Origin: Tistrella mobilis KA081020-065
GTDB taxonomy: Bacteria; Pseudomonadota; Alphaproteobacteria; Tistrellales; Tistrellaceae
Direction of reading: 5' to 3'
DNA length: 64,000 bases
Assembly (NCBI RefSeq): GCF_000264455.2
Contig: NC_017958.1
Location: 372,001-436,000, forward strand
Positions 1-64,000 of this stretch are shown in pieces. Position 1 is the stretch's first letter; the number at the start of each line of letters is the position of its first letter. The notes beneath the pieces were generated by a model. It was not told the origin of the DNA. It worked only from the letters and a program-made list of their open reading frames with translations, and did no database searches. Both the position numbers and the translations under genes were made by a program.

Positions 1-477
1 GCCCGCCGCAGGCGGGGCAGAAGGGCCGGGGCGGAAAATGGCGGCCGCCGCAGGCGGTGCATTCCTGAACGTAAAGCTCACCTCTCCGGGTCGCGTCCCA
101 GAACCAGGCCGTCGACGGCGTCGGTTCGGGCAGGCTGCCTCTCAGCATCGGTTACCCTCGTCTGTGGTGTGTCATGCCCCAGGGCTCATGCCCCAGGACC
201 CGTCTTCGACGACGGCCGGGGCAGAAAGGAGTTTGACAAGCGGGGGCCAGATGATCAAATCTTTGATCAAAGATCGAGCATCAATCGCTCACCACCTCCT
301 TTCCCCCGCATGCCTGCCCGGCAGGTCGCCTTCCCCGGCGGCATCTCACCGGGCGTCTTCCCCGCCTGGCGGGCGCGGCCTTCCATTGCCGTCGATTGAA
401 TACGATGGCATGTGATCAACCGCGGCCGGACGGGCATGCCCCTGATGTCATTCCCCCGAGGACGAGGACCCTCCCCC
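1..477. other. Gene-free leader region
   Basis: I see no convincing gene here; the short open frames have arginine/proline/serine-rich translations typical of chance frames in GC-rich DNA. It holds a short direct repeat (TCATGCCCCAGG at 172-183 and 186-197), a TTGACA box at 233-238 and, just downstream, the palindrome annotated at 259-274. It probably carries the promoter and a roughly 200-base leader of the gene starting at 478. It could also hold the end of an upstream feature outside the window. Confidence 0.5.
259..274. promoter_or_regulatory. Candidate GntR-type operator, site 1
   Basis: ATCTTTGATCAAAGAT is a perfect 16-base palindrome. With the next base it contains TTTGATCAAAGATC (262-275), which recurs exactly at 7957-7970 and 28053-28066. 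A second TGATCAAA copy starts 12 bases upstream (252-259), so the site may be tandem. It lies 20 bases after a TTGACA box. The obvious candidate binder is the GntR/FCD protein encoded at 6980-7708, since such regulators bind short palindromes next to the genes they control. The assignment is inference. Confidence 0.6.
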
Positions 478-1455
478 ATGGCAGACGTGCCCGAGACCGC
501 GGCCGATGCGGCCGCAAAGCCCCGCAGCCGCGGCAAGAAGCTGATCATCAGCTGTGCGGTGACCGGCGCCGTGCACACGCCGACCATGTCGCCGCATCTG
601 CCCTATACGCCCAACGACATCGCCACCCAGGCGGTGGATGCCGCGAAGGCCGGCGCCGCGATCCTGCATCTGCATGCGCGCGATCCCGAAGACGGCCGGC
701 CGAGCCCGAAGCTTGCCCATTACGAGGGCTTCGTGCCCCGCATCCGCCAGCAATGCGATGCGGTGATCAACATCACCACCGGCGGCTCCACCGCCATGAC
801 CATGGAACAGCGGCTGGAAGGCCCGCTCGGCCTCTCGCCCGAGATCTGCTCGCTCAACATGGGCTCGATGAACTTCGTCTATTCCGATCTGGGGCAGCGC
901 TATCAGAACTGGCGCTTCCCCTGGGAAAAGCCCTATGTCGAGGCGACGAAGGACGTCATCTTCCGCAACACCTTCGGCGATATCGAAACCATCCTGCGCG
1001 AGATGGGCGAACGCCGGGGGGCGCGCTTCGAATACGAGTGCTACGACGTCGGCCATCTCTATACGCTGGCGCATTTCCTGGACCGCAAGCTCGCGACCCC
1101 GCCGCTCTTCGTGCAGATGGTCTTCGGCATCCTGGGCGGCATCGGCGCCGACCCCGACAATCTGATGCACATGAAGACCATCGCCGACCGGCTGTTCGGC
1201 GACGCCTTCGAATGGTCGGTGCTGGCTGCCGGCCGCCATCAGATCAATTTCGCGACCATGGCGGCTGCCATGGGCGGCCATGTCCGCGTCGGGCTTGAGG
1301 ACAGCCTCTATGCCGGCCCGGGCAAGATGGCCGAAAGCAATGCCGAGCAGGTCGCCAAGATCCGCCGGATCGTCGAGGAACTCGGCCGCCCGATCGCGAG
1401 CCCCGAAGAAGCGCGTGCCATGCTGGGCGTGCCGTCGAGGGCCGCCGCGGCCTGA
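478..1455 (+). CDS. Beta-keto acid cleavage enzyme (BKACE, DUF849)
   Basis: A 325-residue protein of the BKACE family, zinc enzymes that react a beta-keto acid with acetyl-CoA to give acetoacetate and a new acyl-CoA. The N-terminal strand IISCAVTGA and the metal-binding HLH motif (H64 and H66, in LHLHARDPEDG) are clear, as is the ITTGGS segment. Length fits the family (about 270-320). The start at 478 is preferred over an in-frame ATG at 412 because the family core begins soon after it. It is the first gene of a plus-strand series leading into an ABC importer. Substrate specificity cannot be read from the sequence; the neighbours suggest the end of a lactam or omega-amino-acid pathway. Confidence 0.88.
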   Translation: MADVPETAADAAAKPRSRGKKLIISCAVTGAVHTPTMSPHLPYTPNDIATQAVDAAKAGAAILHLHARDPEDGRPSPKLAHYEGFVPRIRQQCDAVINITTGGSTAMTMEQRLEGPLGLSPEICSLNMGSMNFVYSDLGQRYQNWRFPWEKPYVEATKDVIFRNTFGDIETILREMGERRGARFEYECYDVGHLYTLAHFLDRKLATPPLFVQMVFGILGGIGADPDNLMHMKTIADRLFGDAFEWSVLAAGRHQINFATMAAAMGGHVRVGLEDSLYAGPGKMAESNAEQVAKIRRIVEELGRPIASPEEARAMLGVPSRAAAA

Positions 1456-1490
1456 TTGCCGACACGCCGACCTTCCGCACCATCCCCCTC

Positions 1491-1531
1491 CCGTCCGGTG
1501 CCCTTGCGGGGAGCGCAAGAGCACCGGACGG
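1491..1531 (+). other. Long intergenic stem-loop
   Basis: CCGTCCGGTGC (1491-1501) pairs with GCACCGGACGG (1521-1531), and inside it CTTGCG (1503-1508) pairs with CGCAAG (1514-1519). No T-run follows, so it is not a standard intrinsic terminator. Between the cleavage-enzyme gene and the abundant binding-protein gene it may protect the mRNA end or attenuate transcription. Confidence 0.6.
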
Positions 1532-1623
1532 CGAGCGGCAGACCACCCGTCTGAAGCCCCCGATACGACCCAGACCGAGACGGACAGACAAGAACCGCAC
1601 GGGACCATCGACAGGAGGCAGGA

Positions 1624-3249
1624 ATGCTGCACACACGGCCGAGGGGGCGCCTGCGCGCCCGCCTCATTGCCGCCGCCGCCTCGGCGGCGTTGACCCTGAC
1701 GGCCATTGCCGGCGCCGCCCAGGCCCAGAGCCGGGAAGAGACGTTGCGCGTGGTGACCGGCGGCCAGGTGAATACCCTGGACGCCGGCATGCAGGGCATC
1801 ACCCGCGACGGCTTCGGCCTGAACTGGAACATCTACGACCGGCTGGTCAGCTGGGACCGGAAGAAATTCGGCGACGGCTATATCTACGACTTCGACCATA
1901 TGAAGGGGGAGCTGGCCGAGAGCTTCACGATCAGCGATGACGGCCTGACCGTCACCTTCAAGCTGCGCCCCGACGCCACCTTCCATGACGGTTCGCCGGT
2001 CACGGCCGAGGATGTGAAGTGGTCGCTGGACCGCGCGGTGTCGCTGAAGGGCCCGGGTGCGCAGATGGCGACCGGCTCGCTGAAATCGCCCGACCAGTTC
2101 AAGATCATCGACGCCCACACCATTCAGGTGACGCTGGACAAGCCGGACCGGCTGGCGGTGCCGAACCTGGCCGTGGTCTTCCCGGTCATCCTGAATTCGA
2201 AGCTCGCCAAGGAACACGCCACCGCCGAGGATCCCTGGGCGACCGAGTGGCTGAAGGAAAACCAGGCCTCGGGCGGCGCCTACAAGGTCTCGACCTTCAA
2301 GGCCGGTCAGCAGGTGGTGCTGGAGCGGTTCGACGACTGGAAGAGCGGCCCGCTGCCCTATTTCAAGCGGATCATCGTCCAGACCGTGCCCGAGGCATCG
2401 ACCCGCGCCAGCCTGATCGAGCGCGGTGACGCCGATCTCTCGATCGATCTGCAGGCAAGCGACGTGCTGGCGCTGAAGGATCGCGGCGCCGTCAAGGTGG
2501 TGTCGATCCCGCAGGTCAACGCCTTCCAGATGATCGCCTTCAACACCCGGATGGCGCCGTTCGACAACGTCAAGGTCCGCCAGGCGGTTGCCCATGCGCT
2601 GCCCTTCGACGACATGTTCACCGCCGCCCTCTACCGCCGCGGTGCGCCGCTCTGGGGAGCGACCTGGAAGGATCTGCCCGACAACGGCAAGTTCCCGCAG
2701 CGTCTGCCCTATTCCACCAACCTCGACAAGGCCAAGTCGCTGCTGGCCGAAGCCGGCTTCCCGAACGGCTTCAAGACCACCTTCTCGTTCAATGTCGGCT
2801 CGGCCGCGACCAGCGAGCCGATCGCGGCGCTGATCAAGGAATCTCTCGGCAAGATCGGCATCGACGTCACGGTCGAGAAGGTGCCGGATGCGCAGATGGG
2901 CACCCTGATCTCGGAAAAGAAGCTGCCCTTCTTCACCGAAAGCGCCATCGCCTGGCTGCCCTCGGCCGACTATTTCTTCCGGGTGTTCTTCCAGGGTGAG
3001 ACCCGGTGGAACTACGGCTCGTTCGTGAACGAGGAACTGGCCGAGCTGACCGCCAAGGCACGCTACGAGCGTGACCCCGCGGCCTATGAAGCGGCCGCGA
3101 AGCGCATGGTCAAGATCGCCGCCGACGAGGTGCCGGTCGTGATGCTCTGGCAGCCCGCGCTCGATGCGGTGATGGCGAAGAACATCGACGGCTTCACCTA
3201 CTGGTTCCACCGTCAGACCGACTATCGCAGCCTGACCCGGACCAAGTGA
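1624..3249 (+). CDS. ABC transporter substrate-binding protein (peptide/opine/nickel family, SBP_bac_5)
   Basis: A 541-residue periplasmic binding protein. Residues 1-34 form a signal peptide with a basic start, an alanine/leucine-rich core and an AQA cleavage site before Q35. The mature part has the family hallmarks LRVVTGGQVNTLDAG, the segment GLTVTFKLRPDATFHDGSPVTAEDVKWSL and the late region NVKVRQAVAHALPFDD. A strong ribosome site (ACAGGAGGCAGGA) precedes the ATG. It delivers ligand to the permeases and ATPase encoded directly downstream. Family members bind peptides, opines, nickel chelates or other amide-containing solutes. With HyuAB and a transaminase nearby, a cyclic amide or short amide is a reasonable guess, but the ligand is not readable. 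Confidence 0.9.
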   Translation: MLHTRPRGRLRARLIAAAASAALTLTAIAGAAQAQSREETLRVVTGGQVNTLDAGMQGITRDGFGLNWNIYDRLVSWDRKKFGDGYIYDFDHMKGELAESFTISDDGLTVTFKLRPDATFHDGSPVTAEDVKWSLDRAVSLKGPGAQMATGSLKSPDQFKIIDAHTIQVTLDKPDRLAVPNLAVVFPVILNSKLAKEHATAEDPWATEWLKENQASGGAYKVSTFKAGQQVVLERFDDWKSGPLPYFKRIIVQTVPEASTRASLIERGDADLSIDLQASDVLALKDRGAVKVVSIPQVNAFQMIAFNTRMAPFDNVKVRQAVAHALPFDDMFTAALYRRGAPLWGATWKDLPDNGKFPQRLPYSTNLDKAKSLLAEAGFPNGFKTTFSFNVGSAATSEPIAALIKESLGKIGIDVTVEKVPDAQMGTLISEKKLPFFTESAIAWLPSADYFFRVFFQGETRWNYGSFVNEELAELTAKARYERDPAAYEAAAKRMVKIAADEVPVVMLWQPALDAVMAKNIDGFTYWFHRQTDYRSLTRTK

Positions 3250-3258
3250 CGCCGCCCC

Positions 3259-3294
3259 GCCCCGTGGCCCGGGCCATAGCCCGGGCCACGGGGC
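3259..3294 (+). other. Perfect 16-bp stem-loop between binding protein and permease genes
   Basis: GCCCCGTGGCCCGGGC (3259-3274), a CATA loop, then the exact reverse complement (3279-3294). There is no T-run. Stem-loops at this position commonly stabilise the binding-protein mRNA and lower expression of downstream permease genes; that role is inferred here. Confidence 0.65.
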
Positions 3295-3325
3295 AGCCAC
3301 CCGCCTCAGGGAAAGGACGACCCCC

Positions 3326-4348
3326 ATGCGCTCGATCGCATACCGGTCCGCCCGACGGTTGGCCGCCGCCCTGCCGGTGCTGCTGGGCGTGCTGGTCTTC
3401 ACCTTCGTGCTGATGCGGCTTCTGCCCGGCGACCCGGCCGTCTTCTTCGCCTCTGGTCCGAATTCCGGCGAGGCCGAAATCCAGGCGATGCGCGAGAAGC
3501 TGGGCCTCGACCGCTCGCTGCCCGAACAGTTGATCCTCTATCTGGGCGATGTCGCGACCGGCGATCTCGGCACCTCGATGACCACCGGCCGGCCGGTGCT
3601 GGACGATCTGGCCGAACGCCTGCCCGCCTCGCTCGAACTCACCGTGGTCGCCCTTGTGCTGGCGCTCGCGACCGCCTTGCCGCTCGGCATCCTGGCGGCG
3701 CTGATGCCCGGCTCGGTGCTCGACCATGTGGTCCGCGTGGTCTGCACCGCCGGTGTGGCGATGCCGACATTCGTCTCGGGCCTGCTGCTGATCTTCGTCT
3801 TCTACTACCTGCTGGGCTGGGCGCCCGATCCCACCGGCCGGATCGACGTCTTCCTGATCGCGCCGCCGCCGGTGACCGGTTTCCTGCTGATCGACGCGCT
3901 GCTCGCCGGCGATATGGAGGTCTTCCGGGCCGCCCTCGGCCAGCTGATGCTGCCGGCGATCACCATGGCCCTGTTCGTGCTGGCCCCCTTGGCCCGCATG
4001 ACCCGCGCCTCGATGCTGGCGGCGCTGGGCGGGGATTTCGTCCGCACCGCCCGCTCGCTCGGCCTGCCGGGCTGGAAGGTGGTCAATGTCTATGCGCTCC
4101 GCAACGCCATCCTGCCGGTGCTGACCACCACCGGCATCATGTTCTCCACCATGCTCGGCGCCAATGTGCTGGTGGAGAAGGTCTTCTCCTGGCCGGGTGT
4201 CGGCTCCTACACGCTGGATGCGCTGCTCGCCTCGGATTATGCCCCGGTGCAGGGCTTCGTCCTGCTGATGGCCGGCATCTTCGTGGTGGTCAATCTGATG
4301 GTCGATCTCGCCTACGGGATCGCCGATCCGCGGGTGGTGATCGAATGA
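3326..4348 (+). CDS. ABC transporter permease (DppB/OppB type)
   Basis: A 340-residue inner-membrane permease with the family N-terminus RRLAAALPVLLGVLVFTFVLMRLLPGDP. The cytoplasmic coupling loop that contacts the ATPase is visible as FVRTARSLGLPGWKVVNVYALRNA, and the protein ends in the typical DLAYGIADPRVVIE. About six membrane segments are expected. A GGGAAAGGA ribosome site precedes the ATG. Its last bases overlap the next gene (ATGA at 4345), implying translational coupling with its partner permease. Confidence 0.93.
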   Translation: MRSIAYRSARRLAAALPVLLGVLVFTFVLMRLLPGDPAVFFASGPNSGEAEIQAMREKLGLDRSLPEQLILYLGDVATGDLGTSMTTGRPVLDDLAERLPASLELTVVALVLALATALPLGILAALMPGSVLDHVVRVVCTAGVAMPTFVSGLLLIFVFYYLLGWAPDPTGRIDVFLIAPPPVTGFLLIDALLAGDMEVFRAALGQLMLPAITMALFVLAPLARMTRASMLAALGGDFVRTARSLGLPGWKVVNVYALRNAILPVLTTTGIMFSTMLGANVLVEKVFSWPGVGSYTLDALLASDYAPVQGFVLLMAGIFVVVNLMVDLAYGIADPRVVIE

Positions 4349-5193
4349 GCACGGCAACGCTGAAACATGTGGGCTGGGTGCTGCGCGGCAATGCCGTCAC
4401 CGCCGGCGCCGCGCTGGTCACCCTGCTGCTGGTGGTGATCGCGATCCTGGGCCCGGCGATCGCGCCGCATGATCCGCTCACCTCCAACGTCGCCAATGCC
4501 CTGACGCCACCCTCGGCGGAGCACTGGTTCGGCACCGACCGCCTCGGCCGCGACATCTTCAGCCGGGTGCTGGTGGCGACCCGGCTCGATCTGGGCATCG
4601 CGGTCGCAGCCGTGATCCTGTCCTTCGCCATCGGCACCGCCATCGGCGGGGCGGCCGGCTATCTGGGCGGCCGCTTCGACAAGATCACCGGCCGGGCAGT
4701 CGATGTGGTCATGGCCTTCCCGCTTTTCGTGCTGGCCATGGCGCTGGTCGCGGCCCTCGGCAACCGGGTCGAGAACGTGGTCTATGCGACCGCGATCATC
4801 AACCTGCCCTTCTACATCCGTTTCGCCCGCGCCGAGGTGAATGTCCGCCGCGATCTGGGCTGGGTGGAGGCCGCGCGCGCCTCGGGCAACGGCAAGGCGG
4901 CGGTGCTGTTCCGCTTCCTGCTGCCCAATGTGATGCCGGCGATGATGGTGCAGATCTCGCTCAATCTGGGCTGGTCGATCCTGAATGCCGCCGGCCTCTC
5001 CTTCATCGGCCTGGGCGTGCAGCCGCCGACTCCCGAATGGGGGATCATGGTCGCCGAAGGCGCCCGCTTCATCACCACCGGCTATTGGTGGACCGTGGCC
5101 TTCCCCGGCCTCGCCCTGGTCGCGACCGTGCTGTGCTTCAACCTGCTCGGCGATGGCCTGCGCGACATGCTCGACCCCAGGATGCGGACATGA
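4345..5193 (+). CDS. ABC transporter permease (DppC/OppC type)
   Basis: A 282-residue second permease of the importer. It shows the DppC signatures NALTPPSAEHWFGTDRLGRDIFSR near the N-terminus, the coupling loop WVEAARASGNGKAAVLFRFLLPN and the C-terminal [14 protein letters not shown]. It starts inside the stop codon of the preceding permease gene, and its own stop overlaps the start of the ATPase gene. The pair forms the membrane channel for the ligand captured by the binding protein at 1624-3249. Confidence 0.93.
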   Translation: MSTATLKHVGWVLRGNAVTAGAALVTLLLVVIAILGPAIAPHDPLTSNVANALTPPSAEHWFGTDRLGRDIFSRVLVATRLDLGIAVAAVILSFAIGTAIGGAAGYLGGRFDKITGRAVDVVMAFPLFVLAMALVAALGNRVENVVYATAIINLPFYIRFARAEVNVRRDLGWVEAARASGNGKAAVLFRFLLPNVMPAMMVQISLNLGWSILNAAGLSFIGLGVQPPTPEWGIMVAEGARFITTGYWWTVAFPGLALVATVLCFNLLGDGLRDMLDPRMRT

Positions 5194-6911
5194 TGGTGGA
5201 TCACGCAACGATGACCCGGAGCCTTGCCCGCAACACCGGCGCCGATGCCGCAGAACCCCTGCTCTCGATCCAGGATCTGAAGGTCGGCTTCTCCACCCGC
5301 CGCGGCCGGGTGGAGGCGATCCGCGGCATCTCCTTCGATATCGCCCCCGGCCAGGCGCTGGGCGTGGTGGGCGAAAGCGGATCAGGCAAATCGGTCACGG
5401 CCTATGCGATCACCGGCCTGCTCGACCGGGCGGGCCGGATCGACGGCGGCCGCATCCTCTATCGCGGCCGCGATCTGGTCGGCGCCTCGCGATCGACCAT
5501 GAAGCGGCTGCGCGGCGGTGCGATCTCGATGATCTTCCAGAACCCGCGCGCGGCGCTGAACCCGATCCGCAAGGTCGGCGACCAGCTGGCCGATGTGCTG
5601 ATGGCCCATGAGGGGCTGACCGGCCGGCGGGCGCGGGCCAAGGCGGTGGAACTGCTCGATCAGGTGCGCATCAACGATCCGGCGAAGCGGCTGGATGCCT
5701 ATCCGCACGAGTTGTCGGGCGGCATGTGCCAGCGCGTGATGATCGCGCTGGCCCTTGCCTGCCACCCGGATCTGCTGATCGCCGACGAGCCGACCACCGG
5801 GCTCGATGTCACCACCCAGAAGACCGTGATGGATCTGGTGGCGACGCTGACCCGCGAGCGCGGCATGTCGATGATGCTGATCACCCATGATCTGGGCCTG
5901 GCCGCCGCCTATTGCGACCGGATCGCGGTGATGGAACGCGGCCTTCTGGTCGAGGCGGCACCCTCTGCCGATCTCTTCGCCCGACCGCAGCACCCCTATA
6001 CCCGCCGTCTGGTCGCCGCGACGCCACGGCGTGAGTCCACACTCGACGATCTGGTGGCGGCCGCCCCCGAAGCCGCGGCCCTCGCCGCCCGGCCGGCCGA
6101 AGCGGCGCACCGGGCACCGGCAACCGCCAGCCCGGCGACACCGCTTCTGGAATTGCGCGGCCTGATCAAGCGGTTCGGCGACGTGAACGCCGTCGACGAC
6201 GTCGCCTTCCGCCTGAATGCCGGTCAGGCGCTGGGGCTGGTGGGCGAGAGCGGATCGGGCAAGACCACCATCTCGCGCATGGTCTGCCGGTTGGTCGATG
6301 CCACCGCGGGCGAGATCCTGTTCGATGGCGAGGATATCTCTCAGGTGCCGGCCGCGGTGTTCCACCGCCACCGGCTGCGGCGCGACATCCAGATCGTGTT
6401 TCAGGACCCGACCGAGAGCCTGAACCCGCGCTTCACCGCCTTCGACAGCATCGTCGACCCGCTGCGCCGGCTGGGCGGCCCGCAGGGCGCCCGCAGCCTG
6501 AGGGCGCGGGCGGAGGATCTGGCCGACCGGGTCGGCCTGCCCCGCGAGCTGCTCGACCGCTTCCCCCATCAGCTGTCGGGCGGCCAGAAGGCGCGGGTCG
6601 GCATCGCGCGCGCGATCGCGGTGGAGCCGCGCCTGCTGATCCTGGACGAGCCGACCGCCGCACTCGACGTGTCGGTTCAGGCGGTGGTATTGGGTTTGCT
6701 GGATCGCCTTCGACGCGAGACCGGCCTGACCTATCTCTTTGTCAGCCACGATCTGAATGTGGTGCGGATGCTGTGTGAGACGGTGGTCGTACTCCGGCGT
6801 GGCCAGGTGGTGGAAGCGGGCGAAAGTGCCGCCGTCTTCGACCGCCCGGCCCACCCGTATACGGCCGAGCTGATCGCGGCGATTCCGCATTTCGAACCCG
6901 ACGCGGCCTGA
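5190..6911 (+). CDS. ABC transporter dual ATP-binding protein (DppD-DppF fusion)
   Basis: A 573-residue fusion of two nucleotide-binding domains, as in GsiA-type importers. The first has a Walker A GESGSGKS at 61-68 and ELSGGMCQR followed by [13 protein letters not shown]. The second has GESGSGKT at 352-359 and QLSGGQKAR followed by [13 protein letters not shown]. Each half ends with the oligopeptide-family tail ([12 protein letters not shown] and [12 protein letters not shown]). The start overlaps the permease stop (ATGA at 5190), which settles it against longer in-frame alternatives. It powers import by the two permeases and completes a four-gene ABC transporter. Confidence 0.93.
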
Positions 6912-6979
6912 GGTCGCCGGCGGCCCGCGACGGGCCGACCGATCAGAAGACGTTGACGACCAGGGCCAAGGAGACGCAC

Positions 6980-7708
6980 GTGACGCAAAATCTGCTGGAT
7001 CTGGCGGGCATCGACCGGCCCATGAAGACGACCCTGCGCGACCAGATCTACACGCGGCTGCGCGAGGCGATCATGGCCGGGCGGTTCCTGCCAGGCCAGC
7101 ATCTGGGTATCATCGCACTCGCCGAGGCGCTGAATGTCAGCGCGATGCCGGTGCGCGAGGCGCTGCGCCAGCTTGTGGCCGAAGGCGCGCTGGAAATGCT
7201 GCCCAACCGCATGGTCAAGGTGCCGGTCATGACCCATGAGCGGTTCCGGCAGATCCTGGGCATCCGTCTGCTGCTGGAAGGCCATGCGACCGAGCTGGCC
7301 ACACCCCATTTCACCGATGCCCAGTGCGACCGGCTGCAGGAGCTGTCCGACGGCATGGCGGCGGCGCTGGCGGAGAACGACGCCGAGACCTACTTCGCGC
7401 TCAACCAGGATTTTCACTTCACCATCTACAAGGCCTCGAACTCGGACGTGCTGATGCAGCACATCCGCATGCTGTGGCTGAAGATGGGGCCGTTCATCCG
7501 GCTGAGCTACAACCAGAGCGGCGTGAAGGCGACCGAGGTCAATCATGGCGAGGCAATCGCGGCGCTCCGCGCCCACGATCCGGTCGCCGCGGCCAACGCC
7601 ATCCGCATGGACCTGATGGAGGCCGCCGAGGTCATCCAGGAGGTCAATCCCGCAGCCTTCACCGATGTCGAGCCGACCGCAGAATTGCACGTCCTCGACG
7701 AGGAGTAG
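6980..7708 (+). CDS. GntR-family transcriptional regulator, FCD subfamily
   Basis: A 242-residue FadR-like regulator. The N-terminal winged helix is visible (LRDQIYTRLREAIMAGRFLPGQHL, then the recognition region ALNVSAMPVREALRQLVAEGALE), followed by an all-helical FCD ligand domain from about residue 90. The GTG at 6980 is chosen because AAGGAG lies seven bases upstream; a TTG 27 bases earlier has no such site. FCD proteins usually sense small organic acids, often of the pathway they control, and bind short palindromes. The TTTGATCAAAGATC sites at 262, 7957 and 28053 are the best candidates for its operators. Confidence 0.9.
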   Translation: MTQNLLDLAGIDRPMKTTLRDQIYTRLREAIMAGRFLPGQHLGIIALAEALNVSAMPVREALRQLVAEGALEMLPNRMVKVPVMTHERFRQILGIRLLLEGHATELATPHFTDAQCDRLQELSDGMAAALAENDAETYFALNQDFHFTIYKASNSDVLMQHIRMLWLKMGPFIRLSYNQSGVKATEVNHGEAIAALRAHDPVAAANAIRMDLMEAAEVIQEVNPAAFTDVEPTAELHVLDEE

Positions 7709-7712
7709 TTGG

Positions 7713-7868
7713 TTTGTCCGCCCTCGCCGGGCGGGTGCTCCGCACCCTTGGCCGCCGCCGCAATGGCGGCTGGAGTTTGTACGCCCTCGCCGGGCGGGTG
7801 CTCCGCACCCTTGGCCGCCCCCGCAATGGCGGCTGGAGTTTGTATGCCCTCGCCGGGCGGGTGCTGAA
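7713..7868. repeat. 63-bp tandem repeat, about 2.5 copies
   Basis: Two complete 63-base units (7713-7775 and 7776-7838) differ at only a few positions. A third unit starts at 7839 and decays after about 27 bases. Each unit holds two potential hairpins: GGGTGC-TCC-GCACCC, and GCCGCC pairing with GGCGGC across an AAT-containing loop. The block fills the gap between the gntR and aminotransferase genes. The unit is 21 codons long and stays open in some frames, but no ribosome site or sensible protein is apparent. It looks like a REP-like structured element or a folded terminator region. Confidence 0.75.
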
Positions 7869-7956
7869 GCACCGTCCGGCTCCCGGTCGCCCCTGACGGG
7901 GTGCCGGCTCCCCCTCCGGCCGGCGCCGCTTGACAGGCGTCGGCATGCGCGTAAAG

Positions 7957-7970
7957 TTTGATCAAAGATC
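7957..7970. promoter_or_regulatory. Candidate GntR-type operator, site 2
   Basis: TTTGATCAAAGATC, identical to the sites at 262-275 and 28053-28066. It ends 19 bases before the aminotransferase start codon, so a bound repressor would block the promoter or leader of the aminotransferase-hyuA-hyuB operon. Confidence 0.65.
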
Positions 7971-7989
7971 GAAGATACGAGGTGGCCTG

Positions 7990-9345
7990 ATGTCCGGACG
8001 CCCCCATCGCTGGGTCAACCAGCATGCCCCGACCCAGATCCTGCCCAAGGCGCTGAAAGGCGAGGGCGTGTATCTCTACGATGCCGCCGGCCGTCGCTAT
8101 ATCGATGGCTCGGGCGGGCCGGCGCTGTTCTGCCTGGGCCATTCGCATCCCGAGGTTCTGGCAGCGATGCGCGGCCAGCTGGAGGCGCTGGAATTCGGCT
8201 ACACCACAACCTTCACCACCGATGCGATCGATGCGCTGTCGGAGCTGCTGGTGGAACAGGCGGGCGGCAACCTGACCCGCGTCTCCTATGTCTCCGGCGG
8301 GTCGGAAGCCAACGAGACCGCGATGAAGCTGGCGTTGCAGGTTCAGCGCGCCCGCGGCTTCGCCAACCGCACCCGTTTCGTGGCCCGCAACCAGTCCTGG
8401 CACGGCTACACCATCGGCACGCTGTCGCTGTCGGGCCATCCCGCCCGCCGCGCGCCTTACGAAAAGGCGCTGCTCGACGTGATCCACGTCTCTGCCGCCA
8501 ACGACTACCGGCCAATCGCCACCACGGGGCGCGGCCCGGAAGCGCTGGCCGAGGCGCTGGCCGCCGAATTCGAGCAGGCGCTGCTCGCCGCCGGGCCCGA
8601 GACCGTCGCCGCCTTCTTCTTCGAGCCGGTGGTGGGGGCCGCCGGTGGCGCCGTGCCCGCACCTGCCGGCTATGCACGGCGGATGCGCGAGGTCTGCGCC
8701 CGCTATGGCGTGCTGATGGTCTCGGACGAGGTGATGTGCGGCGTCGGCCGCTGCGAGGCCTGGCGGGCGCTGGCGGTGGACGGGGTCGAACCCGACATCA
8801 TGACCATCGCCAAGGGGCTGGGCGGCGGCTACATGCCGATCGGTGCTGCGATCTATTCCGAACAGGTCTATCAGGACATCATCGCCGCCGACGGCCGTGT
8901 CGCCAGCGTTCATACCTATTCCGGCCACACGCTCGCCTGCGCCGCCTCGCTCGCCGTGCAGACCGTGATCCGCCGTGACGATCTGGTCGAGAAGTGCCGC
9001 GTCGACGGCCTGGCGCTTCACGACATGCTGACGGCGAGCTTCGGCCAGAACCCCTTCGTCGGCGACATCCGCGGCCGCGGTTTCTTCCGCGCCATCGAGC
9101 TGGTCGCCGATCGCGAGAGCAAAACCCCCTTCGCCCCCGAACTGGGCCTTGCCGCCCGGGTGGCCGAAACCGCTTTCGAGAACGGCCTGATCTGCTACCC
9201 CTCGCCCGGCACCGCCGACGGCATCCGTGGCGATCACGTGCTGCTGGCGCCGCCCTTCACCGCCAGCCGCGAGGAACTGGCCGAGATCGTGGACAAGCTT
9301 GCCCGGACCCTCGACACCGTCCTCGCCCAGGCCCGCGCCGCATGA
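7990..9345 (+). CDS. Class III PLP-dependent aminotransferase
   Basis: A 451-residue class III transaminase, the fold of omega-amino-acid, GABA and 4-aminobutyrate-like enzymes. Visible hallmarks are YLYDAAGRRYIDGSGGPALFCLGH, the VSYVSGGSEANETAMKLA pocket, MVSDEVMCGVGR and the PLP lysine K275 in TIAKGLGGGYMPIGA. The start at 7990 lies 19 bases after a shared operator; a longer in-frame start would place that operator inside the gene. Its stop overlaps the hyuA start. Next to a ring-opening HyuAB pair, it probably removes the free amino group of the opened product; the amino donor and acceptor are not readable. Confidence 0.9.
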   Translation: MSGRPHRWVNQHAPTQILPKALKGEGVYLYDAAGRRYIDGSGGPALFCLGHSHPEVLAAMRGQLEALEFGYTTTFTTDAIDALSELLVEQAGGNLTRVSYVSGGSEANETAMKLALQVQRARGFANRTRFVARNQSWHGYTIGTLSLSGHPARRAPYEKALLDVIHVSAANDYRPIATTGRGPEALAEALAAEFEQALLAAGPETVAAFFFEPVVGAAGGAVPAPAGYARRMREVCARYGVLMVSDEVMCGVGRCEAWRALAVDGVEPDIMTIAKGLGGGYMPIGAAIYSEQVYQDIIAADGRVASVHTYSGHTLACAASLAVQTVIRRDDLVEKCRVDGLALHDMLTASFGQNPFVGDIRGRGFFRAIELVADRESKTPFAPELGLAARVAETAFENGLICYPSPGTADGIRGDHVLLAPPFTASREELAEIVDKLARTLDTVLAQARAA

Positions 9346-11396
9346 CTTCGGGAACGATCATGACCAACTCTGCGAACCCGCGCCGCTGGCGGGTCGGCAT
9401 CGATATCGGCGGCACTTTCACCGATGTCGTCGCCATCGACACCGCCAGCGGCGAGCGCCGCCTGGCCAAGGTCCCGACCGTCCCCTCCGCCCCGTTGAGC
9501 GGCCTGGTCGCGGCGCTGGACGCCGTTGGCCTCGGCTGGCCCGACGTCTCGGAACTGGTCCACGGCACGACCATGGTCACCAACGCCCTGGTCGAGGGCA
9601 AGACCGCGCCTGTGGCACTCGTCACCACCCGCGGCTTCGAGGACGTGCTGGCGATCGCCCGGCAGAGCCGGCAGACCCTCTACGACCTCGCCACCCCGCC
9701 GCGGCTGGCGCCCGACGTGCCCCAGGATTGCTGCTTCGGCTTCCACGAGCGGGTCGATGCCCAGGGCCGGGTGGTGATCGAGCCCACCGATGCCGAGATC
9801 GAGCGCCTGGTCGCCAAAGTCCGGGCCAGCGGCGCCGGCGCCGTGGCGGTGGCCCTGCTCCATGCCTATGCCGAGCCCGCCCACGAGGCGAGGCTGGGCG
9901 CTAAGCTGCGCGAGGCCATGCCCCATGTCTCGCTGTCGCACGAGGTCAGCCCCGAGGCGCGCGAATATGAACGCACGCTGACCACGGTGCTGAATGCGGG
10001 CGTCATGCCGCTCGCCTCCACCTATGTCGAGCGTCTGGCGGGCCATGTGCCGGCGGGCACCCATGTCCATCTCTTCCACTCTGCGGGCGGCATGACCTCT
10101 CTTGCCGCCGCGCGGGCACGGCCGCTCTCGCTCGCGATGTCGGGTCCCGCAGCGGGGGCGGCCGCTGCCGCCGGCGCCGCAGCCGAGGCCGGTATCGGCC
10201 ACGCCCTCGCCTTCGACATGGGCGGGACCACCACCGACGTTTCGCTGATCGTCGACGGCGTGGTCGAAATCGCCAGCAACCGCCGGCTCGCCGGCCGGCC
10301 GGTGCGTCAGCCCATGGTCGCGATCGAATCGATCGGCGCCGGTGGCGGCTCGATCGTGCGCGCCGCCCATGGCGGGCTGACCATCGGCCCCGACAGCGCC
10401 GGCGCCGATCCGGGCCCTGCGGTCTATGCCCGTGGCGGTGCCCGGCCCACGATCACCGATGCCAACGCTATCCTGGGCTATCTGGATCCCGAACGGGTTC
10501 TGGGCGGCTCCATCCGGCTCGATCTCGACGCGGCGGCGAAGGTGCTGGCGCCGATCGGCGAGGCGCTGGGCCGAGACACCCAGGGCACGGCGCTCGGCGT
10601 GGTCCAGGTCGCCAATGCGGTCATGGCCCGTGCGCTCCGCCGGGTGACGGTCGAACGCGGTGTCGACATCCGCGGCTGCACGCTGATCGCCTTCGGTGGC
10701 GCCGGCCCGATGCATGCCTGCGGTCTCGCCCGCGAGGTCGGCATCGACCATATTCTGGTCCCGGGTGTCTCGGGCGGTTTCTCCGCCTATGGCTGCATCT
10801 CGGCCGAGCCCTCCTTCACGCTTCAGCGCACCGTGCGCCTGAAGCGCAGCGACTGGTCAGAAGACCGTTTCGATGCGGCCCTCGCCGAACTCCGGGCCCA
10901 GGCGGCCGAGCCGCTGATCGAGGCCGGTTTCGATGCCGGGCTGATCTCCACCGCCGAAACCGCCCTGCTGCGCTATGTCGGCCAATCCGATGCGGTCGAG
11001 GTGCCGGTCGCCGGCATGCGGGCGGCAGAGGACATCACCCGCGCCTTCCACGATGCGCATGTCCGGCTCTACGGCTATGCCACCGACGAGCCCTGGGAGG
11101 TCGAATCGATCCGCATCCGCGCCTCGGTGCCTGCAACCGACATCGCCGCCGCCCCGGTGACGACCGCCGAGGCCGGGGCCGCGCTGCCGGTCAATTCCCG
11201 CAACACCTGCTGGTTCGACGGCACCGGCCCGGTCGACACGCCGCGCATCGACCGCGACCGCCTGCCCGTCGATCTGAAGGTCCAAGGCCCGGCGATCATC
11301 GAGGATGCGGTCTCGACCGTGGTGGTCGAACCCGGCGCCACCGCCTGGACCGACCGGTTCGGCCATCTGCACATCCGCCTTGCGACCGGGAGCTGA
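9342..11396 (+). CDS. hyuA: Hydantoinase/oxoprolinase-family subunit A (HyuA)
   Basis: A 684-residue HyuA homologue, the ATP-binding half of ATP-dependent cyclic amide hydrolases (N-methylhydantoinase, 5-oxoprolinase, caprolactamase). It begins with the phosphate-binding RVGIDIGGTFTDVVAID and has HGTTMVTNALVEGK, an actin-like AFDMGGTTTDVSLI and AFGGAGPMHACGLA. The ATG at 9342 overlaps the aminotransferase stop; an ATG at 9360 is an equally workable alternative. It is followed four bases later by hyuB, and the two should form one enzyme. The family also includes acetone carboxylase subunits, but no third carboxylase subunit is present here. Confidence 0.9.
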   Translation: MTSGTIMTNSANPRRWRVGIDIGGTFTDVVAIDTASGERRLAKVPTVPSAPLSGLVAALDAVGLGWPDVSELVHGTTMVTNALVEGKTAPVALVTTRGFEDVLAIARQSRQTLYDLATPPRLAPDVPQDCCFGFHERVDAQGRVVIEPTDAEIERLVAKVRASGAGAVAVALLHAYAEPAHEARLGAKLREAMPHVSLSHEVSPEAREYERTLTTVLNAGVMPLASTYVERLAGHVPAGTHVHLFHSAGGMTSLAAARARPLSLAMSGPAAGAAAAAGAAAEAGIGHALAFDMGGTTTDVSLIVDGVVEIASNRRLAGRPVRQPMVAIESIGAGGGSIVRAAHGGLTIGPDSAGADPGPAVYARGGARPTITDANAILGYLDPERVLGGSIRLDLDAAAKVLAPIGEALGRDTQGTALGVVQVANAVMARALRRVTVERGVDIRGCTLIAFGGAGPMHACGLAREVGIDHILVPGVSGGFSAYGCISAEPSFTLQRTVRLKRSDWSEDRFDAALAELRAQAAEPLIEAGFDAGLISTAETALLRYVGQSDAVEVPVAGMRAAEDITRAFHDAHVRLYGYATDEPWEVESIRIRASVPATDIAAAPVTTAEAGAALPVNSRNTCWFDGTGPVDTPRIDRDRLPVDLKVQGPAIIEDAVSTVVVEPGATAWTDRFGHLHIRLATGS

Positions 11397-11400
11397 GCCC

Positions 11401-13014
11401 ATGAGCACCGATCTCCCCACCACCGTCGATCCCTTCGTCGTCGAGATCATCCGCAACGCCCTCACCTCGGCCGCCGAGGAGATGTCGCTGGTGGTGATGC
11501 GCTCGGCCCGGTCGCCGCTGCTGCGCGAGGCGGGGGACCTGTCCTCGGCCCTGACCGACCACGAAGGCGGGCTGATCGCCCAGGGCCATGACGTGCCGGT
11601 GCATCTGGGCGTGATGGCCTTCACCATCCGTGCCTTCCTGGACAGGGTGCCGGCGGAGCGTCTGGCCCCGGGTGACGTCTGGATCCTCAACCTGCCCGAT
11701 GTCGGCGGCAACCACCTGCCCGACGTGAAGGTGATCCGCCCGGTCTTCGCCGGCGACCGGCTGCTGGCCTTCTCGGTCCAGCTTGCCCACTGGGCCGATA
11801 TCGGCGGGGCGGCGCCCGGCAGCTATTACGCCGCCGCCACCGATGCCTGGATGGAAGGCATGCGGATCCCGCCGACCCGGATCTTCGCCGGCGACCGGCC
11901 GGACCACGAGAAGATCGGCCTGATCCTGGCCAATGTCCGCGGCGCCGCCGAACGCGAGGGCGACCTCCTGGCCCAGGTGGCGGCAACCCGCGTCGCCGAG
12001 CGCCGGATCCTGGAAATCGTCGAACGCCACGGCGCCGACACGGTCGCCGCCGCCATGGCCGCCCTTCAGGACATCTCGGAAGCGCAGATGCGGGCGGCGA
12101 TCGAGGCCCTGCCCGACGGCGTCTATGAAGGCGTCGACTATCTGGATGATGGCGGGCCGGGCGACCGGCCGGTGGCGATCCGGGTGCGGGTCGAGATTTC
12201 GGGCGATCGGGCCCGCTTCGACTGGTCGGGCACCGATGATGCGATCGCAGGCCCGCTCAACACCACGCCCTCGATCGCGGGCGCCGCGGTCTTCTACGTG
12301 GTGAAATCGCTGGCGGGTGCGGCCATCCAGCCCAATGGCGGCTGCTACCGGCCGCTTGAAATCGTCACCCGCCCGGGCTCGGTGCTCGACCCCGGCCCCG
12401 ACAAGCCGGTGGTCGGCGGCAATCACGAGACCTCGCAGCGCGCCGTCGACGCCCTGTTCATGGCCTTCGAGCCGGTGCTGGGCGAGCGGATGACCGCCGG
12501 CGGCAACACCTCGGCCGGGCTGCTGATCTTCAGCGGCCCCGGCCCCCATGGCCGCTGGGCGACCTTTTACGAACCCCATGGCGGCGGCGAGGGTGCGCGC
12601 ATCGACCGCGACGGCATGAGCGTGGTCCGCGTCCACCTGACCAATGTCATGAACACGCCGGTCGAGGTGATCGAGGCGGAATACCTGCTCCGCCTGGAAC
12701 GCCAGACCCTCCGCCGCGGCTCGGGCGGCACCGGCGCCCACAGGGGCGGCGAAGGCCAGGTCCGCATCTACGAGGTGCTGACCGACGGCATGTCGCTGAC
12801 CACCATGTTCGAACGCCGGATCGTGCCGCCCTATGGCCTGAAAGGCGGCCAGCCCGGCGCCCCGGCCCGGGCGACGCTGGTGCGGACCGACGGCAGCCGG
12901 ACCGACCTGCCCGGCAAGGCCAATATCGCGCTGAAGCGCGGCGACAAGGTCATCTTCGAGACCCCCGGCGGTGGCGGCTACGGCACCGCCGCCGGGATTG
13001 CGGCGGCGGAATGA
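11401..13014 (+). CDS. hyuB: Hydantoinase/oxoprolinase-family subunit B (HyuB)
   Basis: A 537-residue HyuB homologue that pairs with the preceding HyuA to hydrolyse a cyclic amide at the cost of ATP. Characteristic stretches include DPFVVEIIRNALTSAAEEM at the start, LNLPDVGGNHLPDVKV, NTTPSIAGAAVFYVVK and the C-terminal RRGSGGTGAHRGGEGQVR with the glycine-rich end TPGGGGYG. Length is normal. The operon ends here in front of a strong convergent hairpin. With a class III transaminase in the same operon, the arrangement recalls caprolactam degradation (caprolactamase plus 6-aminohexanoate transaminase), but hydantoins or other lactams fit equally well. Confidence 0.9.
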   Translation: MSTDLPTTVDPFVVEIIRNALTSAAEEMSLVVMRSARSPLLREAGDLSSALTDHEGGLIAQGHDVPVHLGVMAFTIRAFLDRVPAERLAPGDVWILNLPDVGGNHLPDVKVIRPVFAGDRLLAFSVQLAHWADIGGAAPGSYYAAATDAWMEGMRIPPTRIFAGDRPDHEKIGLILANVRGAAEREGDLLAQVAATRVAERRILEIVERHGADTVAAAMAALQDISEAQMRAAIEALPDGVYEGVDYLDDGGPGDRPVAIRVRVEISGDRARFDWSGTDDAIAGPLNTTPSIAGAAVFYVVKSLAGAAIQPNGGCYRPLEIVTRPGSVLDPGPDKPVVGGNHETSQRAVDALFMAFEPVLGERMTAGGNTSAGLLIFSGPGPHGRWATFYEPHGGGEGARIDRDGMSVVRVHLTNVMNTPVEVIEAEYLLRLERQTLRRGSGGTGAHRGGEGQVRIYEVLTDGMSLTTMFERRIVPPYGLKGGQPGAPARATLVRTDGSRTDLPGKANIALKRGDKVIFETPGGGGYGTAAGIAAAE

Positions 13015-13060
13015 GGACGGCTCCTCCCCGGTAGCTCCCGATCCGATCTCCACCGCCCTG

Positions 13061-13108
13061 CATCCGCGGGAGACAGCGTCTCCTCCCCTCCCGTCTCCCG
13101 CGGATGCG
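13061..13108. terminator. Bidirectional hairpin between convergent genes
   Basis: GCATCCGCGGGAGAC (13061-13075) and its exact reverse complement (13094-13108) form a 15-bp stem between the hyuB end and the convergent MFS gene end. Only a short ATCTTT follows on the plus side, so it is a terminator candidate by position and stem strength rather than by T-run. Confidence 0.6.
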
Positions 13109-13118
13109 CATCTTTCGC

Positions 13119-14318
13119 CTAAGGCGAACCGCGGCCTGTCACGAGATGGAAGATCAGGCCGGCGGCGCTGATCCCCGCCCCTGTCAGGCAGACCCCCGAC
13201 CAGCCGGCCAGGGCATAGGCCGAGGTCGAGGCAACGCCCCCCAGCGCGCTGCCGGCGGCATAGAAGACCATATAGCCCCCGACCAGCCGGCTCTGCGCCT
13301 TCGGGAAGGCCGCAAAGATCAGACTCTGACTGGTGACATGCACCGCCTGAACGGCGAGGTCGAGCAGGATCACCCCGATCACCAGCAGCACCAGCGACTG
13401 CCCCAGAAGCGCGATCGGCGCCCAGGACAGGGTCAGGATCGCGAGTGCAAGGCCGGTCGTCCATCCGCCAAGGCCCCTGTCGGCCAGCCGGCCCGCGACC
13501 CCCGCGGCAAGCGCCCCCGCCAGGCCCGCCAGGCCGAACAGCCCCACCTCGGTATGCGAGAGCAGAAGCGGCGGCGCGCGCAGCGGCAGAACCACCGGCG
13601 TCCAGAATGTGCTGAAGGCTGCGAAGATCAGGAAGGCCAGCACCGCCCGCCGGCGCAGCAGCGGCCTCTGCAGGAACAGGACCGGGATCGACCGGATCAG
13701 CGCCCCGTAGCCGATCGGCGCCACCGGTGCCGGATGGTGCGGCAACAGGCGGCGGAGCATGACCGCCAGCCCCAGCATCAGGACGGCAGAGGTCAGGTAG
13801 ACCGCCCGCCAGCCGCCGAGATCGGCGATGGTGCCCGAGACGAAGCGGGCGGCGAGGATCCCGGCAACCACGCCGCTGGTCACCAGCCCCACCGCCCGCC
13901 CCCGTTCGGCCGCCGGTGCCAGCGCCGCGGTGAAGGCAACCAGGACCTGGACGACCACCGCCAGCAGCCCCACCGCGAGCATGCCGGCCAGAAACACCCC
14001 GGCCGTCGGCGCGGTGCCCGCAATCGCCAGTGCCGCGGCCGACAGGGTGATCTGGCGAAGTACAAGCCGGCGCCGGTCGATCAGATCCCCCAGCGGCACG
14101 ACGAACACCAGCCCGATCGCATAGCCGATCTGGGTCAGGGTCACGACCAGCCCGATCCGCGCCGGTGCAATCCCGAACGAGGCGGCAATGGCATCGAGCA
14201 GCGGCTGGGCGTAGTAGATGTTGGCGACCGCAACACCGCAGGCGGCGGCGAAGATCGGCAGGGCCCGGCGCGGCAGGGCCGTCTCGGTCGGGGAAACGGG
14301 AGAGATGGAATGGGTCAT
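13119..14318 (-). CDS. MFS transporter (drug-efflux-like, YnfM/AraJ type)
   Basis: A 399-residue major facilitator with about 12 membrane segments. The first helix reads AAACGVAVANIYYAQPLLDAIAASFGI and the loop 2-3 motif is present as VPLGDLIDRRRLVL, typical of small-molecule exporters. The ATG at 14318 is preferred; an ATG at 14348 is possible but lies only 24 bases from the dyad at 14372-14394. It is divergent from the HxlR regulator at 14421, a common regulator-exporter pair, so this pump is probably controlled by that protein. Substrate unknown. Confidence 0.85.
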   Translation of the reverse strand: MTHSISPVSPTETALPRRALPIFAAACGVAVANIYYAQPLLDAIAASFGIAPARIGLVVTLTQIGYAIGLVFVVPLGDLIDRRRLVLRQITLSAAALAIAGTAPTAGVFLAGMLAVGLLAVVVQVLVAFTAALAPAAERGRAVGLVTSGVVAGILAARFVSGTIADLGGWRAVYLTSAVLMLGLAVMLRRLLPHHPAPVAPIGYGALIRSIPVLFLQRPLLRRRAVLAFLIFAAFSTFWTPVVLPLRAPPLLLSHTEVGLFGLAGLAGALAAGVAGRLADRGLGGWTTGLALAILTLSWAPIALLGQSLVLLVIGVILLDLAVQAVHVTSQSLIFAAFPKAQSRLVGGYMVFYAAGSALGGVASTSAYALAGWSGVCLTGAGISAAGLIFHLVTGRGSP

Positions 14319-14371
14319 GGCAGCATCCGTTGCATCTGGTCCTTTCATAGGACTTCTTGTGCATCGGAGAA

Positions 14372-14394
14372 TCTAGTTCTATATTAGAACCAGA
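14372..14394. promoter_or_regulatory. Candidate HxlR operator (GTTCT-N5-AGAAC)
   Basis: An imperfect dyad centred on GTTCT-ATATT-AGAAC (14376-14390), with TCT and AGA continuing the symmetry outward. It sits between the divergent MFS and hxlR genes in a locally AT-rich stretch. The same layout, GTTCC-N5-GGAAC, is found next to the other HxlR gene at 62192-62239. Confidence 0.6.
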
Positions 14395-14420
14395 TCAGGC
14401 AGGGCAAAAGCGGGGGGAAG

Positions 14421-14861
14421 ATGAAGCGGACGAGCCTGGCCGGCGCCGCCTGCCCGGTTGCGCGGGCGCTGGACGTCATCGGCGACTGGTGGTCGCTGCT
14501 GATCGTGCGGGATGCCTTCGACGGCATCCGTCGTTTCAGCGCCTTCCAGGAAAATCTGGGCATCGCCCGCGGCATGTTGAGCACGCGGCTGCGCGCCCTG
14601 GTCGATGCCGGCATTCTCGGCCATGCCCCCGCCTCGGACGGCTCGGCCTATCGCGAATATGTGCTGACCCCGCAGGGCCGGGCCCTGTTCCCGGTGATCG
14701 TCGCGCTCCGCCAATGGGGCGAGGACCATCTCTATGCGCCGGGTGAGCCCTGCTCCGCACTTGTCGACACGCAGACCGGCGCACCAGTCGCGCGGCTCGA
14801 CGTCCGCGCCCGGGACGGCCGCCGGCTCGACTGGACGGATACGGCGGTGCGCGGCGCGTAA
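14421..14861 (+). CDS. HxlR-family transcriptional regulator
   Basis: A 146-residue winged-helix protein of the HxlR family. The signature CPVARALDVIGDWWSLLIVRDAFDGIRRFSAFQ, with a conserved early cysteine (C11), is followed by LGIARGMLSTRLRALVDAGIL and the wing YVLTPQGRALFPVIVALRQWGE. The C-terminal 30 residues are variable. A GGGGGGAAG ribosome site precedes the ATG. HxlR proteins often respond to electrophiles or redox stress and control a divergent neighbour, here the MFS pump. Confidence 0.9.
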   Translation: MKRTSLAGAACPVARALDVIGDWWSLLIVRDAFDGIRRFSAFQENLGIARGMLSTRLRALVDAGILGHAPASDGSAYREYVLTPQGRALFPVIVALRQWGEDHLYAPGEPCSALVDTQTGAPVARLDVRARDGRRLDWTDTAVRGA

Positions 14862-14901
14862 CCGGCCGGAGAGCGTTGCGCAACAGGGCGTTCCGTCGCA
14901 C

Positions 14902-15573
14902 TCACCCCTGCAACCGGCTCAAATTCTTCGCCACCGCCTCCTGCATCGCCGCCCCTGAGCGGCGGACATGGTCGCGCATGGCCTGAAAGGCTGCATCGGC
15001 GTCACCTGCGCGGATCGCCACCATGATCCGGGCGTGGTCGTCCGCCGAATCGGCGGCGCTGCGCCGGACCATCAACTGGTGGAACTGCATGCGGTAGATC
15101 GGCAGGGTCAGCCCCTCGGCCACTTCTCGCAGCTTGGCATTGCCGGCCATGTCATAGATCAGGCGGTGAAAGCGGGCATTGTGCTCGATATAACGCGTGC
15201 CACCTTCGGCCGTGGCCTCCGCCGCCTCGGCCGCGATCTCGTCCAGACGTCGGCGGTTGTCACCCTGGTCGATGTTCAGTGCCGCCAGCTCCGCCGCCCG
15301 CGCCTCGACCGCCTCGCGCACCGAGAAGATCTCGGCGATGTCGGCCGCCTCGAAGCGGCGGACCACGGCGCCGCGATTGGGCTGCACGTCGACCAGCCCC
15401 TCGCCGTTCAGGCGCCGGATTGCCTCGCGCACCGGCCCGGCGCTCACCCCCAGTCTTTTGGTGATGTCGGCCACGATCAGCCGCTGACCCGGGGCGAAGC
15501 TGTGGTCGCGGATGCCCTCGCGCAGCGCGTTGATGGTGAAGTCGACGACCGATTCTTCCGTCTCGTGTGCCAT
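14902..15573 (-). CDS. GntR-family transcriptional regulator, FCD subfamily
   Basis: A 223-residue FadR-like regulator. The winged helix spans about residues 10-75 (INALREGIRDHSFAPGQRLIV and RLGVSAGPVREAIRRLNGEGLV), followed by an FCD domain with likely metal-binding residues in NARFHRLIYDMAGN. It is divergent from the lyase/hydratase/TRAP operon starting at 15704. This layout makes it the likely controller of that operon, responding to the imported acid or an intermediate. Confidence 0.9.
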   Translation of the reverse strand: MAHETEESVVDFTINALREGIRDHSFAPGQRLIVADITKRLGVSAGPVREAIRRLNGEGLVDVQPNRGAVVRRFEAADIAEIFSVREAVEARAAELAALNIDQGDNRRRLDEIAAEAAEATAEGGTRYIEHNARFHRLIYDMAGNAKLREVAEGLTLPIYRMQFHQLMVRRSAADSADDHARIMVAIRAGDADAAFQAMRDHVRRSGAAMQEAVAKNLSRLQG

Positions 15574-15606
15574 GCGCGTCCCGGGGGCTGAGGTCCTGTC
15601 CGCCAG

Positions 15607-15616
15607 ATCCTAGGAT
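15607..15616. promoter_or_regulatory. Candidate GntR/FCD operator (ATCCTAGGAT)
   Basis: A perfect 10-base palindrome in the divergent promoter region, with a related half-site TATAGGAT at 15659-15666. FCD regulators commonly bind such short dyads. The surrounding AT-rich sequence, including TTTTATTAAGATTTTTT at 15666-15682, is the likely promoter of the 15704 operon. Confidence 0.5.
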
Positions 15617-15703
15617 AATTTCCTCCCATAATCCAGTTGCACCCCTTCGGAATCGTGCTATAGGATTTTATTAAGATTTTTTCTGAACATGTGGGAGGAC
15701 TCA

Positions 15704-16567
15704 ATGACGAAGCGTGCCGCGCTGCGCCACCTGATCGCAGCACCCGAGCTTCTGGTGGCGCCGGGCGCCTGGGACGGGCTCACCGCCCGCCTGGTGGAAC
15801 AGGCGGGATTTCAGGCCGTCTACATGACCGGGGCCGGCACGGCCGCCGCTCATGGCTTTCCCGATTACGGCCTGGTGACCGGCACCGAGATGGCGGCCAA
15901 TGCCGCCCGGATGGCCGATTGCACCACTATCCCGCTGATCGCCGATGCCGATACCGGCTACGGCAACGAACTCAACGTCACCCGCACCGTGCGCGACTAC
16001 GAACGCGCGGGCGTCGCCGCACTGCATATCGAGGATCAGGTGGCACCCAAGCGCTGCGGCCATCTGGACGGCAAGCAGGTGATCCCGGCCGAGGAATTCG
16101 CCGGCAAGATCCGAGCAGCCGTCCAGGCCCGGCGCGACCCCGATCTGGTGATCATCGCCCGCACCGATGCCCGCGCGGTGGCCGATCTGGACGAGGCCGT
16201 CGCCCGCGCCAATGCCGCGGTCGAAGCCGGCGCCGATCTGATCTTCGTCGAGGCGATCCCAGAGATGGCCGAACTTGCGGCAGTGCCGCAGCGGGTACAC
16301 GGCCCCTGCCTGCTGAACGTGGTGCCGGGCGGCAAGACCCCGCCGGTCGACCTCGGTGCGGCACAGGCGATGGGCTATGCCATGGCGATCTGCCCGGCCG
16401 TGCTGCTGACCACCGTCCTGGCGGCGGGCGACCGGGCGCTGGCCGATCTGAAGGCCATGGGCCTGCCCACCGACCGTCCTGCTGCCGGGGTGGTCGAGGC
16501 CTTCCGGCGCTTCGGCTCGGGTGAATGGGATGCCCTGCGGCGCGACTATGCCGGAACCGCGGCATGA
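15704..16567 (+). CDS. Isocitrate lyase/PEP mutase family C-C lyase
   Basis: A 287-residue TIM-barrel enzyme of the isocitrate lyase/PEP mutase superfamily, close in layout to methylisocitrate lyase and 2,3-dimethylmalate lyase. Metal-binding DADTGYG is at 81-87, and PKRCGH carries the catalytic cysteine C118 found in true lyases, so a C-C lyase is more likely than a PEP mutase. A GGGAGGA ribosome site supports the start at 15704. First gene of a seven-gene operon; with the LeuCD-like hydratase it would cleave a 2-hydroxy di- or tricarboxylate into two smaller acids. The exact substrate is inference. Confidence 0.85.
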   Translation: MTKRAALRHLIAAPELLVAPGAWDGLTARLVEQAGFQAVYMTGAGTAAAHGFPDYGLVTGTEMAANAARMADCTTIPLIADADTGYGNELNVTRTVRDYERAGVAALHIEDQVAPKRCGHLDGKQVIPAEEFAGKIRAAVQARRDPDLVIIARTDARAVADLDEAVARANAAVEAGADLIFVEAIPEMAELAAVPQRVHGPCLLNVVPGGKTPPVDLGAAQAMGYAMAICPAVLLTTVLAAGDRALADLKAMGLPTDRPAAGVVEAFRRFGSGEWDALRRDYAGTAA

Positions 16568-17985
16568 CCGCCGCCGTGATGCCTTCCTCGGGCCAGAGCC
16601 TGGTCGACAAGATCTGGGCGCAGCATGTCATCCGCGATCTGGGCGACGGCTGGGCGCTGATCCATATCGACCGTCACATCCTCCACGACCTGTCGGGGCC
16701 GCCGGCCCTCGGCAAGGTTCAGGCCGCCGGGCGCCGCGTGTCCATGCCCGGGCTGACTTTCGCCACCCCTGACCATGCGGTCTCCTCGCGCCCCGGCCGC
16801 ACGGCAGCGAGCTTCCCGCCCGGCGGCCGGCTGATCGAGGCCCTGCGCGATCTCACGGCACACGCCGGCATCCGTCTCTTCGACCTGGACGAGGACGGCC
16901 AGGGCATCGTCCATGTCACCGCCCCCGAACTCGCTATATCGCTGCCCGGGCTGACGGTGATCTGCGGCGACAGCCACACCTGCACGCATGGCGGGCTGGG
17001 GGCCCTTGCTTTCGGGGTGGGTACCTCGGAAAGCGCCCATGCGCTGGCCACCCAGACGCTCCGGATGCAGAAGCCGCGGCGGATGCGGGTGCTGGTCGAG
17101 GGCCGGCTCGGCGCCCATGTGACCGCCAAAGATCTGGCGCTGCATCTGATGCGTCGGCTGGGCAGCGCGGCAGGCGTCGGCCATACGGTCGAATATGCCG
17201 GCAGCGCCGTGCGTGCACTCGGTGTCGAGGCCCGGCTGACCCTGTGCAATCTCTCGGTCGAGATGGGCGCGCGCTCCGGGCTGATCGCCCCCGACGACAC
17301 CGTCTTCGGCTGGCTCGCCGGGCGCGACTATGCCCCCAAAGGCGGGGATTTCGACCAGGCGGTCGCCGTCTGGCGGGATCTCGCCTCCGACGAGGACGCG
17401 GTGTTCGACCGCGAAGCCGTGTTCGATGCCGCAGAGGTCGCTCCCACGATCAGCTGGGGCACCAGCCCCGATCAGTCGATCGCGATCGATGAAGCCGTAC
17501 CCGATCCCGACCGGGCGCCGGCGACCTCACGCGAAGGCATGCGTGCGGCGCTCGACTATATGGGGCTGGAAGCGGGCCGACCGCTGATCGGCACGCCGGT
17601 CGACTGGGTGTTCGTCGGCTCCTGCGCCAATGCCCGGATCGAAGATCTGCGTGCCGCCGCCGCCATCGCCCGCACCGGTCGGGTGGCACCGGGCGTCACC
17701 GCCTGGGTGGTGCCGGGCTCGGTCCGGGTCAAGCGCGCGGCCGAGGCAGAGGGGCTGGACCGGGTGTTTCGCGAGGCCGGTTTCGCCTGGCGCGAGCCGG
17801 GGTGCGCAATGTGCGTCGCCGCCAATGGCGAGCAGGTACCGCCGGGCGCCCGGTCGGTCTCCACCTCCAACCGCAACTTCGTCGGCCGGCAGGGACCGCG
17901 CGCCCGCACCCACCTGGCGAGTCCGGCAACGGCTGCGGCCGCGGCACTCGCCGGCCGGATCGTCGACGTGAGGACCCATTCCTGA
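16564..17985 (+). CDS. Aconitase-superfamily hydratase, large subunit (LeuC-like)
   Basis: A 473-residue homologue of the 3-isopropylmalate dehydratase large subunit and dimethylmaleate hydratase. It keeps VICGDSHTCTHGGLGALAFGVGTSE and the 4Fe-4S ligands: the cysteine of this first motif, C354 (GSCANARIEDL), and C414 and C417 (GCAMC). The start overlaps the lyase stop (ATGA at 16564). The context with a lyase, PrpF and a TRAP importer points to a catabolic hydratase rather than leucine synthesis, since no leuA or leuB is present. Confidence 0.87.
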   Translation: MTAAVMPSSGQSLVDKIWAQHVIRDLGDGWALIHIDRHILHDLSGPPALGKVQAAGRRVSMPGLTFATPDHAVSSRPGRTAASFPPGGRLIEALRDLTAHAGIRLFDLDEDGQGIVHVTAPELAISLPGLTVICGDSHTCTHGGLGALAFGVGTSESAHALATQTLRMQKPRRMRVLVEGRLGAHVTAKDLALHLMRRLGSAAGVGHTVEYAGSAVRALGVEARLTLCNLSVEMGARSGLIAPDDTVFGWLAGRDYAPKGGDFDQAVAVWRDLASDEDAVFDREAVFDAAEVAPTISWGTSPDQSIAIDEAVPDPDRAPATSREGMRAALDYMGLEAGRPLIGTPVDWVFVGSCANARIEDLRAAAAIARTGRVAPGVTAWVVPGSVRVKRAAEAEGLDRVFREAGFAWREPGCAMCVAANGEQVPPGARSVSTSNRNFVGRQGPRARTHLASPATAAAAALAGRIVDVRTHS

Positions 17986-18620
17986 TGTTCGAACCCGTGA
18001 TCCGGATCACCGGCCCGGCAGCGCCCCTGCCCGTGGCCAATCTCGACACCGACGTGATCATCCGCATCGAGCGCCTGACCTCGGGCGAGGTGACGGGGCT
18101 CGGGCCCTGGGCCTTCGAGAGCATCCGATACCGCCCGGACGGGACCGAGGATCCCGCCTTCCCGCTCAACGATCCGCGCTGGCGGGATGCCCGCATCCTG
18201 CTCGCCGGCCCCAATTTCGGCTGCGGATCCTCGCGGGAGCCGGCCGTGAATGCCATCCTCCAGGCCGGCATCCGCTGCGTGATCGCCCCCGATTTCGGCG
18301 ACATCTTCCACGCCAACTGCTTCCAGAACGGTCTCTTGCCGATCCGCATGGATCAGGCGGAAGTCACGCGGCTGATGGCGGAAGCCGAAGACGGCGGCGA
18401 CGTCACCGTCGACCTTGAGGCCTGCACCGTCGCCTCGCCCTCGGGCGCGGTCAGGGGCTTCACGATCGACCGGGCCCGCCGCGAGGCGCTGATGGCCGGG
18501 CTCGACGACATGGGGCTGACGCTTCGTCATGCAGACGACATCACCGCCTGGCAGCAGAGTGACCGCGCCCGCCGCCCCTGGGTCTGGGCGATTACCGGGG
18601 ACTGTGGCGTTGCGGGCTGA
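17985..18620 (+). CDS. Aconitase-superfamily hydratase, small subunit (LeuD-like)
   Basis: A 211-residue swivel-domain subunit partnering the preceding LeuC-like protein. Motifs: NLDTDVIIRIERL near the N-terminus, the substrate loop ILLAGPNFGCGSSREPAVNAI and the region GIRCVIAPDFGDIFHANCFQNGLLPI. Its ATG shares one base with the upstream stop codon. Together the two subunits should hydrate or dehydrate an unsaturated di- or tricarboxylate feeding the lyase. Confidence 0.9.
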   Translation: MFEPVIRITGPAAPLPVANLDTDVIIRIERLTSGEVTGLGPWAFESIRYRPDGTEDPAFPLNDPRWRDARILLAGPNFGCGSSREPAVNAILQAGIRCVIAPDFGDIFHANCFQNGLLPIRMDQAEVTRLMAEAEDGGDVTVDLEACTVASPSGAVRGFTIDRARREALMAGLDDMGLTLRHADDITAWQQSDRARRPWVWAITGDCGVAG

Positions 18621-18700
18621 TCATCATTTCTTATGCATATCTTTTACTAAAATCGGACAGCATGCCCCTGCAGGAAGATCCGATGGGAGGAGACGGACCG

Positions 18701-19888
18701 GTGGATGACGCCGACATGATCGAGATTCCCGCCGTGCTGATGCGCGGCGGCACGAGCAAGGCCCTGTTCTTCCACGAGAAGGATCTGCCGCCGGCCGGTC
18801 CGGACCGCGACCGGATGCTGCTCCGCGCGATGGGCTCACCCGATCTGATGCAGATCGACGGGCTCGGCGGCTCGCGGCTGGTGACGTCCAAGATCGCGAT
18901 CATCCGGCCGTCGGACCGGCCGGATGCCGACGTGATCTACACCTTCGCCCAGGTCGACACCGACCGGGCAGTGATCGGCTATGAAGGCAATTGCGGCAAC
19001 ATCTCCTCGGCGGTCGCGCCCTTCGCCGTCGACGAGGGGCTGGTTGCGACCGATGCGTCCGAGGTGACGGTGCGGATCTGGAACGCCAATACCGACAAGA
19101 TCCTGCGCTCGCGGGTTCAGGTGAAGGGCGGCCGGGCCAGAGTGCTCGGCGACTGTGCCATTCCGGGTGTTCCCGGTACCGGTGCCGAGATCATGATGGA
19201 CTATGCCGACACCGTCGGCGCTGCCACGGGCCGGCTCTTCCCCTCTGGCGCCGTGGCCCAGACCATCGCGCTTTCCGACGGCACAGAGGTACGGGTGACG
19301 CTCTGCGACGTCGGCAATGCGGGCGTGTTCATCCGCGCCGAAGACCTCGGCATGGACGGCTCGGAACTGCCCGACCGGATCATGGCGGATCCGGTACTCA
19401 CCCGGCGGATCGCCGAGGTCCAGGCCCGCATGGGCGTCGCCTGCGGCTACTGGACCGACTGGCGGAGCGTCGATCGTCCGGGCCTGCCCCAGGCCCTGCT
19501 GGTGATGCCGCCCACCGGCTTCCACACCTCCGACGGCCGCCATCTCACCGCGGATGAGATGGATGTGTGGGGCCGGATGTTCTTCCTCGGCAAATGCCAT
19601 GACAGCATGTCGGGCACGGGCTCGATGTGTTTCGCCGCCGCCTCGGCCGTGCCGGGCACGGTGGTGGCGGATGCCATGCGCGAGACCCGGCTCACCCCCG
19701 GCCGGGTGGTGATCGGCCATCCGCTGGGGGCCATGTCGGTCGAGGTGGAGCCGATCACTGCCGGCGATCCGGCCGAAACCCGCTATGCGCGGCTTGGCTT
19801 CGCCCGCACCGCCCGCCGGCTGATGGCCGGCACCCTCTACATCCCCCGCGACGACTGGCCCCGGCCGGTCACACTCGCCGCGGACTGA
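18701..19888 (+). CDS. PrpF-family cis/trans isomerase (aconitate or methylaconitate isomerase-like)
   Basis: A 395-residue PrpF homologue with the N-terminal signature IPAVLMRGGTSKALFFHEKDLP, EGNCGNISSAVAPFAVDEGL and the C-terminal GHPLGAMSVEVE. PrpF proteins isomerise the double bond of aconitate-type acids. The GTG at 18701 is chosen because GGGAGGAGA lies just upstream and the conserved core starts soon after; ATGs at 18662 and 18683 would add a non-conserved extension. An AT-rich stretch at 18621-18660 may hold a second promoter. In the methylcitrate cycle PrpF partners AcnD; here the hydratase is the two-subunit LeuCD type. Confidence 0.87.
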   Translation: MDDADMIEIPAVLMRGGTSKALFFHEKDLPPAGPDRDRMLLRAMGSPDLMQIDGLGGSRLVTSKIAIIRPSDRPDADVIYTFAQVDTDRAVIGYEGNCGNISSAVAPFAVDEGLVATDASEVTVRIWNANTDKILRSRVQVKGGRARVLGDCAIPGVPGTGAEIMMDYADTVGAATGRLFPSGAVAQTIALSDGTEVRVTLCDVGNAGVFIRAEDLGMDGSELPDRIMADPVLTRRIAEVQARMGVACGYWTDWRSVDRPGLPQALLVMPPTGFHTSDGRHLTADEMDVWGRMFFLGKCHDSMSGTGSMCFAAASAVPGTVVADAMRETRLTPGRVVIGHPLGAMSVEVEPITAGDPAETRYARLGFARTARRLMAGTLYIPRDDWPRPVTLAAD

Positions 19889-19938
19889 TCCGCGGCGCCC
19901 GGACATAAAAAAGACGACGCCCCATCGGGAGGACACCC

Positions 19939-20961
19939 ATGACCATCACCCGCCTGGCCCGCGCCACGGCGATCGCCGCTCTGTTCGGCGGAACCGCCCT
20001 CACCGGAACCGCCTTCAGCACCGCCGCCATGGCCGCAGACTGGACCATGCGCATCAGCCACCAATGGTCGCCCGGCCTGCCGACCGCGAAACTCCTCGAC
20101 GGCTTCGAAAAGACCGTCGAGGAGAAGAGCGGCGGCCGCCTCGATGTCCAGATCTTCCCCGCCATGCAGCTTTACAAGGCCGACCAGCAGCATGCCGCGG
20201 TCGCCCAGGGGCTGATCGAGGCGACGGTGATGCCCGACTTCACCATGGGCGGCACGGTGCCCGAGATGGTGGTGTCACTGATACCCTTCCTGGTCCGCGA
20301 CGAGGCCTCGGTGCGCGCCTTCCCGTCATCGAAGGTGGCGGAGCTGCTGGAAGAGAAACTGCGCGCCCGCATGGTCGAGCCGATCGGCTGGACGGTCGAG
20401 TCGCGCAGCCTGCTGATCACCTCCAACGGCCGGCCGCTGTCGGAGCCCGATGCCTTCAAGGGCGTGAAGATCCGCGGCCTGAACCCGCTCTATGACAAGG
20501 GTCTGGCGGCGCTGGGTGCCACGCCGACCGCGATGCCGGCCGCCGAAATCTATCAGGCGCTGCAGACCGGTATCATCGATGCCACGGTCACCGGCACTAC
20601 GGGAGCCCTGGGCCGCAAGTTCTACGAGGTGCAGGAATACGGGGTGGTGGCACCCGGCATCTCCTTCGCCAAGAACGTCTTCCTGGTCAATCCCGGCTGG
20701 TGGCAGGACCTGCCCGACGACATCCGCCGGATCATCACCGATGCCACCGACGAGATGTGGACGACGTCCGTCGAGGCCAATCTGGACCCGCGCGCCGATC
20801 CGGCGATCAAGGGGCTGGAGACGGCGGGGATGAAGATGACGGTGCTCGACGACGCCCAGAGCGCGGCCCTCGCCCAGGTCATGGCCCCCCCGGTGATGAG
20901 CGCCTTTTCCGAGATGGGCCGCGATGCCCGCCGGGTCGTCGACCTGTCGCGGGCGGAGTGA
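19939..20961 (+). CDS. dctP: TRAP transporter substrate-binding protein (DctP family)
   Basis: A 340-residue periplasmic solute-binding protein. The signal peptide ends at the AMA site around residue 32. The carboxylate-binding arginine R179 lies in FKGVKIRGL, followed by LGATPTAMPAAEIYQALQTGIIDA, the family signature. A GGGAGGA ribosome site precedes the ATG. It hands an organic acid to the DctQM membrane proteins encoded directly downstream. The ligand is probably the acid metabolised by the lyase/hydratase/isomerase set in the same operon. Confidence 0.92.
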   Translation: MTITRLARATAIAALFGGTALTGTAFSTAAMAADWTMRISHQWSPGLPTAKLLDGFEKTVEEKSGGRLDVQIFPAMQLYKADQQHAAVAQGLIEATVMPDFTMGGTVPEMVVSLIPFLVRDEASVRAFPSSKVAELLEEKLRARMVEPIGWTVESRSLLITSNGRPLSEPDAFKGVKIRGLNPLYDKGLAALGATPTAMPAAEIYQALQTGIIDATVTGTTGALGRKFYEVQEYGVVAPGISFAKNVFLVNPGWWQDLPDDIRRIITDATDEMWTTSVEANLDPRADPAIKGLETAGMKMTVLDDAQSAALAQVMAPPVMSAFSEMGRDARRVVDLSRAE

Positions 20962-20965
20962 GCGG

Positions 20966-21532
20966 ATGACCGCCGCACCCGGCCCCGATCATCGCCCCGA
21001 CCGCCCCGTCACAAGGCCCGATCGTCTCTTTACACGGATCGTCCGATGGACGGTCCGCCTCACCCACGGCCTCGCCTCGGCCGGACTGCTGGGCTGCCTG
21101 GTGCTGGTGGGCTGGTCGGTGGTCTCCCGCTATCTCCTCGACGCGCCGCTGACCTGGGTGGACGACGCCGTCGCTTTCGCCCTGGTCGCGATCGTGACCC
21201 TGAGCGCCGCCGAAGTGACCCGGCGTGACGAACACATCGCCGTCGACCTGCTGACATCTCGTTCCGGCCCGGCCGGACGCCGGATCACCGGCATCGTCTC
21301 GGCCCTCGCCACCATCCTGCTCTGCCTCACGATCATCTGGCAGGGCTGGGCCTCGGCCGGTTTTGCCCGGATCATCGGCATCACGCTGGGTGGCACGCTG
21401 GAATGGCCGGTCTGGCCCTTCCTGCTGATGCTCTCGGCCGGCGCGGCGCTGATCGCATTGGTGGCGTTGGATGCGCTCCTCCGGCTGATTCTCGACGGAG
21501 CCCCCGCGCCGCACGACGGAGAGGCCGCATGA
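20966..21532 (+). CDS. dctQ: TRAP transporter small permease (DctQ family)
   Basis: A 188-residue small membrane subunit with about four membrane segments after a proline- and arginine-rich start. The DctQ pattern is visible in VVSRYLLDAPLTWVDDAVAFALVAIVTLSAAEVTRRDEHIAVDLL. It starts five bases after the dctP stop, and its own stop overlaps the dctM start (ATGA at 21529). The long N-terminal stretch before the first helix is somewhat unusual, but no better start is visible. Confidence 0.9.
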   Translation: MTAAPGPDHRPDRPVTRPDRLFTRIVRWTVRLTHGLASAGLLGCLVLVGWSVVSRYLLDAPLTWVDDAVAFALVAIVTLSAAEVTRRDEHIAVDLLTSRSGPAGRRITGIVSALATILLCLTIIWQGWASAGFARIIGITLGGTLEWPVWPFLLMLSAGAALIALVALDALLRLILDGAPAPHDGEAA

Positions 21533-22812
21533 CCCTGATCCTGCTGCTAGCCGGGCTGATCCTGCTGCTGCTGACCGGGCTGCCGATCTTCGTGGTGCTG
21601 ATGCTGTTCGCCGGCGCGCTCGAACTCGTCAATGGCGGGGCGCTGTCGACCTTCCCGGCGTTGATCGTGGGGGAATTCGCCCAGTATCTGCTGGTCGCCA
21701 TCCCGCTCTTCGCCTTCATGGCCCATGTGATGATCCGCAGCCGGATCGTCGATGACCTCTACGATACCGCCTTCGTGCTCACCCGACATCTGCCGGGCGG
21801 GGTCGGCATTGCCACGGTCGCCGCCTGCGTGGTCTTCGCCGCCATCTCGGGGTCGAGCGTCGCCACCGCCCTCACCATCGGTGCAGTCGCGATCCCGCAG
21901 ATGCTGAAATTCGGCTACACCCCGCGCGCCGCCTATGGCCTCGTGGCGGCCGGCGGCACGCTCGGCATCCTGATCCCACCCTCGGGGCCGCTGCTGCTCT
22001 ACGGCGTGACGGCGGACGCTTCGATCGGCCAGCTGTTCATGGCCGGCGTGTTGCCCGGGCTGCTGATCGCGGCCCTGTTTGTCGCCTGGACGGTGGGCGC
22101 TTCGGGCCTGCGCAGCACACAGCCCCGTCTGCCGCGCGCCGGGCTGGCCGAGGCGGCGGGCGCCGTGCGCCGCTCCTTCTGGGCGCTCTCGCTGCCGGTC
22201 TTCGTGCTGGGCGGCATGTATGCCGGCATCTTCACCGCCACCGAGGCGGCGGGAACCGGTGCCATTCTGGCGCTGCTGATCGGCATCCTGATCTATCGCA
22301 GCATCGGCCTGCGTGAGATCTGGGCCTCGGTCCAGGACGCCTGCCGGACTTCGGCCATGCTGTTCATGATTCTGGCCGGTGCCGCAATGCTGAACCAGGT
22401 CCTGACCAAGATGCGCCTGCCGCAGGAGATCCTGCAGCTGGTCGCCGGGGCCGATCTCGGCGCCATCGGCTTCATTCTGTGCGTGATGGCGCTGATCTTC
22501 GTGCTCGGCATGTTCCTGGAAGCGATCTCGATCATCCTGATCACCACGCCGGTGGTGGCGCCGGTGCTGCACCAGCTGGGGGTGAACCCGGTCTGGTACG
22601 GCATCCTGCTGGTGATCAACCTTGAACTCGCGATGATCACCCCGCCGGTCGGGCTCAATCTGTTCACCATCAAGTCGATCACCCGGGCGCCCCTGGGCGA
22701 GATCATCATGGGCACGCTGCCCTATATCGCCATCCTGATGATCGGCCTCGGCATTCTGCTCGCCTGGCCGGATATCGCGCTCTGGTTGCCGGCAACGATG
22801 ATGGGGCGCTGA
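21529..22812 (+). CDS. dctM: TRAP transporter large permease (DctM family)
   Basis: A 427-residue ion-coupled permease with about 12 hydrophobic segments. DctM landmarks include FAAISGSSVATALTIGAVAIPQMLKFGYTPRAAYGLVAAGGTLGILIPPSGPLLLYG and the C-terminal ELAMITPPVGLNLFTIKSI. It is the main transport channel working with DctP and DctQ. It is the last gene of the operon and is followed by an intrinsic terminator at 22886-22924. Confidence 0.93.
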   Translation: MTLILLLAGLILLLLTGLPIFVVLMLFAGALELVNGGALSTFPALIVGEFAQYLLVAIPLFAFMAHVMIRSRIVDDLYDTAFVLTRHLPGGVGIATVAACVVFAAISGSSVATALTIGAVAIPQMLKFGYTPRAAYGLVAAGGTLGILIPPSGPLLLYGVTADASIGQLFMAGVLPGLLIAALFVAWTVGASGLRSTQPRLPRAGLAEAAGAVRRSFWALSLPVFVLGGMYAGIFTATEAAGTGAILALLIGILIYRSIGLREIWASVQDACRTSAMLFMILAGAAMLNQVLTKMRLPQEILQLVAGADLGAIGFILCVMALIFVLGMFLEAISIILITTPVVAPVLHQLGVNPVWYGILLVINLELAMITPPVGLNLFTIKSITRAPLGEIIMGTLPYIAILMIGLGILLAWPDIALWLPATMMGR

Positions 22813-22885
22813 CGCCCGGTCACCCCCGATCCGTCCGCGGAAGGCCGCGCCTCCCCCTTCCATCCGGATCTCCGCGGACGTCCTC

Positions 22886-22924
22886 ACGCCCTCGTGCATT
22901 CCCCTGCACGGGGGCGTCCTTTTA
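22886..22924 (+). terminator. Rho-independent terminator after dctM
   Basis: ACGCCCTCGTGCA (22886-22898) pairs with TGCACGGGGGCGT (22905-22917) with a single G-U wobble around a six-base loop, followed by CCTTTT. It ends the lyase-hydratase-TRAP operon. Confidence 0.8.
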
Positions 22925-22950
22925 TCCGAATTGCTTTTAAGATCACAAAA

Positions 22951-22956
22951 TATAAT
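22951..22956 (+). promoter_or_regulatory. Candidate -10 box for the MFS gene
   Basis: A perfect TATAAT in an AT-rich island just after the terminator, 38 bases before the MFS start. A -35 element is not clear (TTGCTT at 22931 is spaced only 14 bases away). It suggests the transporter has its own promoter. Confidence 0.4.
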
Positions 22957-22994
22957 CATGAGTTGATAAAGGGCACTGGCGGGAGGGAGCGCCC

Positions 22995-24287
22995 ATGTCC
23001 ACGATACCACTGCCGGCCGCCACTGCACGGCGGCAGAGCCTCAGGCCGATCATCGCGGCGACGGTGGGCTGCCTGCTCGAATGGTATGATTTCGCGGTCT
23101 ATGGCTATTTCGCCGTGGTGATCGCGAAACTGTTCTTCCCCACCGGCTCGGACTGGACCTCGCTGCTGCTCGCGGTCGCGACTTTCGGGGTGGGTTTTGC
23201 CATGCGGCCGGTGGGTGCCCTGGTGCTCGGCACGCTGGCCGACCGGCACGGCCGTAAGGCGGCGCTCAGCCTGACCATCACCACCATGGTTTTCGGCACC
23301 GCGCTCATCGCCTTCGCCCCCACCCATGCCGAAATCGGCCTCTGGGCACCGGTGCTGATCGTGATCGGCCGCCTGATCCAGGGGTTTTCGGCGGGGGGTG
23401 AAATGGGGGTCGCCACTGCCTGGCTGGTGGAATATGCCGGCCCCGGCCGCCGCATGCTGCAGGCGAGCTTTCAGCAGATGACCCAGCTGACGGCGCTGCT
23501 CGCCGGCTCGCTGACCGGCGCGCTGGTCACCGGCCTGCTCTCCCCCACCGAGGTCGAAGCCTGGGGCTGGCGGATCCCGTTCATGGTCGGGCTGATCATC
23601 GGCCCGATCGGCTGGTACATCCGCCGCCACACCGCAGAGCCGCCGGAATTCGCCGCCCGCCAGGCCGCACGCGATGCCCGCGCCCCCCGGATCTCTCCGG
23701 CCCATGTCATCCGCGCCCATCCGCGCGCGGCGCTCGCCGGGTTCTGCATCACCATTCTCTGGACGATCTGCACCTATTTCTTCCTGGTCTATATGCCGAC
23801 CTATGCGATCCGCGAACTGGGCATCGCCGCCGACGGCGCGCTGATCTCCAATGCCGTGGCGCTGGCGGTTGCCGTCGTCTTCGTGCCGGGCTTCGCCATC
23901 CTGGCCGATCGCCGCGGCCCGCGGCCGGTGATGACCGCGGCGGCGCTGGTGCTGCTCGCGGCCAGCTGGCCGGCGCTCGCCACCCTCACCACCTTCCCCC
24001 AGCTGCCGACGCTGATCCTGGTCCAGGCGGCACTGGCCATCCCCATCGCCGCCTTCACCGGACCGGCCGGCGGCGCCATGGCCGGCCTGTTTCCCCCTGA
24101 CACCCGCGCCACCGGCATGTCCATCGCCTACAATTTCGCCGTCACCCTGTTCGGCGGCTTCGCCCCCTTCATCGCCACCTGGGCGATCGGCGTCACCGGC
24201 GACCCGCATGCCCCGGCCTGGTATCTCTGCTTCGGCGCCGCCGCCGCCGTGATCGGCGTGCGGTTGATGGGCGGGCGGCGGGAGTGA
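22995..24287 (+). CDS. MFS transporter, metabolite:H+ symporter (MHS) family
   Basis: A 430-residue symporter of the ProP/CitA/KgtP type. Family features are ATVGCLLEWYDFAVYGYFAVVIAKLFFP at the start, the loop motif GTLADRHGRKAALSLTI and RLIQGFSAGGEMGVATAWLVEYA. Members import osmolytes, citrate, 2-oxoglutarate or aromatic acids with protons. A GGGAGGGAG ribosome site precedes the ATG. It is separated from the TRAP operon by a terminator but may serve the same or a related acid; the substrate is unknown. Confidence 0.88.
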   Translation: MSTIPLPAATARRQSLRPIIAATVGCLLEWYDFAVYGYFAVVIAKLFFPTGSDWTSLLLAVATFGVGFAMRPVGALVLGTLADRHGRKAALSLTITTMVFGTALIAFAPTHAEIGLWAPVLIVIGRLIQGFSAGGEMGVATAWLVEYAGPGRRMLQASFQQMTQLTALLAGSLTGALVTGLLSPTEVEAWGWRIPFMVGLIIGPIGWYIRRHTAEPPEFAARQAARDARAPRISPAHVIRAHPRAALAGFCITILWTICTYFFLVYMPTYAIRELGIAADGALISNAVALAVAVVFVPGFAILADRRGPRPVMTAAALVLLAASWPALATLTTFPQLPTLILVQAALAIPIAAFTGPAGGAMAGLFPPDTRATGMSIAYNFAVTLFGGFAPFIATWAIGVTGDPHAPAWYLCFGAAAAVIGVRLMGGRRE

Positions 24288-24455
24288 GGGGCGTGTCGCT
24301 CCTGAGCAAAGATGCAGCCGCTGCGGGTCCCGGGCCGCTTTATATAAATAAAAAGATGTATTTCATTGTCATATCATAATTTATAATTGATGATCCGGTG
24401 CTCCCTTCCTATGGTGCGCAAACGCAGCGTTCCCTCTGCTTTTCCGCTTGAAAAA

Positions 24456-24470
24456 TAACCTATCAGGTTA
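24456..24470. promoter_or_regulatory. MqsA-type operator (TAACCT-N3-AGGTTA)
   Basis: A perfect 6+3+6 palindrome ending eight bases before the mqsR start. The E. coli MqsA antitoxin binds AACCT-N3-AGGTT palindromes in its own promoter, so this is almost certainly the autoregulatory site of the toxin-antitoxin operon. A TTGAAA box lies just upstream at 24448-24453. Confidence 0.85.
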
Positions 24471-24478
24471 ATAATGAT

Positions 24479-24775
24479 ATGGAGAAGTGGCGGCCGCATC
24501 ATCCGCTGAGCCTCGTGCAGGCGCTGGCCCTTACCGGCCGTTTTCGCATGACCGGCACGGCACGCGCTGGAGCGAGTCGTCTTCTGCTCGATCAGCAGGA
24601 CGTCCTCGACATCGTAAGTCAGCTTGCACAGGGCGATTTCCACAAGAGCATGACGACATATGCCGATCACACCATCTGGCAGGACGTGTACCGCCCTTAT
24701 ACCCCGGCGGGCCATGTCTACCTGAAACTCACCGTCACCGACGATCTCCTCATCGTCTCGTTTAATGAGGTGTGA
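24479..24775 (+). CDS. mqsR: MqsR-family mRNA interferase toxin
   Basis: A 98-residue toxin of the RelE-fold MqsR family, the same length as the E. coli protein. It keeps the MEK start, LSLVQALALTGRFRMT and the diagnostic block KSMTTYADHTIWQDVYRP followed by HVYLKLTV and LIVSF. MqsR cleaves mRNA, preferentially at GCU in E. coli. As usual for this family, the toxin gene precedes the antitoxin; mqsA starts one base after the toxin stop. Upstream DNA (24330-24480) is AT-rich compared with the neighbours, suggesting the module was acquired. Confidence 0.93.
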   Translation: MEKWRPHHPLSLVQALALTGRFRMTGTARAGASRLLLDQQDVLDIVSQLAQGDFHKSMTTYADHTIWQDVYRPYTPAGHVYLKLTVTDDLLIVSFNEV

Positions 24776-24776
24776 C

Positions 24777-25178
24777 GTGAAATGCCCTGTATGTGGCGCA
24801 GCCGAGCTTGTCCACGATACGCGCGACCAGACCTTCACCTATAAAGGCGAGACTGCGGTCATCTCTCGGGTGGTGGGCGATTACTGCCCCGCCTGCGGTG
24901 AATCCCTCACTGCCCCGGACGAGACCGACCGGGTCATGCGCGAGATGCGCGACTTCATGAAGCAGGTGAATGCTCGTGCGGTCGACCCGTCCTTCATCAC
25001 CGCCGTCCGCAAGAAGCTGGCCCTGGATCAGCGCGAAGCCGGCAGGATCTTCGGCGGAGGCGTGAATGCGTTCTCGCGTTACGAAACCGGCAAGGCAGAG
25101 CCCCCCGTCGCACTCGTGAAGCTCCTCCGCGTGCTCAATCGCCATCCACATCTGCTCGACGAAGTTCGCGCGGATTGA
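24777..25178 (+). CDS. mqsA: MqsA-family antitoxin
   Basis: A 133-residue antitoxin. The N-terminal zinc domain has C3, C6, C37 and C40 (MKCPVCG and YCPACGE), matching the E. coli spacing, and the C-terminal Xre-like helix-turn-helix (DQREAGRIFGGGVNAFSRYETGKAEPP) binds DNA. The GTG at 24777 gives the typical MKCPVCG start; an upstream ATG at 24765 lies inside mqsR. It neutralises MqsR and represses the operon through the palindrome at 24456-24470. Its last 38 bases are part of a 56-bp repeat duplicated at 26278-26333. Confidence 0.93.
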   Translation: MKCPVCGAAELVHDTRDQTFTYKGETAVISRVVGDYCPACGESLTAPDETDRVMREMRDFMKQVNARAVDPSFITAVRKKLALDQREAGRIFGGGVNAFSRYETGKAEPPVALVKLLRVLNRHPHLLDEVRAD

Positions 25179-25196
25179 GCTTTCAGCCGTTGCCGG
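25141..25196. repeat. 56-bp direct repeat, left copy
   Basis: Identical to 26278-26333. It covers the last codons and stop of mqsA plus 18 bases beyond. The right copy ends with the stop region of the convergent acyl-CoA synthetase. The ancestral layout was therefore probably mqsA meeting that gene tail to tail, later split by the AT-rich insert. Confidence 0.93.
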
Positions 25197-26277
25197 TGGA
25201 TCTGGTCGGCGGCCGTTGTTGGCGGATCAGACAGTCAACACGAGTTTCGCATCGACCGCCTGCTCAATTTTCCTACTGGAATGAGGAAAGTTCAGCACCA
25301 ATTGGTTCTTATGCGCCCCCGCGCTCTACAAGATGAGAGACGAACAGGTCAAGGGGGATCAGCATGTTGAAAGCAGGCGAAGTTCTCGGAAATATTGTAA
25401 GCCTTTCTTGCCTTGCAATAGGTGCTTTGGTCATCGTAATTTCAGATGTCGATGATATATTATTTAATAGCACGTGCTTAATAGATTTCACATGCACAGA
25501 TGAGGTGAAAAATGGGATTTTGAGGATAATCACTGTCCTTGCAATGGCCACTCTCATTCCAACTTCTCATCACATTCTTAAAATCATTAATAATATCAGA
25601 AAAAACAACTCAAATATTGAAAATGGTGTATCAATAATACTTGAAAATATTCACAACTCAATATCAGTCATAGATAATGATAAATTCGAGTATTTTTATG
25701 AAAGCGCATTAAAAGGCATAGAGAACGCAGCGTATGAACAGACCATCATCCGAGCCACGTCAAGCTTCACACCTCCTGATACCGAGATGCGGGAGAAGTA
25801 CTTCGATGGTCTTGCTAAGATCATTACGCGTAAATCATCGCCAAACTACCTGGTTCTAATGGCGAAAGGCAACAACGAGAAATGGGATGAGGAGTGCCTC
25901 AAGGAACTCGATATTCGAAAAACTTACATGGATAAGCATGCAGAGACCAATGGAAGACCATGGCACTATGATCAGGACTTCTCTGCACGGCGATCGCGGT
26001 ATCATGCAAGAATGGACTTCCTGATCATAAAAGATACAGTCTTTCTGAATGTGAGTACCTCTGTCAAAAATTCCGGTGATCGTGGCTACATATATATCAA
26101 AGATAATGAAGTTGCAGATATATTTCGTCGCTGGTTTGATACCATCTGGAAAGACAATAGACTTTCATCAAAAATTGACCTAACCGAACGGGGGTTTGAA
26201 TTCGAGCGTTCCAGGACTAGATAAAAGATCGCCTCGGAGTTATCTATATCCTGAAGGGATGTGCAGACAGAGCGATT
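25197..26277 (+). mobile_element. AT-rich gene insert between 56-bp direct repeats
   Basis: About 1.08 kb, markedly richer in A and T than everything around it, carrying one gene (25364-26224) and no recognisable transposase, integrase or terminal inverted repeats. The 56-bp perfect repeats at both ends show it was inserted at, or recombined into, the mqsA 3' end. Repeats this long suggest att-like site-specific integration by a trans-acting recombinase, or homologous integration of a circle, rather than ordinary transposition, which makes duplications of 2-14 bp. Confidence 0.7.
25364..26224 (+). CDS. Two-TM protein of unknown function, horizontally acquired
   Basis: A 286-residue protein I cannot place in a named family. 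Two hydrophobic segments lie near the N-terminus (about residues 7-27 and 52-70), with a cysteine-containing loop between them. A lysine/asparagine-rich linker follows, then a soluble domain of about 190 residues ending in HARMDFLIIKDTVFLNVS and GYIYIKDNEVADIFRRWFDTIWK. That ending faintly recalls PLD-like folds, but no HKD motif is present. A GGGGG ribosome site precedes the ATG. Codon use (many AAA, AAT, ATA) differs sharply from all neighbours. A membrane-anchored effector of a defence or toxin system is one possibility, unproven. Confidence 0.75.
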   Translation: MLKAGEVLGNIVSLSCLAIGALVIVISDVDDILFNSTCLIDFTCTDEVKNGILRIITVLAMATLIPTSHHILKIINNIRKNNSNIENGVSIILENIHNSISVIDNDKFEYFYESALKGIENAAYEQTIIRATSSFTPPDTEMREKYFDGLAKIITRKSSPNYLVLMAKGNNEKWDEECLKELDIRKTYMDKHAETNGRPWHYDQDFSARRSRYHARMDFLIIKDTVFLNVSTSVKNSGDRGYIYIKDNEVADIFRRWFDTIWKDNRLSSKIDLTERGFEFERSRTR

Positions 26278-26333
26278 GCCATCCACATCTGCTCGACGAA
26301 GTTCGCGCGGATTGAGCTTTCAGCCGTTGCCGG
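26278..26333. repeat. 56-bp direct repeat, right copy
   Basis: Identical to 25141-25196. It holds a detached copy of the mqsA 3' end and, from 26320, the last 14 bases of the acyl-CoA synthetase on the other strand. Confidence 0.93.
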
Positions 26334-28032
26334 GCAGCCGCCCCCGCTCCGCCTCCTGCAGGCCGCGCCAGTCGACCTTGTTGGTGGCGGTGCGCGGCAG
26401 GTCTTCGGCGAAGCTGATGAAGCGGGGCACCTTGTAGGCGGCAAGCTCGCCGCGGGCCCAGGTGATGATGTCCTCGGCCGTTACCCGGCCCTTCGCCTCG
26501 GGCTTCAGCACGATCACCGCCTTCACCGCCTCGCCCCGGCGATCGTCGGGCACCGAGATGATGCAGGCGTCGCGGATGGCGGGATGGCGGAACAATGTGG
26601 TCTCGATCTCCGCCGGCCAGGCCTTGAAGCCGCCGACATTGATCATCCGCTTCAGCCGGTCGACGGCGTAGAAATACCCTGCCGCATCGCGCCGGCCCAG
26701 ATCGCCGGTGCGCAGGAAGCGCTTGCCGTCGCGCTCGAAAAACGCTTCGGCATCGGCCTCGGGGCGTCGCCAGTAGCCCTTCAGAATCTGCGGCCCGGCC
26801 ACCACGATCTCGCCCGTCTCCCCCACCGGCAGCTCGGCCAGGGTGTCGGGGTCGACGATGCGCGCATCGGTGTCGTGGATCGGGATGCCCAGGCATTGCG
26901 GCCGGGGCGCGTGCATCGGGTTCATATGGGTGGGCGACATGGTCTCGGTCATGCCATAGCCTTCGATGAAAATCAGGCCGTAGCGCTGTTTCAGCTCGGC
27001 CGCCACCGCCTCGGGCATGGCGGCGCCGCCGCCGGTCAGCACCCGCACCCGATCCAGACAGGCCGGGTCGAAATTGTCCGATCCCAGCACGTCGACCACC
27101 ATCGCCGGCGCCGCGTTCCAGAAGCTCACCCGCCGGTCGGCCAGCAGCACCGGCACCAGATCGCGGTCCCAGCGGGTCATGAGCACGATTTCGCATCCCG
27201 CAACCAGGGCCGCGTTCATCGAGGCCTGCATGCCCGCGACATGGAACAGGGTCAGGAAGGCGGTGACGACGTCCTCTGCGGTCATCCGGTAGAGGCGCAG
27301 CTGCGCCTCCGCCGTGAACAGCACCGCGAGATGGGTGTGCATGCAGGCCTTGGGCCGCCCGGTCGAGCCCGAGGTATAGGGCATCAGGCAGAGATCGTCC
27401 GGCCCGCCTGCGGCCGGCGGCAGGGGCGCCGCCTCCTGCGCCATCACCTGCCGCCAGTCGTGCCAGCCCTCGGGCAGCGCCGCCCGGCCGGCCGTCATGA
27501 CCGCCGGTTTCGGGAAGCGCGGATCCCCGCCCGCCATGTCGTCGTAGTGCGCGGCGATCACCGTCTCCAGCGGGCCATCCGCACCGGATAGCGGCGCAAA
27601 ACTCTCCACCAGCTCGTCGCCCAGGATCGCGACCCGCGCGCCGCTGTCGGCGAGGATGTGAGAGAGTTCCGCACTCCGATACATCGGGTTCACCGGCACG
27701 CCGACCGCATCGGCCCTGAGCACGGCATGATAGGCGATCACATAATGCGGCGAGTTCTGCAGCGCGATCAGCACCCGGTCGCCCCGACCGACCCCGAAGC
27801 GGGTCACCAGCACCGCCGCCAGCCGCTCCACCGCCGCCGCGAGCCCGGCATAGTCGAGCGTCGCGCCGTAATAGAACAGCGCCGTCCGGTCGGGCAGGCG
27901 GGCCGCGGTCGCGGCCAGGGCATCGACCATGGTCCGGTTGGCGACGGTGAGGGAACGCGGCTCGCCCGCGGGCCATGGATCGATGCCCGGCGCAGCCGCC
28001 GGATCGGTGGCAGGAATGCTCTCGGTGGACAT
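26320..28032 (-). CDS. Acyl-CoA synthetase (AMP-binding ANL superfamily)
   Basis: A 570-residue acid-CoA ligase. The AMP-binding motif LMPYTSGSTGRPKACMHTH, the A5 region FIEGYGMTETM, the hinge YFYAVDRLKRMINVGGFKAWPAEIE and the C-terminal lysine region PRTATNKVDWRG are all present. The start at 28032 (MSTESIP) is preferred because an upstream ATG would place the shared operator within 5 bases of the start. It activates a carboxylic acid to its CoA thioester via an acyl-AMP. The TTTGATCAAAGATC site in its promoter links it to the cluster at 0.5-13 kb, where it could activate the acid produced after transamination and oxidation. Confidence 0.9.
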   Translation of the reverse strand: MSTESIPATDPAAAPGIDPWPAGEPRSLTVANRTMVDALAATAARLPDRTALFYYGATLDYAGLAAAVERLAAVLVTRFGVGRGDRVLIALQNSPHYVIAYHAVLRADAVGVPVNPMYRSAELSHILADSGARVAILGDELVESFAPLSGADGPLETVIAAHYDDMAGGDPRFPKPAVMTAGRAALPEGWHDWRQVMAQEAAPLPPAAGGPDDLCLMPYTSGSTGRPKACMHTHLAVLFTAEAQLRLYRMTAEDVVTAFLTLFHVAGMQASMNAALVAGCEIVLMTRWDRDLVPVLLADRRVSFWNAAPAMVVDVLGSDNFDPACLDRVRVLTGGGAAMPEAVAAELKQRYGLIFIEGYGMTETMSPTHMNPMHAPRPQCLGIPIHDTDARIVDPDTLAELPVGETGEIVVAGPQILKGYWRRPEADAEAFFERDGKRFLRTGDLGRRDAAGYFYAVDRLKRMINVGGFKAWPAEIETTLFRHPAIRDACIISVPDDRRGEAVKAVIVLKPEAKGRVTAEDIITWARGELAAYKVPRFISFAEDLPRTATNKVDWRGLQEAERGRLPGNG

Positions 28033-28052
28033 CGCTCGCTCGACCCGCATTG

Positions 28053-28066
28053 TTTGATCAAAGATC
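28053..28066. promoter_or_regulatory. Candidate GntR-type operator, site 3
   Basis: TTTGATCAAAGATC, identical to the sites at 262 and 7957. It lies 20 bases upstream of the acyl-CoA synthetase start and about 90 bases upstream of the divergent SDR gene, so it could control either or both. Confidence 0.65.
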
Positions 28067-28153
28067 ATCAATTATCTTCACGTCCGGGCCTTGCGGTCAA
28101 TGCGCGGATGTGCGGTCGTGGGGGGAATGTTCATGGGCAAGGGAGAGACGGGG

Positions 28154-28912
28154 ATGACCCGGGATGCGGAAAAGATCCTGCTGGTGACCGGCGGCGGGCG
28201 CGGCATCGGTGCGGCGACCTGCCGGCTGGCGGCGGCGGCCGGCTATTGCGTGGCGGTCAACTATGCCCGCGACGAGGCCGCGGCAACCGCGCTGGTCGCC
28301 GAGCTGGAAGCGGCCGGCACCCGGGCGGCGGCCTTCCGCGGCGATATGGGAGAGCCGGGTGCCGCCGATGCGCTGGTGGCGGCGGTGGTCGAGCGCTTCG
28401 GCGGCCTGACCCATCTGGTCAACAATGCCGGCATCACCGGCACCGGCGCACGGCTTGCCGATGCCGATCCGGCCATGATCACCCGGGTGATCGATCTGAA
28501 CGTCACCGGGGCGATCATGGTCGCCCGGGCGGCGGCGCAGGCGATGGCAACCAGCCGCGGCGGCCGGGGCGGCGTGATGGTCAACGTCTCTTCCGCAGCC
28601 GCCACGCTCGGCAGCCCGGGCGAATTCGTCTGGTATGCCGCCTCCAAGGGTGCAATCGACAGCCTGACCATCGGGCTGTCGCGCGAACTCGCCGCCGACG
28701 GCATCCGGGTGAACGCGGTCTCCCCCGGGCTGATCGACACCGGCATCCATGCCGATGCCGGCATGCCCGACCGGGTGGAACGCCTGGCCCCCAACATCCC
28801 CCTCGCCCGCGCCGGCAGCCCGGAAGAGGTTGCCGAGACGATCCTGTTCCTGCTATCCGACGCCTCCTCTTACGTGTCGGGCACCATTCTCCGGGTGGCC
28901 GGCGGACGCTGA
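28154..28912 (+). CDS. Short-chain dehydrogenase/reductase (SDR)
   Basis: A 252-residue classical SDR. The cofactor motif TGGGRGIGAATC is near the N-terminus, NNAG follows in LVNNAGITG, the catalytic serine is in VNVSSAAATLG, and Tyr-Lys is in WYAASKGAIDS. It closes with the usual VSGTILRVAGGR. The ATG at 28154 has GGGAGAG six bases upstream; several longer in-frame starts lack this. It is divergent from the acyl-CoA synthetase and shares its control region, so oxidation or reduction of an alcohol or ketone in the same pathway is likely. Substrate unknown. Confidence 0.88.
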   Translation: MTRDAEKILLVTGGGRGIGAATCRLAAAAGYCVAVNYARDEAAATALVAELEAAGTRAAAFRGDMGEPGAADALVAAVVERFGGLTHLVNNAGITGTGARLADADPAMITRVIDLNVTGAIMVARAAAQAMATSRGGRGGVMVNVSSAAATLGSPGEFVWYAASKGAIDSLTIGLSRELAADGIRVNAVSPGLIDTGIHADAGMPDRVERLAPNIPLARAGSPEEVAETILFLLSDASSYVSGTILRVAGGR

Positions 28913-28933
28913 CAGCTTCCGGGAGACGAGATC

Positions 28934-29659
28934 ATGACCGGTGAAGACACCAGCGGCTGGCGGGCATCCGCCGAAGCCTGGATCCGCGAACAGGGTGACG
29001 ACGGCGACTATGGCCGCGCCCATGTGCTCGATCCGGTCGTGATCCCCTGGCTGCGCGGCCAGGGCTTCCGCACCGCGCTCGATGTCGGCTGCGGCGAGGG
29101 CCGCTTCTGCCGGATCCTCGCCGGAGAAGGCATCCGGGCGACCGGCATCGACCCCACCCCGGAACTGCTGGCCGCCGCCCGCACCCGCGATCCCGACGGC
29201 GACTACCGGCCGGGCCGCGCCGAAGCGCTCGACTTTCCCGAGGCGAGCTTCGATCTGGTGGTCAGCTATCTGACCCTGATCGACATCCCCGACATCGAAG
29301 CTGCAATCCCCGAAATGGCGCGGGTGCTGAAGCCGGGCGGCAGCCTGCTGGTCGCCAACCTGACCGGCTTCACCAGCGCCTCGGCCGATCGTGGCTGGCA
29401 GTATGATGCCGATGGCTGCCCCGACCATTTCGCGCTCGACCGTTATCTGGAGACCCGGCCGATGCGGGTCGGCTGGCGCGGCATCGACATCGTGAACTGG
29501 CACCGGCCGCTGTCGACCTATATGCAGCTGTTCCTGAAGGCCGGCCTCCGCCTCACCTGGTTCGACGAACCGGCCCCCACCGGCGGGCCCGCGGATCAGG
29601 CGGCGAGATATGCCCGTGTCCCCTATTTCGTGGTCATGGCGTGGCAGAAGCCGGGCTGA
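28934..29659 (+). CDS. Class I SAM-dependent methyltransferase
   Basis: A 241-residue methyltransferase of the Methyltransf_11 type. Motif I is ALDVGCGEGRFCRILA, followed by the acidic strand-2 loop GIDPTPELLAAA, post-I LDFPEASFDLVVSYLTLIDI and LKPGGSLLVANL. It starts 21 bases after the SDR stop with GGGAGA upstream, so it is probably cotranscribed. Its substrate cannot be deduced. Confidence 0.88.
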   Translation: MTGEDTSGWRASAEAWIREQGDDGDYGRAHVLDPVVIPWLRGQGFRTALDVGCGEGRFCRILAGEGIRATGIDPTPELLAAARTRDPDGDYRPGRAEALDFPEASFDLVVSYLTLIDIPDIEAAIPEMARVLKPGGSLLVANLTGFTSASADRGWQYDADGCPDHFALDRYLETRPMRVGWRGIDIVNWHRPLSTYMQLFLKAGLRLTWFDEPAPTGGPADQAARYARVPYFVVMAWQKPG

Positions 29660-29669
29660 TCCGGCGTGG

Positions 29670-30611
29670 TCACCCCCGCCGGCCGGCGGCGCCCACCCGC
29701 CGCATCAGCCGGCGGAGCGTCGAGGCATCGGCATAGCCGACCCGGGCGGCGATCTCTTCCATCGACAGCCTGGTCGTCTCGCGCAGCTCCGTCGCCCGCT
29801 CCAGCCTGAGGCGCTGGATGAAGCCCACCGGCGACAGGCCGGTGGCGCAGGCCATGCGCCGGGCGAAGGTTCGGGGCGACAGCCCTGCTGCCGCCGCCAT
29901 CTCCGCGGCCGTGAAGGGCTGGTCCAGCCGTGCCCGCGCCCAGGCCTCGGCACGGGCGATGCGGTCATCGGCCGCGGCCATGAAACCCGGCGCCATATAA
30001 CGCGCCTGGGATGACCGCTGATCCAGCAGCAGCAGCCGCGCGCAATCCTGCGCCAGGCCCGGCCCGCCATGGCGTGCCACCACCTGCAGCATCAGATCCA
30101 TCTGCGCCATCGCCGCGCCGGCGGTGGTGACCGGCCCGTCGCGCACCACCAGCGCATCCGGATCGAGCCGGACCTGCGGATGCATCCGGGCGAAGAGCGG
30201 GGCCAGCCACCAGCTGGTCGTCGCCCGCCGCCCGTCGAGCAGGCCCGCCGCCGCCAGTAGAAAGACCGAGGAACAGGCCGCCGCCACCTCGGCCCCGCCG
30301 GCCACCGCCGCCGCCAGCCGCACCCCCGCCGCCTGCACATCCGGACGGGCCAGCCCCGCCGCCAGCGCGTCCGGCGTCGCGAACCCCAGCCCCGGCACCA
30401 CCAGCAGATCGGCCGGCGGCGCATCTGCCTCGGCGACCGCCAGATTCAGAAAGGCAGCAGCCACCCCGGCACCGGCGCCGGCCAGGCGCAAGCTGAAAAG
30501 CCGCGTCCGTCCCGCCTGCCCGCGCAGCCGGTTGGCGGTTTCGACCAGATCGGCGGTGATGGCAAGCCCCGAGGCCATCATGCCCTCAAGGGCGACCAGC
30601 TCGATGATCAT
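29670..30611 (-). CDS. GlxA-like AraC-family regulator (DJ-1/PfpI plus AraC HTH)
   Basis: A 313-residue regulator. The N-terminal two thirds is a DJ-1/PfpI-like fold (ELVALEGMMASGLAIT, DLLVVPGLGFATPD and the nucleophile-elbow-like VAAACSSVFLLAAAGLLDGR). The C-terminal 100 residues form two AraC helix-turn-helices (FTAAEMAAAAGLSPRTFARRMACATGLSPVGFIQRLRLERATELRETT). The start is uncertain: ATGs at 30611 and 30635 are both possible. It is divergent from the hydrolase gene at 30712 and probably controls it. Confidence 0.87.
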   Translation of the reverse strand: MIIELVALEGMMASGLAITADLVETANRLRGQAGRTRLFSLRLAGAGAGVAAAFLNLAVAEADAPPADLLVVPGLGFATPDALAAGLARPDVQAAGVRLAAAVAGGAEVAAACSSVFLLAAAGLLDGRRATTSWWLAPLFARMHPQVRLDPDALVVRDGPVTTAGAAMAQMDLMLQVVARHGGPGLAQDCARLLLLDQRSSQARYMAPGFMAAADDRIARAEAWARARLDQPFTAAEMAAAAGLSPRTFARRMACATGLSPVGFIQRLRLERATELRETTRLSMEEIAARVGYADASTLRRLMRRVGAAGRRG

Positions 30612-30711
30612 TCTGGCAAAAAATCCTCGAAACATGTCAATCCGGCCACTGGCGACCAGCATGCCCGCCCGCCATCCTGGGGGCAAGACCAGCCCACCAG
30701 GAGACGCCCCC

Positions 30712-31524
30712 ATGCACGCACTGGATCAGGACGACGATCTGGCGGATTTCGAGCCGCGCGAGATCACCATCGACGACGTCACCCGCCGGGTCCGGGTGGC
30801 AGGCCAGGGGCCAGGGGTGATCGTGATGACCGAAATGCCGGGCATCAGCCCCGAGGTCGCCCGCTTCGCCCGCTGGGTGCGCGATGCCGGCTTCACCGTC
30901 TGGATGCCATCGCTCTTCGGCCGCGATGGGGCGGTGCCGGAGGCGGATGAGGGGGCCGCGATCTTCCGCCGCACCTGCATCGCCGCCACCTTCCGCGCCG
31001 TGGCGACCGGCGGCCCCGGTGCCGTCACCGCCTGGTTGCGCGGCCTGGCCCGGATTGCGCACCAGGCCTGCGGCGGGCCGGGCGTGGGGGCGATCGGCAT
31101 GTGCTTCACCGGCAATTATGCGCTGTCGATGATGCTGGAGCCGGCCGTGCTCGCCCCGGTACTCTGCCAGCCCTCTCTGCCGCTGGATGCGCCCGCAGCG
31201 ATCGAGAGCCCGCCCGAGGAACTGGCCGCAGTGCGCGCCCGGCTGGACCGCGAGAACCTCACGGTGCTGGCCTATCGCTTCGCCGGCGATGCCGTCTGCC
31301 GGGCCGAGCGCTTCGCCGCCTATGAACGCGCGTTGGGCAACCGCTTCCAGCCGCGCACCCTGCCCGACACGGCCGCCCGGCGCGAGGGACTTTCCCCCTT
31401 CTTCGCCCGCCATGTCCCCACGCCCCATAGCGTGGTCACCGCCCATCTGATCGACGAAGCCGGCCAGCCGACCCTTGCCGCGCGGGACGAGATTCTGGCC
31501 TTTTTCGCGGATCGGCTGGCCTGA
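30712..31524 (+). CDS. Dienelactone-hydrolase-family protein
   Basis: A 270-residue alpha/beta hydrolase of the dienelactone hydrolase family. The strand VIVMTEMPGISPEVARFARWVRDAGFTVWMPSLFGRDG and the nucleophile elbow GAIGMCFTGNYAL (cysteine in place of serine, as in this family) are visible, with a late histidine in VVTAHLIDE. CAGGAGA precedes the ATG. It is divergent from the GlxA-like regulator. The substrate is probably a lactone or ester; specificity is unknown. Confidence 0.87.
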   Translation: MHALDQDDDLADFEPREITIDDVTRRVRVAGQGPGVIVMTEMPGISPEVARFARWVRDAGFTVWMPSLFGRDGAVPEADEGAAIFRRTCIAATFRAVATGGPGAVTAWLRGLARIAHQACGGPGVGAIGMCFTGNYALSMMLEPAVLAPVLCQPSLPLDAPAAIESPPEELAAVRARLDRENLTVLAYRFAGDAVCRAERFAAYERALGNRFQPRTLPDTAARREGLSPFFARHVPTPHSVVTAHLIDEAGQPTLAARDEILAFFADRLA

Positions 31525-31538
31525 ATCGCGATCCCGGA

Positions 31539-31562
31539 CGTCCTCGATCGTGATCGAGGACG
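31539..31562 (+). other. Short hairpin after the hydrolase gene
   Basis: CGTCCTCGATC (31539-31549) and GATCGAGGACG (31552-31562) are perfect inverted repeats two bases apart. No T-run follows, so termination is only a possibility; a protein-binding palindrome before the next gene is the alternative. Confidence 0.45.
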
Positions 31563-31623
31563 CCACGCGGCAGCAGATCGGGCATGACGACCGGGTGTTT
31601 CCCATCACCTGAAGGCCTTCTGC

Positions 31624-32664
31624 ATGCCCCGTCTGCGCTCCCGCCTCCTGCTCGCCCTCGCCTGGTTGCTGCTGGGCATCACCGGTGCGTCGGCCACGCC
31701 CGGTTTCCGGACCGCCACAATCGAGACGCCGGAGCGGCCCCACCCCCTCACCCTCGCGATCTGGTACCCGGCGGCCGATGACGGCGCGCCCCGGCTGGTG
31801 GGCGACAATCCGGTCTTCCAGGGCGTCGCGGTCCGCGAGGCCGCCACCCCCCTCTCCGGCCGCCACCCGCTGGTCGTGCTCTCCCACGGCTTCGGCGGCA
31901 ACCGCTTTAACCAGGCTTGGCTTGCCGTACAACTTGCAGACGCAGGCTATGTCGTTGCCGCGACCGATCATCCCGGCACCTCCACCTTCGACCGCGATCC
32001 CGATCAGGCGGCCGCGCTGTGGCGGCGCCCGGCCGATCTCAGCCGGGTGATCGATCACCTGACCGGCGCCGCTGATCTTTCCGCCATGGTCGATCCGACC
32101 CGCATCGCCGTCATCGGCCATTCGCTCGGCGGCTGGACGTCGGTCGAAATCGCCGGCGGCCGGTTCGATGCCGACGCCTTCACCCGAAACTGCGCCGAGA
32201 CCACCAGCATCGCCTGCACCATCCTGGCCCGGATCGGCCGGCTGTCCGATCCCGACTGGCGGTCGCACATGGGGGCGGATCTGGTGGATCCGCGCGTGAG
32301 CGCGGTCATTGCCCTGGATCCGGGCGGCATCGGCGGCTTCACGCAAGCCAGCCTCAAGGGTATCACGATCCCGGTGCTGGTGATCGCCGCCGGTGTCGAC
32401 CGCATCCATCTGCCGGCCGAAACCGAAGCCCGGCGCCTGGCCGGGTTGCTGCCGGACCGGTCGACCGACTTCCACGAACTCCCCGATGCCGCCCATTTCA
32501 GCTTCATCGGCCTCTGCAAGCCCGGGGCCGCGACGATCCTTGAGCGGGAACAGCCGGGCGACGGCATCCTCTGCCGGGATGGCGACGGCCGCGACCGCCC
32601 GGCCCTGCATGCGGAGACGACGACCCTGGTTCTGGAGGCGCTGGCGACGGTCTGGCCGCGATGA
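31624..32664 (+). CDS. Secreted alpha/beta hydrolase (dienelactone hydrolase/PAF-acetylhydrolase-like)
   Basis: A 346-residue predicted exported hydrolase. Residues 1-22 look like a signal peptide ending around GASA. Strand and oxyanion region are PLVVLSHGFGGNRFNQAWLA, the nucleophile elbow is IAVIGHSLGGWTSVEIAGG, and the acid/histidine end is visible in ITIPVLVIAAGVDR and DAAHFSFIGLCKPG. This layout resembles the predicted-dienelactone-hydrolase proteins found beside sensor kinases and pumps. The substrate is unknown. Confidence 0.83.
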   Translation: MPRLRSRLLLALAWLLLGITGASATPGFRTATIETPERPHPLTLAIWYPAADDGAPRLVGDNPVFQGVAVREAATPLSGRHPLVVLSHGFGGNRFNQAWLAVQLADAGYVVAATDHPGTSTFDRDPDQAAALWRRPADLSRVIDHLTGAADLSAMVDPTRIAVIGHSLGGWTSVEIAGGRFDADAFTRNCAETTSIACTILARIGRLSDPDWRSHMGADLVDPRVSAVIALDPGGIGGFTQASLKGITIPVLVIAAGVDRIHLPAETEARRLAGLLPDRSTDFHELPDAAHFSFIGLCKPGAATILEREQPGDGILCRDGDGRDRPALHAETTTLVLEALATVWPR

Positions 32665-32672
32665 TCGGGCGG

Positions 32673-34997
32673 TCAGGCCTCGGGATGCCGCGGCAGTGTG
32701 ATCCGGACCCGCAGCCCGCTTGAAGACTCCCCCGCCGCATGCCGGTCGGTCAGTTCCAGCCGCCCGCCATGCAGCTCGGCATAATGGCGGGCAAGCGGCA
32801 GGCCCAGCCCCACCCCGGCGCGTTCGGGCCGCACCGACCCCGACGGCATCGAGAACGGCTCGGTCACGGTCTGCAGGCGCTCGGCCGGAACCCCCGGCCC
32901 GTCGTCGGTGATGTCGATCGACACGCGATCGTCGGCGCTGCCGTCGATGCGGATCCGGACATGGCCACCGCGATGACCGTAGCGGATGGCATTGTCGATC
33001 AGGAAGCCGATCATGCGCCGGGTCAGACGGGCATCGACATCGGCGGTGGTGTTGCCGCGGGCCTCGATATCGAGCGTCGCGCCATAGCGGCGCAGCACGG
33101 CGGCGCAGGATGTCGCCGCCTCGCGCACCAGCGCATCCAGCCCGGCCGCCCGCCGTTCCGGCGACAGCTGGCCGCTTTCGATATTGGCCAGGTCCAGAAG
33201 CCCGTCGATGATCTGCAGCAGATGCCGCCCGGCCACCGCGATATGGCCGGCATAGTCGCGATAGGTGCCGACCCCCACGGGGCCCAGCATCTGGCCCTCG
33301 ATCACGTCGGCAAAGCCGATCACTGCATTCAGCGGGGTGCGCAGCTCGTGGCTCATATGGGCCAGGAACAGCGATTTGGCAGCGCTGGCGGCGATGGCCC
33401 GGTTCTGCGCCGCCATGATTTCGAACTGGGCCCGCTTCATGTCGGTGATCTCTACCGACATCACCACCGCACCGTTCGGCAGCCCGGCCCCGTCGGTAAC
33501 GCCCACCGCCGTCATCCGGAACCAGCGGGTCTGGTCGCGCACCTTCAGCCGGTATTCATGGCTGATCTCGGGCAGCCGGCCGGTCACCACCGACAGGATC
33601 GCCGCCACCGCATCGGCCTGGATCGGCGGCGCCATGCGGGCCGGGCCGGCGGGTTCGGCGCCGCCATAGCCGCCGGCCGCGCCGCGGAAGTCGCGGCCGA
33701 CCTGAACATCCGGTGCCGTCTCGCCCATCTCTTCGGCGAAGCGGCTCCAGGCGCGGTTCACCGCCATCACATTGCCGGCCACATCCAGCAGCCAGACCTG
33801 GGCGGGGATGGTGTCGATGATCGCGGTCTGCATGCGCAGCAGCCGGTCGGTCTCCCCCTGGCGGCTGCGCAGCACGCGGTTGGCGAGTTCGCGGTCGGTG
33901 ATGTCGATCGCAGCCGTCAGGATCGCCGGCCGCCCTTCCCAATCCAGCCGATGGGTGGCGATCTCGACATAGAAGGTCCGGCCATCGGCGGCCCGGTGCC
34001 GCCAGGGGCCGCTCACCTCGTGGCCGCTGGCCCGGGTGGTCAGCCGGGTCATCAGCGCCGGGACATCCTCGGCCGGGCGCAGGTCAAGCAGGGTCATGCC
34101 CAGCAGGGTCTCGCGGTCATAGCCGTATTTTCCGACCATCGCCTCGTTGACCGACAGCAGGCGGAAATCCTGCTCGTCATAAATCCACATCGGCAGCGGG
34201 TTGGCGTCGTAGAGCGCCTGGATCATCTTCCGCTGGCTGGCGATGACCTCGGCCTCGCCCGGCGGTGCCGCCGGATCGCGCAGCACGCCCAGCCAGCCGC
34301 CCTCGAACAGCCGCGCCGGCGGCAGGGCCCGGATGCTCATCTTCAGAACCCGGGGCGTGCCGTCGCCGGGATGCAGCATCTCCAGCGCCTGCGCCTCCCC
34401 CTGGGCGGCGGCCCGTGCCGCCGCCTCGCGCAGCGGCCGCGCCATGCCGGGCCGGTCCAGCGGCGGCGGCAGCACGGCCGGTGCCGCGGCCGGGTCGAAA
34501 TGACGGCTGACATGGACCAGACGGCCCGGCGGGCCGTCCACCGGCCGCGCCTCCACCACCACCACACCGTCGCGGCCGGCATCCAGCGCCGCCGCCAGCG
34601 TGGCGGCGCGTTCCTCGGCGGCCACGCCCTGCAGCAGGATCTTCAGCTGGGCGCCCAGATCCCGGGCCAGATCTGCCGGCACCACCTCGCCCGCACCGCC
34701 GGGCATCATGGCGGCCGGCAGGACCAGGGTCGCCAGCACCTGGCGCGGATGGATCAGCAGGCGGATCACCTGCTCGCAGCGCGGACCGTCGGCCCCGGCA
34801 TCGATGCCCGGCGCCTTCCAGTCGACCAGGATCCGAATGGCCGCCGCATTCCGGCCGGCCTGCCAGAGCGTCACCCTCACCGCCCCGGTGGCGTCCCCCA
34901 GGGCAGCTGTCCACGCCACCAAGGCCGCCGCCGGCCCTCCGGCATCGGCAGCCGCATGCAACAGTCTTCGGTTGAGCGCGACCGGATCGATCGCCAT
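32673..34997 (-). CDS. PAS-domain hybrid-less sensor histidine kinase
   Basis: A 774-residue cytosolic kinase. The first 270 residues are an alanine-rich region without a domain I can name. PAS 1 follows (ALYDANPLPMWIYDEQDFRLLSVNEAMVGKYGY), then PAS 2 (DTIPAQVWLLDVAGNVMAVNRAW), a HisKA domain with phospho-acceptor H550 in FLAHMSHELRTPLNAVIGFA, and an HATPase with DNAIRYG and DDGPGVPAERL ending in GVGLGLPLARHYAELHGG. No membrane segment and no receiver domain are visible, and no response regulator gene is adjacent, so it is an orphan kinase. The start at 34997 has a GGGAG site upstream. Confidence 0.87.
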   Translation of the reverse strand: MAIDPVALNRRLLHAAADAGGPAAALVAWTAALGDATGAVRVTLWQAGRNAAAIRILVDWKAPGIDAGADGPRCEQVIRLLIHPRQVLATLVLPAAMMPGGAGEVVPADLARDLGAQLKILLQGVAAEERAATLAAALDAGRDGVVVVEARPVDGPPGRLVHVSRHFDPAAAPAVLPPPLDRPGMARPLREAAARAAAQGEAQALEMLHPGDGTPRVLKMSIRALPPARLFEGGWLGVLRDPAAPPGEAEVIASQRKMIQALYDANPLPMWIYDEQDFRLLSVNEAMVGKYGYDRETLLGMTLLDLRPAEDVPALMTRLTTRASGHEVSGPWRHRAADGRTFYVEIATHRLDWEGRPAILTAAIDITDRELANRVLRSRQGETDRLLRMQTAIIDTIPAQVWLLDVAGNVMAVNRAWSRFAEEMGETAPDVQVGRDFRGAAGGYGGAEPAGPARMAPPIQADAVAAILSVVTGRLPEISHEYRLKVRDQTRWFRMTAVGVTDGAGLPNGAVVMSVEITDMKRAQFEIMAAQNRAIAASAAKSLFLAHMSHELRTPLNAVIGFADVIEGQMLGPVGVGTYRDYAGHIAVAGRHLLQIIDGLLDLANIESGQLSPERRAAGLDALVREAATSCAAVLRRYGATLDIEARGNTTADVDARLTRRMIGFLIDNAIRYGHRGGHVRIRIDGSADDRVSIDITDDGPGVPAERLQTVTEPFSMPSGSVRPERAGVGLGLPLARHYAELHGGRLELTDRHAAGESSSGLRVRITLPRHPEA

Positions 34998-35097
34998 CCC
35001 AGACTCCCGCCCCGCAGCCGCTGGCCGCGCTTCGCCCTCGTCCTCTGGTGCCAACGATACACCGGCCGGTCACCCGCGTCATGCAGGACCGTCAGAT

Positions 35098-35135
35098 GAA
35101 AAGGCCCCGGCAGGGCGTGCATCCCTGCCGGGGCC
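35098..35135 (-). terminator. Rho-independent terminator of the pyrimidine operon
   Basis: GGCCCCGGCAGGG (35103-35115) and its exact reverse complement (35123-35135) form a 13-bp stem around a 7-base loop. Read on the minus strand it is followed by TTTT. It lies 33 bases after the dihydropyrimidinase stop. Confidence 0.88.
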
Positions 35136-35167
35136 GAAGACGGGCCGGATTCGTTACGGCGCGCTGA

Positions 35168-38219
<3,052 letters not shown>

Positions 38220-38435
38220 GGGATCTCTTATCCTCCCGGGCATGGGATCGCCGGCAGCCCACCCCTTGCCATCCTCCGTCGCGCGCGGACGCGGGGGTGT
38301 GACGGGGATGCGGGGGCATGGCTGCCGGTGGTCCCGTGTTCGTCCTGCCTGTTCTTATAATCTGCACCGGTTTCGGGGAAGCCGGCCCCGTTCTTCGGCC
38401 TTCACTCGCCCTCGGCCCTCACTCACCTTCGGCCG

Positions 38436-39740
38436 TCATTCGGCAGCGTCGACCGTCTCGGGCGTGCCGGCGGCGGCGGGCTTCGCCATCGGGTTGTTGG
38501 GGTGCTGGGTCCAGTTCAGGTATTCGGTGCCGGCATCCACCCGTTCCATGGTGATGCAGTTGTCCACCGGGCAGGCCAGCATGCACAGATTGCAGCCGAC
38601 GCATTCGCTGTCGACCACGTCGAAATAGCGCGCGCCGTCCTTCTCCGCCGTGATCGCCTGATGCGAGGTATCCTCGCAGGCGATGTGGCAGAGGCCGCAT
38701 TTGATGCACTTGTCCTGGTCGATCCGCGCCTTGATGTCGTATTTCAGGTTCAGGAACTGCCAGTCGGTGACGTTCGGCACCGCCATGCCGCGGAAGTCGT
38801 CGATCCGGGCATAACCCTTCTCGTCCATCCAGTTGTTCAGCCCGTCGATCATGTCGCGGACGATGCGGAAGCCGTAATGCATCGCGGCGGTGCAGACCTG
38901 CACCCCACCGCAGCCGAGTGCGATGAACTCCGCCGCATCCCGCCAGGACTGCACCCCGCCGATGCCCGAGATCGGCAGGCCGCGGGTCGCGGCATCGCGG
39001 GCGATTTCGGCGACCATGTTGAGCGCGATCGGCTTCACCGCCGGGCCACAATAGCCGCCATGGGTGCCCTTGCCGTCCACCGTCGGCGTCGGCGCCATCA
39101 CGTCCAGATCGACGGTGACGATCGAATTGATGGTGTTGATCAGCGACACCGCATCGGCGCCGCCGTTCTTCGCCGCCCGCGCCGACTGGCGGACATCGGT
39201 GATGTTGGGGGTCAGCTTCACGATGGTCGGCAGGCGCGAATGCTTCTTCACCCAGCGGGTGACCATCTCGACATATTCCGGCACCTGGCCGACCGCCGCA
39301 CCCATGCCGCGTTCCGACATGCCGTGGGGGCAGCCGAAATTCAGCTCCAGCCCGTCGCAGCCGGTCTCTTCGACCATCGGCAGGATATACGCCCAGTCGG
39401 CCTCGTTGCAGGGCACCATCAGCGAGACCACGACCGCGCGGTCGGGCCAGTTGCGCTTCACCCGCGCAATCTCTTCCAGGTTCACCGCCAGCGGCCGGTC
39501 GGTGATCAGTTCGATATTGTTCAGGCCGGCGATGCGCTGGCCGTTATACGACACCGCGCCATAGCGCGAGGACACGTTCACCACCGGCGGGTCGATGCCC
39601 AGCGTCTTCCAGACCACGCCGCCCCAGCCGGCCTCGAAGGCGCGGACGACGTTGTATTCCTTGTCGGTCGGCGGGGCCGAGGCCAGCCAGAACGGATTGG
39701 GGGAGCGGATGCCGGCGATGTCGCAGGAAAGGTCGGCCAT
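38436..39740 (-). CDS. preA: NAD-dependent dihydropyrimidine dehydrogenase subunit PreA
   Basis: A 434-residue flavin and iron-sulfur subunit that reduces uracil and thymine. It begins with the FMN barrel (IRSPNPFWLASAPPTDKEYNVVRAFEAGWGG), has the catalytic loop cysteine in MVPCNEADW and the phosphate-binding GIGGVQSW. It ends with two 4Fe-4S motifs, CIKCGLCHIAC and CVGCNLCMLAC. GGAAGGA lies before the ATG. PreT is encoded 27 bases upstream, and the two form the heteromeric enzyme of the reductive pathway. Confidence 0.95.
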   Translation of the reverse strand: MADLSCDIAGIRSPNPFWLASAPPTDKEYNVVRAFEAGWGGVVWKTLGIDPPVVNVSSRYGAVSYNGQRIAGLNNIELITDRPLAVNLEEIARVKRNWPDRAVVVSLMVPCNEADWAYILPMVEETGCDGLELNFGCPHGMSERGMGAAVGQVPEYVEMVTRWVKKHSRLPTIVKLTPNITDVRQSARAAKNGGADAVSLINTINSIVTVDLDVMAPTPTVDGKGTHGGYCGPAVKPIALNMVAEIARDAATRGLPISGIGGVQSWRDAAEFIALGCGGVQVCTAAMHYGFRIVRDMIDGLNNWMDEKGYARIDDFRGMAVPNVTDWQFLNLKYDIKARIDQDKCIKCGLCHIACEDTSHQAITAEKDGARYFDVVDSECVGCNLCMLACPVDNCITMERVDAGTEYLNWTQHPNNPMAKPAAAGTPETVDAAE

Positions 39741-39767
39741 GACGGGATATCCTTCCGAAATTCGGGG

Positions 39768-41141
39768 TCAGGCCGCGCGGCCCTGGGCGGCGGCGAAGGC
39801 GGCATCGATCGACAGTGCCGCCTGCTTGCCGTGCTCCACCGCCTGAACGGTCAGGTCGATGCCGCTGGCGACGCAGTCGCCACCGGCCCAGACGCCGGCG
39901 AGCGAGGTCGCGAAGCCGGCATCGACGGCGATCCGGTCGCCGGTCATCTCCAGCACCGCCGCGCCGCCGAAACCGTCGGGCAGCAGCACCTGACCGATCG
40001 CCAGCAGCACCTGATCGGCAGCGATCAGCCGGGTCTCGCCGGTATCCACCGCCCGGCCGTCATCGCCGGCGCGGGTATAGGCGAATTCCACCCCCGTCAC
40101 CCGGCCATTGGCCCCATGAACCTTCACCGGCCGCATCCAGGTGCGCAGCACCACGCCGTTCGACCGGGCGAAATCCTGCTCCACCGGTGTGGCGCTCATC
40201 TGTTCGGTGCCGCGGCGATAGACCATGGTCACGTCTTCGGCACCCAGCTTCTTCGACTGCACCGCCGCGTCGACCGCGGTGTTGCCGCCACCGATCACCA
40301 CCACCTGACGGCCGACCGGCAGGGTGGACAGATCGTCGGCCTGGCGCAGCCGGGCGATGAAATCGACCGCGGGTTCCACCCCCGCCAGCGTCTCGCCCTC
40401 GGCGCCCAGCGCGCGCACCGCGCCGAGGCCCAGGCCCAGGAACACCGCATCATACTCGGCACGCAGCTGATCCAGGCTGATGTCGCGGCCCAGCATCTGG
40501 CCGGTCTTCACCTCGATGCCGCCGATCGACAGGATCCAGGCGACCTCGCGGGCGGCGAAATCATCGACCGTCTTATAGGCGGCGATGCCGTATTCGTTCA
40601 GCCCGCCCGCCTTCTCGCGCGCCTCGAACACCGTGACGTCATGGCCCAGCATGGCCAGGCGATGGGCGCAGGACAGCCCCGCCGGGCCGCCGCCCACGAC
40701 AGCCACCCGCCGGCCGCTGGGGGCGGCCCGCCGGAACAGCTGGGTTGCCGGCGTGGTGTCGCTGCCATAGACCCATTCGGTGGCGTGGCGCTGCAGCAGG
40801 CCGATCTCGACCGGCTTGTCGTCCTGGTCGTGGCGCACGCAGGCCTGCTCGCACAGGATCTCGGTCGGGCAGACCCGGGCGCACATGCCGCCCATGATGT
40901 TGGCCGAGAGGATATCGGTCGCGGCCCCCTTCATGTTGTCGGTCGCGATCTTGCGGATGAAGCTCGGGATGTCGATGGAGGTGGGGCACGCCTTCACGCA
41001 GGGCGCGTCCCAGCAGAAATGGCAGCGGCTCGCCTCGACCAGTGCCGCCCGCCCATGCAGCGGCGGATGGGCATCGAGGAAGTTCCGGCCGAGGTCTTCC
41101 GCCGGCAGACGGCCGGCCCGGATGTCACCCGTCTCGTCCAT
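39768..41141 (-). CDS. preT: NAD-dependent dihydropyrimidine dehydrogenase subunit PreT
   Basis: A 457-residue electron-input subunit. N-terminal cysteine clusters (CHFCWDAPCVKACP and CARVCPTEILCEQAC) precede two dinucleotide folds, GGGPAGLSCAHRLAMLG for FAD and VIGGGNTAVDAA for NAD, and an end motif VWAGGDCVASG. It passes electrons from NADH to PreA. The ATG at 41141 has AAGGACGAG upstream and is favoured over a start 51 bases earlier. It is the third gene of the operon. Confidence 0.94.
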   Translation of the reverse strand: MDETGDIRAGRLPAEDLGRNFLDAHPPLHGRAALVEASRCHFCWDAPCVKACPTSIDIPSFIRKIATDNMKGAATDILSANIMGGMCARVCPTEILCEQACVRHDQDDKPVEIGLLQRHATEWVYGSDTTPATQLFRRAAPSGRRVAVVGGGPAGLSCAHRLAMLGHDVTVFEAREKAGGLNEYGIAAYKTVDDFAAREVAWILSIGGIEVKTGQMLGRDISLDQLRAEYDAVFLGLGLGAVRALGAEGETLAGVEPAVDFIARLRQADDLSTLPVGRQVVVIGGGNTAVDAAVQSKKLGAEDVTMVYRRGTEQMSATPVEQDFARSNGVVLRTWMRPVKVHGANGRVTGVEFAYTRAGDDGRAVDTGETRLIAADQVLLAIGQVLLPDGFGGAAVLEMTGDRIAVDAGFATSLAGVWAGGDCVASGIDLTVQAVEHGKQAALSIDAAFAAAQGRAA

Positions 41142-41306
41142 GATGAAGCTCGTCCTTCGTCTGTCATTGGTTATCGGCCGGGGCTCTCTCAACCAAGGAT
41201 GGAGATGGTGGAACCACCCCCGCCCTTCGCGGGTCCGCCGGTCCGTTGCCCCTGCGGCACCCTCAGGCGCCGCAGGGGGTCGTCACGTCCTTGAAAAAAC
41301 CCTGTA

Positions 41307-42563
41307 TCAGGCCGCGTCGGCGGCAGCCCCCGAGCCGGCATTGGCCCGTTCCAGCATCGCGCCCAGCAGCACTTCGGCGCCGGCCGCAACCCATTCGGGC
41401 TTCGCATCCTCGATCTCGTTGTGGCTGATGCCGTCGATGCAGGGAATGAAGATCATGCCCGTGGGCGCGACCTTCGCCAGATAGCAGGCGTCATGGCCGG
41501 CGCCCGAGACGATGTCGCGGTTGCTGAAGCCCGCGGCCGCAGTGGCCGCGCGCACGGCGTTGACGCAGCCCTCTTCGAACGGCACCGGCGCGTAGTAGAA
41601 GATCTGCTCGACCTTCGCCTCCAGCCTGCCGTCGGCCACCACCTCGTCGATGGCGGCGCGCAGCTCGCGGTCCATCTTCGAGAGCACGTCGTCATCGGGG
41701 TGGCGCAGGTCGATGGTGAAGAACACCCGGCCCGGGATGACGTTGCGGCTGTTGGGATGAACCTGCATCAGCCCCACCGTCGCGCAGGCGACCGGCGCAT
41801 TGTCGAGACCGATCTTATTGACCGCCTGAACGATCTTCGCCGCCCCCAGCAGGGCGTCGCGGCGGATCGGCATCGGCGTCGGCCCGGCATGGGCCTCCTG
41901 GCCGGTCAGCACCACCTCGTACCAGCGCTGGCCCTGGGCGTGGGTGACGATGCCGATGGTCTTGCCCTCGGCCTCCAGGATCGGGCCCTGTTCGATATGG
42001 GCCTCGAAATAGGCGCCGACCGGCTTGCCCACCGGCTGATCGCCGGCATAGCCGATCCGCTCCAGCTCCTGGCCCATGGTCTTGCCGTCCAGATCGGCGC
42101 GGCTGAGGCCGTAATCCAGGTCGAACACGCCCGCGAACACGCCCGACGCCACCATGGCCGGGGCGAAGCGCGAGCCTTCCTCATTGGTCCAGACCGCCAC
42201 CTCGACCGGCGCCTCGGTCTCGTAATTGAGGTCGTTGAGCGTGCGCAGCACCTCAAGACCCGCCAGCACGCCATAGACGCCGTCGAAACGGCCGCCGGTC
42301 GGCTGGCTGTCCAGATGGCTGCCGGTCATCACCGGCGGCAGAGACGGGTTGCGGCCTTCGCGGCGGGCGAAGATGTTGCCCATCCTGTCCACCGTGATGG
42401 TGCAGCCCGCCTCCTTCGCCCATTTCACGAACAGATCGCGGCCCTGGCGGTCCAGATCGGTCAGCGCCAGACGGCAGACGCCGCCCTTTTCGGTGGCACC
42501 GATCCTGGCCATCTCCATCAGGCTGTCCCAGAGCCGCTCGCCGTTGATCCGGATGTTCGACAT
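41307..42563 (-). CDS. Zn-dependent amidohydrolase (beta-ureidopropionase / N-carbamoyl-amino-acid hydrolase)
   Basis: A 418-residue M20-family amidase of the allantoate/N-carbamoyl-amino-acid hydrolase type. Metal ligands are in MTGSHLDSQPTGGRFDGVYGVLAGLE and WTNEEGSRFAP, and the C-terminal histidine is in GAGHDACYLA. In this operon the third step of pyrimidine breakdown is missing a classical nitrilase-type beta-ureidopropionase, so this enzyme most likely releases beta-alanine from N-carbamoyl-beta-alanine. The ATG at 42563 starts directly before the conserved core; the longer frame is not conserved-looking. Confidence 0.9.
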   Translation of the reverse strand: MSNIRINGERLWDSLMEMARIGATEKGGVCRLALTDLDRQGRDLFVKWAKEAGCTITVDRMGNIFARREGRNPSLPPVMTGSHLDSQPTGGRFDGVYGVLAGLEVLRTLNDLNYETEAPVEVAVWTNEEGSRFAPAMVASGVFAGVFDLDYGLSRADLDGKTMGQELERIGYAGDQPVGKPVGAYFEAHIEQGPILEAEGKTIGIVTHAQGQRWYEVVLTGQEAHAGPTPMPIRRDALLGAAKIVQAVNKIGLDNAPVACATVGLMQVHPNSRNVIPGRVFFTIDLRHPDDDVLSKMDRELRAAIDEVVADGRLEAKVEQIFYYAPVPFEEGCVNAVRAATAAAGFSNRDIVSGAGHDACYLAKVAPTGMIFIPCIDGISHNEIEDAKPEWVAAGAEVLLGAMLERANAGSGAAADAA

Positions 42564-42662
42564 GGTGTGATCGTCCCCTGATCCTGTGTCTCGAATACGA
42601 TGCGATGAGATGAGTCTACACCCGTGCCGCACGGGCGGCGGCATCGGATCTGCCGTGCCCGC

Positions 42663-44162
<1,500 letters not shown>

Positions 44163-44867
44163 GGGGTGGTCTCTCGTCCTCTGCGGGCCGCCCGGGCGGC
44201 TGAACGCTGCCGGGCGGGATGTTTGCGGGGGGCTGTCGTAAGACGGGCCGGCCGGCACGGGCCGCTCCCGGGGCCCAGGGCACGACTCTCCCGTCGCGTC
44301 GCGGGCAGGCCGCAGACGGAAATCGGGCGTCGGGGCATAGGGGCCATGCGGCGGATGGCAGCCGCCGGAAACGACGACACGGCCCGGCCCGAACGGGTCA
44401 GGGGTGACGATCATCCCGCAGGCGGATCACCCGGCATGGGGCATCCGAAGATGGGTCAGTCGAAGCTGGTCATTCTCAAAGGGCCTCCCGGCATATCGGT
44501 CGAAACGGGTGGAGGGTGTCCACACGCCCGCTCGGCTCGGCCATACTGCTCCACTGTCAGACGGCGCCGGGTCTCTCCCACCGGTGCTCGCCCTCACCGG
44601 GCCGCTTGACGCGGCCTCTGTCTTCCTGATCCTGGAACGATGTGCGCGGGGGGCGCTTCACCGGCCAGGCGGGCGACGTGACCGTTCTCGATCTTCATCG
44701 CCTGAAGAACAGGTTAGACGTATCCTGACCAAGCGGTCAAGATGTCCTGAACGGGTTTCGACAGATCGGTCCGCATCGCGCGACCGGTGTGCCATTGCCT
44801 CCCATGCCCGGCCCCTATGCCTCTGCGCTCTGCCCCACCTCCATCTTCCCAAGGACGCCCCCGACCG
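44163..44867. other. 705-base divergent control region
   Basis: No believable gene lies between mmsA and the TetR gene; open frames here have serine/arginine/proline-rich shadow translations. It contains the RutR-type operator at 44725-44740 and a TGGTCA half-site at 44467-44472. It must carry the promoters of both the pyrimidine operon and the regulator. The unusual length for so compact a genome leaves room for a long mmsA leader or a small RNA, but I see no specific structure. Confidence 0.55.
44725..44740. promoter_or_regulatory. RutR-type operator
   Basis: CTGACCA-AG-CGGTCAA matches the E. coli RutR consensus TTGACCA-N2-TGGTCAA at 12 of 14 defined positions, with the two differences symmetric enough to leave TGACC and GGTCA intact. 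It lies 127 bases upstream of the RutR-like TetR gene. Uracil-bound or unbound regulator probably acts here. Confidence 0.7.
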
Positions 44868-45575
44868 ATGCCCGACCCCGCCGGCCCTGCTCCCGCCCCC
44901 GCCCGGCAGTCCCTGCCGCGCAAGGCCCAGATCCGCGAGGAGAACACCGTCGCCATTCTGGCCGCGGCGGAAGAGGTCTTCGCCGAGATGGGCTTCCGCG
45001 GGGCCAGTACGGCGGCGATCGCCGAACGCGCCGGCGTGCCCAAGGCCAATCTGCACTATTATTTCCGCACCAAGAACCAGCTCTACGCCCGCGTGCTGGA
45101 AAGCATCATCACCGAATGGTTCGAGGCCGCCGACCGGTTCGGCATCAGCGATGATCCGGTGGAAGCGATCGACCATTACGTCCGCGCCAAGATGGAGCTG
45201 TCGCGCACCCGGCCGGCCGCTTCGAAGGTCTTCGCGAACGAGATCATCCACGGCGCGCCGCAGCTGATGGTCTATTTGCGCACCACGCTGCGCAACTGGG
45301 CCGCCACACGTGCCGCCGATATCGAGCGCTGGGTCGCTCAGGGCCGCATCGACCCGGTCGACCCCTACCACCTGCTGTTCATGATCTGGGCGGTCACCCA
45401 GCATTACGCCGACTTCTCGTGCCAGATCCAGGCGGTGCTCGACCGCGACCGCCTGCCCCGCGCCGAATTCGATCGCGCGGCCGAGCAGATCACCCGGATC
45501 ATCGTCAAGGGCATCGGCGCGCTGGAACGGCGGGAGGCGGCAGAGGCGGACGCCTCGAAGGGGACGGCGGCATGA
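44868..45575 (+). CDS. TetR-family regulator, RutR-like (pyrimidine degradation control)
   Basis: A 235-residue TetR protein. After a proline/alanine-rich start the helix-turn-helix reads EVFAEMGFRGASTAAIAERAGVPKANLHYYFRTKNQLYARVL. The ligand domain keeps the RutR hallmarks, including RTRPAASKVFANEIIHGAPQLM and HLLFMIWAVTQHYADFSCQI. E. coli RutR senses uracil and controls pyrimidine catabolism, which fits the divergent Pre operon and the operator at 44725. The ATG at 44868 has AAGGAC upstream. Its stop overlaps the next gene. Confidence 0.9.
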   Translation: MPDPAGPAPAPARQSLPRKAQIREENTVAILAAAEEVFAEMGFRGASTAAIAERAGVPKANLHYYFRTKNQLYARVLESIITEWFEAADRFGISDDPVEAIDHYVRAKMELSRTRPAASKVFANEIIHGAPQLMVYLRTTLRNWAATRAADIERWVAQGRIDPVDPYHLLFMIWAVTQHYADFSCQIQAVLDRDRLPRAEFDRAAEQITRIIVKGIGALERREAAEADASKGTAA

Positions 45576-46438
45576 ACGGCCGGATCGGGCGCGCCGGGGC
45601 GGACGAGATCGGCCGGATCGTCGCCCGCATCGCCGCCGATGAGATCATGCCCCGCTTCCGGGCCGGCATGACGGCCGGGGCCGACGGCATCGACGGGCTC
45701 CGCCAGAAGACGTCCGCCTTCGACGTGGTGACGGCGGCGGACGAGGCGACCGAACGCGCGCTCGGCACCGCCCTGCTCCGGATGTTCCCGGGCGCGGTGC
45801 TGATCGGCGAAGAGGCGGCGGATGCCACGGGCGGTGCACCGCCCGCAGACCTCATCGCCGCGGCCGACCTCGCCTTCATCATCGATCCGCTCGACGGCAC
45901 CAAGAATTTCAGCTCGGGCCTGCCGCTCTTCGGCACCATGATCGCCGCCACGATCCGTGGCGAGATCGTCTTCGGCCTGATCCACGATCCGGTGACCGGC
46001 GAAACCCTGACGGCGCTGCGCGGAGAGGGCGCCTGGGCCGCCACGGCCGAGGGCCACCCCCGCGATCTCCGCGTCGCCGCAGCCGGGCCGGTCGCGCGGA
46101 TGCATGGCGTTGCCGGCACCAACTTCCTGCCCCAGCCGCTGCGCGGCCGCCTTGCCCGCAATCTCGACCGGGTCGGCCCGAATTTCTGGCTGCGCTGCGC
46201 CGCCCAGGAATACCGCCTCGCCGCCTCGGGCGGCTGCGACTTCCTGGTCTACAACCGCCTGATGCCCTGGGACCATGCCGCGGGCTGGCTGCTCCACCGC
46301 GAGGCCGGCGGCCATTCCGCCCATTTCGACGGCACCCCGTATCTGCCGACCCACACCACCGGCGGCCTGATCTGCGCGCCGGACGAGGCGTCGTGGCTGG
46401 CGCTCCGCGAGGCGCTGTTCGGGGAAGCGGGCAACTGA
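45572..46438 (+). CDS. Inositol monophosphatase family phosphatase
   Basis: A 288-residue member of the IMPase/FBPase superfamily. The metal-binding motifs are LIGEEAADATG, FIIDPLDGTKNFSSGLPLFGTM and the C-terminal MPWDHAAGWLLHREAGG. Such proteins dephosphorylate inositol phosphate, histidinol phosphate or nucleotide phosphates such as PAP. It begins inside the stop of the RutR-like gene (ATGA at 45572), so the two are translationally coupled, an arrangement that hints at a role linked to nucleotide metabolism. The specific substrate is not readable. Confidence 0.88.
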   Translation: MNGRIGRAGADEIGRIVARIAADEIMPRFRAGMTAGADGIDGLRQKTSAFDVVTAADEATERALGTALLRMFPGAVLIGEEAADATGGAPPADLIAAADLAFIIDPLDGTKNFSSGLPLFGTMIAATIRGEIVFGLIHDPVTGETLTALRGEGAWAATAEGHPRDLRVAAAGPVARMHGVAGTNFLPQPLRGRLARNLDRVGPNFWLRCAAQEYRLAASGGCDFLVYNRLMPWDHAAGWLLHREAGGHSAHFDGTPYLPTHTTGGLICAPDEASWLALREALFGEAGN

Positions 46439-46500
46439 CGGGGCGCCTGCCTTGTGCAAACCTCCGGGAGCAACATGCTGAAGCATGGAGCAAAACCCCA

Positions 46501-46526
46501 TTGAACTTCAGGTAGCTGAAATTCAA
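46501..46526. terminator. Candidate terminator after cas2
   Basis: TTGAACTTCAG (46501-46511) and CTGAAATTCAA (46516-46526) form an 11-bp dyad with one mismatch around GTAG, in a locally AT-rich patch. On the minus strand TGGGGTTTT follows, 78 bases past the cas2 stop. A regulatory palindrome is the alternative. Confidence 0.45.
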
Positions 46527-46603
46527 AGGAAATTCACGCCGCGAACCTCCCGGGGCTTTTACGCGTGCTCGGGGCTCGCCCAGACCCGGGGCCCGCGGGC
46601 CGT

Positions 46604-46894
46604 TCAGATGATCAGCGGCGCGTCGAAATCGGTGGCGGGTTTGGCGCCGACATGTTCGACCTTGGGGCGCCAGTTGGCGCCCAGGCGATAGAAGCGCAGG
46701 CTGTCCTGGTCGGGGTCGATTTCGGCGATCAGACGGGCGCGGAGCAGGGTCCATTGGGCCGGGTCGACATCGCATTCGAACACCGAATACTGGACGCGCT
46801 GGCCGAAATCCTTCACCGCCCGGGCCACACGGCGCAGGCGGCGGCGGCCGGCGGCCGTGTCGGTGCGGACGTCGTAGCTGACCAGGACCATCAT
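46604..46894 (-). CDS. cas2: CRISPR-associated endoribonuclease Cas2
   Basis: A 96-residue Cas2 with the ferredoxin-like pattern VLVSYDVRTDTAAGRRRLRRVARAVKDFGQRVQYSVFECDVD and RFYRLGANW. With Cas1 it forms the spacer integration complex. It is the last gene of the cas operon. The expected CRISPR array does not follow; only 165 bases separate it from the phosphatase gene on the other strand. Confidence 0.95.
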   Translation of the reverse strand: MMVLVSYDVRTDTAAGRRRLRRVARAVKDFGQRVQYSVFECDVDPAQWTLLRARLIAEIDPDQDSLRFYRLGANWRPKVEHVGAKPATDFDAPLII

Positions 46895-46939
46895 CGGCGG
46901 GGTCTCCCTGATACGGGCGGCGTGGAGCGGAGGAGACGG

Positions 46940-48031
46940 TCAGCGCGGCAGCCAGGGCGGATAGGCATCCAGGTCGCCGCGCAGGGTGCGGGCCAGCAGC
47001 AGGGCCTGAAGATGCGGCATCAGCCCCAGGGCGGCGCTTTCGCCCAGATAGGGATGGGTGGCGGTCTCGCGCTTGCGCTCGGTCCAGGCGACCAGCACGC
47101 GCTTGCGGGCCTCGTCGCGGATAGTGACACCGCCGGCCGCGTCGTGGACGAAATCCTTCGCCCCGAGTTCCCGTCGGTTGATCAGGGTGAGCGCCAGCCG
47201 GTCCGCCAGGCGCGGACGGAATTCCTCCATCAGATCCAGCGCCAGACCCGGCCGTCCGGGCCGGTCGCGGTGCAGGAAGCCCACCGCCGGGTCCAACCCC
47301 ACGCTTTCCAGCGCCGAGCGGCAATCATGGGTCAGCAGGACATAGAGGAAGGAAAGCAGCGCATTCACCGGGTCGCGCGGCGGCCGGCGGTTTCGCCCGG
47401 CGAACTGCATGGCGGGCTCGTCGCTGCGGATCAGGGCGCCGAAAGCCTCGAAATAGCGCGCCGCCGCCTCGCCCTCGATGCCGCGCAGCCGGTCGAGCCG
47501 GATCATGACAGGGGGATCATCCCGCGCGGCATCGGGATCGGAGGTGGAGGCGGCCAGCGCCCGCACCCGGCGCAGCGCATCGCCGATCGCCGCCTCGCCC
47601 GCCGCCAGCCGGTCGCGGGCGGCCGCGTCCATGGTCTCGCCATGGTCGCGCAGGCCGCGCTGCAGCACCGCCCGCTGACCGTCGAGCTTGGCGGTGAGCA
47701 GAGAGGCGGCCAGATCCGCCCCGCGGTCGGGGTCGTCGGCCGCGCGATACTGGGCGCGGCGCAGCAGCACATTGCCCGACACCGGCCCTTCCACCCGCGC
47801 CTGAAACCGGCCGTTGCGGTCGAGCATGCTGACCGTGATCCCGGCCTCGGCGCAGGCGGCGAGCAGCGGTGCGGTGAAGCTGACCAGGCCGATCCCGACC
47901 ACGGCCCCCAGCAGATGCATCGGCACCCGGCCGATTTCCGCCTGATCGAGCCGGACCACGAGATTGGCGCCGTCCTTCACCACCCAGGCGTCCTGGGTGG
48001 TGACATAGAGCGTGTTGAGATAACGCTTCAC
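46940..48031 (-). CDS. cas1: CRISPR-associated integrase Cas1 (type I-C)
   Basis: A 363-residue Cas1 integrase. It starts with the I-C-type LNTLYVTTQDAWVVKDGANLVVRLD and has the metal-site regions DPVNALLSFLYVLLTHDC, VGFLHRDRPGRPGLALDLMEEFRP and KDFVHDAAGGVTI. It adds new spacers with Cas2 and Cas4. The GTG start at 48031 overlaps the cas4 stop (GTGA). All catalytic segments look intact. Confidence 0.95.
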   Translation of the reverse strand: MKRYLNTLYVTTQDAWVVKDGANLVVRLDQAEIGRVPMHLLGAVVGIGLVSFTAPLLAACAEAGITVSMLDRNGRFQARVEGPVSGNVLLRRAQYRAADDPDRGADLAASLLTAKLDGQRAVLQRGLRDHGETMDAAARDRLAAGEAAIGDALRRVRALAASTSDPDAARDDPPVMIRLDRLRGIEGEAAARYFEAFGALIRSDEPAMQFAGRNRRPPRDPVNALLSFLYVLLTHDCRSALESVGLDPAVGFLHRDRPGRPGLALDLMEEFRPRLADRLALTLINRRELGAKDFVHDAAGGVTIRDEARKRVLVAWTERKRETATHPYLGESAALGLMPHLQALLLARTLRGDLDAYPPWLPR

Positions 48032-48690
48032 GGCTCCCCCTCCCCATCCGCATCGCTGCCGAGCCGGGCGTCGATCCAGCCGGCGACCGCCCGGCCGCGG
48101 GCGAGCGCCTTTGGCCGGCAGGTGTCGATCAGCGAGCAGGCATCGCAGCGCTTGCGGTCATAGAGCGCGGGCGGTGTCTGCCCCGCGGCCAGGCAGGCGG
48201 CGGCCTCGGCGGCGATGCGGCGGGTCAACGCGCGCAACTCGTCGTCGAACATCACCGCCAGCCGCCGGCGGGTCCGGCCGTAGAACAGCGCCCCCTCGGG
48301 CACCGTCAGCCCGAACATCTCTTCCAGCGCCAGCGCCTGGGCGCAGAGCTGGACCTCGTCGGCCCGATGGGCCTTGGGCCGGCCGAGCTTGTGTTCCACC
48401 GGCAGGGCCGCCACCACCCTGCGCCGCTCGATGGTCAACTCGACCACATCGGCCACACCGTGCAGCGATGGATTGCGGCAGACCAGCGCCAGCGACGTCA
48501 CCCGCTTCACGCCCTTGCGCGCCTCGGCCGTGCCCCGGTCCACCGCCTCATGCGCCACCCGGCCCTCGGCGGTGAGCGCATTCTCGGCCCAGATCCGCTC
48601 GACATGGATCAGGGCGAACTGGCGCGGGCAGACCATCCAGTGCTGCAGCCCCGAGATGGGCAGGGAGGGCGCATCCGTCTCGACCGTCAT
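48028..48690 (-). CDS. cas4: CRISPR-associated exonuclease Cas4
   Basis: A 220-residue Cas4 with the iron-sulfur cysteines C21 (MVCPRQF) and C182, C185 and C191 (CDAC and DTC), and RecB-nuclease motifs around AEGRVAHEAVD, SLHGVADVVEL and LPVEHKLGRPK. In type I-C it trims prespacers and selects for a correct PAM with Cas1-Cas2. It overlaps cas1 by four bases. Confidence 0.94.
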   Translation of the reverse strand: MTVETDAPSLPISGLQHWMVCPRQFALIHVERIWAENALTAEGRVAHEAVDRGTAEARKGVKRVTSLALVCRNPSLHGVADVVELTIERRRVVAALPVEHKLGRPKAHRADEVQLCAQALALEEMFGLTVPEGALFYGRTRRRLAVMFDDELRALTRRIAAEAAACLAAGQTPPALYDRKRCDACSLIDTCRPKALARGRAVAGWIDARLGSDADGEGEP

Positions 48691-48729
48691 CGCTGCGCCC
48701 TCCCCTTCGGTCGGATACAGGCCCGCGGA

Positions 48730-49602
48730 TCAGATCATCCGCTCGACCGTAATCCCCTCGGGCAGCCCGTCGGTATCCACCTCCACGCGGTAGTCGTCGA
48801 AGCTGCGCGGCGGGCGGGTCTCGTCGGGGGTGGCGCGGGTGACGGTCACGCGCTTGAACAGCCTGTGCGCCGGGGCGTTGCCGATGGCGCTGTCATGCCG
48901 GAACACCACCAGTTCGCGCGCGGTCATCTCCCCGCGTGCGGCCGAGCGGTCGTGATCGAACATGTTCTGCAGCGCCGCCCAGAACAAGGCGAGGTCGTCG
49001 TCCGAAAAGCCGGTCCGCCCCGCCAGATGGGCGCTGATGAAGCCATGGGCGCGATAGAGGCCATAGGGCACGATATGCTTGCGGCCCATGGTGCGGATGT
49101 CGTTCTTGCCCGGCTCTTCCTTGGTCGCGGCCATGCGGGTGATCGAGATTTCGAGCGGCATGATCGGGTCGATCGAGGTCGCGAAGGTCAGCTGGACCGG
49201 GCCGCGGACCTGGCCGGTGTTCGTCTCGGTGGTCATCACCGCACCGAAGGTGCGGATGTCGAAGAAATTGGCGCACATCCAGGCGGTCACCGCGCGCGCC
49301 TCCTCCTCCTTCTTGGGCAGCTTCTTCGGCTCGGATTTGATGTCGAGCGCCTTGTAGGCCCGTTCGTGCTGCTCGTTCAGATACGAGCGCTCCCGCATGT
49401 AAATCTCATGGCCGGGCGTGCTGCCGGCGACCATGTCGACAAAATTACGCACCTTGCGCTTCAGGCTGACATCGGTCACCAGCCCCTGATTGGTCTCGGG
49501 GTCGAGCCGCGGCAGGTTGCCGGCATCCGGGTCGCCATTGGGGTTACCGTTGGTGACGTCGAAGAGATAGACGAAATCATAGCGGTTGCTGATCGCGGTC
49601 AT
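48730..49602 (-). CDS. cas7: Type I-C Cascade backbone protein Cas7 (Csd2)
   Basis: A 290-residue Cas7/Csd2 protein. Recognisable stretches are [50 protein letters not shown] at the start and [22 protein letters not shown]. Several copies coat the crRNA in the interference complex. Length and start are typical. Confidence 0.95.
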
Positions 49603-49659
49603 GGGAAACGGGCGCTTTCGAAGACGGGGCTCATATCCTGAAACAGGGCGATGGGGCGA

Positions 49660-51567
49660 TCAGGCGTCGTCGCCGATCACGGCCGGCTCGCCGGCCTCTG
49701 CGGCCTTCACCTCGGCCGGGGCACGGGTCATCATCGCCTGACGCTGGTGGAAATAGCCGATCGCGAACCGGCCCTGATCCTCCACCCCCAGATGGCGGGG
49801 CAGGTTCGAGGGCAGGCCGTCGATCACCTCGGCGATGGTGGTGTCGTACCAGTGGGCGAGACCGCCGCGATCCTTGCGCAGCTTCGCCGCATGATGGGTA
49901 CTGCCCCGCATCAGCACCGGGAAGATCGACCCGGGCGTCGCCGAGGCCGCGCCATAGAACCGGTCGCGGATGGTGGCGTTCAGCCCCGGCAGCGCCGCCC
50001 GCTGAAGGTTCTCCAGCACGGCAAACAGCCGCCCCAGCCGGTAGCCGGTATTGGTTTCGGCAGGATCCAGACTCACGAGATCGCCCTCCCTCTCCAGAGG
50101 TTCCTTGCCCGACCGCCGGAGCAGCCAGGCCTTGAGCATGGCGACCCTCAGGGCGGAAATCTCTCCGTCGGCGCGGATGCGCATCAGCGCCAGCGCCGCC
50201 ATGTTCGCGGGGTACGGGCGGCCGCTCAGCACCGCCCGCATGATGTCGCCGCCAAGCTTCGGCGGCAGGTTGTCGAGCTTGCCCTGCGGCGCCAGGGCCT
50301 TCAGCAGCGCATAGACCGACACCGGCCGCCCCGGATCGATGCCGGGGTCGAGGCGGAGGTCGTGCCAGTGCTGGCGGACATGGTCGACCGCATCGCCCAG
50401 CCGGTCTTCGTACCAGAAGCGCAGCGCCAGGCGTGCGGCATTGGGCGCCAGCCCCAGCACCCAGAGCCGGGTGTCGGGGTCAAGATCCGCCGAGATCGCC
50501 TCGCCCATCGTCCGGCCGCGGGCGAGCGCCGAGAGCGCGGTGCGGACCCGCTTCGCCTCCTCGTCGCTCATCTTCAGGTCGATCTTGGGCTTCTTTGCGG
50601 TGCCGTCCTCACCCGCCTCGTCGGCCTCTGCGCCCGCATCCTGGTCCATCAGCCCATAAGCGGGGGAGACGGCATTGGCGAGCACGCGGCTTGCGGTGTC
50701 GTCGGCGGGGTTGGGGGCGTCGGTCCAGAACACCGTGGTCGCATCGCCGATCTGCACCCGATGCGCGCCATCCGGCGCCAGCAGCTTGTTCAGCACCGCG
50801 CCATAGGCGAAGGCGACCCGTTCCGAAATCGGCGCATTCGCCCCCTGTTCCTTGCCGAAGGAGGTGAAGGCATCCAGGTTGAACGACACCAGCGAGGCAC
50901 CGGAACTCTGTGCGCCGCGCACGCCCTTGATCGAGGGGTGCAGTTTGGCGATCGGGGCCACGATGCCGCTGACCAGGCAGCGCCCGGCCGCCCCCGCAAC
51001 CGCCTCGCGCCGGGCTGCCCAGGCAGCCCGGGCCGCACGGAAGCGGTGCAGATCACGCACGGTACCGCGGCCGAAGCGGAAAATGAGATTGCCGTCCACC
51101 GCCTCGATCGGAATCTCGCCGGCTTCCACCGCCGCCACCGCCCGTTCCGGCGTCCAGTCTTCCAGGAATTCCAACAGCTTGAGCAGAGCCCGATCCTCGG
51201 TCCCCGCCAGTGCCTCGATATGCAGCTGCCGGAAGGCGTCGAACTCCTTCCCGGCCGCCACCACACCGGCATCCGGCGTCTTGCCGGCGCGCTTCACGCC
51301 CAACACATAGGCGGATTTGTCCCAGAGGAAATTGGCCGCCACGCCCGAGGTGCGCTTGATCGCCGCCGGCACGGTCATGCGCAGCGGTTTCGGCTTCTTG
51401 CCGCTGCGGTCGCCCAGCAGCAGCACCGGCGGCACGCAGCCCGGCTGGAACCGCTCCAGATCGACCGCGGCATCGATCGCCTGTTCCGACATTCCCTCTT
51501 CGGGAAGATCGGTGTCCCCGCCCTCGATCCGGCGGTCGTAATACTCGGACAGCTGCTGCAGGATCAC
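49660..51567 (-). CDS. cas8c: Type I-C Cascade large subunit Cas8c (Csd1)
   Basis: A 635-residue Csd1 large subunit, the protein that recognises the PAM and recruits Cas3. Visible family features are MILQQLSEYYDRRIE at the start, SLVSFNLDAFTSFGKEQGANAPISERVAFAYGAVLNKLL and VFWTDAPNPADD in the middle, and the helical C-terminus NTGYRLGRLFAVLENLQRAALPGLNATIRDRFYGAASATP, whose end may also be read as the small subunit Cas11c by internal translation in this type. The GTG start overlaps the cas5 stop. Confidence 0.94.
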   Translation of the reverse strand: MILQQLSEYYDRRIEGGDTDLPEEGMSEQAIDAAVDLERFQPGCVPPVLLLGDRSGKKPKPLRMTVPAAIKRTSGVAANFLWDKSAYVLGVKRAGKTPDAGVVAAGKEFDAFRQLHIEALAGTEDRALLKLLEFLEDWTPERAVAAVEAGEIPIEAVDGNLIFRFGRGTVRDLHRFRAARAAWAARREAVAGAAGRCLVSGIVAPIAKLHPSIKGVRGAQSSGASLVSFNLDAFTSFGKEQGANAPISERVAFAYGAVLNKLLAPDGAHRVQIGDATTVFWTDAPNPADDTASRVLANAVSPAYGLMDQDAGAEADEAGEDGTAKKPKIDLKMSDEEAKRVRTALSALARGRTMGEAISADLDPDTRLWVLGLAPNAARLALRFWYEDRLGDAVDHVRQHWHDLRLDPGIDPGRPVSVYALLKALAPQGKLDNLPPKLGGDIMRAVLSGRPYPANMAALALMRIRADGEISALRVAMLKAWLLRRSGKEPLEREGDLVSLDPAETNTGYRLGRLFAVLENLQRAALPGLNATIRDRFYGAASATPGSIFPVLMRGSTHHAAKLRKDRGGLAHWYDTTIAEVIDGLPSNLPRHLGVEDQGRFAIGYFHQRQAMMTRAPAEVKAAEAGEPAVIGDDA

Positions 51568-52232
51568 GACACCACCTCATCCGACTGCGGCGGCGGCACC
51601 GTGATCACGCCGTCGACCATCCGCGCCCGGAAGAAACGCGGCTGCATGCCCCGGGCATAGTCGATGTCATAGAGCATCCAGCCCAGATCGCGCGTGCCGG
51701 CCAGATCCGCATGCGGCACCGGCTCACCCTCCACCGGCCCGAAATCGGCGGCGAATTCGCGCGTGCCCAGGCAGGGCTGCTGATAGCACTGCCCGCGCGC
51801 CAGCCGCCGGTTGAAGATGTCGAGATGCTTGCCTTCATTGTCCGACGGCCCCGCCGCTGCCGTCAGCTCGAAATGGGCCTCGATGATATAGGCCACATCG
51901 CGCAGCACCACCGAGGCGCGCTGCTGGCGGTCTTCCTCGACGATGGTGTAGACGCCCGCGGTGCTCCCGGCGGCGCGCGCCCGCTTGACCACCCCGGCCG
52001 CGATCTTCGAGCCGACCTCGTTGCGCCGGATCGTCTCGAAACGGATCGGGTTGAGCACGATGATCCGGTCGATCTGCCAGCGGACTGCCGGCTTCCAGTG
52101 GATCGCCTCGATGATCCCACGCGCGGCAGAAGGTGTAATGACATCATATGACACGCGCTCCACCTTCATCTCCGGGCGTGTATAGAGTGCACGCGGCCCG
52201 GTGACGTGGAGCCGAACGCCGAAAGCCATCAT
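51564..52232 (-). CDS. cas5: Type I-C Cas5 (Cas5d), crRNA-processing
   Basis: A 222-residue Cas5d. It starts with FGVRLHVTGPRALYTRPEMKVERVSYDVITPSAARGIIEAIHWKP and ends with DLGWMLYDIDYARGMQPRFFRARMVDG. In type I-C, which lacks Cas6, this protein cuts the repeat RNA and stays bound to the crRNA handle. ATGs at 52232 and 52229 lie behind AAAGGTGAGG; a GTG at 52238 is less likely. It is separated from cas3 by a 196-base gap that may hold its own promoter. Confidence 0.94.
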   Translation of the reverse strand: MMAFGVRLHVTGPRALYTRPEMKVERVSYDVITPSAARGIIEAIHWKPAVRWQIDRIIVLNPIRFETIRRNEVGSKIAAGVVKRARAAGSTAGVYTIVEEDRQQRASVVLRDVAYIIEAHFELTAAAGPSDNEGKHLDIFNRRLARGQCYQQPCLGTREFAADFGPVEGEPVPHADLAGTRDLGWMLYDIDYARGMQPRFFRARMVDGVITVPPPQSDEVVS

Positions 52233-52374
52233 CCTCACCTTTCAGAGGGAGAAGACATGACGGGCCGTTGGGGGCCGACATGGCCGGCCCCCGGATGACC
52301 GTCTTCCAAAAACATCAGTTTCAACCCACAGCCAATGCAAAATATCGGCCGACAGATCACCTTGTCACCACATC

Positions 52375-52403
52375 ATTCCCTTTTGATGGAATGAGCGTCA
52401 AGC
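52375..52403 (-). promoter_or_regulatory. Candidate promoter/operator of cas5-cas2
   Basis: In the gap between cas3 and cas5, the minus strand carries TTGACG (52403 to 52398), a 17-base spacer and GAATGA. The dyad TCATTCC (52375-52381) and GGAATGA (52390-52396) spans the spacer and -10 region. This would allow cas5 to cas2 to be expressed apart from cas3 and repressed at the dyad. Confidence 0.4.
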
Positions 52404-52428
52404 GCTATTTCTGTTGATTTTGAAAACG

Positions 52429-54840
52429 TCAGAAGAGCAGTTTTTCCACCGCGACGAACGCCGGCTCCTCCCAAACCAACCCGACATCCTCGCGGTACAG
52501 GCTCGGGTTGGTCAGAACCATGAACTGCTCCCCGTACCGTTCCCCACCCACCACACGCGCCGCACTTGCCTCCACCAGCATCTTCCGGATCCGCGGCGGC
52601 AGGGTCACGACATGGCGTTGCAGCAGCCGTGCGGCCCCGCCAGCGCCGCCGAAGCGGTCGAGGGCGGACGGGTCGGCGGCATCCAGCGCCGCCACGCAGG
52701 CTTCGGCCTCGGGCGTGGTCGGGATGATCAGCGGCAGCATGCCGTCCTCGATGATCCGGTATCTTTCGGCGACGGTGGCGAAGGGGATGGCGAGGCGGTG
52801 CGGGCTGTCGTGCAGCGCCATGATGTTTTCGGCATCCAGCATGTCGAGCGCCTGCCAGAACAGCGCATCGAAATAGAGCCGCATGGCCTCGGGCGAGAGC
52901 GGGTCGTCGATCCGGTCCTCGACCATCCGCCCGCGCGCCACGGCCGCCGCCGCCAGGGCCTGGGCCAGTCGTCTGGGCTGGTCGGCCGGGTCGGCGGGGG
53001 TGAAAACCTCGACCACCCCCTCCCGGCCCAGCCGGCCCTCGCGGTTGCAGCGCCCCGCGGCCTGGGCGATCGAATCGAAGCCGGCGGCGGCGCGCAGCAC
53101 CATCGGCAGGTCGATATCCACGCCGCATTCGATGACGGTGGTGGAGACGATCCGGCAGGTGTCGCCCGCCGCCAGCCGGGCGCGGATCTCGTCCAGCCGC
53201 CGGCTGCGATGGGCGGCAGTCATCAGGGCAGAGAGGTGGAACGCCCCCTCGGGCGCCGCGGCCGCCAGCCTCTCGTAGAGCCGCCGGGCATGGAGGCGGG
53301 TATCGACCACGGCCAGTGCCCGGGGGCCGGTCGTCAGCCGCGCGATCACCCCGGCATCGTCCAGAATGCCCGCCTCCCGCACGCGCACCCGCGCCAGCCG
53401 GTCATGCAGGGCCGAGGGGTCGGAGACGATCTCGCGTACCGCCTGGAACCCGCCCTCCAGCCCGAACACCTGGGCGTATTCGTCGACGACCTCCGCAGTG
53501 CCGTCGGGCGCCACCAGCACCGGCTGCGTCGCCGTCGCCAGCACCACCGTCACCCGGTAATTTGCCGCCAGTTCGTCGAGCATCGCCACCGTCGGGCGCA
53601 GCAGGCCGCGGGGCATCATATGGGCCTCGTCCAGGATCACCACCGAGCGCGGGATCGCCTGCAATTTGCGGCAGCGCGCCGGGCGGTCGGAGAACAGGCT
53701 TTCCAGGAACTGCACCGCGGTGGTGACGATGATCGGCCGGTTCCAGCGCTCCATCGCCCGGCGCAGCTTGTCGCGGCCCTGCCAGCGTTCCCGTGCCTCC
53801 GGCGGGATGTTGCGGCGGTCCAGATCGGCTTCGGTGTCGAAGGCGCTGTGATGTTCCAGCACCTGATCGGCCAGATCGGCCCCCAGCGCCTTGCGGATCA
53901 CCCCGGCGGTCTGCTCGATGATCGAGGTATAGGGGATGACGATGATCACCCGGTCGAGCCCGTGCGCCTCGGCATGGGCCAGCGCGAAGGCGAGCGAGGC
54001 CAGCGTCTTGCCGCCGCCGGTCGGCACCGACAGCGAGAACACGCCCTGCCCCGCCGATGCCGCCGCCCGGCAATCGGCCAGCACTTCGGCGCGGGCGGCC
54101 ACCACCCGCTCCGCCCCCGCCTGCCCGGCGGCCCTGGCCGCGGCATCGGCGGCGAGACCGTCGATGAACCCGTCCACCCGCGCCCGCAGCACCGCAATCG
54201 GGGCCGCCGCGAGGCCCGCCTCCGGATCTTCCCGGCCCTCGGCGGCGGCATGGAAGGCGGCGGTGTCGGCGTAATCGGCATCCACCAGGCAGGAGAACAC
54301 CATCCGGGTCATCACCGCGAAGCGGAAGCCGGCGCGGTCGTCCGGCGCCTCCCCCGGCCGCGGCGGCGGCAGGTGGCGCCAGCTCTCATCCGGTTCGGGC
54401 GGCGTGATCTCGTCTTTCCAGGCCGAGGCATCGTCGAGCGGCTTCTTCTCCACTCGCTCCCGCAGGCTGCCGCGGCCGCCATCGCCCTGATCCTCGAAAT
54501 CCGCCAGCCCGGCATGATGCCCGGCCACGGCATAGAGCACCGCCTGTGCCCCGGGCAGACGCCCGGCCAGCCCGCCGGCGCGGTCGCGGATCATCTCGGA
54601 CATCACCCGCGCCCCCCAGGTCGCATGATCGACCTTGGTCACGTCCCCGCGCAGCCGCGCCTGAAACGCCGGAGAATACTTGCCCGTGTCGTGCAGCAGC
54701 CCGGCCGCCCCGGCGATACTCCCCTGCCCGAACCGCGCCGCGCTCACCCCCGCCCCAGCCCCCACCGCCCGCAGATGATCGGCCAGCAGATGCCAGGCGG
54801 TCTCGGGCCGGTCCTTCAGCGAATGGGCATAAAACGGCAT
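52429..54840 (-). CDS. cas3: CRISPR-associated helicase-nuclease Cas3
   Basis: An 803-residue Cas3 with the HD nuclease at the N-terminus (H6, and H50-D51 in LLHDTGKYSPAFQ) fused to a superfamily 2 helicase: Walker A SVPTGGGKTL (K278) and the DEAH box at 404-407 (VILDEAHMM), then motif VI around AQAAGRCNREGR. It unwinds and degrades DNA recognised by Cascade. All motifs look intact, so interference should be possible if a crRNA is supplied. First gene of the cas set; an imperfect inverted repeat lies upstream. Confidence 0.95.
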   Translation of the reverse strand: MPFYAHSLKDRPETAWHLLADHLRAVGAGAGVSAARFGQGSIAGAAGLLHDTGKYSPAFQARLRGDVTKVDHATWGARVMSEMIRDRAGGLAGRLPGAQAVLYAVAGHHAGLADFEDQGDGGRGSLRERVEKKPLDDASAWKDEITPPEPDESWRHLPPPRPGEAPDDRAGFRFAVMTRMVFSCLVDADYADTAAFHAAAEGREDPEAGLAAAPIAVLRARVDGFIDGLAADAAARAAGQAGAERVVAARAEVLADCRAAASAGQGVFSLSVPTGGGKTLASLAFALAHAEAHGLDRVIIVIPYTSIIEQTAGVIRKALGADLADQVLEHHSAFDTEADLDRRNIPPEARERWQGRDKLRRAMERWNRPIIVTTAVQFLESLFSDRPARCRKLQAIPRSVVILDEAHMMPRGLLRPTVAMLDELAANYRVTVVLATATQPVLVAPDGTAEVVDEYAQVFGLEGGFQAVREIVSDPSALHDRLARVRVREAGILDDAGVIARLTTGPRALAVVDTRLHARRLYERLAAAAPEGAFHLSALMTAAHRSRRLDEIRARLAAGDTCRIVSTTVIECGVDIDLPMVLRAAAGFDSIAQAAGRCNREGRLGREGVVEVFTPADPADQPRRLAQALAAAAVARGRMVEDRIDDPLSPEAMRLYFDALFWQALDMLDAENIMALHDSPHRLAIPFATVAERYRIIEDGMLPLIIPTTPEAEACVAALDAADPSALDRFGGAGGAARLLQRHVVTLPPRIRKMLVEASAARVVGGERYGEQFMVLTNPSLYREDVGLVWEEPAFVAVEKLLF

Positions 54841-54946
54841 GTCACGACCGCATGCGGGGAATGGGACGGCATCAGGTTACGATGCGATCACCACACGTGC
54901 AAGGCGGGGATATGGGGCGGATGGTCGCGCCATGATTCAGATGGAG

Positions 54947-55017
54947 AATGGGGAAGGCCTGCCGATATCGGGTATGACTTCCCGAAGAAGACCCCATACC
55001 GATAAAGCCTCCCCATT
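54947..55017. repeat. Imperfect long inverted repeat upstream of cas3
   Basis: The left arm (54947-54976, beginning AATGGGGAAGGC and ending CGGGTATG) and the right arm (54995-55017, CATACCGATA to CCCCATT) are near-complements with a few bulges around an 18-base loop. The element lies in the gap before cas3. It has no T-run, so a terminator for the DUF4149 gene is doubtful; a regulatory RNA structure or a remnant of a small inverted-repeat element is possible. Confidence 0.5.
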
Positions 55018-55036
55018 TCCAGGGTCCGGGGCGGCA

Positions 55037-55477
55037 TCAGGCCAGCTGCCCGAACCCCACCGCCGCGATGACCAGCTGGACGACGTTCAGGATCACGCTT
55101 GCCCGGTGCAGCCGCGCGAAGCGGCGGCCGGCGGCAAGGTCGCCGGCAAGCTCCGCATCGCGGGCGCGGTTCACTGCGGGCAGAATGCCGTGGCGGGCGA
55201 TCAGCCCAAGTGCCGCCACCAGAGTGAAGAGCAGCGCCGGCAGCCAGCGTGCGGCGAAGGCCGCGGCAAGGGCGGTGACGAAGCCGGTCAGGATGATCAG
55301 CAGGTAATAGCGCGGAAAGATCCGTCGGATCAGCCGCGCCGCCGGCTGCGGCTCCAGCGTGGTGAACACCGTCGGCGCCACGATACCTGAGAAGAACACC
55401 ATGGCGCCCAGCATGACGGCCGACAGATAGAGCGCCACAAGTCCGGGGGCGTCAATCAGTCCGGGGGCATCGATCAT
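55037..55477 (-). CDS. DUF4149-type small membrane protein
   Basis: A 146-residue protein with four hydrophobic segments, matching the DUF4149/TMEM205-like pattern: FFSGIVAPTVFTTLEPQPAARLIRRIFPRYYLLIILTGFV, then RHGILPAVNRARD and FARLHRASVILNVVQLV. The function of the family is unknown. The N-terminus shows a small in-frame duplication (IDAPGL twice, an 18-base tandem repeat), a sign of local slippage. It is a single gene with no clear partner. Confidence 0.82.
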   Translation of the reverse strand: MIDAPGLIDAPGLVALYLSAVMLGAMVFFSGIVAPTVFTTLEPQPAARLIRRIFPRYYLLIILTGFVTALAAAFAARWLPALLFTLVAALGLIARHGILPAVNRARDAELAGDLAAGRRFARLHRASVILNVVQLVIAAVGFGQLA

Positions 55478-55600
55478 GGCGGCCTCTCACCTTGTTTGCC
55501 GGTCGGGATCTCCTGTTCAGCTTCAGATATGGTCAAGGTTGCCCGGATCGGCTGCGAGCATCCGGGAACAAGCCGGTGTCACCATCGGTCGATTGCCGGG

Positions 55601-56530
55601 TCAGTACTGCGGCAGGGGCAGCCGATCGCTTTCCTCTGCCACCGCCGGAAAGCGCGGATCGCCCGAGGCCCAGTCGCGTTTGGCATCCTCGATCAGCGCC
55701 GGGTCGCTGGCGACGAAGTTCCACCACATCGACCGCGGCCCATCCAGCGGCGGGCCGCCGATCAGCATCACCCGCGCCAGACCGCCACTCGCCTGAAGCC
55801 GCGGCCGGCTGCCCGCGCGCAGCACCGCCAGCATGCCCGCCTCATGGGGTTCGCCGTCGATCAGAACCGCGCCGTCGATCACCACCAGCCCGCGTTCCGG
55901 TGCGGCATCCGGTACCTCAAGTGCCGCGCCGTCTTCCAGCGCCAGATCCAGGCAGAGCGCGCCACCCGGCGCCTCGACCGGCGAGCGCGCGCCATAGGCC
56001 TCCCCCGCCACCACACGCAGGGTGATGCCGGTGCCGATGCGCAGCTCGGGCAGGTCTTCTGCGGCATGATGGGCGAAGCCGGGCGCACCCTGCTCTTCGG
56101 GCTTCGGCTGGGCCAGCCAGATCTGCACCCCGTCGAGCACCGATCCCCCGGGGCGGTCTTCGGGTGCGGTGCGTTCCGAATGGGCCACGCCGTGTCCGGC
56201 GGTCATCAGGTTCACCGCCCCGGGCCGGATGGTCGCGACCGTGCCCAGGCTGTCGCGATGGACGATGGCGCCCTGAAACAGATAGGTGAGCGTCGCGAGG
56301 CCGATATGGGGATGCGGCGGCACGTCGAGCCCGGTGCCGGGCGCAAAGCCGACCGGCCCCATCCGGTCGAAGAACACGAAGGGCCCGATCGCGCGCCGCT
56401 TGGCATAAGGCAGCAGCCGGGCGACGTTCAGCCCGCCGATATCGCGCACCCGCCCGCGGATCACCATCTCCACCGCCGGGCAGCCGCCGGGGGCGGCCTC
56501 GCCGGCCATCTCGTCCTCGAACCTGCTCAT
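55601..56530 (-). CDS. Pirin family protein
   Basis: A 309-residue bicupin. The N-terminal cupin shows the metal-binding histidines in VPPHPHIGLATLTYLFQGAIVHRDSLG and the family motif MTAGHGVAHSER. The C-terminal cupin (GGALCLDLALEDGAAL) follows. Pirins are iron-binding proteins; some bacterial ones act as quercetin dioxygenases or modulate pyruvate dehydrogenase. The role here is not deducible from its neighbours. Confidence 0.9.
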   Translation of the reverse strand: MSRFEDEMAGEAAPGGCPAVEMVIRGRVRDIGGLNVARLLPYAKRRAIGPFVFFDRMGPVGFAPGTGLDVPPHPHIGLATLTYLFQGAIVHRDSLGTVATIRPGAVNLMTAGHGVAHSERTAPEDRPGGSVLDGVQIWLAQPKPEEQGAPGFAHHAAEDLPELRIGTGITLRVVAGEAYGARSPVEAPGGALCLDLALEDGAALEVPDAAPERGLVVIDGAVLIDGEPHEAGMLAVLRAGSRPRLQASGGLARVMLIGGPPLDGPRSMWWNFVASDPALIEDAKRDWASGDPRFPAVAEESDRLPLPQY

Positions 56531-56646
56531 GGGATCCGTCCTCGCTCAAAGCCCGTTATCAGCTTGAGGCTAGCCCGCAGGTCCCGGCCGCGATAGTCCC
56601 GACGGCGGTGACGCAGTGTCAACGCGCGGGCACCAAACGCCAATGC

Positions 56647-57531
56647 TCAGGCACCGATGGCCCCCCGCCGGTCGCGCGCCCAGGCGGCCGGCGACACGCC
56701 CACCAGATCCTTGAAACGGCGGCTGAAATGGGCCTGGTCGGCAAAGCCGGTCTCCAGCGCCGCCTGAACCGTGGGGCAGCCCGCCGCCAGCAGCCGCTTC
56801 GCCGCCTCGACCCTGAGCTGGATCTGATAGGCATGGACCGGCAGCCCCACCAGACGGCGGAACTGGCGCATCAGATGCCAGGGGCTGAGGCCGGCCACGG
56901 CCGCGATCTCCGCCACCGGCAGATCTTCGGCGAAGCGGTCCCGGATCAGGGCCCGGGCCCGCTCGATCTCGGGCGAGGCCGCCGCCGCAGAGACCCGCAT
57001 CCTGCGGCCGCTGCCATGGCGGGCGACCAGCATCACCGCCGCCTCGCGCAGCAGCACGTCGCGGGCGAGCCGGGTTTCGGGCCGGCACAGCGCCTGATGG
57101 GTGGCAATCAGGCGGGCATGCAGCCCGGCATCCTCGATCACCGCACACCGAAACCCCACTTCGGGCGCATCGCCGCCGGCAACGCCGCCGCCGGGGCCGA
57201 AGCCGGCCGCGGCGGCGGCCTCGGTCAGCAGCGCCATGGGCAGATAGAGCGCGCGATAGCGCAGCTCGTCGCCCACCACCCGGCTGCCGGTGTGCAGATC
57301 CCCCGGATCGACCACCGAGATCCGCCCGGGGGCGGCGGCATGGATGCTCCGTTCGCGGCGGAACTCCTTCACCCCGGCCTCGATCAGCCCCAGCATCAGC
57401 GTGTCATGGGTATGGGGGCGAAAGCGGTGCCGGCGCAGACGCGTGAATGTGGCCTCCACGCCGGTGGTGCCGGCCGCGACCAGCCGCACCCCGTCGGCAA
57501 TGCCGGCATAGCCCTGCGCAGGATCGGACAA
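56647..57531 (-). CDS. AraC-family transcriptional regulator
   Basis: A regulator of about 294 residues with an N-terminal cupin-like sensor (RLRRHRFRPHTHDTLMLGLIEAGVKEF and ISVVDPGDLHTGS) and a C-terminal AraC domain (LPVAEIAAVAGLSPWHLMRQFRRLVGLPVHAYQIQLRVEAAKRLLAAG and TGFADQAHFSRRFKDLVGVSPAAW). The start is uncertain: a TTG at 57531 follows CCAGGGA, while the ATG at 57597 would overlap the divergent gene start. Probably controls the PLP-enzyme gene at 57596. Confidence 0.85.
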   Translation of the reverse strand: MSDPAQGYAGIADGVRLVAAGTTGVEATFTRLRRHRFRPHTHDTLMLGLIEAGVKEFRRERSIHAAAPGRISVVDPGDLHTGSRVVGDELRYRALYLPMALLTEAAAAAGFGPGGGVAGGDAPEVGFRCAVIEDAGLHARLIATHQALCRPETRLARDVLLREAAVMLVARHGSGRRMRVSAAAASPEIERARALIRDRFAEDLPVAEIAAVAGLSPWHLMRQFRRLVGLPVHAYQIQLRVEAAKRLLAAGCPTVQAALETGFADQAHFSRRFKDLVGVSPAAWARDRRGAIGA

Positions 57532-57595
57532 GACCGGTCCCTGGAGATCGCTAGGCTGATCCGCCCGTCCCCCATCTCCGGCGAGGTTACGCCCC

Positions 57596-58801
57596 ATGTT
57601 CGCGCATCCCGATTCCTGGCCTGAACCCTCGACCGGTTCCGATCCCTGGACCCTGCTGTCGCATGCCGCCGTCACCCCGCCAGAGGGCTCGGTGCCGATC
57701 GCCCCGCCACTCTATCAGACGGCAGCCTTCTCTGCCGAGGATGCCGAAGGTTTCGCCCGGATGGCGACGACGCCGATGCATGAGGGCTTCTACACCCGCT
57801 ACGGCAACCCCACCACCCGCGCCCTGGAACGGGCGGTGGCCGCCCTCGAAGGCAGCACGGCCGCGGTTGCGACCGCCTCGGGCATGGGGGCGATCACGGC
57901 CGTGCTGCTCGCCTTCGCAGGCGCGGGCGATCACGTGGTGGCGCAACGCCTGCTCTATGGCGGCACCACCGGCCTGCTCACCCGTCTGGCGCCGCGGCTC
58001 GGCATCACGGTCGATCTGGTCGATCAGGACGACACCGCCGCCTTCGCGCGGGCGGCCCGTCCGAACACGAAACTGATCCTGCTGGAAAGCCCCTCCAACC
58101 CCCTGCTCCGGCTGACCGATCTGGCCGGTGTGGCGGCCTTCGCACGCGACCGCGGCATCGTGACCATGATCGACAACACCATCGCCACCCCGCTCAACCA
58201 GCGGCCGCTCGGCTTCGGCATCGATCTGGTGATGCACAGCGCCACCAAATATCTGTCGGGCCATGGCGACGTCTCGGCCGGCATCGTCACCGGCCGCGCC
58301 GACCTGGTCGAACGGGTCTGGCACGAGGCGCATCTGCTGGGGGCGACGCCCGATCCCTTCGCTTCATGGCTGGTGCTGCGCGGCCTGCGCACCCTGCCTA
58401 TGCGGGTCGCCCGCCAGAACGCCACGGCGCTTGCGGTCGCCCGCCATCTGGCGGCGCATCCGCGGATCACGGCCGTTCATTACCCGGGCCTCGACGGCCA
58501 CCCGCAGCGCGATCTGGCCCGCCGGCAGATGCCCGAGGGTGCCGGCGGCCTGCTCTCCTTCGAGGTGGCCGGCGGGCTCGATGCCGCAGAGGCCATGATG
58601 TCCCGGCTGCGGCTGATCCGCCGCTCGGCCAGTTTCGGCACGCCGATGACGGTCGCGGTTCATCCGGCGGCGATGTGGTCGGCGATGATGACGCCGGATC
58701 AACTGACCCTGACGGGCCTGCCCGCCGGGCTGATCCGCCTGGGCCTGGGCTTCGAGGATCCGGCGGCGATCATCGCCGATCTGGATGCCGCCCTTGGCTG
58801 A
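57596..58801 (+). CDS. Cys/Met-metabolism PLP enzyme (cystathionine gamma-synthase/lyase family)
   Basis: A 401-residue transsulfuration-family enzyme. The Tyr-Arg phosphate-binding segment FYTRYGNPTTRALERAVAALEG, the cofactor stack ATASGMGAITAVLLA and the PLP lysine K218 in MHSATKYLSGHGD are clear. Near the C-terminus MTPDQLTLTGLPAGLIRLGLGFED fits the family. It could be a gamma-synthase, gamma-lyase, methionine gamma-lyase or O-acyl-homoserine sulfhydrylase; sequence by eye does not decide. It is divergent from an AraC regulator and convergent with a MocR regulator. Confidence 0.9.
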   Translation: MFAHPDSWPEPSTGSDPWTLLSHAAVTPPEGSVPIAPPLYQTAAFSAEDAEGFARMATTPMHEGFYTRYGNPTTRALERAVAALEGSTAAVATASGMGAITAVLLAFAGAGDHVVAQRLLYGGTTGLLTRLAPRLGITVDLVDQDDTAAFARAARPNTKLILLESPSNPLLRLTDLAGVAAFARDRGIVTMIDNTIATPLNQRPLGFGIDLVMHSATKYLSGHGDVSAGIVTGRADLVERVWHEAHLLGATPDPFASWLVLRGLRTLPMRVARQNATALAVARHLAAHPRITAVHYPGLDGHPQRDLARRQMPEGAGGLLSFEVAGGLDAAEAMMSRLRLIRRSASFGTPMTVAVHPAAMWSAMMTPDQLTLTGLPAGLIRLGLGFEDPAAIIADLDAALG

Positions 58802-58810
58802 GGGCCGCCT

Positions 58811-60223
58811 TCAGCGCCCCAGCACCTGGTCCAGCACAGCCACCCCGCGCCGGATCGCGGCCGGGTCGAGCCCGGCATAGCCGAGGATCAGCCCGGCCAC
58901 CTCCGGCCGGGGGGCTGCCGGATCATAGAGGGCCGAGACCGGGTAGAGCCCAACCCCGGCCGCAGCAGCGGCCGCAATCACGGCGGCTTCGTGGCCGGCC
59001 GGCACGCCGTCCAGCCAGGCCACCAGATGCAGGCCGGTGGCGGCACCCACCACCCGCACCGGCAGCCCTGCCAGCGCATCCAGCAGCACGGCGCGCCGGG
59101 CAGCATTGCGGCGGCGGATGGCCCGGACATGGCGCTCATAGGCGCCGCTTTCCATCAGCAGGGCCAGGGCCTCCTGCTCGATCAGGGCTGTGTGCCGGTC
59201 GGTCACGCGCTTGGCCTCGGCAAAGGCCGGAGCAAGATCGGCCGGCACGACCAGATAGCCCAGGCGCAGCGTGGGCGAGAGCGTCTTGGAGAGCGTGCCG
59301 ATATAGATCACGCGCGCCGGATCGGCCGTCTGCAGGGCGGGCACGGGCGCAACCTCGTGGCGGTATTCGCCGTCATAATCATCCTCGATGATCACCGCCG
59401 TCTGCGCCCGGGCCCAGGCGAGCAGCGCCCGCCGCCGTGCCGCCGACAGCACGCCTCCCAAAGGGAACTGATGCGAGGGCGTGACATAGGCGAGACGGGC
59501 GGGCGGCAGATGGTCGGTGTTCAACCCCTCGGCATCCACCGGCACCGGTATGGCCGATCCGCCCGCCGCCGCAAAGGCCCGGCGGGCGAGCAGATAGCCC
59601 GGGTTTTCGATCAAGACGCGGTCGCCGGGATCGAGCAGCAGCCGCGCCGCAAGATCCAGCGCCTGTTGCGAACCGTTGACCACGATGATCTGCCCGGCCG
59701 TGCAGCGGATGCCGCGGGCCCGCCACAGATACCCGGCCAGCACCCGGCGGAGCGCCGTCGCCCCTTGCGGGTCGCCATAGGCCAGCCGGTCGGGGCGGCG
59801 CAGCAGCACCGCGGTCATCGCCCGCCGCCAGGCCAGCACCGGAAAATCGCGCCCCGCCAGATCGCCATAGCGGAAATCCGCAATCCGGAACGCCTGCACC
59901 GGTGCCGGGGGCGGCATCTCGGCAAGCCGCCGGGCAAAGGCCGACAGTCGCCGCGGTGGGGCCGGTTCGGGCGCCGCCGGCACCACGTCCCGGCCCAGCC
60001 CCGCGGCGACTTCGGCCCGTGCCCCCGGCCGGGTGGTGATGTAGCCCTCGGCCACCAGCTGGCCGTAGGCGGCGGTCACGGTCGTGCGCGACACACCCCA
60101 TTCGGCCGCAAAACTGCGGGTCGACGGCAGGCGCTCCCCCGGCTGCCAGACCCCCTCGTCGATCCGCGCCCGGATCGCCGCCACGATCCGGCGGGCGATG
60201 CCCTCCTCGTCAAACTGGCCCAC
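58811..60223 (-). CDS. MocR/PdxR-type regulator (GntR HTH fused to aminotransferase fold)
   Basis: A 470-residue fusion: an N-terminal GntR winged helix (IARRIVAAIRARIDEGVWQPGERLPSTRSFAAEWGVSRTTVTAAYGQLVAEGYI) and a class I aminotransferase-like domain that binds PLP (IVVNGSQQALDLAARLLLDPGD, IEDDYDGEYRH and the lysine in YIGTLSKTLSPTLRLGY). Such proteins sense PLP or amino-acid adducts. The GTG at 60223 with CGGAG upstream is preferred; the ATG at 60271 would leave only 29 bases to the divergent paiB. An ACCGG-N9-CCGGT dyad at 60238-60256 may be its operator. Confidence 0.87.
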   Translation of the reverse strand: MGQFDEEGIARRIVAAIRARIDEGVWQPGERLPSTRSFAAEWGVSRTTVTAAYGQLVAEGYITTRPGARAEVAAGLGRDVVPAAPEPAPPRRLSAFARRLAEMPPPAPVQAFRIADFRYGDLAGRDFPVLAWRRAMTAVLLRRPDRLAYGDPQGATALRRVLAGYLWRARGIRCTAGQIIVVNGSQQALDLAARLLLDPGDRVLIENPGYLLARRAFAAAGGSAIPVPVDAEGLNTDHLPPARLAYVTPSHQFPLGGVLSAARRRALLAWARAQTAVIIEDDYDGEYRHEVAPVPALQTADPARVIYIGTLSKTLSPTLRLGYLVVPADLAPAFAEAKRVTDRHTALIEQEALALLMESGAYERHVRAIRRRNAARRAVLLDALAGLPVRVVGAATGLHLVAWLDGVPAGHEAAVIAAAAAAGVGLYPVSALYDPAAPRPEVAGLILGYAGLDPAAIRRGVAVLDQVLGR

Positions 60224-60300
60224 CTGTTTTCTCCGGAACCGGACATTCCTGCCGGTCCAGACTCGCGGCATTCTGGGGGTGCACGCAAGGGAGTTTCACC

Positions 60301-60936
60301 ATGTACACCCCACCCGCCTTCCGCATCGACGACCGGCAGAGGCTTGTCGCCACCATCCGTGACGCCGGTCTTGCGACCCTGGTCACCGCCACGGTTGAGG
60401 GGCTGATGGCGACCCCGCTGCCCCTGCTGCTGGACGAGACCGAAGGGCCCCATGGCACGCTCTACGGCCATCTGGCGCGCGCAAATCCGCAAGGGCGGCT
60501 GCCCGCCATCGGCGGCGAGGCGCTGGCGATGTTCAGCGGCCCCGACGCCTATGTCACACCCGCCTTCTATGCCACCAAGCAGGAGACCGGCCGGGTGGTG
60601 CCCACCTGGAATTATGTCGCCGTTCACGCCTATGGAACGCTGGAACTGTTCGACGATCCCGACCGGCTGCTGAACCTGGTCCGGCGCCTGACCGAGCGCC
60701 ACGAGGCCAGCCGGCCGATGCCCTGGTCGGTGGCCGATGCGCCGGAAGATTTCATCCGCGCCCAGCTGCGCGGCATCGTCGGGCTGCGGCTTCAGATCAG
60801 CCGGATCGAGGGCAAGTGCAAGGCCAGCCAGAACCGGCCCGCCGCCGATCGTGAAGGCGTCGCGGCCGGACTGGCCGCAAGCGACCGCCCGGCGGATCGC
60901 GAGATGGCGGCGCTGGTGGCGGCCGCCCCCCCTTAA
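60301..60936 (+). CDS. paiB: PaiB-family FMN-binding protein
   Basis: A 211-residue PaiB homologue (FMN-binding negative transcriptional regulator family). Markers are MYTPPAFRI at the start, GPHGTLYGHLARANPQ, AMFSGPDAYVTPAFYATKQETGRVVPTWNYVAVHAYG and the late LRGIVGLRLQISRIEGKCKASQNRP. It has a split-barrel flavin fold; the regulatory function known from Bacillus is not established elsewhere. AAGGGAG precedes the ATG. It is divergent from the MocR gene, a frequent pairing, so that regulator probably controls it. Confidence 0.92.
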   Translation: MYTPPAFRIDDRQRLVATIRDAGLATLVTATVEGLMATPLPLLLDETEGPHGTLYGHLARANPQGRLPAIGGEALAMFSGPDAYVTPAFYATKQETGRVVPTWNYVAVHAYGTLELFDDPDRLLNLVRRLTERHEASRPMPWSVADAPEDFIRAQLRGIVGLRLQISRIEGKCKASQNRPAADREGVAAGLAASDRPADREMAALVAAAPP

Positions 60937-60954
60937 AAGGTGCCCTCCCCGCAC

Positions 60955-60985
60955 AAAAAAAGCCCCCGGTCTTGCGACCGGGGGC
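60955..60985 (-). terminator. Rho-independent terminator of the flavoprotein gene
   Basis: GCCCCCGGTC (60962-60971), loop TTGC, and the exact complement (60976-60985). Seven A residues on the left become a T-run on the minus strand, so it ends the minus-strand gene at 61112-62092. It may also help stop paiB read-through. Confidence 0.9.
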
Positions 60986-61111
60986 GGTGTGCGGAACGGG
61001 CGGCCGGAGGGGATGGAAGGCGGCCGGCCCGCACCACAACCAGGCGTCTGCACCGGGAGGGTGCGGGTTCCCGGGCCGCGGCGAGGCGCCACAGCCCGCA
61101 GGTTTCAGGAA

Positions 61112-62092
61112 TCAGACATAGGGTGCCGAGCGGGCGGCAAGGCTGTCGCGGGCGGCGGCGTATTCGCGCTTGAAGCGGTCGACCAGCTCGCCCGCCGACA
61201 GCACGGCATCGATCGCGCCGATGCCCTGGCCGCAGCCCCAGATGTCGCGCCAGGCCTTGGACTTGGTGTTGCCGCCCGAGCCGAAATTCATCTTGGACGG
61301 GTCGCTGACCGGCAGATTGTCGGGGTCGAGACCGGCATTGACGATGCTGGGCTTCAGATAGTTGCCGTGTACGCCGGTGAAGAGGTTGGTGTAGACGATA
61401 TCGCCCGCGCCATGATCGACGATCGCCTGCTTATAGGCCTCGGTCGCATTGGCTTCCTTCGTGGCGATGAAGGCCGAGCCGATATAGGCGAGGTCGGCAC
61501 CCATCGCCTGCGCCGCCAGGATCGAGGCGCCGTTCGCAATCGAGCCCGACAGCGCCAGCGGCCCGTCGAACCATTTGCGGATTTCCTGGATCAGCGCAAA
61601 GGGCGACCAGGTACCGGCATGGCCGCCGGCGCCGGCCGACACCGCGATCAGCCCGTCGGCGCCCTTCTCGATCGCCTTGCGGGCGAAGGTGTCGTTGATG
61701 ATGTCGTGCAGCACCACGCCGCCATAGGAATGGATCGCCTGGTTCAGCTCTTCCCGCGCGCCCAGCGACGAGATCACCACCGGCACCTCGTATTTCACGC
61801 ACATGTCGATGTCGTGATTGAGACGGTCGTTGGAGCGATGAACGATCTGGTTCACCGCATAGGGGGCCGAGGGACGGTCGGGGTTTTCCTCGTCCCACTG
61901 GCCGAGTTCGTCGCGGACCCGCTTCAGCCAGTCTTCCAGCACCGGGCCGGGCCGGGCGTTGAGCGCCGGGAACGAGCCGACGATGCCCGCCTTGCACTGG
62001 GCGATCACCAGATCGGGGTTCGACACGATGAACAGCGGCGAGCCGATCACCGGCAATTGCAGGCGGCGTGCGAGGCTGTCGGGCAGGCTCAT
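61112..62092 (-). CDS. NAD(P)H-dependent flavin oxidoreductase / nitronate monooxygenase family
   Basis: A 326-residue FMN TIM-barrel protein. It opens with LQLPVIGSPLFIVSNPDLVIAQCKAGIVGSFPALNARP and contains VLHDIINDTFARKAIEKGADGLIAVSAGAGGHAGTWSPFALIQEIR and LSGSIANGASILAAQAMGADLAYIGSAFIATKE, the FMN-binding end of the barrel. Members oxidise nitronates or act as enoyl reductases or quinone reductases. The ATG at 62092 has GGGAGA upstream. The divergent HxlR regulator with its paired dyads suggests induction by a reactive compound. Confidence 0.9.
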   Translation of the reverse strand: MSLPDSLARRLQLPVIGSPLFIVSNPDLVIAQCKAGIVGSFPALNARPGPVLEDWLKRVRDELGQWDEENPDRPSAPYAVNQIVHRSNDRLNHDIDMCVKYEVPVVISSLGAREELNQAIHSYGGVVLHDIINDTFARKAIEKGADGLIAVSAGAGGHAGTWSPFALIQEIRKWFDGPLALSGSIANGASILAAQAMGADLAYIGSAFIATKEANATEAYKQAIVDHGAGDIVYTNLFTGVHGNYLKPSIVNAGLDPDNLPVSDPSKMNFGSGGNTKSKAWRDIWGCGQGIGAIDAVLSAGELVDRFKREYAAARDSLAARSAPYV

Positions 62093-62191
62093 CTCGAAGC
62101 GTCTCCCAGGCGGTTCCCCCAAGGGCGGCCGTCGTTCGATGCGGGCGCCCATGCTGTCGGTTCAGGTCGTTTCCGTCGGTCCGGTTAGTCC

Positions 62192-62239
62192 GTTCCATAT
62201 CGGAACCCTGTATTGACAGAGTGCGTTCCAAATCGGAAC
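62192..62239. promoter_or_regulatory. Paired HxlR operators (GTTCC-N5-GGAAC twice)
   Basis: GTTCC-ATATC-GGAAC (62192-62206) and GTTCC-AAATC-GGAAC (62225-62239) have centres 33 bases apart, about three helix turns, so two dimers could bind on one face. A TTGACA box (62213-62218) lies between them. The site is in the gap between the divergent flavoprotein and hxlR genes. Confidence 0.75.
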
Positions 62240-62309
62240 CTGTCAAGCGCATCAAGGCCGACATCGTCGGCCCCGATGCCCCCCCGAAGCCCCTGGGAGA
62301 GCCCGCCCG

Positions 62310-62867
62310 ATGCGGTGGAACGAGTTGGACGAGGAGCATTGCTCGATCGCGCGCACCCTCTCGATCATCGGCGATCGCTGGACGCTGCTGATCCTGAGGG
62401 AATGCTTCATGCGCGTGCGCCGGTTCGAGTATTTCCAGAACCGGCTGGGCATCACCCGCCATGTCCTCGCCGACCGGCTGCGCAAGCTGGTCGAGGCGGG
62501 GTTGCTGGTGCGCGTGCCCTATCAGGAACGGCCGCTGCGCGAGGAATACCGGCTGACGGAAAAGGGGCTCGACATCTATCCGGTGCTGATGTCGATCCTG
62601 AGCTGGGGCGATCGCTGGCGCACCGACAGCGAGGGCGTGCCGGTGCTGCACCGCCATCTGGACTGCGGCCACCACTTCCGTCCGGTGGTCTCGTGCTCGG
62701 AATGCGGCGAGCCGCTGGATCCGCGCCGCGTCTCTCCCGAACCCGGCCCCGGCATCACCGACGAGGCGGCGCTGCGCTATTTCACCTTCGGCCGTCACGG
62801 CTCGTCAGGTGCCCTGCAGGCACATCCGCAGCCCGCCCCCACAGACGACGACGGGGCGGTGGACTGA
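62310..62867 (+). CDS. HxlR-family regulator with C-terminal zinc-ribbon-like tail
   Basis: A 185-residue HxlR protein, longer than the usual 110-130. The domain MRWNELDEEHCSIARTLSIIGDRWTLLILRECFMRVRRFEYFQNRLGITRHVLADRLRKLVEAGLL is followed by the wing EYRLTEKGLDIYPVLMSILSWGD. The extra C-terminus has DCGHHFRPVVSCSECGEPL, a possible metal-binding ribbon (Cys-X-His and Cys-X2-Cys). GGGAGAG lies upstream. It is divergent from the flavoprotein and flanks paired dyads it probably binds. Confidence 0.92.
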   Translation: MRWNELDEEHCSIARTLSIIGDRWTLLILRECFMRVRRFEYFQNRLGITRHVLADRLRKLVEAGLLVRVPYQERPLREEYRLTEKGLDIYPVLMSILSWGDRWRTDSEGVPVLHRHLDCGHHFRPVVSCSECGEPLDPRRVSPEPGPGITDEAALRYFTFGRHGSSGALQAHPQPAPTDDDGAVD

Positions 62868-62880
62868 CCACCGCCCCGTC
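62850..62880. terminator. Hairpin at the hxlR stop codon
   Basis: GACGGGGCGGTGG (62850-62862) and its exact complement (62868-62880) form a 13-bp stem with the TGA stop in the 5-base loop. No T-run on either side. Position between convergent genes suggests a transcription block for both. Confidence 0.6.
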
Positions 62881-62892
62881 GGGCAGACATGC

Positions 62893-62930
62893 CGGATGCT
62901 ATGACGTCAGTCGGATGCTGTAACGTCAGT
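62893..62930. repeat. 19-bp tandem duplication
   Basis: CGGATGCTATGACGTCAGT (62893-62911) and CGGATGCTGTAACGTCAGT (62912-62930) differ at two positions. The second copy contains the stop codon of the minus-strand gene at 62926. It looks like a local slippage duplication. Confidence 0.8.
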
Positions 62931-63492
62931 GCGGCCTCACCGGCCGACGGCGTTCGCGCACCCGCAGCGGGCCGACCCGGGCCTCGATCGCGGCCGCGAC
63001 CTCGCGGCGCAGACCGATCATGAAGGCGGTTTCCGAGACCACGAAGAGCGGGCCGATCAGCAGCCCGGCGACATCGTCCAGAAAGGCGGGCTTGCGGCCT
63101 TCGAAAACATGGCCCACCGCCTGGAAGATCCAGCCCACGACGAACAGGCCCAGCCCCCAGCCCAGCCAGACGCCGGTGCTGCGATCAGCCAGCGCATCGC
63201 CGGTGACCACGGCCGCCGTCAACAGCACGGTCATCACCGCGCCGAAGCGCAGATCCAGGCCCAGATACCAGGCCGCAGCCAGGCCCGCCACCACCATGGC
63301 CGGATTGAGATGGACATCGCCCAGATCCAGCGTCGGCCGCGACAATAGAATCGCGACCGCGACCACGATCATCGGAATGCCGATGAGATGGGTGATCAGA
63401 TTGCGGGCATCACGGTGATAGGCGCCATAGCCGGCCAGCCGGTCGACCAGCCGTTCCAGACCCCGCGGCGCTGCGGGCTCCACGCTGTACAT
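62926..63492 (-). CDS. Mpo1-like (DUF962) membrane protein
   Basis: A 188-residue protein with four to five hydrophobic segments. The Mpo1/DUF962 pattern is visible: LAGYGAYHRDARNLITHLIGIPMIVVAVAILL, then GWIFQAVGHVFEGRKPAFLDDVAGLLIGPLFVVSETAF. The yeast relative is an iron-dependent dioxygenase acting on 2-hydroxy fatty acids; histidines in AYHRD, THLIG and VGHVFEGR could bind the metal. GGAGGAGG precedes the ATG at 63492. The last 20 residues are arginine-rich. Confidence 0.87.
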   Translation of the reverse strand: MYSVEPAAPRGLERLVDRLAGYGAYHRDARNLITHLIGIPMIVVAVAILLSRPTLDLGDVHLNPAMVVAGLAAAWYLGLDLRFGAVMTVLLTAAVVTGDALADRSTGVWLGWGLGLFVVGWIFQAVGHVFEGRKPAFLDDVAGLLIGPLFVVSETAFMIGLRREVAAAIEARVGPLRVRERRRPVRPH

Positions 63493-63712
63493 TGCAACTG
63501 CCTCCTCCACTGCCGCCTGCGGTTGTCCCGCCGGTCGCCATTCTTTGAGTGTCAAGGATATGCCGTCCGGGACGCCGCGTCGCCAGAGGAAATCTCCATG
63601 CAGCATCACCCGTCGGACGCCCCCTCGAAGGGGGTATCGGGAACCCCCGCACAGCGGTAGTCTGCGACCGATCGCTCTACCCGTTCGACACCGCGCCGAG
63701 GAGACGGCCCGC

Positions 63713-64000
63713 ATGCGCATCGCCATCTGGACCCCGAATGCCCGCGACCTGATCGCCGACCGCGTCGCCGCGGCCGGGCACGAGCCGGCGGTGGCCCTGA
63801 ATGGCGAGGATTTCGCCCGCATCCTGGCCGAGGGCGTCGACATGGTGGCGATGATCTCGCAATTCTGGTCGCCCAAGGTGCGCGATCTGGCCGCGGCGGC
63901 GATGCCGCGGCTGAAACTGGTTCAGCTGCTGACGGCCGGTTTCGACCCGCTGGATGCCCATGGCGTGCCCGCCGGGCTGATGGTCGCCAATGCCGGCGGC
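63713..64000 (+). CDS. D-isomer-specific 2-hydroxyacid dehydrogenase, N-terminal part
   Basis: The first 96 codons of a gene cut by the window end. The product begins MRIAIWTPNARDLIADRVAA and runs through MPRLKLVQLLTAGFDPLDAHGVP to LMVANAGG, the substrate-binding domain pattern of D-2-hydroxyacid dehydrogenases (the segment where a bound substrate meets IQ..SAG.D). GAGGAGA precedes the ATG. The NAD-binding fold and catalytic His would follow beyond the window. Confidence 0.8.
   Translation, partial: MRIAIWTPNARDLIADRVAAAGHEPAVALNGEDFARILAEGVDMVAMISQFWSPKVRDLAAAAMPRLKLVQLLTAGFDPLDAHGVPAGLMVANAGG

Follow-up and report, generated by a model that had tools for sequence, protein, structure and literature searches.

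A lyase, LeuCD-type hydratase, PrpF-family isomerase and TRAP importer operon in Tistrella mobilis as a possible CoA-free pathway for methyl-branched dicarboxylates

In Eubacterium barkeri, nicotinate fermentation ends in a branch carried out by Mii (3-methylitaconate isomerase), DmdAB (2,3-dimethylmaleate hydratase) and Dml (2,3-dimethylmalate lyase). Two other described systems bear on the locus studied here, namely the methylcitrate cycle (PrpBCD, AcnD-PrpF) and the itaconate cluster of Pseudomonas, which degrades itaconate through CoA esters and is accompanied by a transporter, PA0884-0886, presumably of the TRAP type. According to the report on that cluster, PA0878-PA0883 did not enable P. 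putida to use citraconate or (R)-citramalate, and wild-type P. putida KT2440 was unable to use the C5 acids tested (PMC9875883). The locus compared with these systems lies in a window of 64,000 nucleotides from T. mobilis KA081020-065 (contig NC_017958.1, positions 372,001 to 436,000), and all coordinates given here are those of the window.

The original prediction placed a lyase, a LeuCD-like hydratase, a PrpF protein and a TRAP importer in one operon at 15704-22812, and family profile matches confirmed every gene in its predicted place on the plus strand. The genes were tightly packed and all co-directional, separated from lyase to DctM by -4, -1, about +80, +50, +4 and -4 bases, and a divergent GntR gene lay upstream of the lyase. 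The features were as follows:

14902..15573, minus strand: GntR/FCD-family regulator, divergent from the operon (Pfam FCD 6.7e-23, GntR 7e-14)
15574..15703, no strand: divergent intergenic region, sequence read by eye
15704..16567, plus strand: C-C lyase of the PEP mutase/isocitrate lyase superfamily, 287 aa (Pfam PEP_mutase 1e-51)
16564..17985, plus strand: LeuC-type hydro-lyase large subunit, 473 aa (Pfam Aconitase 1e-151)
17985..18620, plus strand: LeuD-type small subunit, 211 aa (Aconitase_C 4.5e-22; TIGR00171 leuD 173.7 bits, cut-off 116.25)
about 18701..19888, plus strand: PrpF-family isomerase (PF04303 6.6e-103)
19939..20961, plus strand: DctP, TRAP solute-binding protein (PF03480 5e-53; signal-peptide-like N-terminus by eye)
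20966..21532, plus strand: DctQ, TRAP small permease (PF04290 1.5e-26; ends from gene call)
21529..22812, plus strand: DctM, TRAP large permease (DctM family 2e-95; TIGR00786 346.8 bits, cut-off 268.45; ends from gene call)

The PrpF start was probably the GTG at 18701, behind GGAGGAG as read by eye, with alternatives at 18683 and 18662. The three adjacent subunits of the DctP, DctQ and DctM families made up a DctPQM TRAP transporter. An MFS gene just downstream (22995-24287) was rejected as a cassette member, since two sibling genomes that are without the cassette have it next to the upstream flank.

We see an even chance that the operon by itself forms a CoA-free route for breaking down a small, unsaturated dicarboxylate with a methyl branch and six or five carbons. 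The substrate would be methylitaconate or dimethylmaleate, or the C5 analogue itaconate or citraconate, yielding pyruvate with propionate or acetate. The diacid would be taken up by the DctPQM importer, after which the PrpF/Mii-type isomerase would relocate an exo or trans double bond to give the cis form, turning 3-methylitaconate into 2,3-dimethylmaleate, or itaconate or mesaconate into citraconate. The LeuCD-type [4Fe-4S] hydratase would then add water, producing (2R,3S)-2,3-dimethylmalate or (R)-citramalate, and the lyase would cleave between C2 and C3, releasing pyruvate and propionate (C6) or acetate (C5), with the operon under the control of the GntR/FCD protein. The gene families supported the earlier claim that the set is sufficient for the import, isomerisation, hydration and cleavage of an acid. 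Because each of the three steps of the C6 route has a described enzyme, the C6 acid was slightly preferred.

The lyase carried the motifs YMTGAG (40-45), KRCGH (116-120) and NVVPGG (205-210), and the predicted position of its catalytic cysteine, C118, was right, as KRCGH begins at residue 116. Its top PDB chain was 3fa3, a 2,3-dimethylmalate lyase (206 bits; 46% identity over 256 columns), ahead of the next chain by only 12 bits. The YMTGAG motif was common to the two enzymes, and the third residue of N-x-x-E-F-G was Val in both, Ile in petal death protein, and Thr in 1mum, 3eoo, 6t4v and 1o5q (named methylisocitrate lyase), in 4iqd (named CPEP phosphorylmutase) and in the genome's own PrpB. 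In the lyase tree, dimethylmalate lyase formed a long branch of unsure placement and was not the sister of the module lyase. The identity of a PrpB was rejected on the TIGR02317 score (273.6 bits, under the cut-off of 354.4), on a position outside the PrpB clade (support 99, starred, in a quick tree) and on the change of Thr to Val. The genome also carries a prpD-prpC-prpB locus elsewhere, and the lyase is therefore not the genome's PrpB. PEP mutase (TIGR02320, 126.9 bits) and phosphonopyruvate hydrolase (TIGR02321, 119.5 bits) were rejected as well, the scores being far under the cut-offs of 319.55 and 374.4, respectively.

PrpF had been regarded as extra to the dimethylmaleate branch, a view overturned by the PDB search and the tree, in which the isomerase of that very branch, Mii, was the closest solved relative. 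The Mii chain 3g7k ranked first at 294 bits, followed by methylaconitate isomerases (203-205 bits), LigU (189 bits) and YbhH (178 bits). The module clade received support of 100/100, and 3g7k adjoined it at 90/82, below the starred level, in a tree from which YbhH was left out. Assignments as methylaconitate isomerase (TIGR02334, 249.9 against a cut-off of 440.55; separate clade in the tree) and as the 4-oxalomesaconate tautomerase LigU (NF033377, 311.8 against 440; 6p3j in another clade) were both rejected.

The LeuC-type subunit scored 675 bits against PRK12466 (cut-off 531) and 559 bits against TIGR00170 leuC, just below the cut-off of 560.25. Its cysteines C354, C414 and C417, within SCANARIEDL and GCAMC, were kept as predicted and are candidate cluster ligands, a role that we take from family knowledge, and GCGSS was retained in the LeuD-type subunit. 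The latter carried a variant loop, IIRIERLT (residues 25-32), after DTD. The lyase-LeuCD core is found repeatedly among Alpha- and Betaproteobacteria, and the loop was compared among 39 LeuD: 19 of the core type, including those of the window and of locus L147, and 20 others, including the genome's true LeuD. Arg followed II in 18 of the 19 core-type proteins, usually as IIR[IV][ED]RL[TA], whereas Pro followed it in all 20 others (one of them by eye). The loop of the true LeuD, IIPKQYL, was replaced in core LeuD, where two arginines stood at new places and the usual basic loop residue was lost; the two arginines could bind a third carboxylate. The same arginines may argue for tricarboxylates, contrary to the lyase pocket residue and the PrpF kinship. 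A concern of the original prediction, that the pair might be the sole leucine enzyme of the genome, does not apply, as a leuC-leuD-leuB locus is present on another contig; because of this separate locus, the operon pair is not the genome's leucine enzyme. A leucine isopropylmalate isomerase was likewise rejected on the pair's position outside the leu locus and a LeuD loop without Pro after II.

Reading the divergent intergenic region by eye, we noted that 15607-15616 forms a perfect palindrome, ATCCTAGGAT, and that TAGGAT occurs a second time at 15661-15666, together a candidate operator. Several relatives also had a GntR gene ahead of the lyase, mostly divergent, which was of the UTRA type in the sole one tested (L070).

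Co-occurrence was assessed in 80 loci from a single lyase scan, comprising 15 core loci and 65 others. PrpF was near the lyase in 7/15 core loci and in 0/65 others (Fisher 2e-6, shared ancestry not corrected); the core stood without it in 8/15, some of them cut by contig ends, and PrpF is therefore optional. The TRAP importer accompanied the core in the window only, with DctM in 0/80 loci of the scan, and relatives had TctC proteins or an ABC importer instead. Streptantibioticus had a module-clade PrpF as well as a lyase beside a superfamily-related but distant (30%) hydratase and what looked, by eye, like an MmgE/PrpD-type gene; the hydratase type differs there, while the set is kept. In the plasmid records examined, lyase-LeuCD pairs carry the names 3-isopropylmalate dehydratase and, next to it, isocitrate lyase/PEP mutase family protein. 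It is possible, rather than probable, that proteobacteria possess a recurrent, so far undescribed CoA-free use of itaconate, citraconate, methylitaconate and dimethylmaleate through a Mii-type isomerase, an IIRIERLT-loop LeuCD and a dimethylmalate/citramalate lyase.

The closest PDB chain to DctP was 4nn3 (125 bits), with no ligand name attached to the match. Plasmid homologues of DctP had CoA-transferase and HMG-CoA-lyase-family genes alongside in 7/7 records, which are not seven independent cases because close relatives were included (two Sulfitobacter, one Pseudosulfitobacter), and in one genome (G135) a homologue directly followed a lyase of the PEP mutase/isocitrate lyase superfamily. A 2-alkylmalate ligand fits both contexts, and the surroundings of DctP homologues are for the most part in line with the proposal. 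The genome's own DctP paralogue (45%; C1:750636, L162) adjoined none of the queried enzymes and was flanked by TRAP genes and a GntR-type regulator (NCBIfam). The HMG-CoA-lyase family includes (R)-citramalyl-CoA lyase, and a pair of such a gene with a CoA-transferase would suit (R)-citramalate. The plasmid records count for the C5 form of our proposal, ranked apart, in which itaconate, mesaconate or citraconate would be converted through citraconate and (R)-citramalate to pyruvate and acetate without CoA. The capacity of isopropylmalate isomerases to hydrate citraconate also counts for it, as do the CoA-transferase III-family and HMG-CoA-lyase genes adjoining two Methylobacterium core loci; however, the product of the latter gene clears the HMG-CoA lyase cut-off (304/246) and may therefore serve HMG-CoA. 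Acyl-CoA ligases near the core (4/15 core loci against 0/65 others; three of the 3-(methylthio)propionyl-CoA-ligase type) would be needless for acetate and fit a longer product acid, and itaconate as a substrate of Mii is an assumption here. Overall, the C5 form is on the unlikely side.

A further reading, that trans-aconitate, an alkylated aconitate or 2-methylcitrate is imported and degraded by a methylcitrate-cycle tail without a synthase, is unlikely. It draws on the family membership of PrpF, the repositioned LeuD arginines, MmgE/PrpD genes beside the core (6/15 core loci against 0/65 others) and TctC receptors, found at 7/15 core loci but also at 14/65 others. Against it stand the prp locus already present elsewhere, a lyase outside the PrpB clade, under the PrpB cut-off and without the PrpB Thr, and a PrpF outside the methylaconitate-isomerase clade. 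Among the substrates first proposed, the citraconate/mesaconate and alkylated-malate types were supported, while trans-aconitate, like other tricarboxylates, was disfavored by the lyase pocket residue and the PrpF kinship.

Less likely again is the conversion of alkyl-itaconates, alkylmaleates or isopropylmalate to a 2-oxoacid and a fatty acid, followed by activation by an acyl-CoA ligase. The three core-adjacent ligases checked (L068, L086, L116) exceeded the PRK07008 3-(methylthio)propionyl-CoA ligase cut-off, and enzymes of the LeuC/LeuD family accept an isopropyl group in their native substrate; yet the window operon is without a ligase, the true-LeuD loop is replaced, and PrpF has no evident role on isopropylmalate. 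Phosphonate metabolism by a PEP-mutase-family enzyme, the LeuCD-like pair and a phnR-resembling regulator is very improbable, since, although the regulator's best NCBIfam match was phnR_burk (114.7 bits) and literature listed for gene clusters of isopropylmalate dehydratase with PrpF includes a paper on a Pantoea phosphonate (PMC7858074), the phnR_burk match was 157 bits short of the cut-off (271.5), the lyase has KRCGH and lay far below the PEP mutase and phosphonopyruvate hydrolase cut-offs, and no phosphonate gene was seen within the cassette.

Under our proposal of a CoA-free dicarboxylate pathway, the changed LeuD loop, the Mii-type isomerase and the separate lyase clade serve as sequence marks by which the catabolic module can be told from the enzymes of the leucine and methylcitrate pathways. 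Every step has a counterpart among known enzymes, and the stand-alone combination appears to be new; titles and abstract openings of mostly non-subscription literature yielded no description of the gene set among the matches listed, a weak negative. If the substrate is an acid of the itaconate family, the module would represent CoA-free use of antibacterial, immunologically active and industrially interesting acids, as well as a tool to make or remove citramalate and citraconate.

The operon resembles the Pseudomonas itaconate cluster PA0878-PA0883 with its transporter PA0884-0886 in joining a pathway to a transporter for branched C5 dicarboxylates, and differs from PA0878-PA0883 as given there in lacking a CoA-transferase, an itaconyl-CoA hydratase and a citramalyl-CoA lyase (PMC9875883). 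Citraconate and (R)-citramalate are acids that this module could serve, and if the proposal is true, both gain a catabolic pathway. The hydratase belongs to the same family as leucine LeuCD and retains its cysteines, but it is not in a leu operon, its loop after DTD is altered and its TIGR00170 score is just below the cut-off. The methylcitrate cycle shares the isomerase-hydratase-lyase logic, with an MmgE/PrpD-type gene added in some relatives, whereas the operon has no synthase, LeuCD replaces AcnD and the lyase lies outside the PrpB clade. Like Mii-DmdAB-Dml, the operon combines a Mii-near isomerase, a two-subunit hydratase of the aconitase superfamily and a lyase of the PEP mutase/isocitrate lyase superfamily. 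Its hydratase is of the LeuCD type, over the leuD cut-off, and not of the LEUD_arch/DmdB type (72 against 108.95) in a profile comparison from which the E. barkeri DmdAB sequences were left out. Unlike the nicotinate branch, the operon has an importer, and nicotinate and methyleneglutarate genes were not seen in it. The proposed chemistry would match the three final steps by which nicotinate is fermented, performed with another hydratase and fed from outside.

The operon of lyase, hydratase, isomerase and importer genes is a real, recurrent catabolic module, whose substrates are most likely methyl-branched unsaturated dicarboxylates. None of the titles and abstract openings listed in literature searches described its gene set. 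The features concerned are:

13119-14318: MFS gene
15607-15616: ATCCTAGGAT, a possible operator, spotted by eye
15704-22812, plus strand: lyase, LeuC, LeuD, PrpF, DctP, DctQ and DctM genes
22995-24287: second MFS gene
24479-25178: two small overlapping genes resembling, by eye, an MqsR/MqsA toxin-antitoxin pair

Gene calls bore out the predicted operon bounds (start 15704, end 22812), and the Pfam matches of its genes were far above chance level. Overlaps of 4 bases join lyase to LeuC and DctQ to DctM, LeuC and LeuD overlap by one base, and the LeuD-PrpF gap is about 80 bases, provided that PrpF translation begins with the GTG at 18701, a candidate start preceded by GGAGGAG. A GntR/FCD regulator gene is divergent from the operon.

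Recurrence was examined by scanning genome contigs with four module lyases; 580 stretches were confirmed, and the best 80 were analysed. Core loci, in which a LeuC of at least 58% identity adjoins the lyase, made up 15 of these 80; L063, a locus truncated by its contig end, was counted among the 65 others despite a LeuC piece of 66% identity. Among these best 80 of 580, PrpF lay near the lyase in 7/15 core and 0/65 other loci (Fisher 2e-6, kinship ignored), or 7/12 and 0/42 of those with at least 4 kb on each side. In the same set, MmgE/PrpD (6/15 vs 0/65), acyl-CoA ligase (4/15 vs 0/65), TctC (7/15 vs 14/65) and NMT1 (1/15 vs 10/65) were also found near the lyase, and TRAP DctM in none of the 80. 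Three core-adjoining acyl-CoA ligases exceeded the 3-(methylthio)propionyl-CoA ligase cut-off. Additional PrpF-bearing core loci occurred in Variovorax (L057), Cupriavidus (L059) and genome G590 (L147). In Methylobacterium currus, the core was accompanied by an ABC importer, the binding protein of which groups with a member of the NMT1 family, and PrpF gave no match; in Streptantibioticus, PrpF (52%) and a lyase (49%) occurred together with a gene that by eye resembles MmgE/PrpD and with a remote hydratase of the LeuC family (30%). Therefore, isomerase and lyase stay, while hydratase type and importer vary. A protein of 244-292 aa lay beside the lyase in five loci (L063, L068, L070, L086 and L116); the one copy scanned, from L086, matched Sua5_yciO_yrdC (1.5e-11).

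The window lyase scored 273.6 bits against TIGR02317 (prpB; cut-off 354.4). Its closest PDB chain was 2,3-dimethylmalate lyase (3fa3, 206 bits, 46% identity to the segment), followed by 4iqd (194) and 3eoo (176), and YMTGAG is common to it and 3fa3. C118 was correctly predicted as the catalytic-cysteine position, as KRCGH occupies residues 116-120. The motif N-x-T-E-F-G, whose Thr position in isocitrate lyase faces succinate's second carboxylate, was present in 1mum, 3eoo, 6t4v and 1o5q (named methylisocitrate lyase), in 4iqd (named CPEP phosphorylmutase) and in the genome's own PrpB. It corresponds to N-V-V-P-G-G in the window lyase, N-M-V-E-H-G in 3fa3 and N-M-I-E-G-G in petal death protein; across 97 aligned lyase rows, the Thr position held Val in 81 and Thr in two, both PrpB-like. 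In a quick tree of 66 rows picked out of 103, a branch (92, not starred) set the 21 core-module lyases apart from all other groups that were named, although 39 ungrouped rows may fall inside, and they lay outside the PrpB group (99, starred); 3fa3 and petal death protein were long branches of unsure placement. In PMC9804861 and PMC8471276, lyases of methylcitrate clusters go under the name "dimethylmalate lyase", so that name alone proves little.

Tricarboxylates are less likely substrates, and the strongest argument for them is the arginines of the LeuD loop. This loop after the DTD motif, presumably the substrate-recognition loop of the family, reads IIRIERLT in the window. Arg followed II in 18 of 39 LeuD compared, namely the window's and those of 17 relatives, and each of the 18 came from a core-type locus; a nineteenth core-type LeuD (L079) has Pro after II, but IHRLT. 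The remaining 20, including the genome's own LeuD, have Pro after II (one by eye). Because usual loops (IIPARFL, IIPKQYL) already carry one basic residue, the net charge gain is smaller than two arginines suggest. The operon hydratase exceeded the cut-offs of PRK12466, PRK05478 and leuD, LeuC reached 559 against 560.25 for TIGR00170 (leuC), and C354, C414 and C417 are retained.

Plasmid DctP homologues at E 1e-40 or better comprised seven records (38-44% identity), all inspected. In all seven, some of them closely related, the homologue stood next to a CoA-transferase gene and to one annotated as hydroxymethylglutaryl-CoA lyase. The one plasmid-record lyase scanned, from Rhizobium (L159), was slightly below the HMG-CoA lyase cut-off (234/246), and a Methylobacterium lyase was above it (304/246). 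A DctP match at 1e-75 occurred in 4 of 385 class genomes: its own, two siblings and G135, where a superfamily lyase lies directly 5' of DctPQM genes akin to those of the window (L163:6649-10495); neither LeuCD nor PrpF was matched in that stretch. The G135 lyase motif is NNLDGGLSP. None of the queried enzymes adjoined the genome's own DctP paralogue (45%). Citramalate or another 2-alkylmalate, cleavable as CoA ester or free acid, would link these contexts.

In the same-species genome G033, the window match stopped at 13125 and restarted at 22950, with 1.63 kb of different sequence in between; in the same-genus G162 it stopped at 13208 and restarted at 22952. G162 retains two colinear relics (66 and 72 bases) of the first MFS gene, inside the cassette boundary, which favour deletion rather than insertion, i.e., cassette loss in G162; gain is possible. 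The second MFS gene is kept in both at 94%. Neither sibling genome had a PrpF match at 1e-60, and in both the best LeuC match at 1e-150 was the 56% paralogue. Of the toxin-antitoxin-like region, no more than 172 bases had a counterpart in the siblings (78-79%).

The window spans positions 372001-436000 of contig C4. The genome (6.5 Mb, five contigs) gave eight LeuC matches, query included, the two nearest paralogues being 56% (contig C3) and 50% (C1) identical. The latter lies ahead of leuD and leuB (TIGR00169, 482 bits) and is the leucine enzyme; thus, the operon's pair is not the sole leucine-pathway enzyme, the case that the original prediction had named against itself. PrpD, PrpC and PrpB adjoin one another on C1, with PrpB above its cut-off (411.6 bits) and PrpD short of its own (884 vs 950). 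Two more C1 loci (L050:5056-13450 and L051:3887-12842) combine an aconitase-family hydratase, a lyase with an altered catalytic loop (KRCPV/KRCPA instead of the family's KRCGH), an ABC importer and an IclR regulator; together with the operon, they make import-hydrate-cleave modules a theme of this genome. On C3, the 56% LeuC belongs to a second LeuCD-like pair adjoining CoA-transferase III and acyl-CoA dehydrogenase (L048:9070-13609), and has matches in both siblings. A lyase-superfamily member beside an aminotransferase (L055:4834-6985, C3) reached 347 bits against the phosphonopyruvate hydrolase model, whose cut-off is 374.4.

The window PrpF was below both NCBIfam cut-offs (PrpF, 249.9/440.55; oxalomesaconate tautomerase, 311.8/440). 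Its PDB matches were 3-methylitaconate isomerase (3g7k, 294 bits), 2h9f, 2pvz and 5k87 (203-205), LigU (6p3j, 189) and YbhH (178). A careful 32-row family tree, built without the L069 PrpF and the fragmented L070 copy, placed 11 module rows (ten core-locus and Streptantibioticus) and one Paraburkholderia row in a single clade (100/100), adjoining 3g7k (90/82, not starred) and separate from PrpF (100/100) and LigU. The L070 copy (12898-13955, Variovorax paradoxus ISL-3), which shares 69% identity with the window PrpF, was called as two pieces, possibly through a frameshift or assembly error.

Among methyl-branched dicarboxylates, C6 acids (methylitaconate/dimethylmaleate) are slightly ahead of C5 acids (itaconate/citraconate). 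PrpF had been considered extra to the dimethylmaleate branch of nicotinate breakdown; this did not hold, as the branch's own isomerase belongs to PrpF's family. According to PMC9875883, P. putida carrying PA0878-PA0883, a Pseudomonas gene cluster, did not use citraconate or (R)-citramalate, whereas itaconate, mesaconate, methylsuccinate and (S)-citramalate were used.
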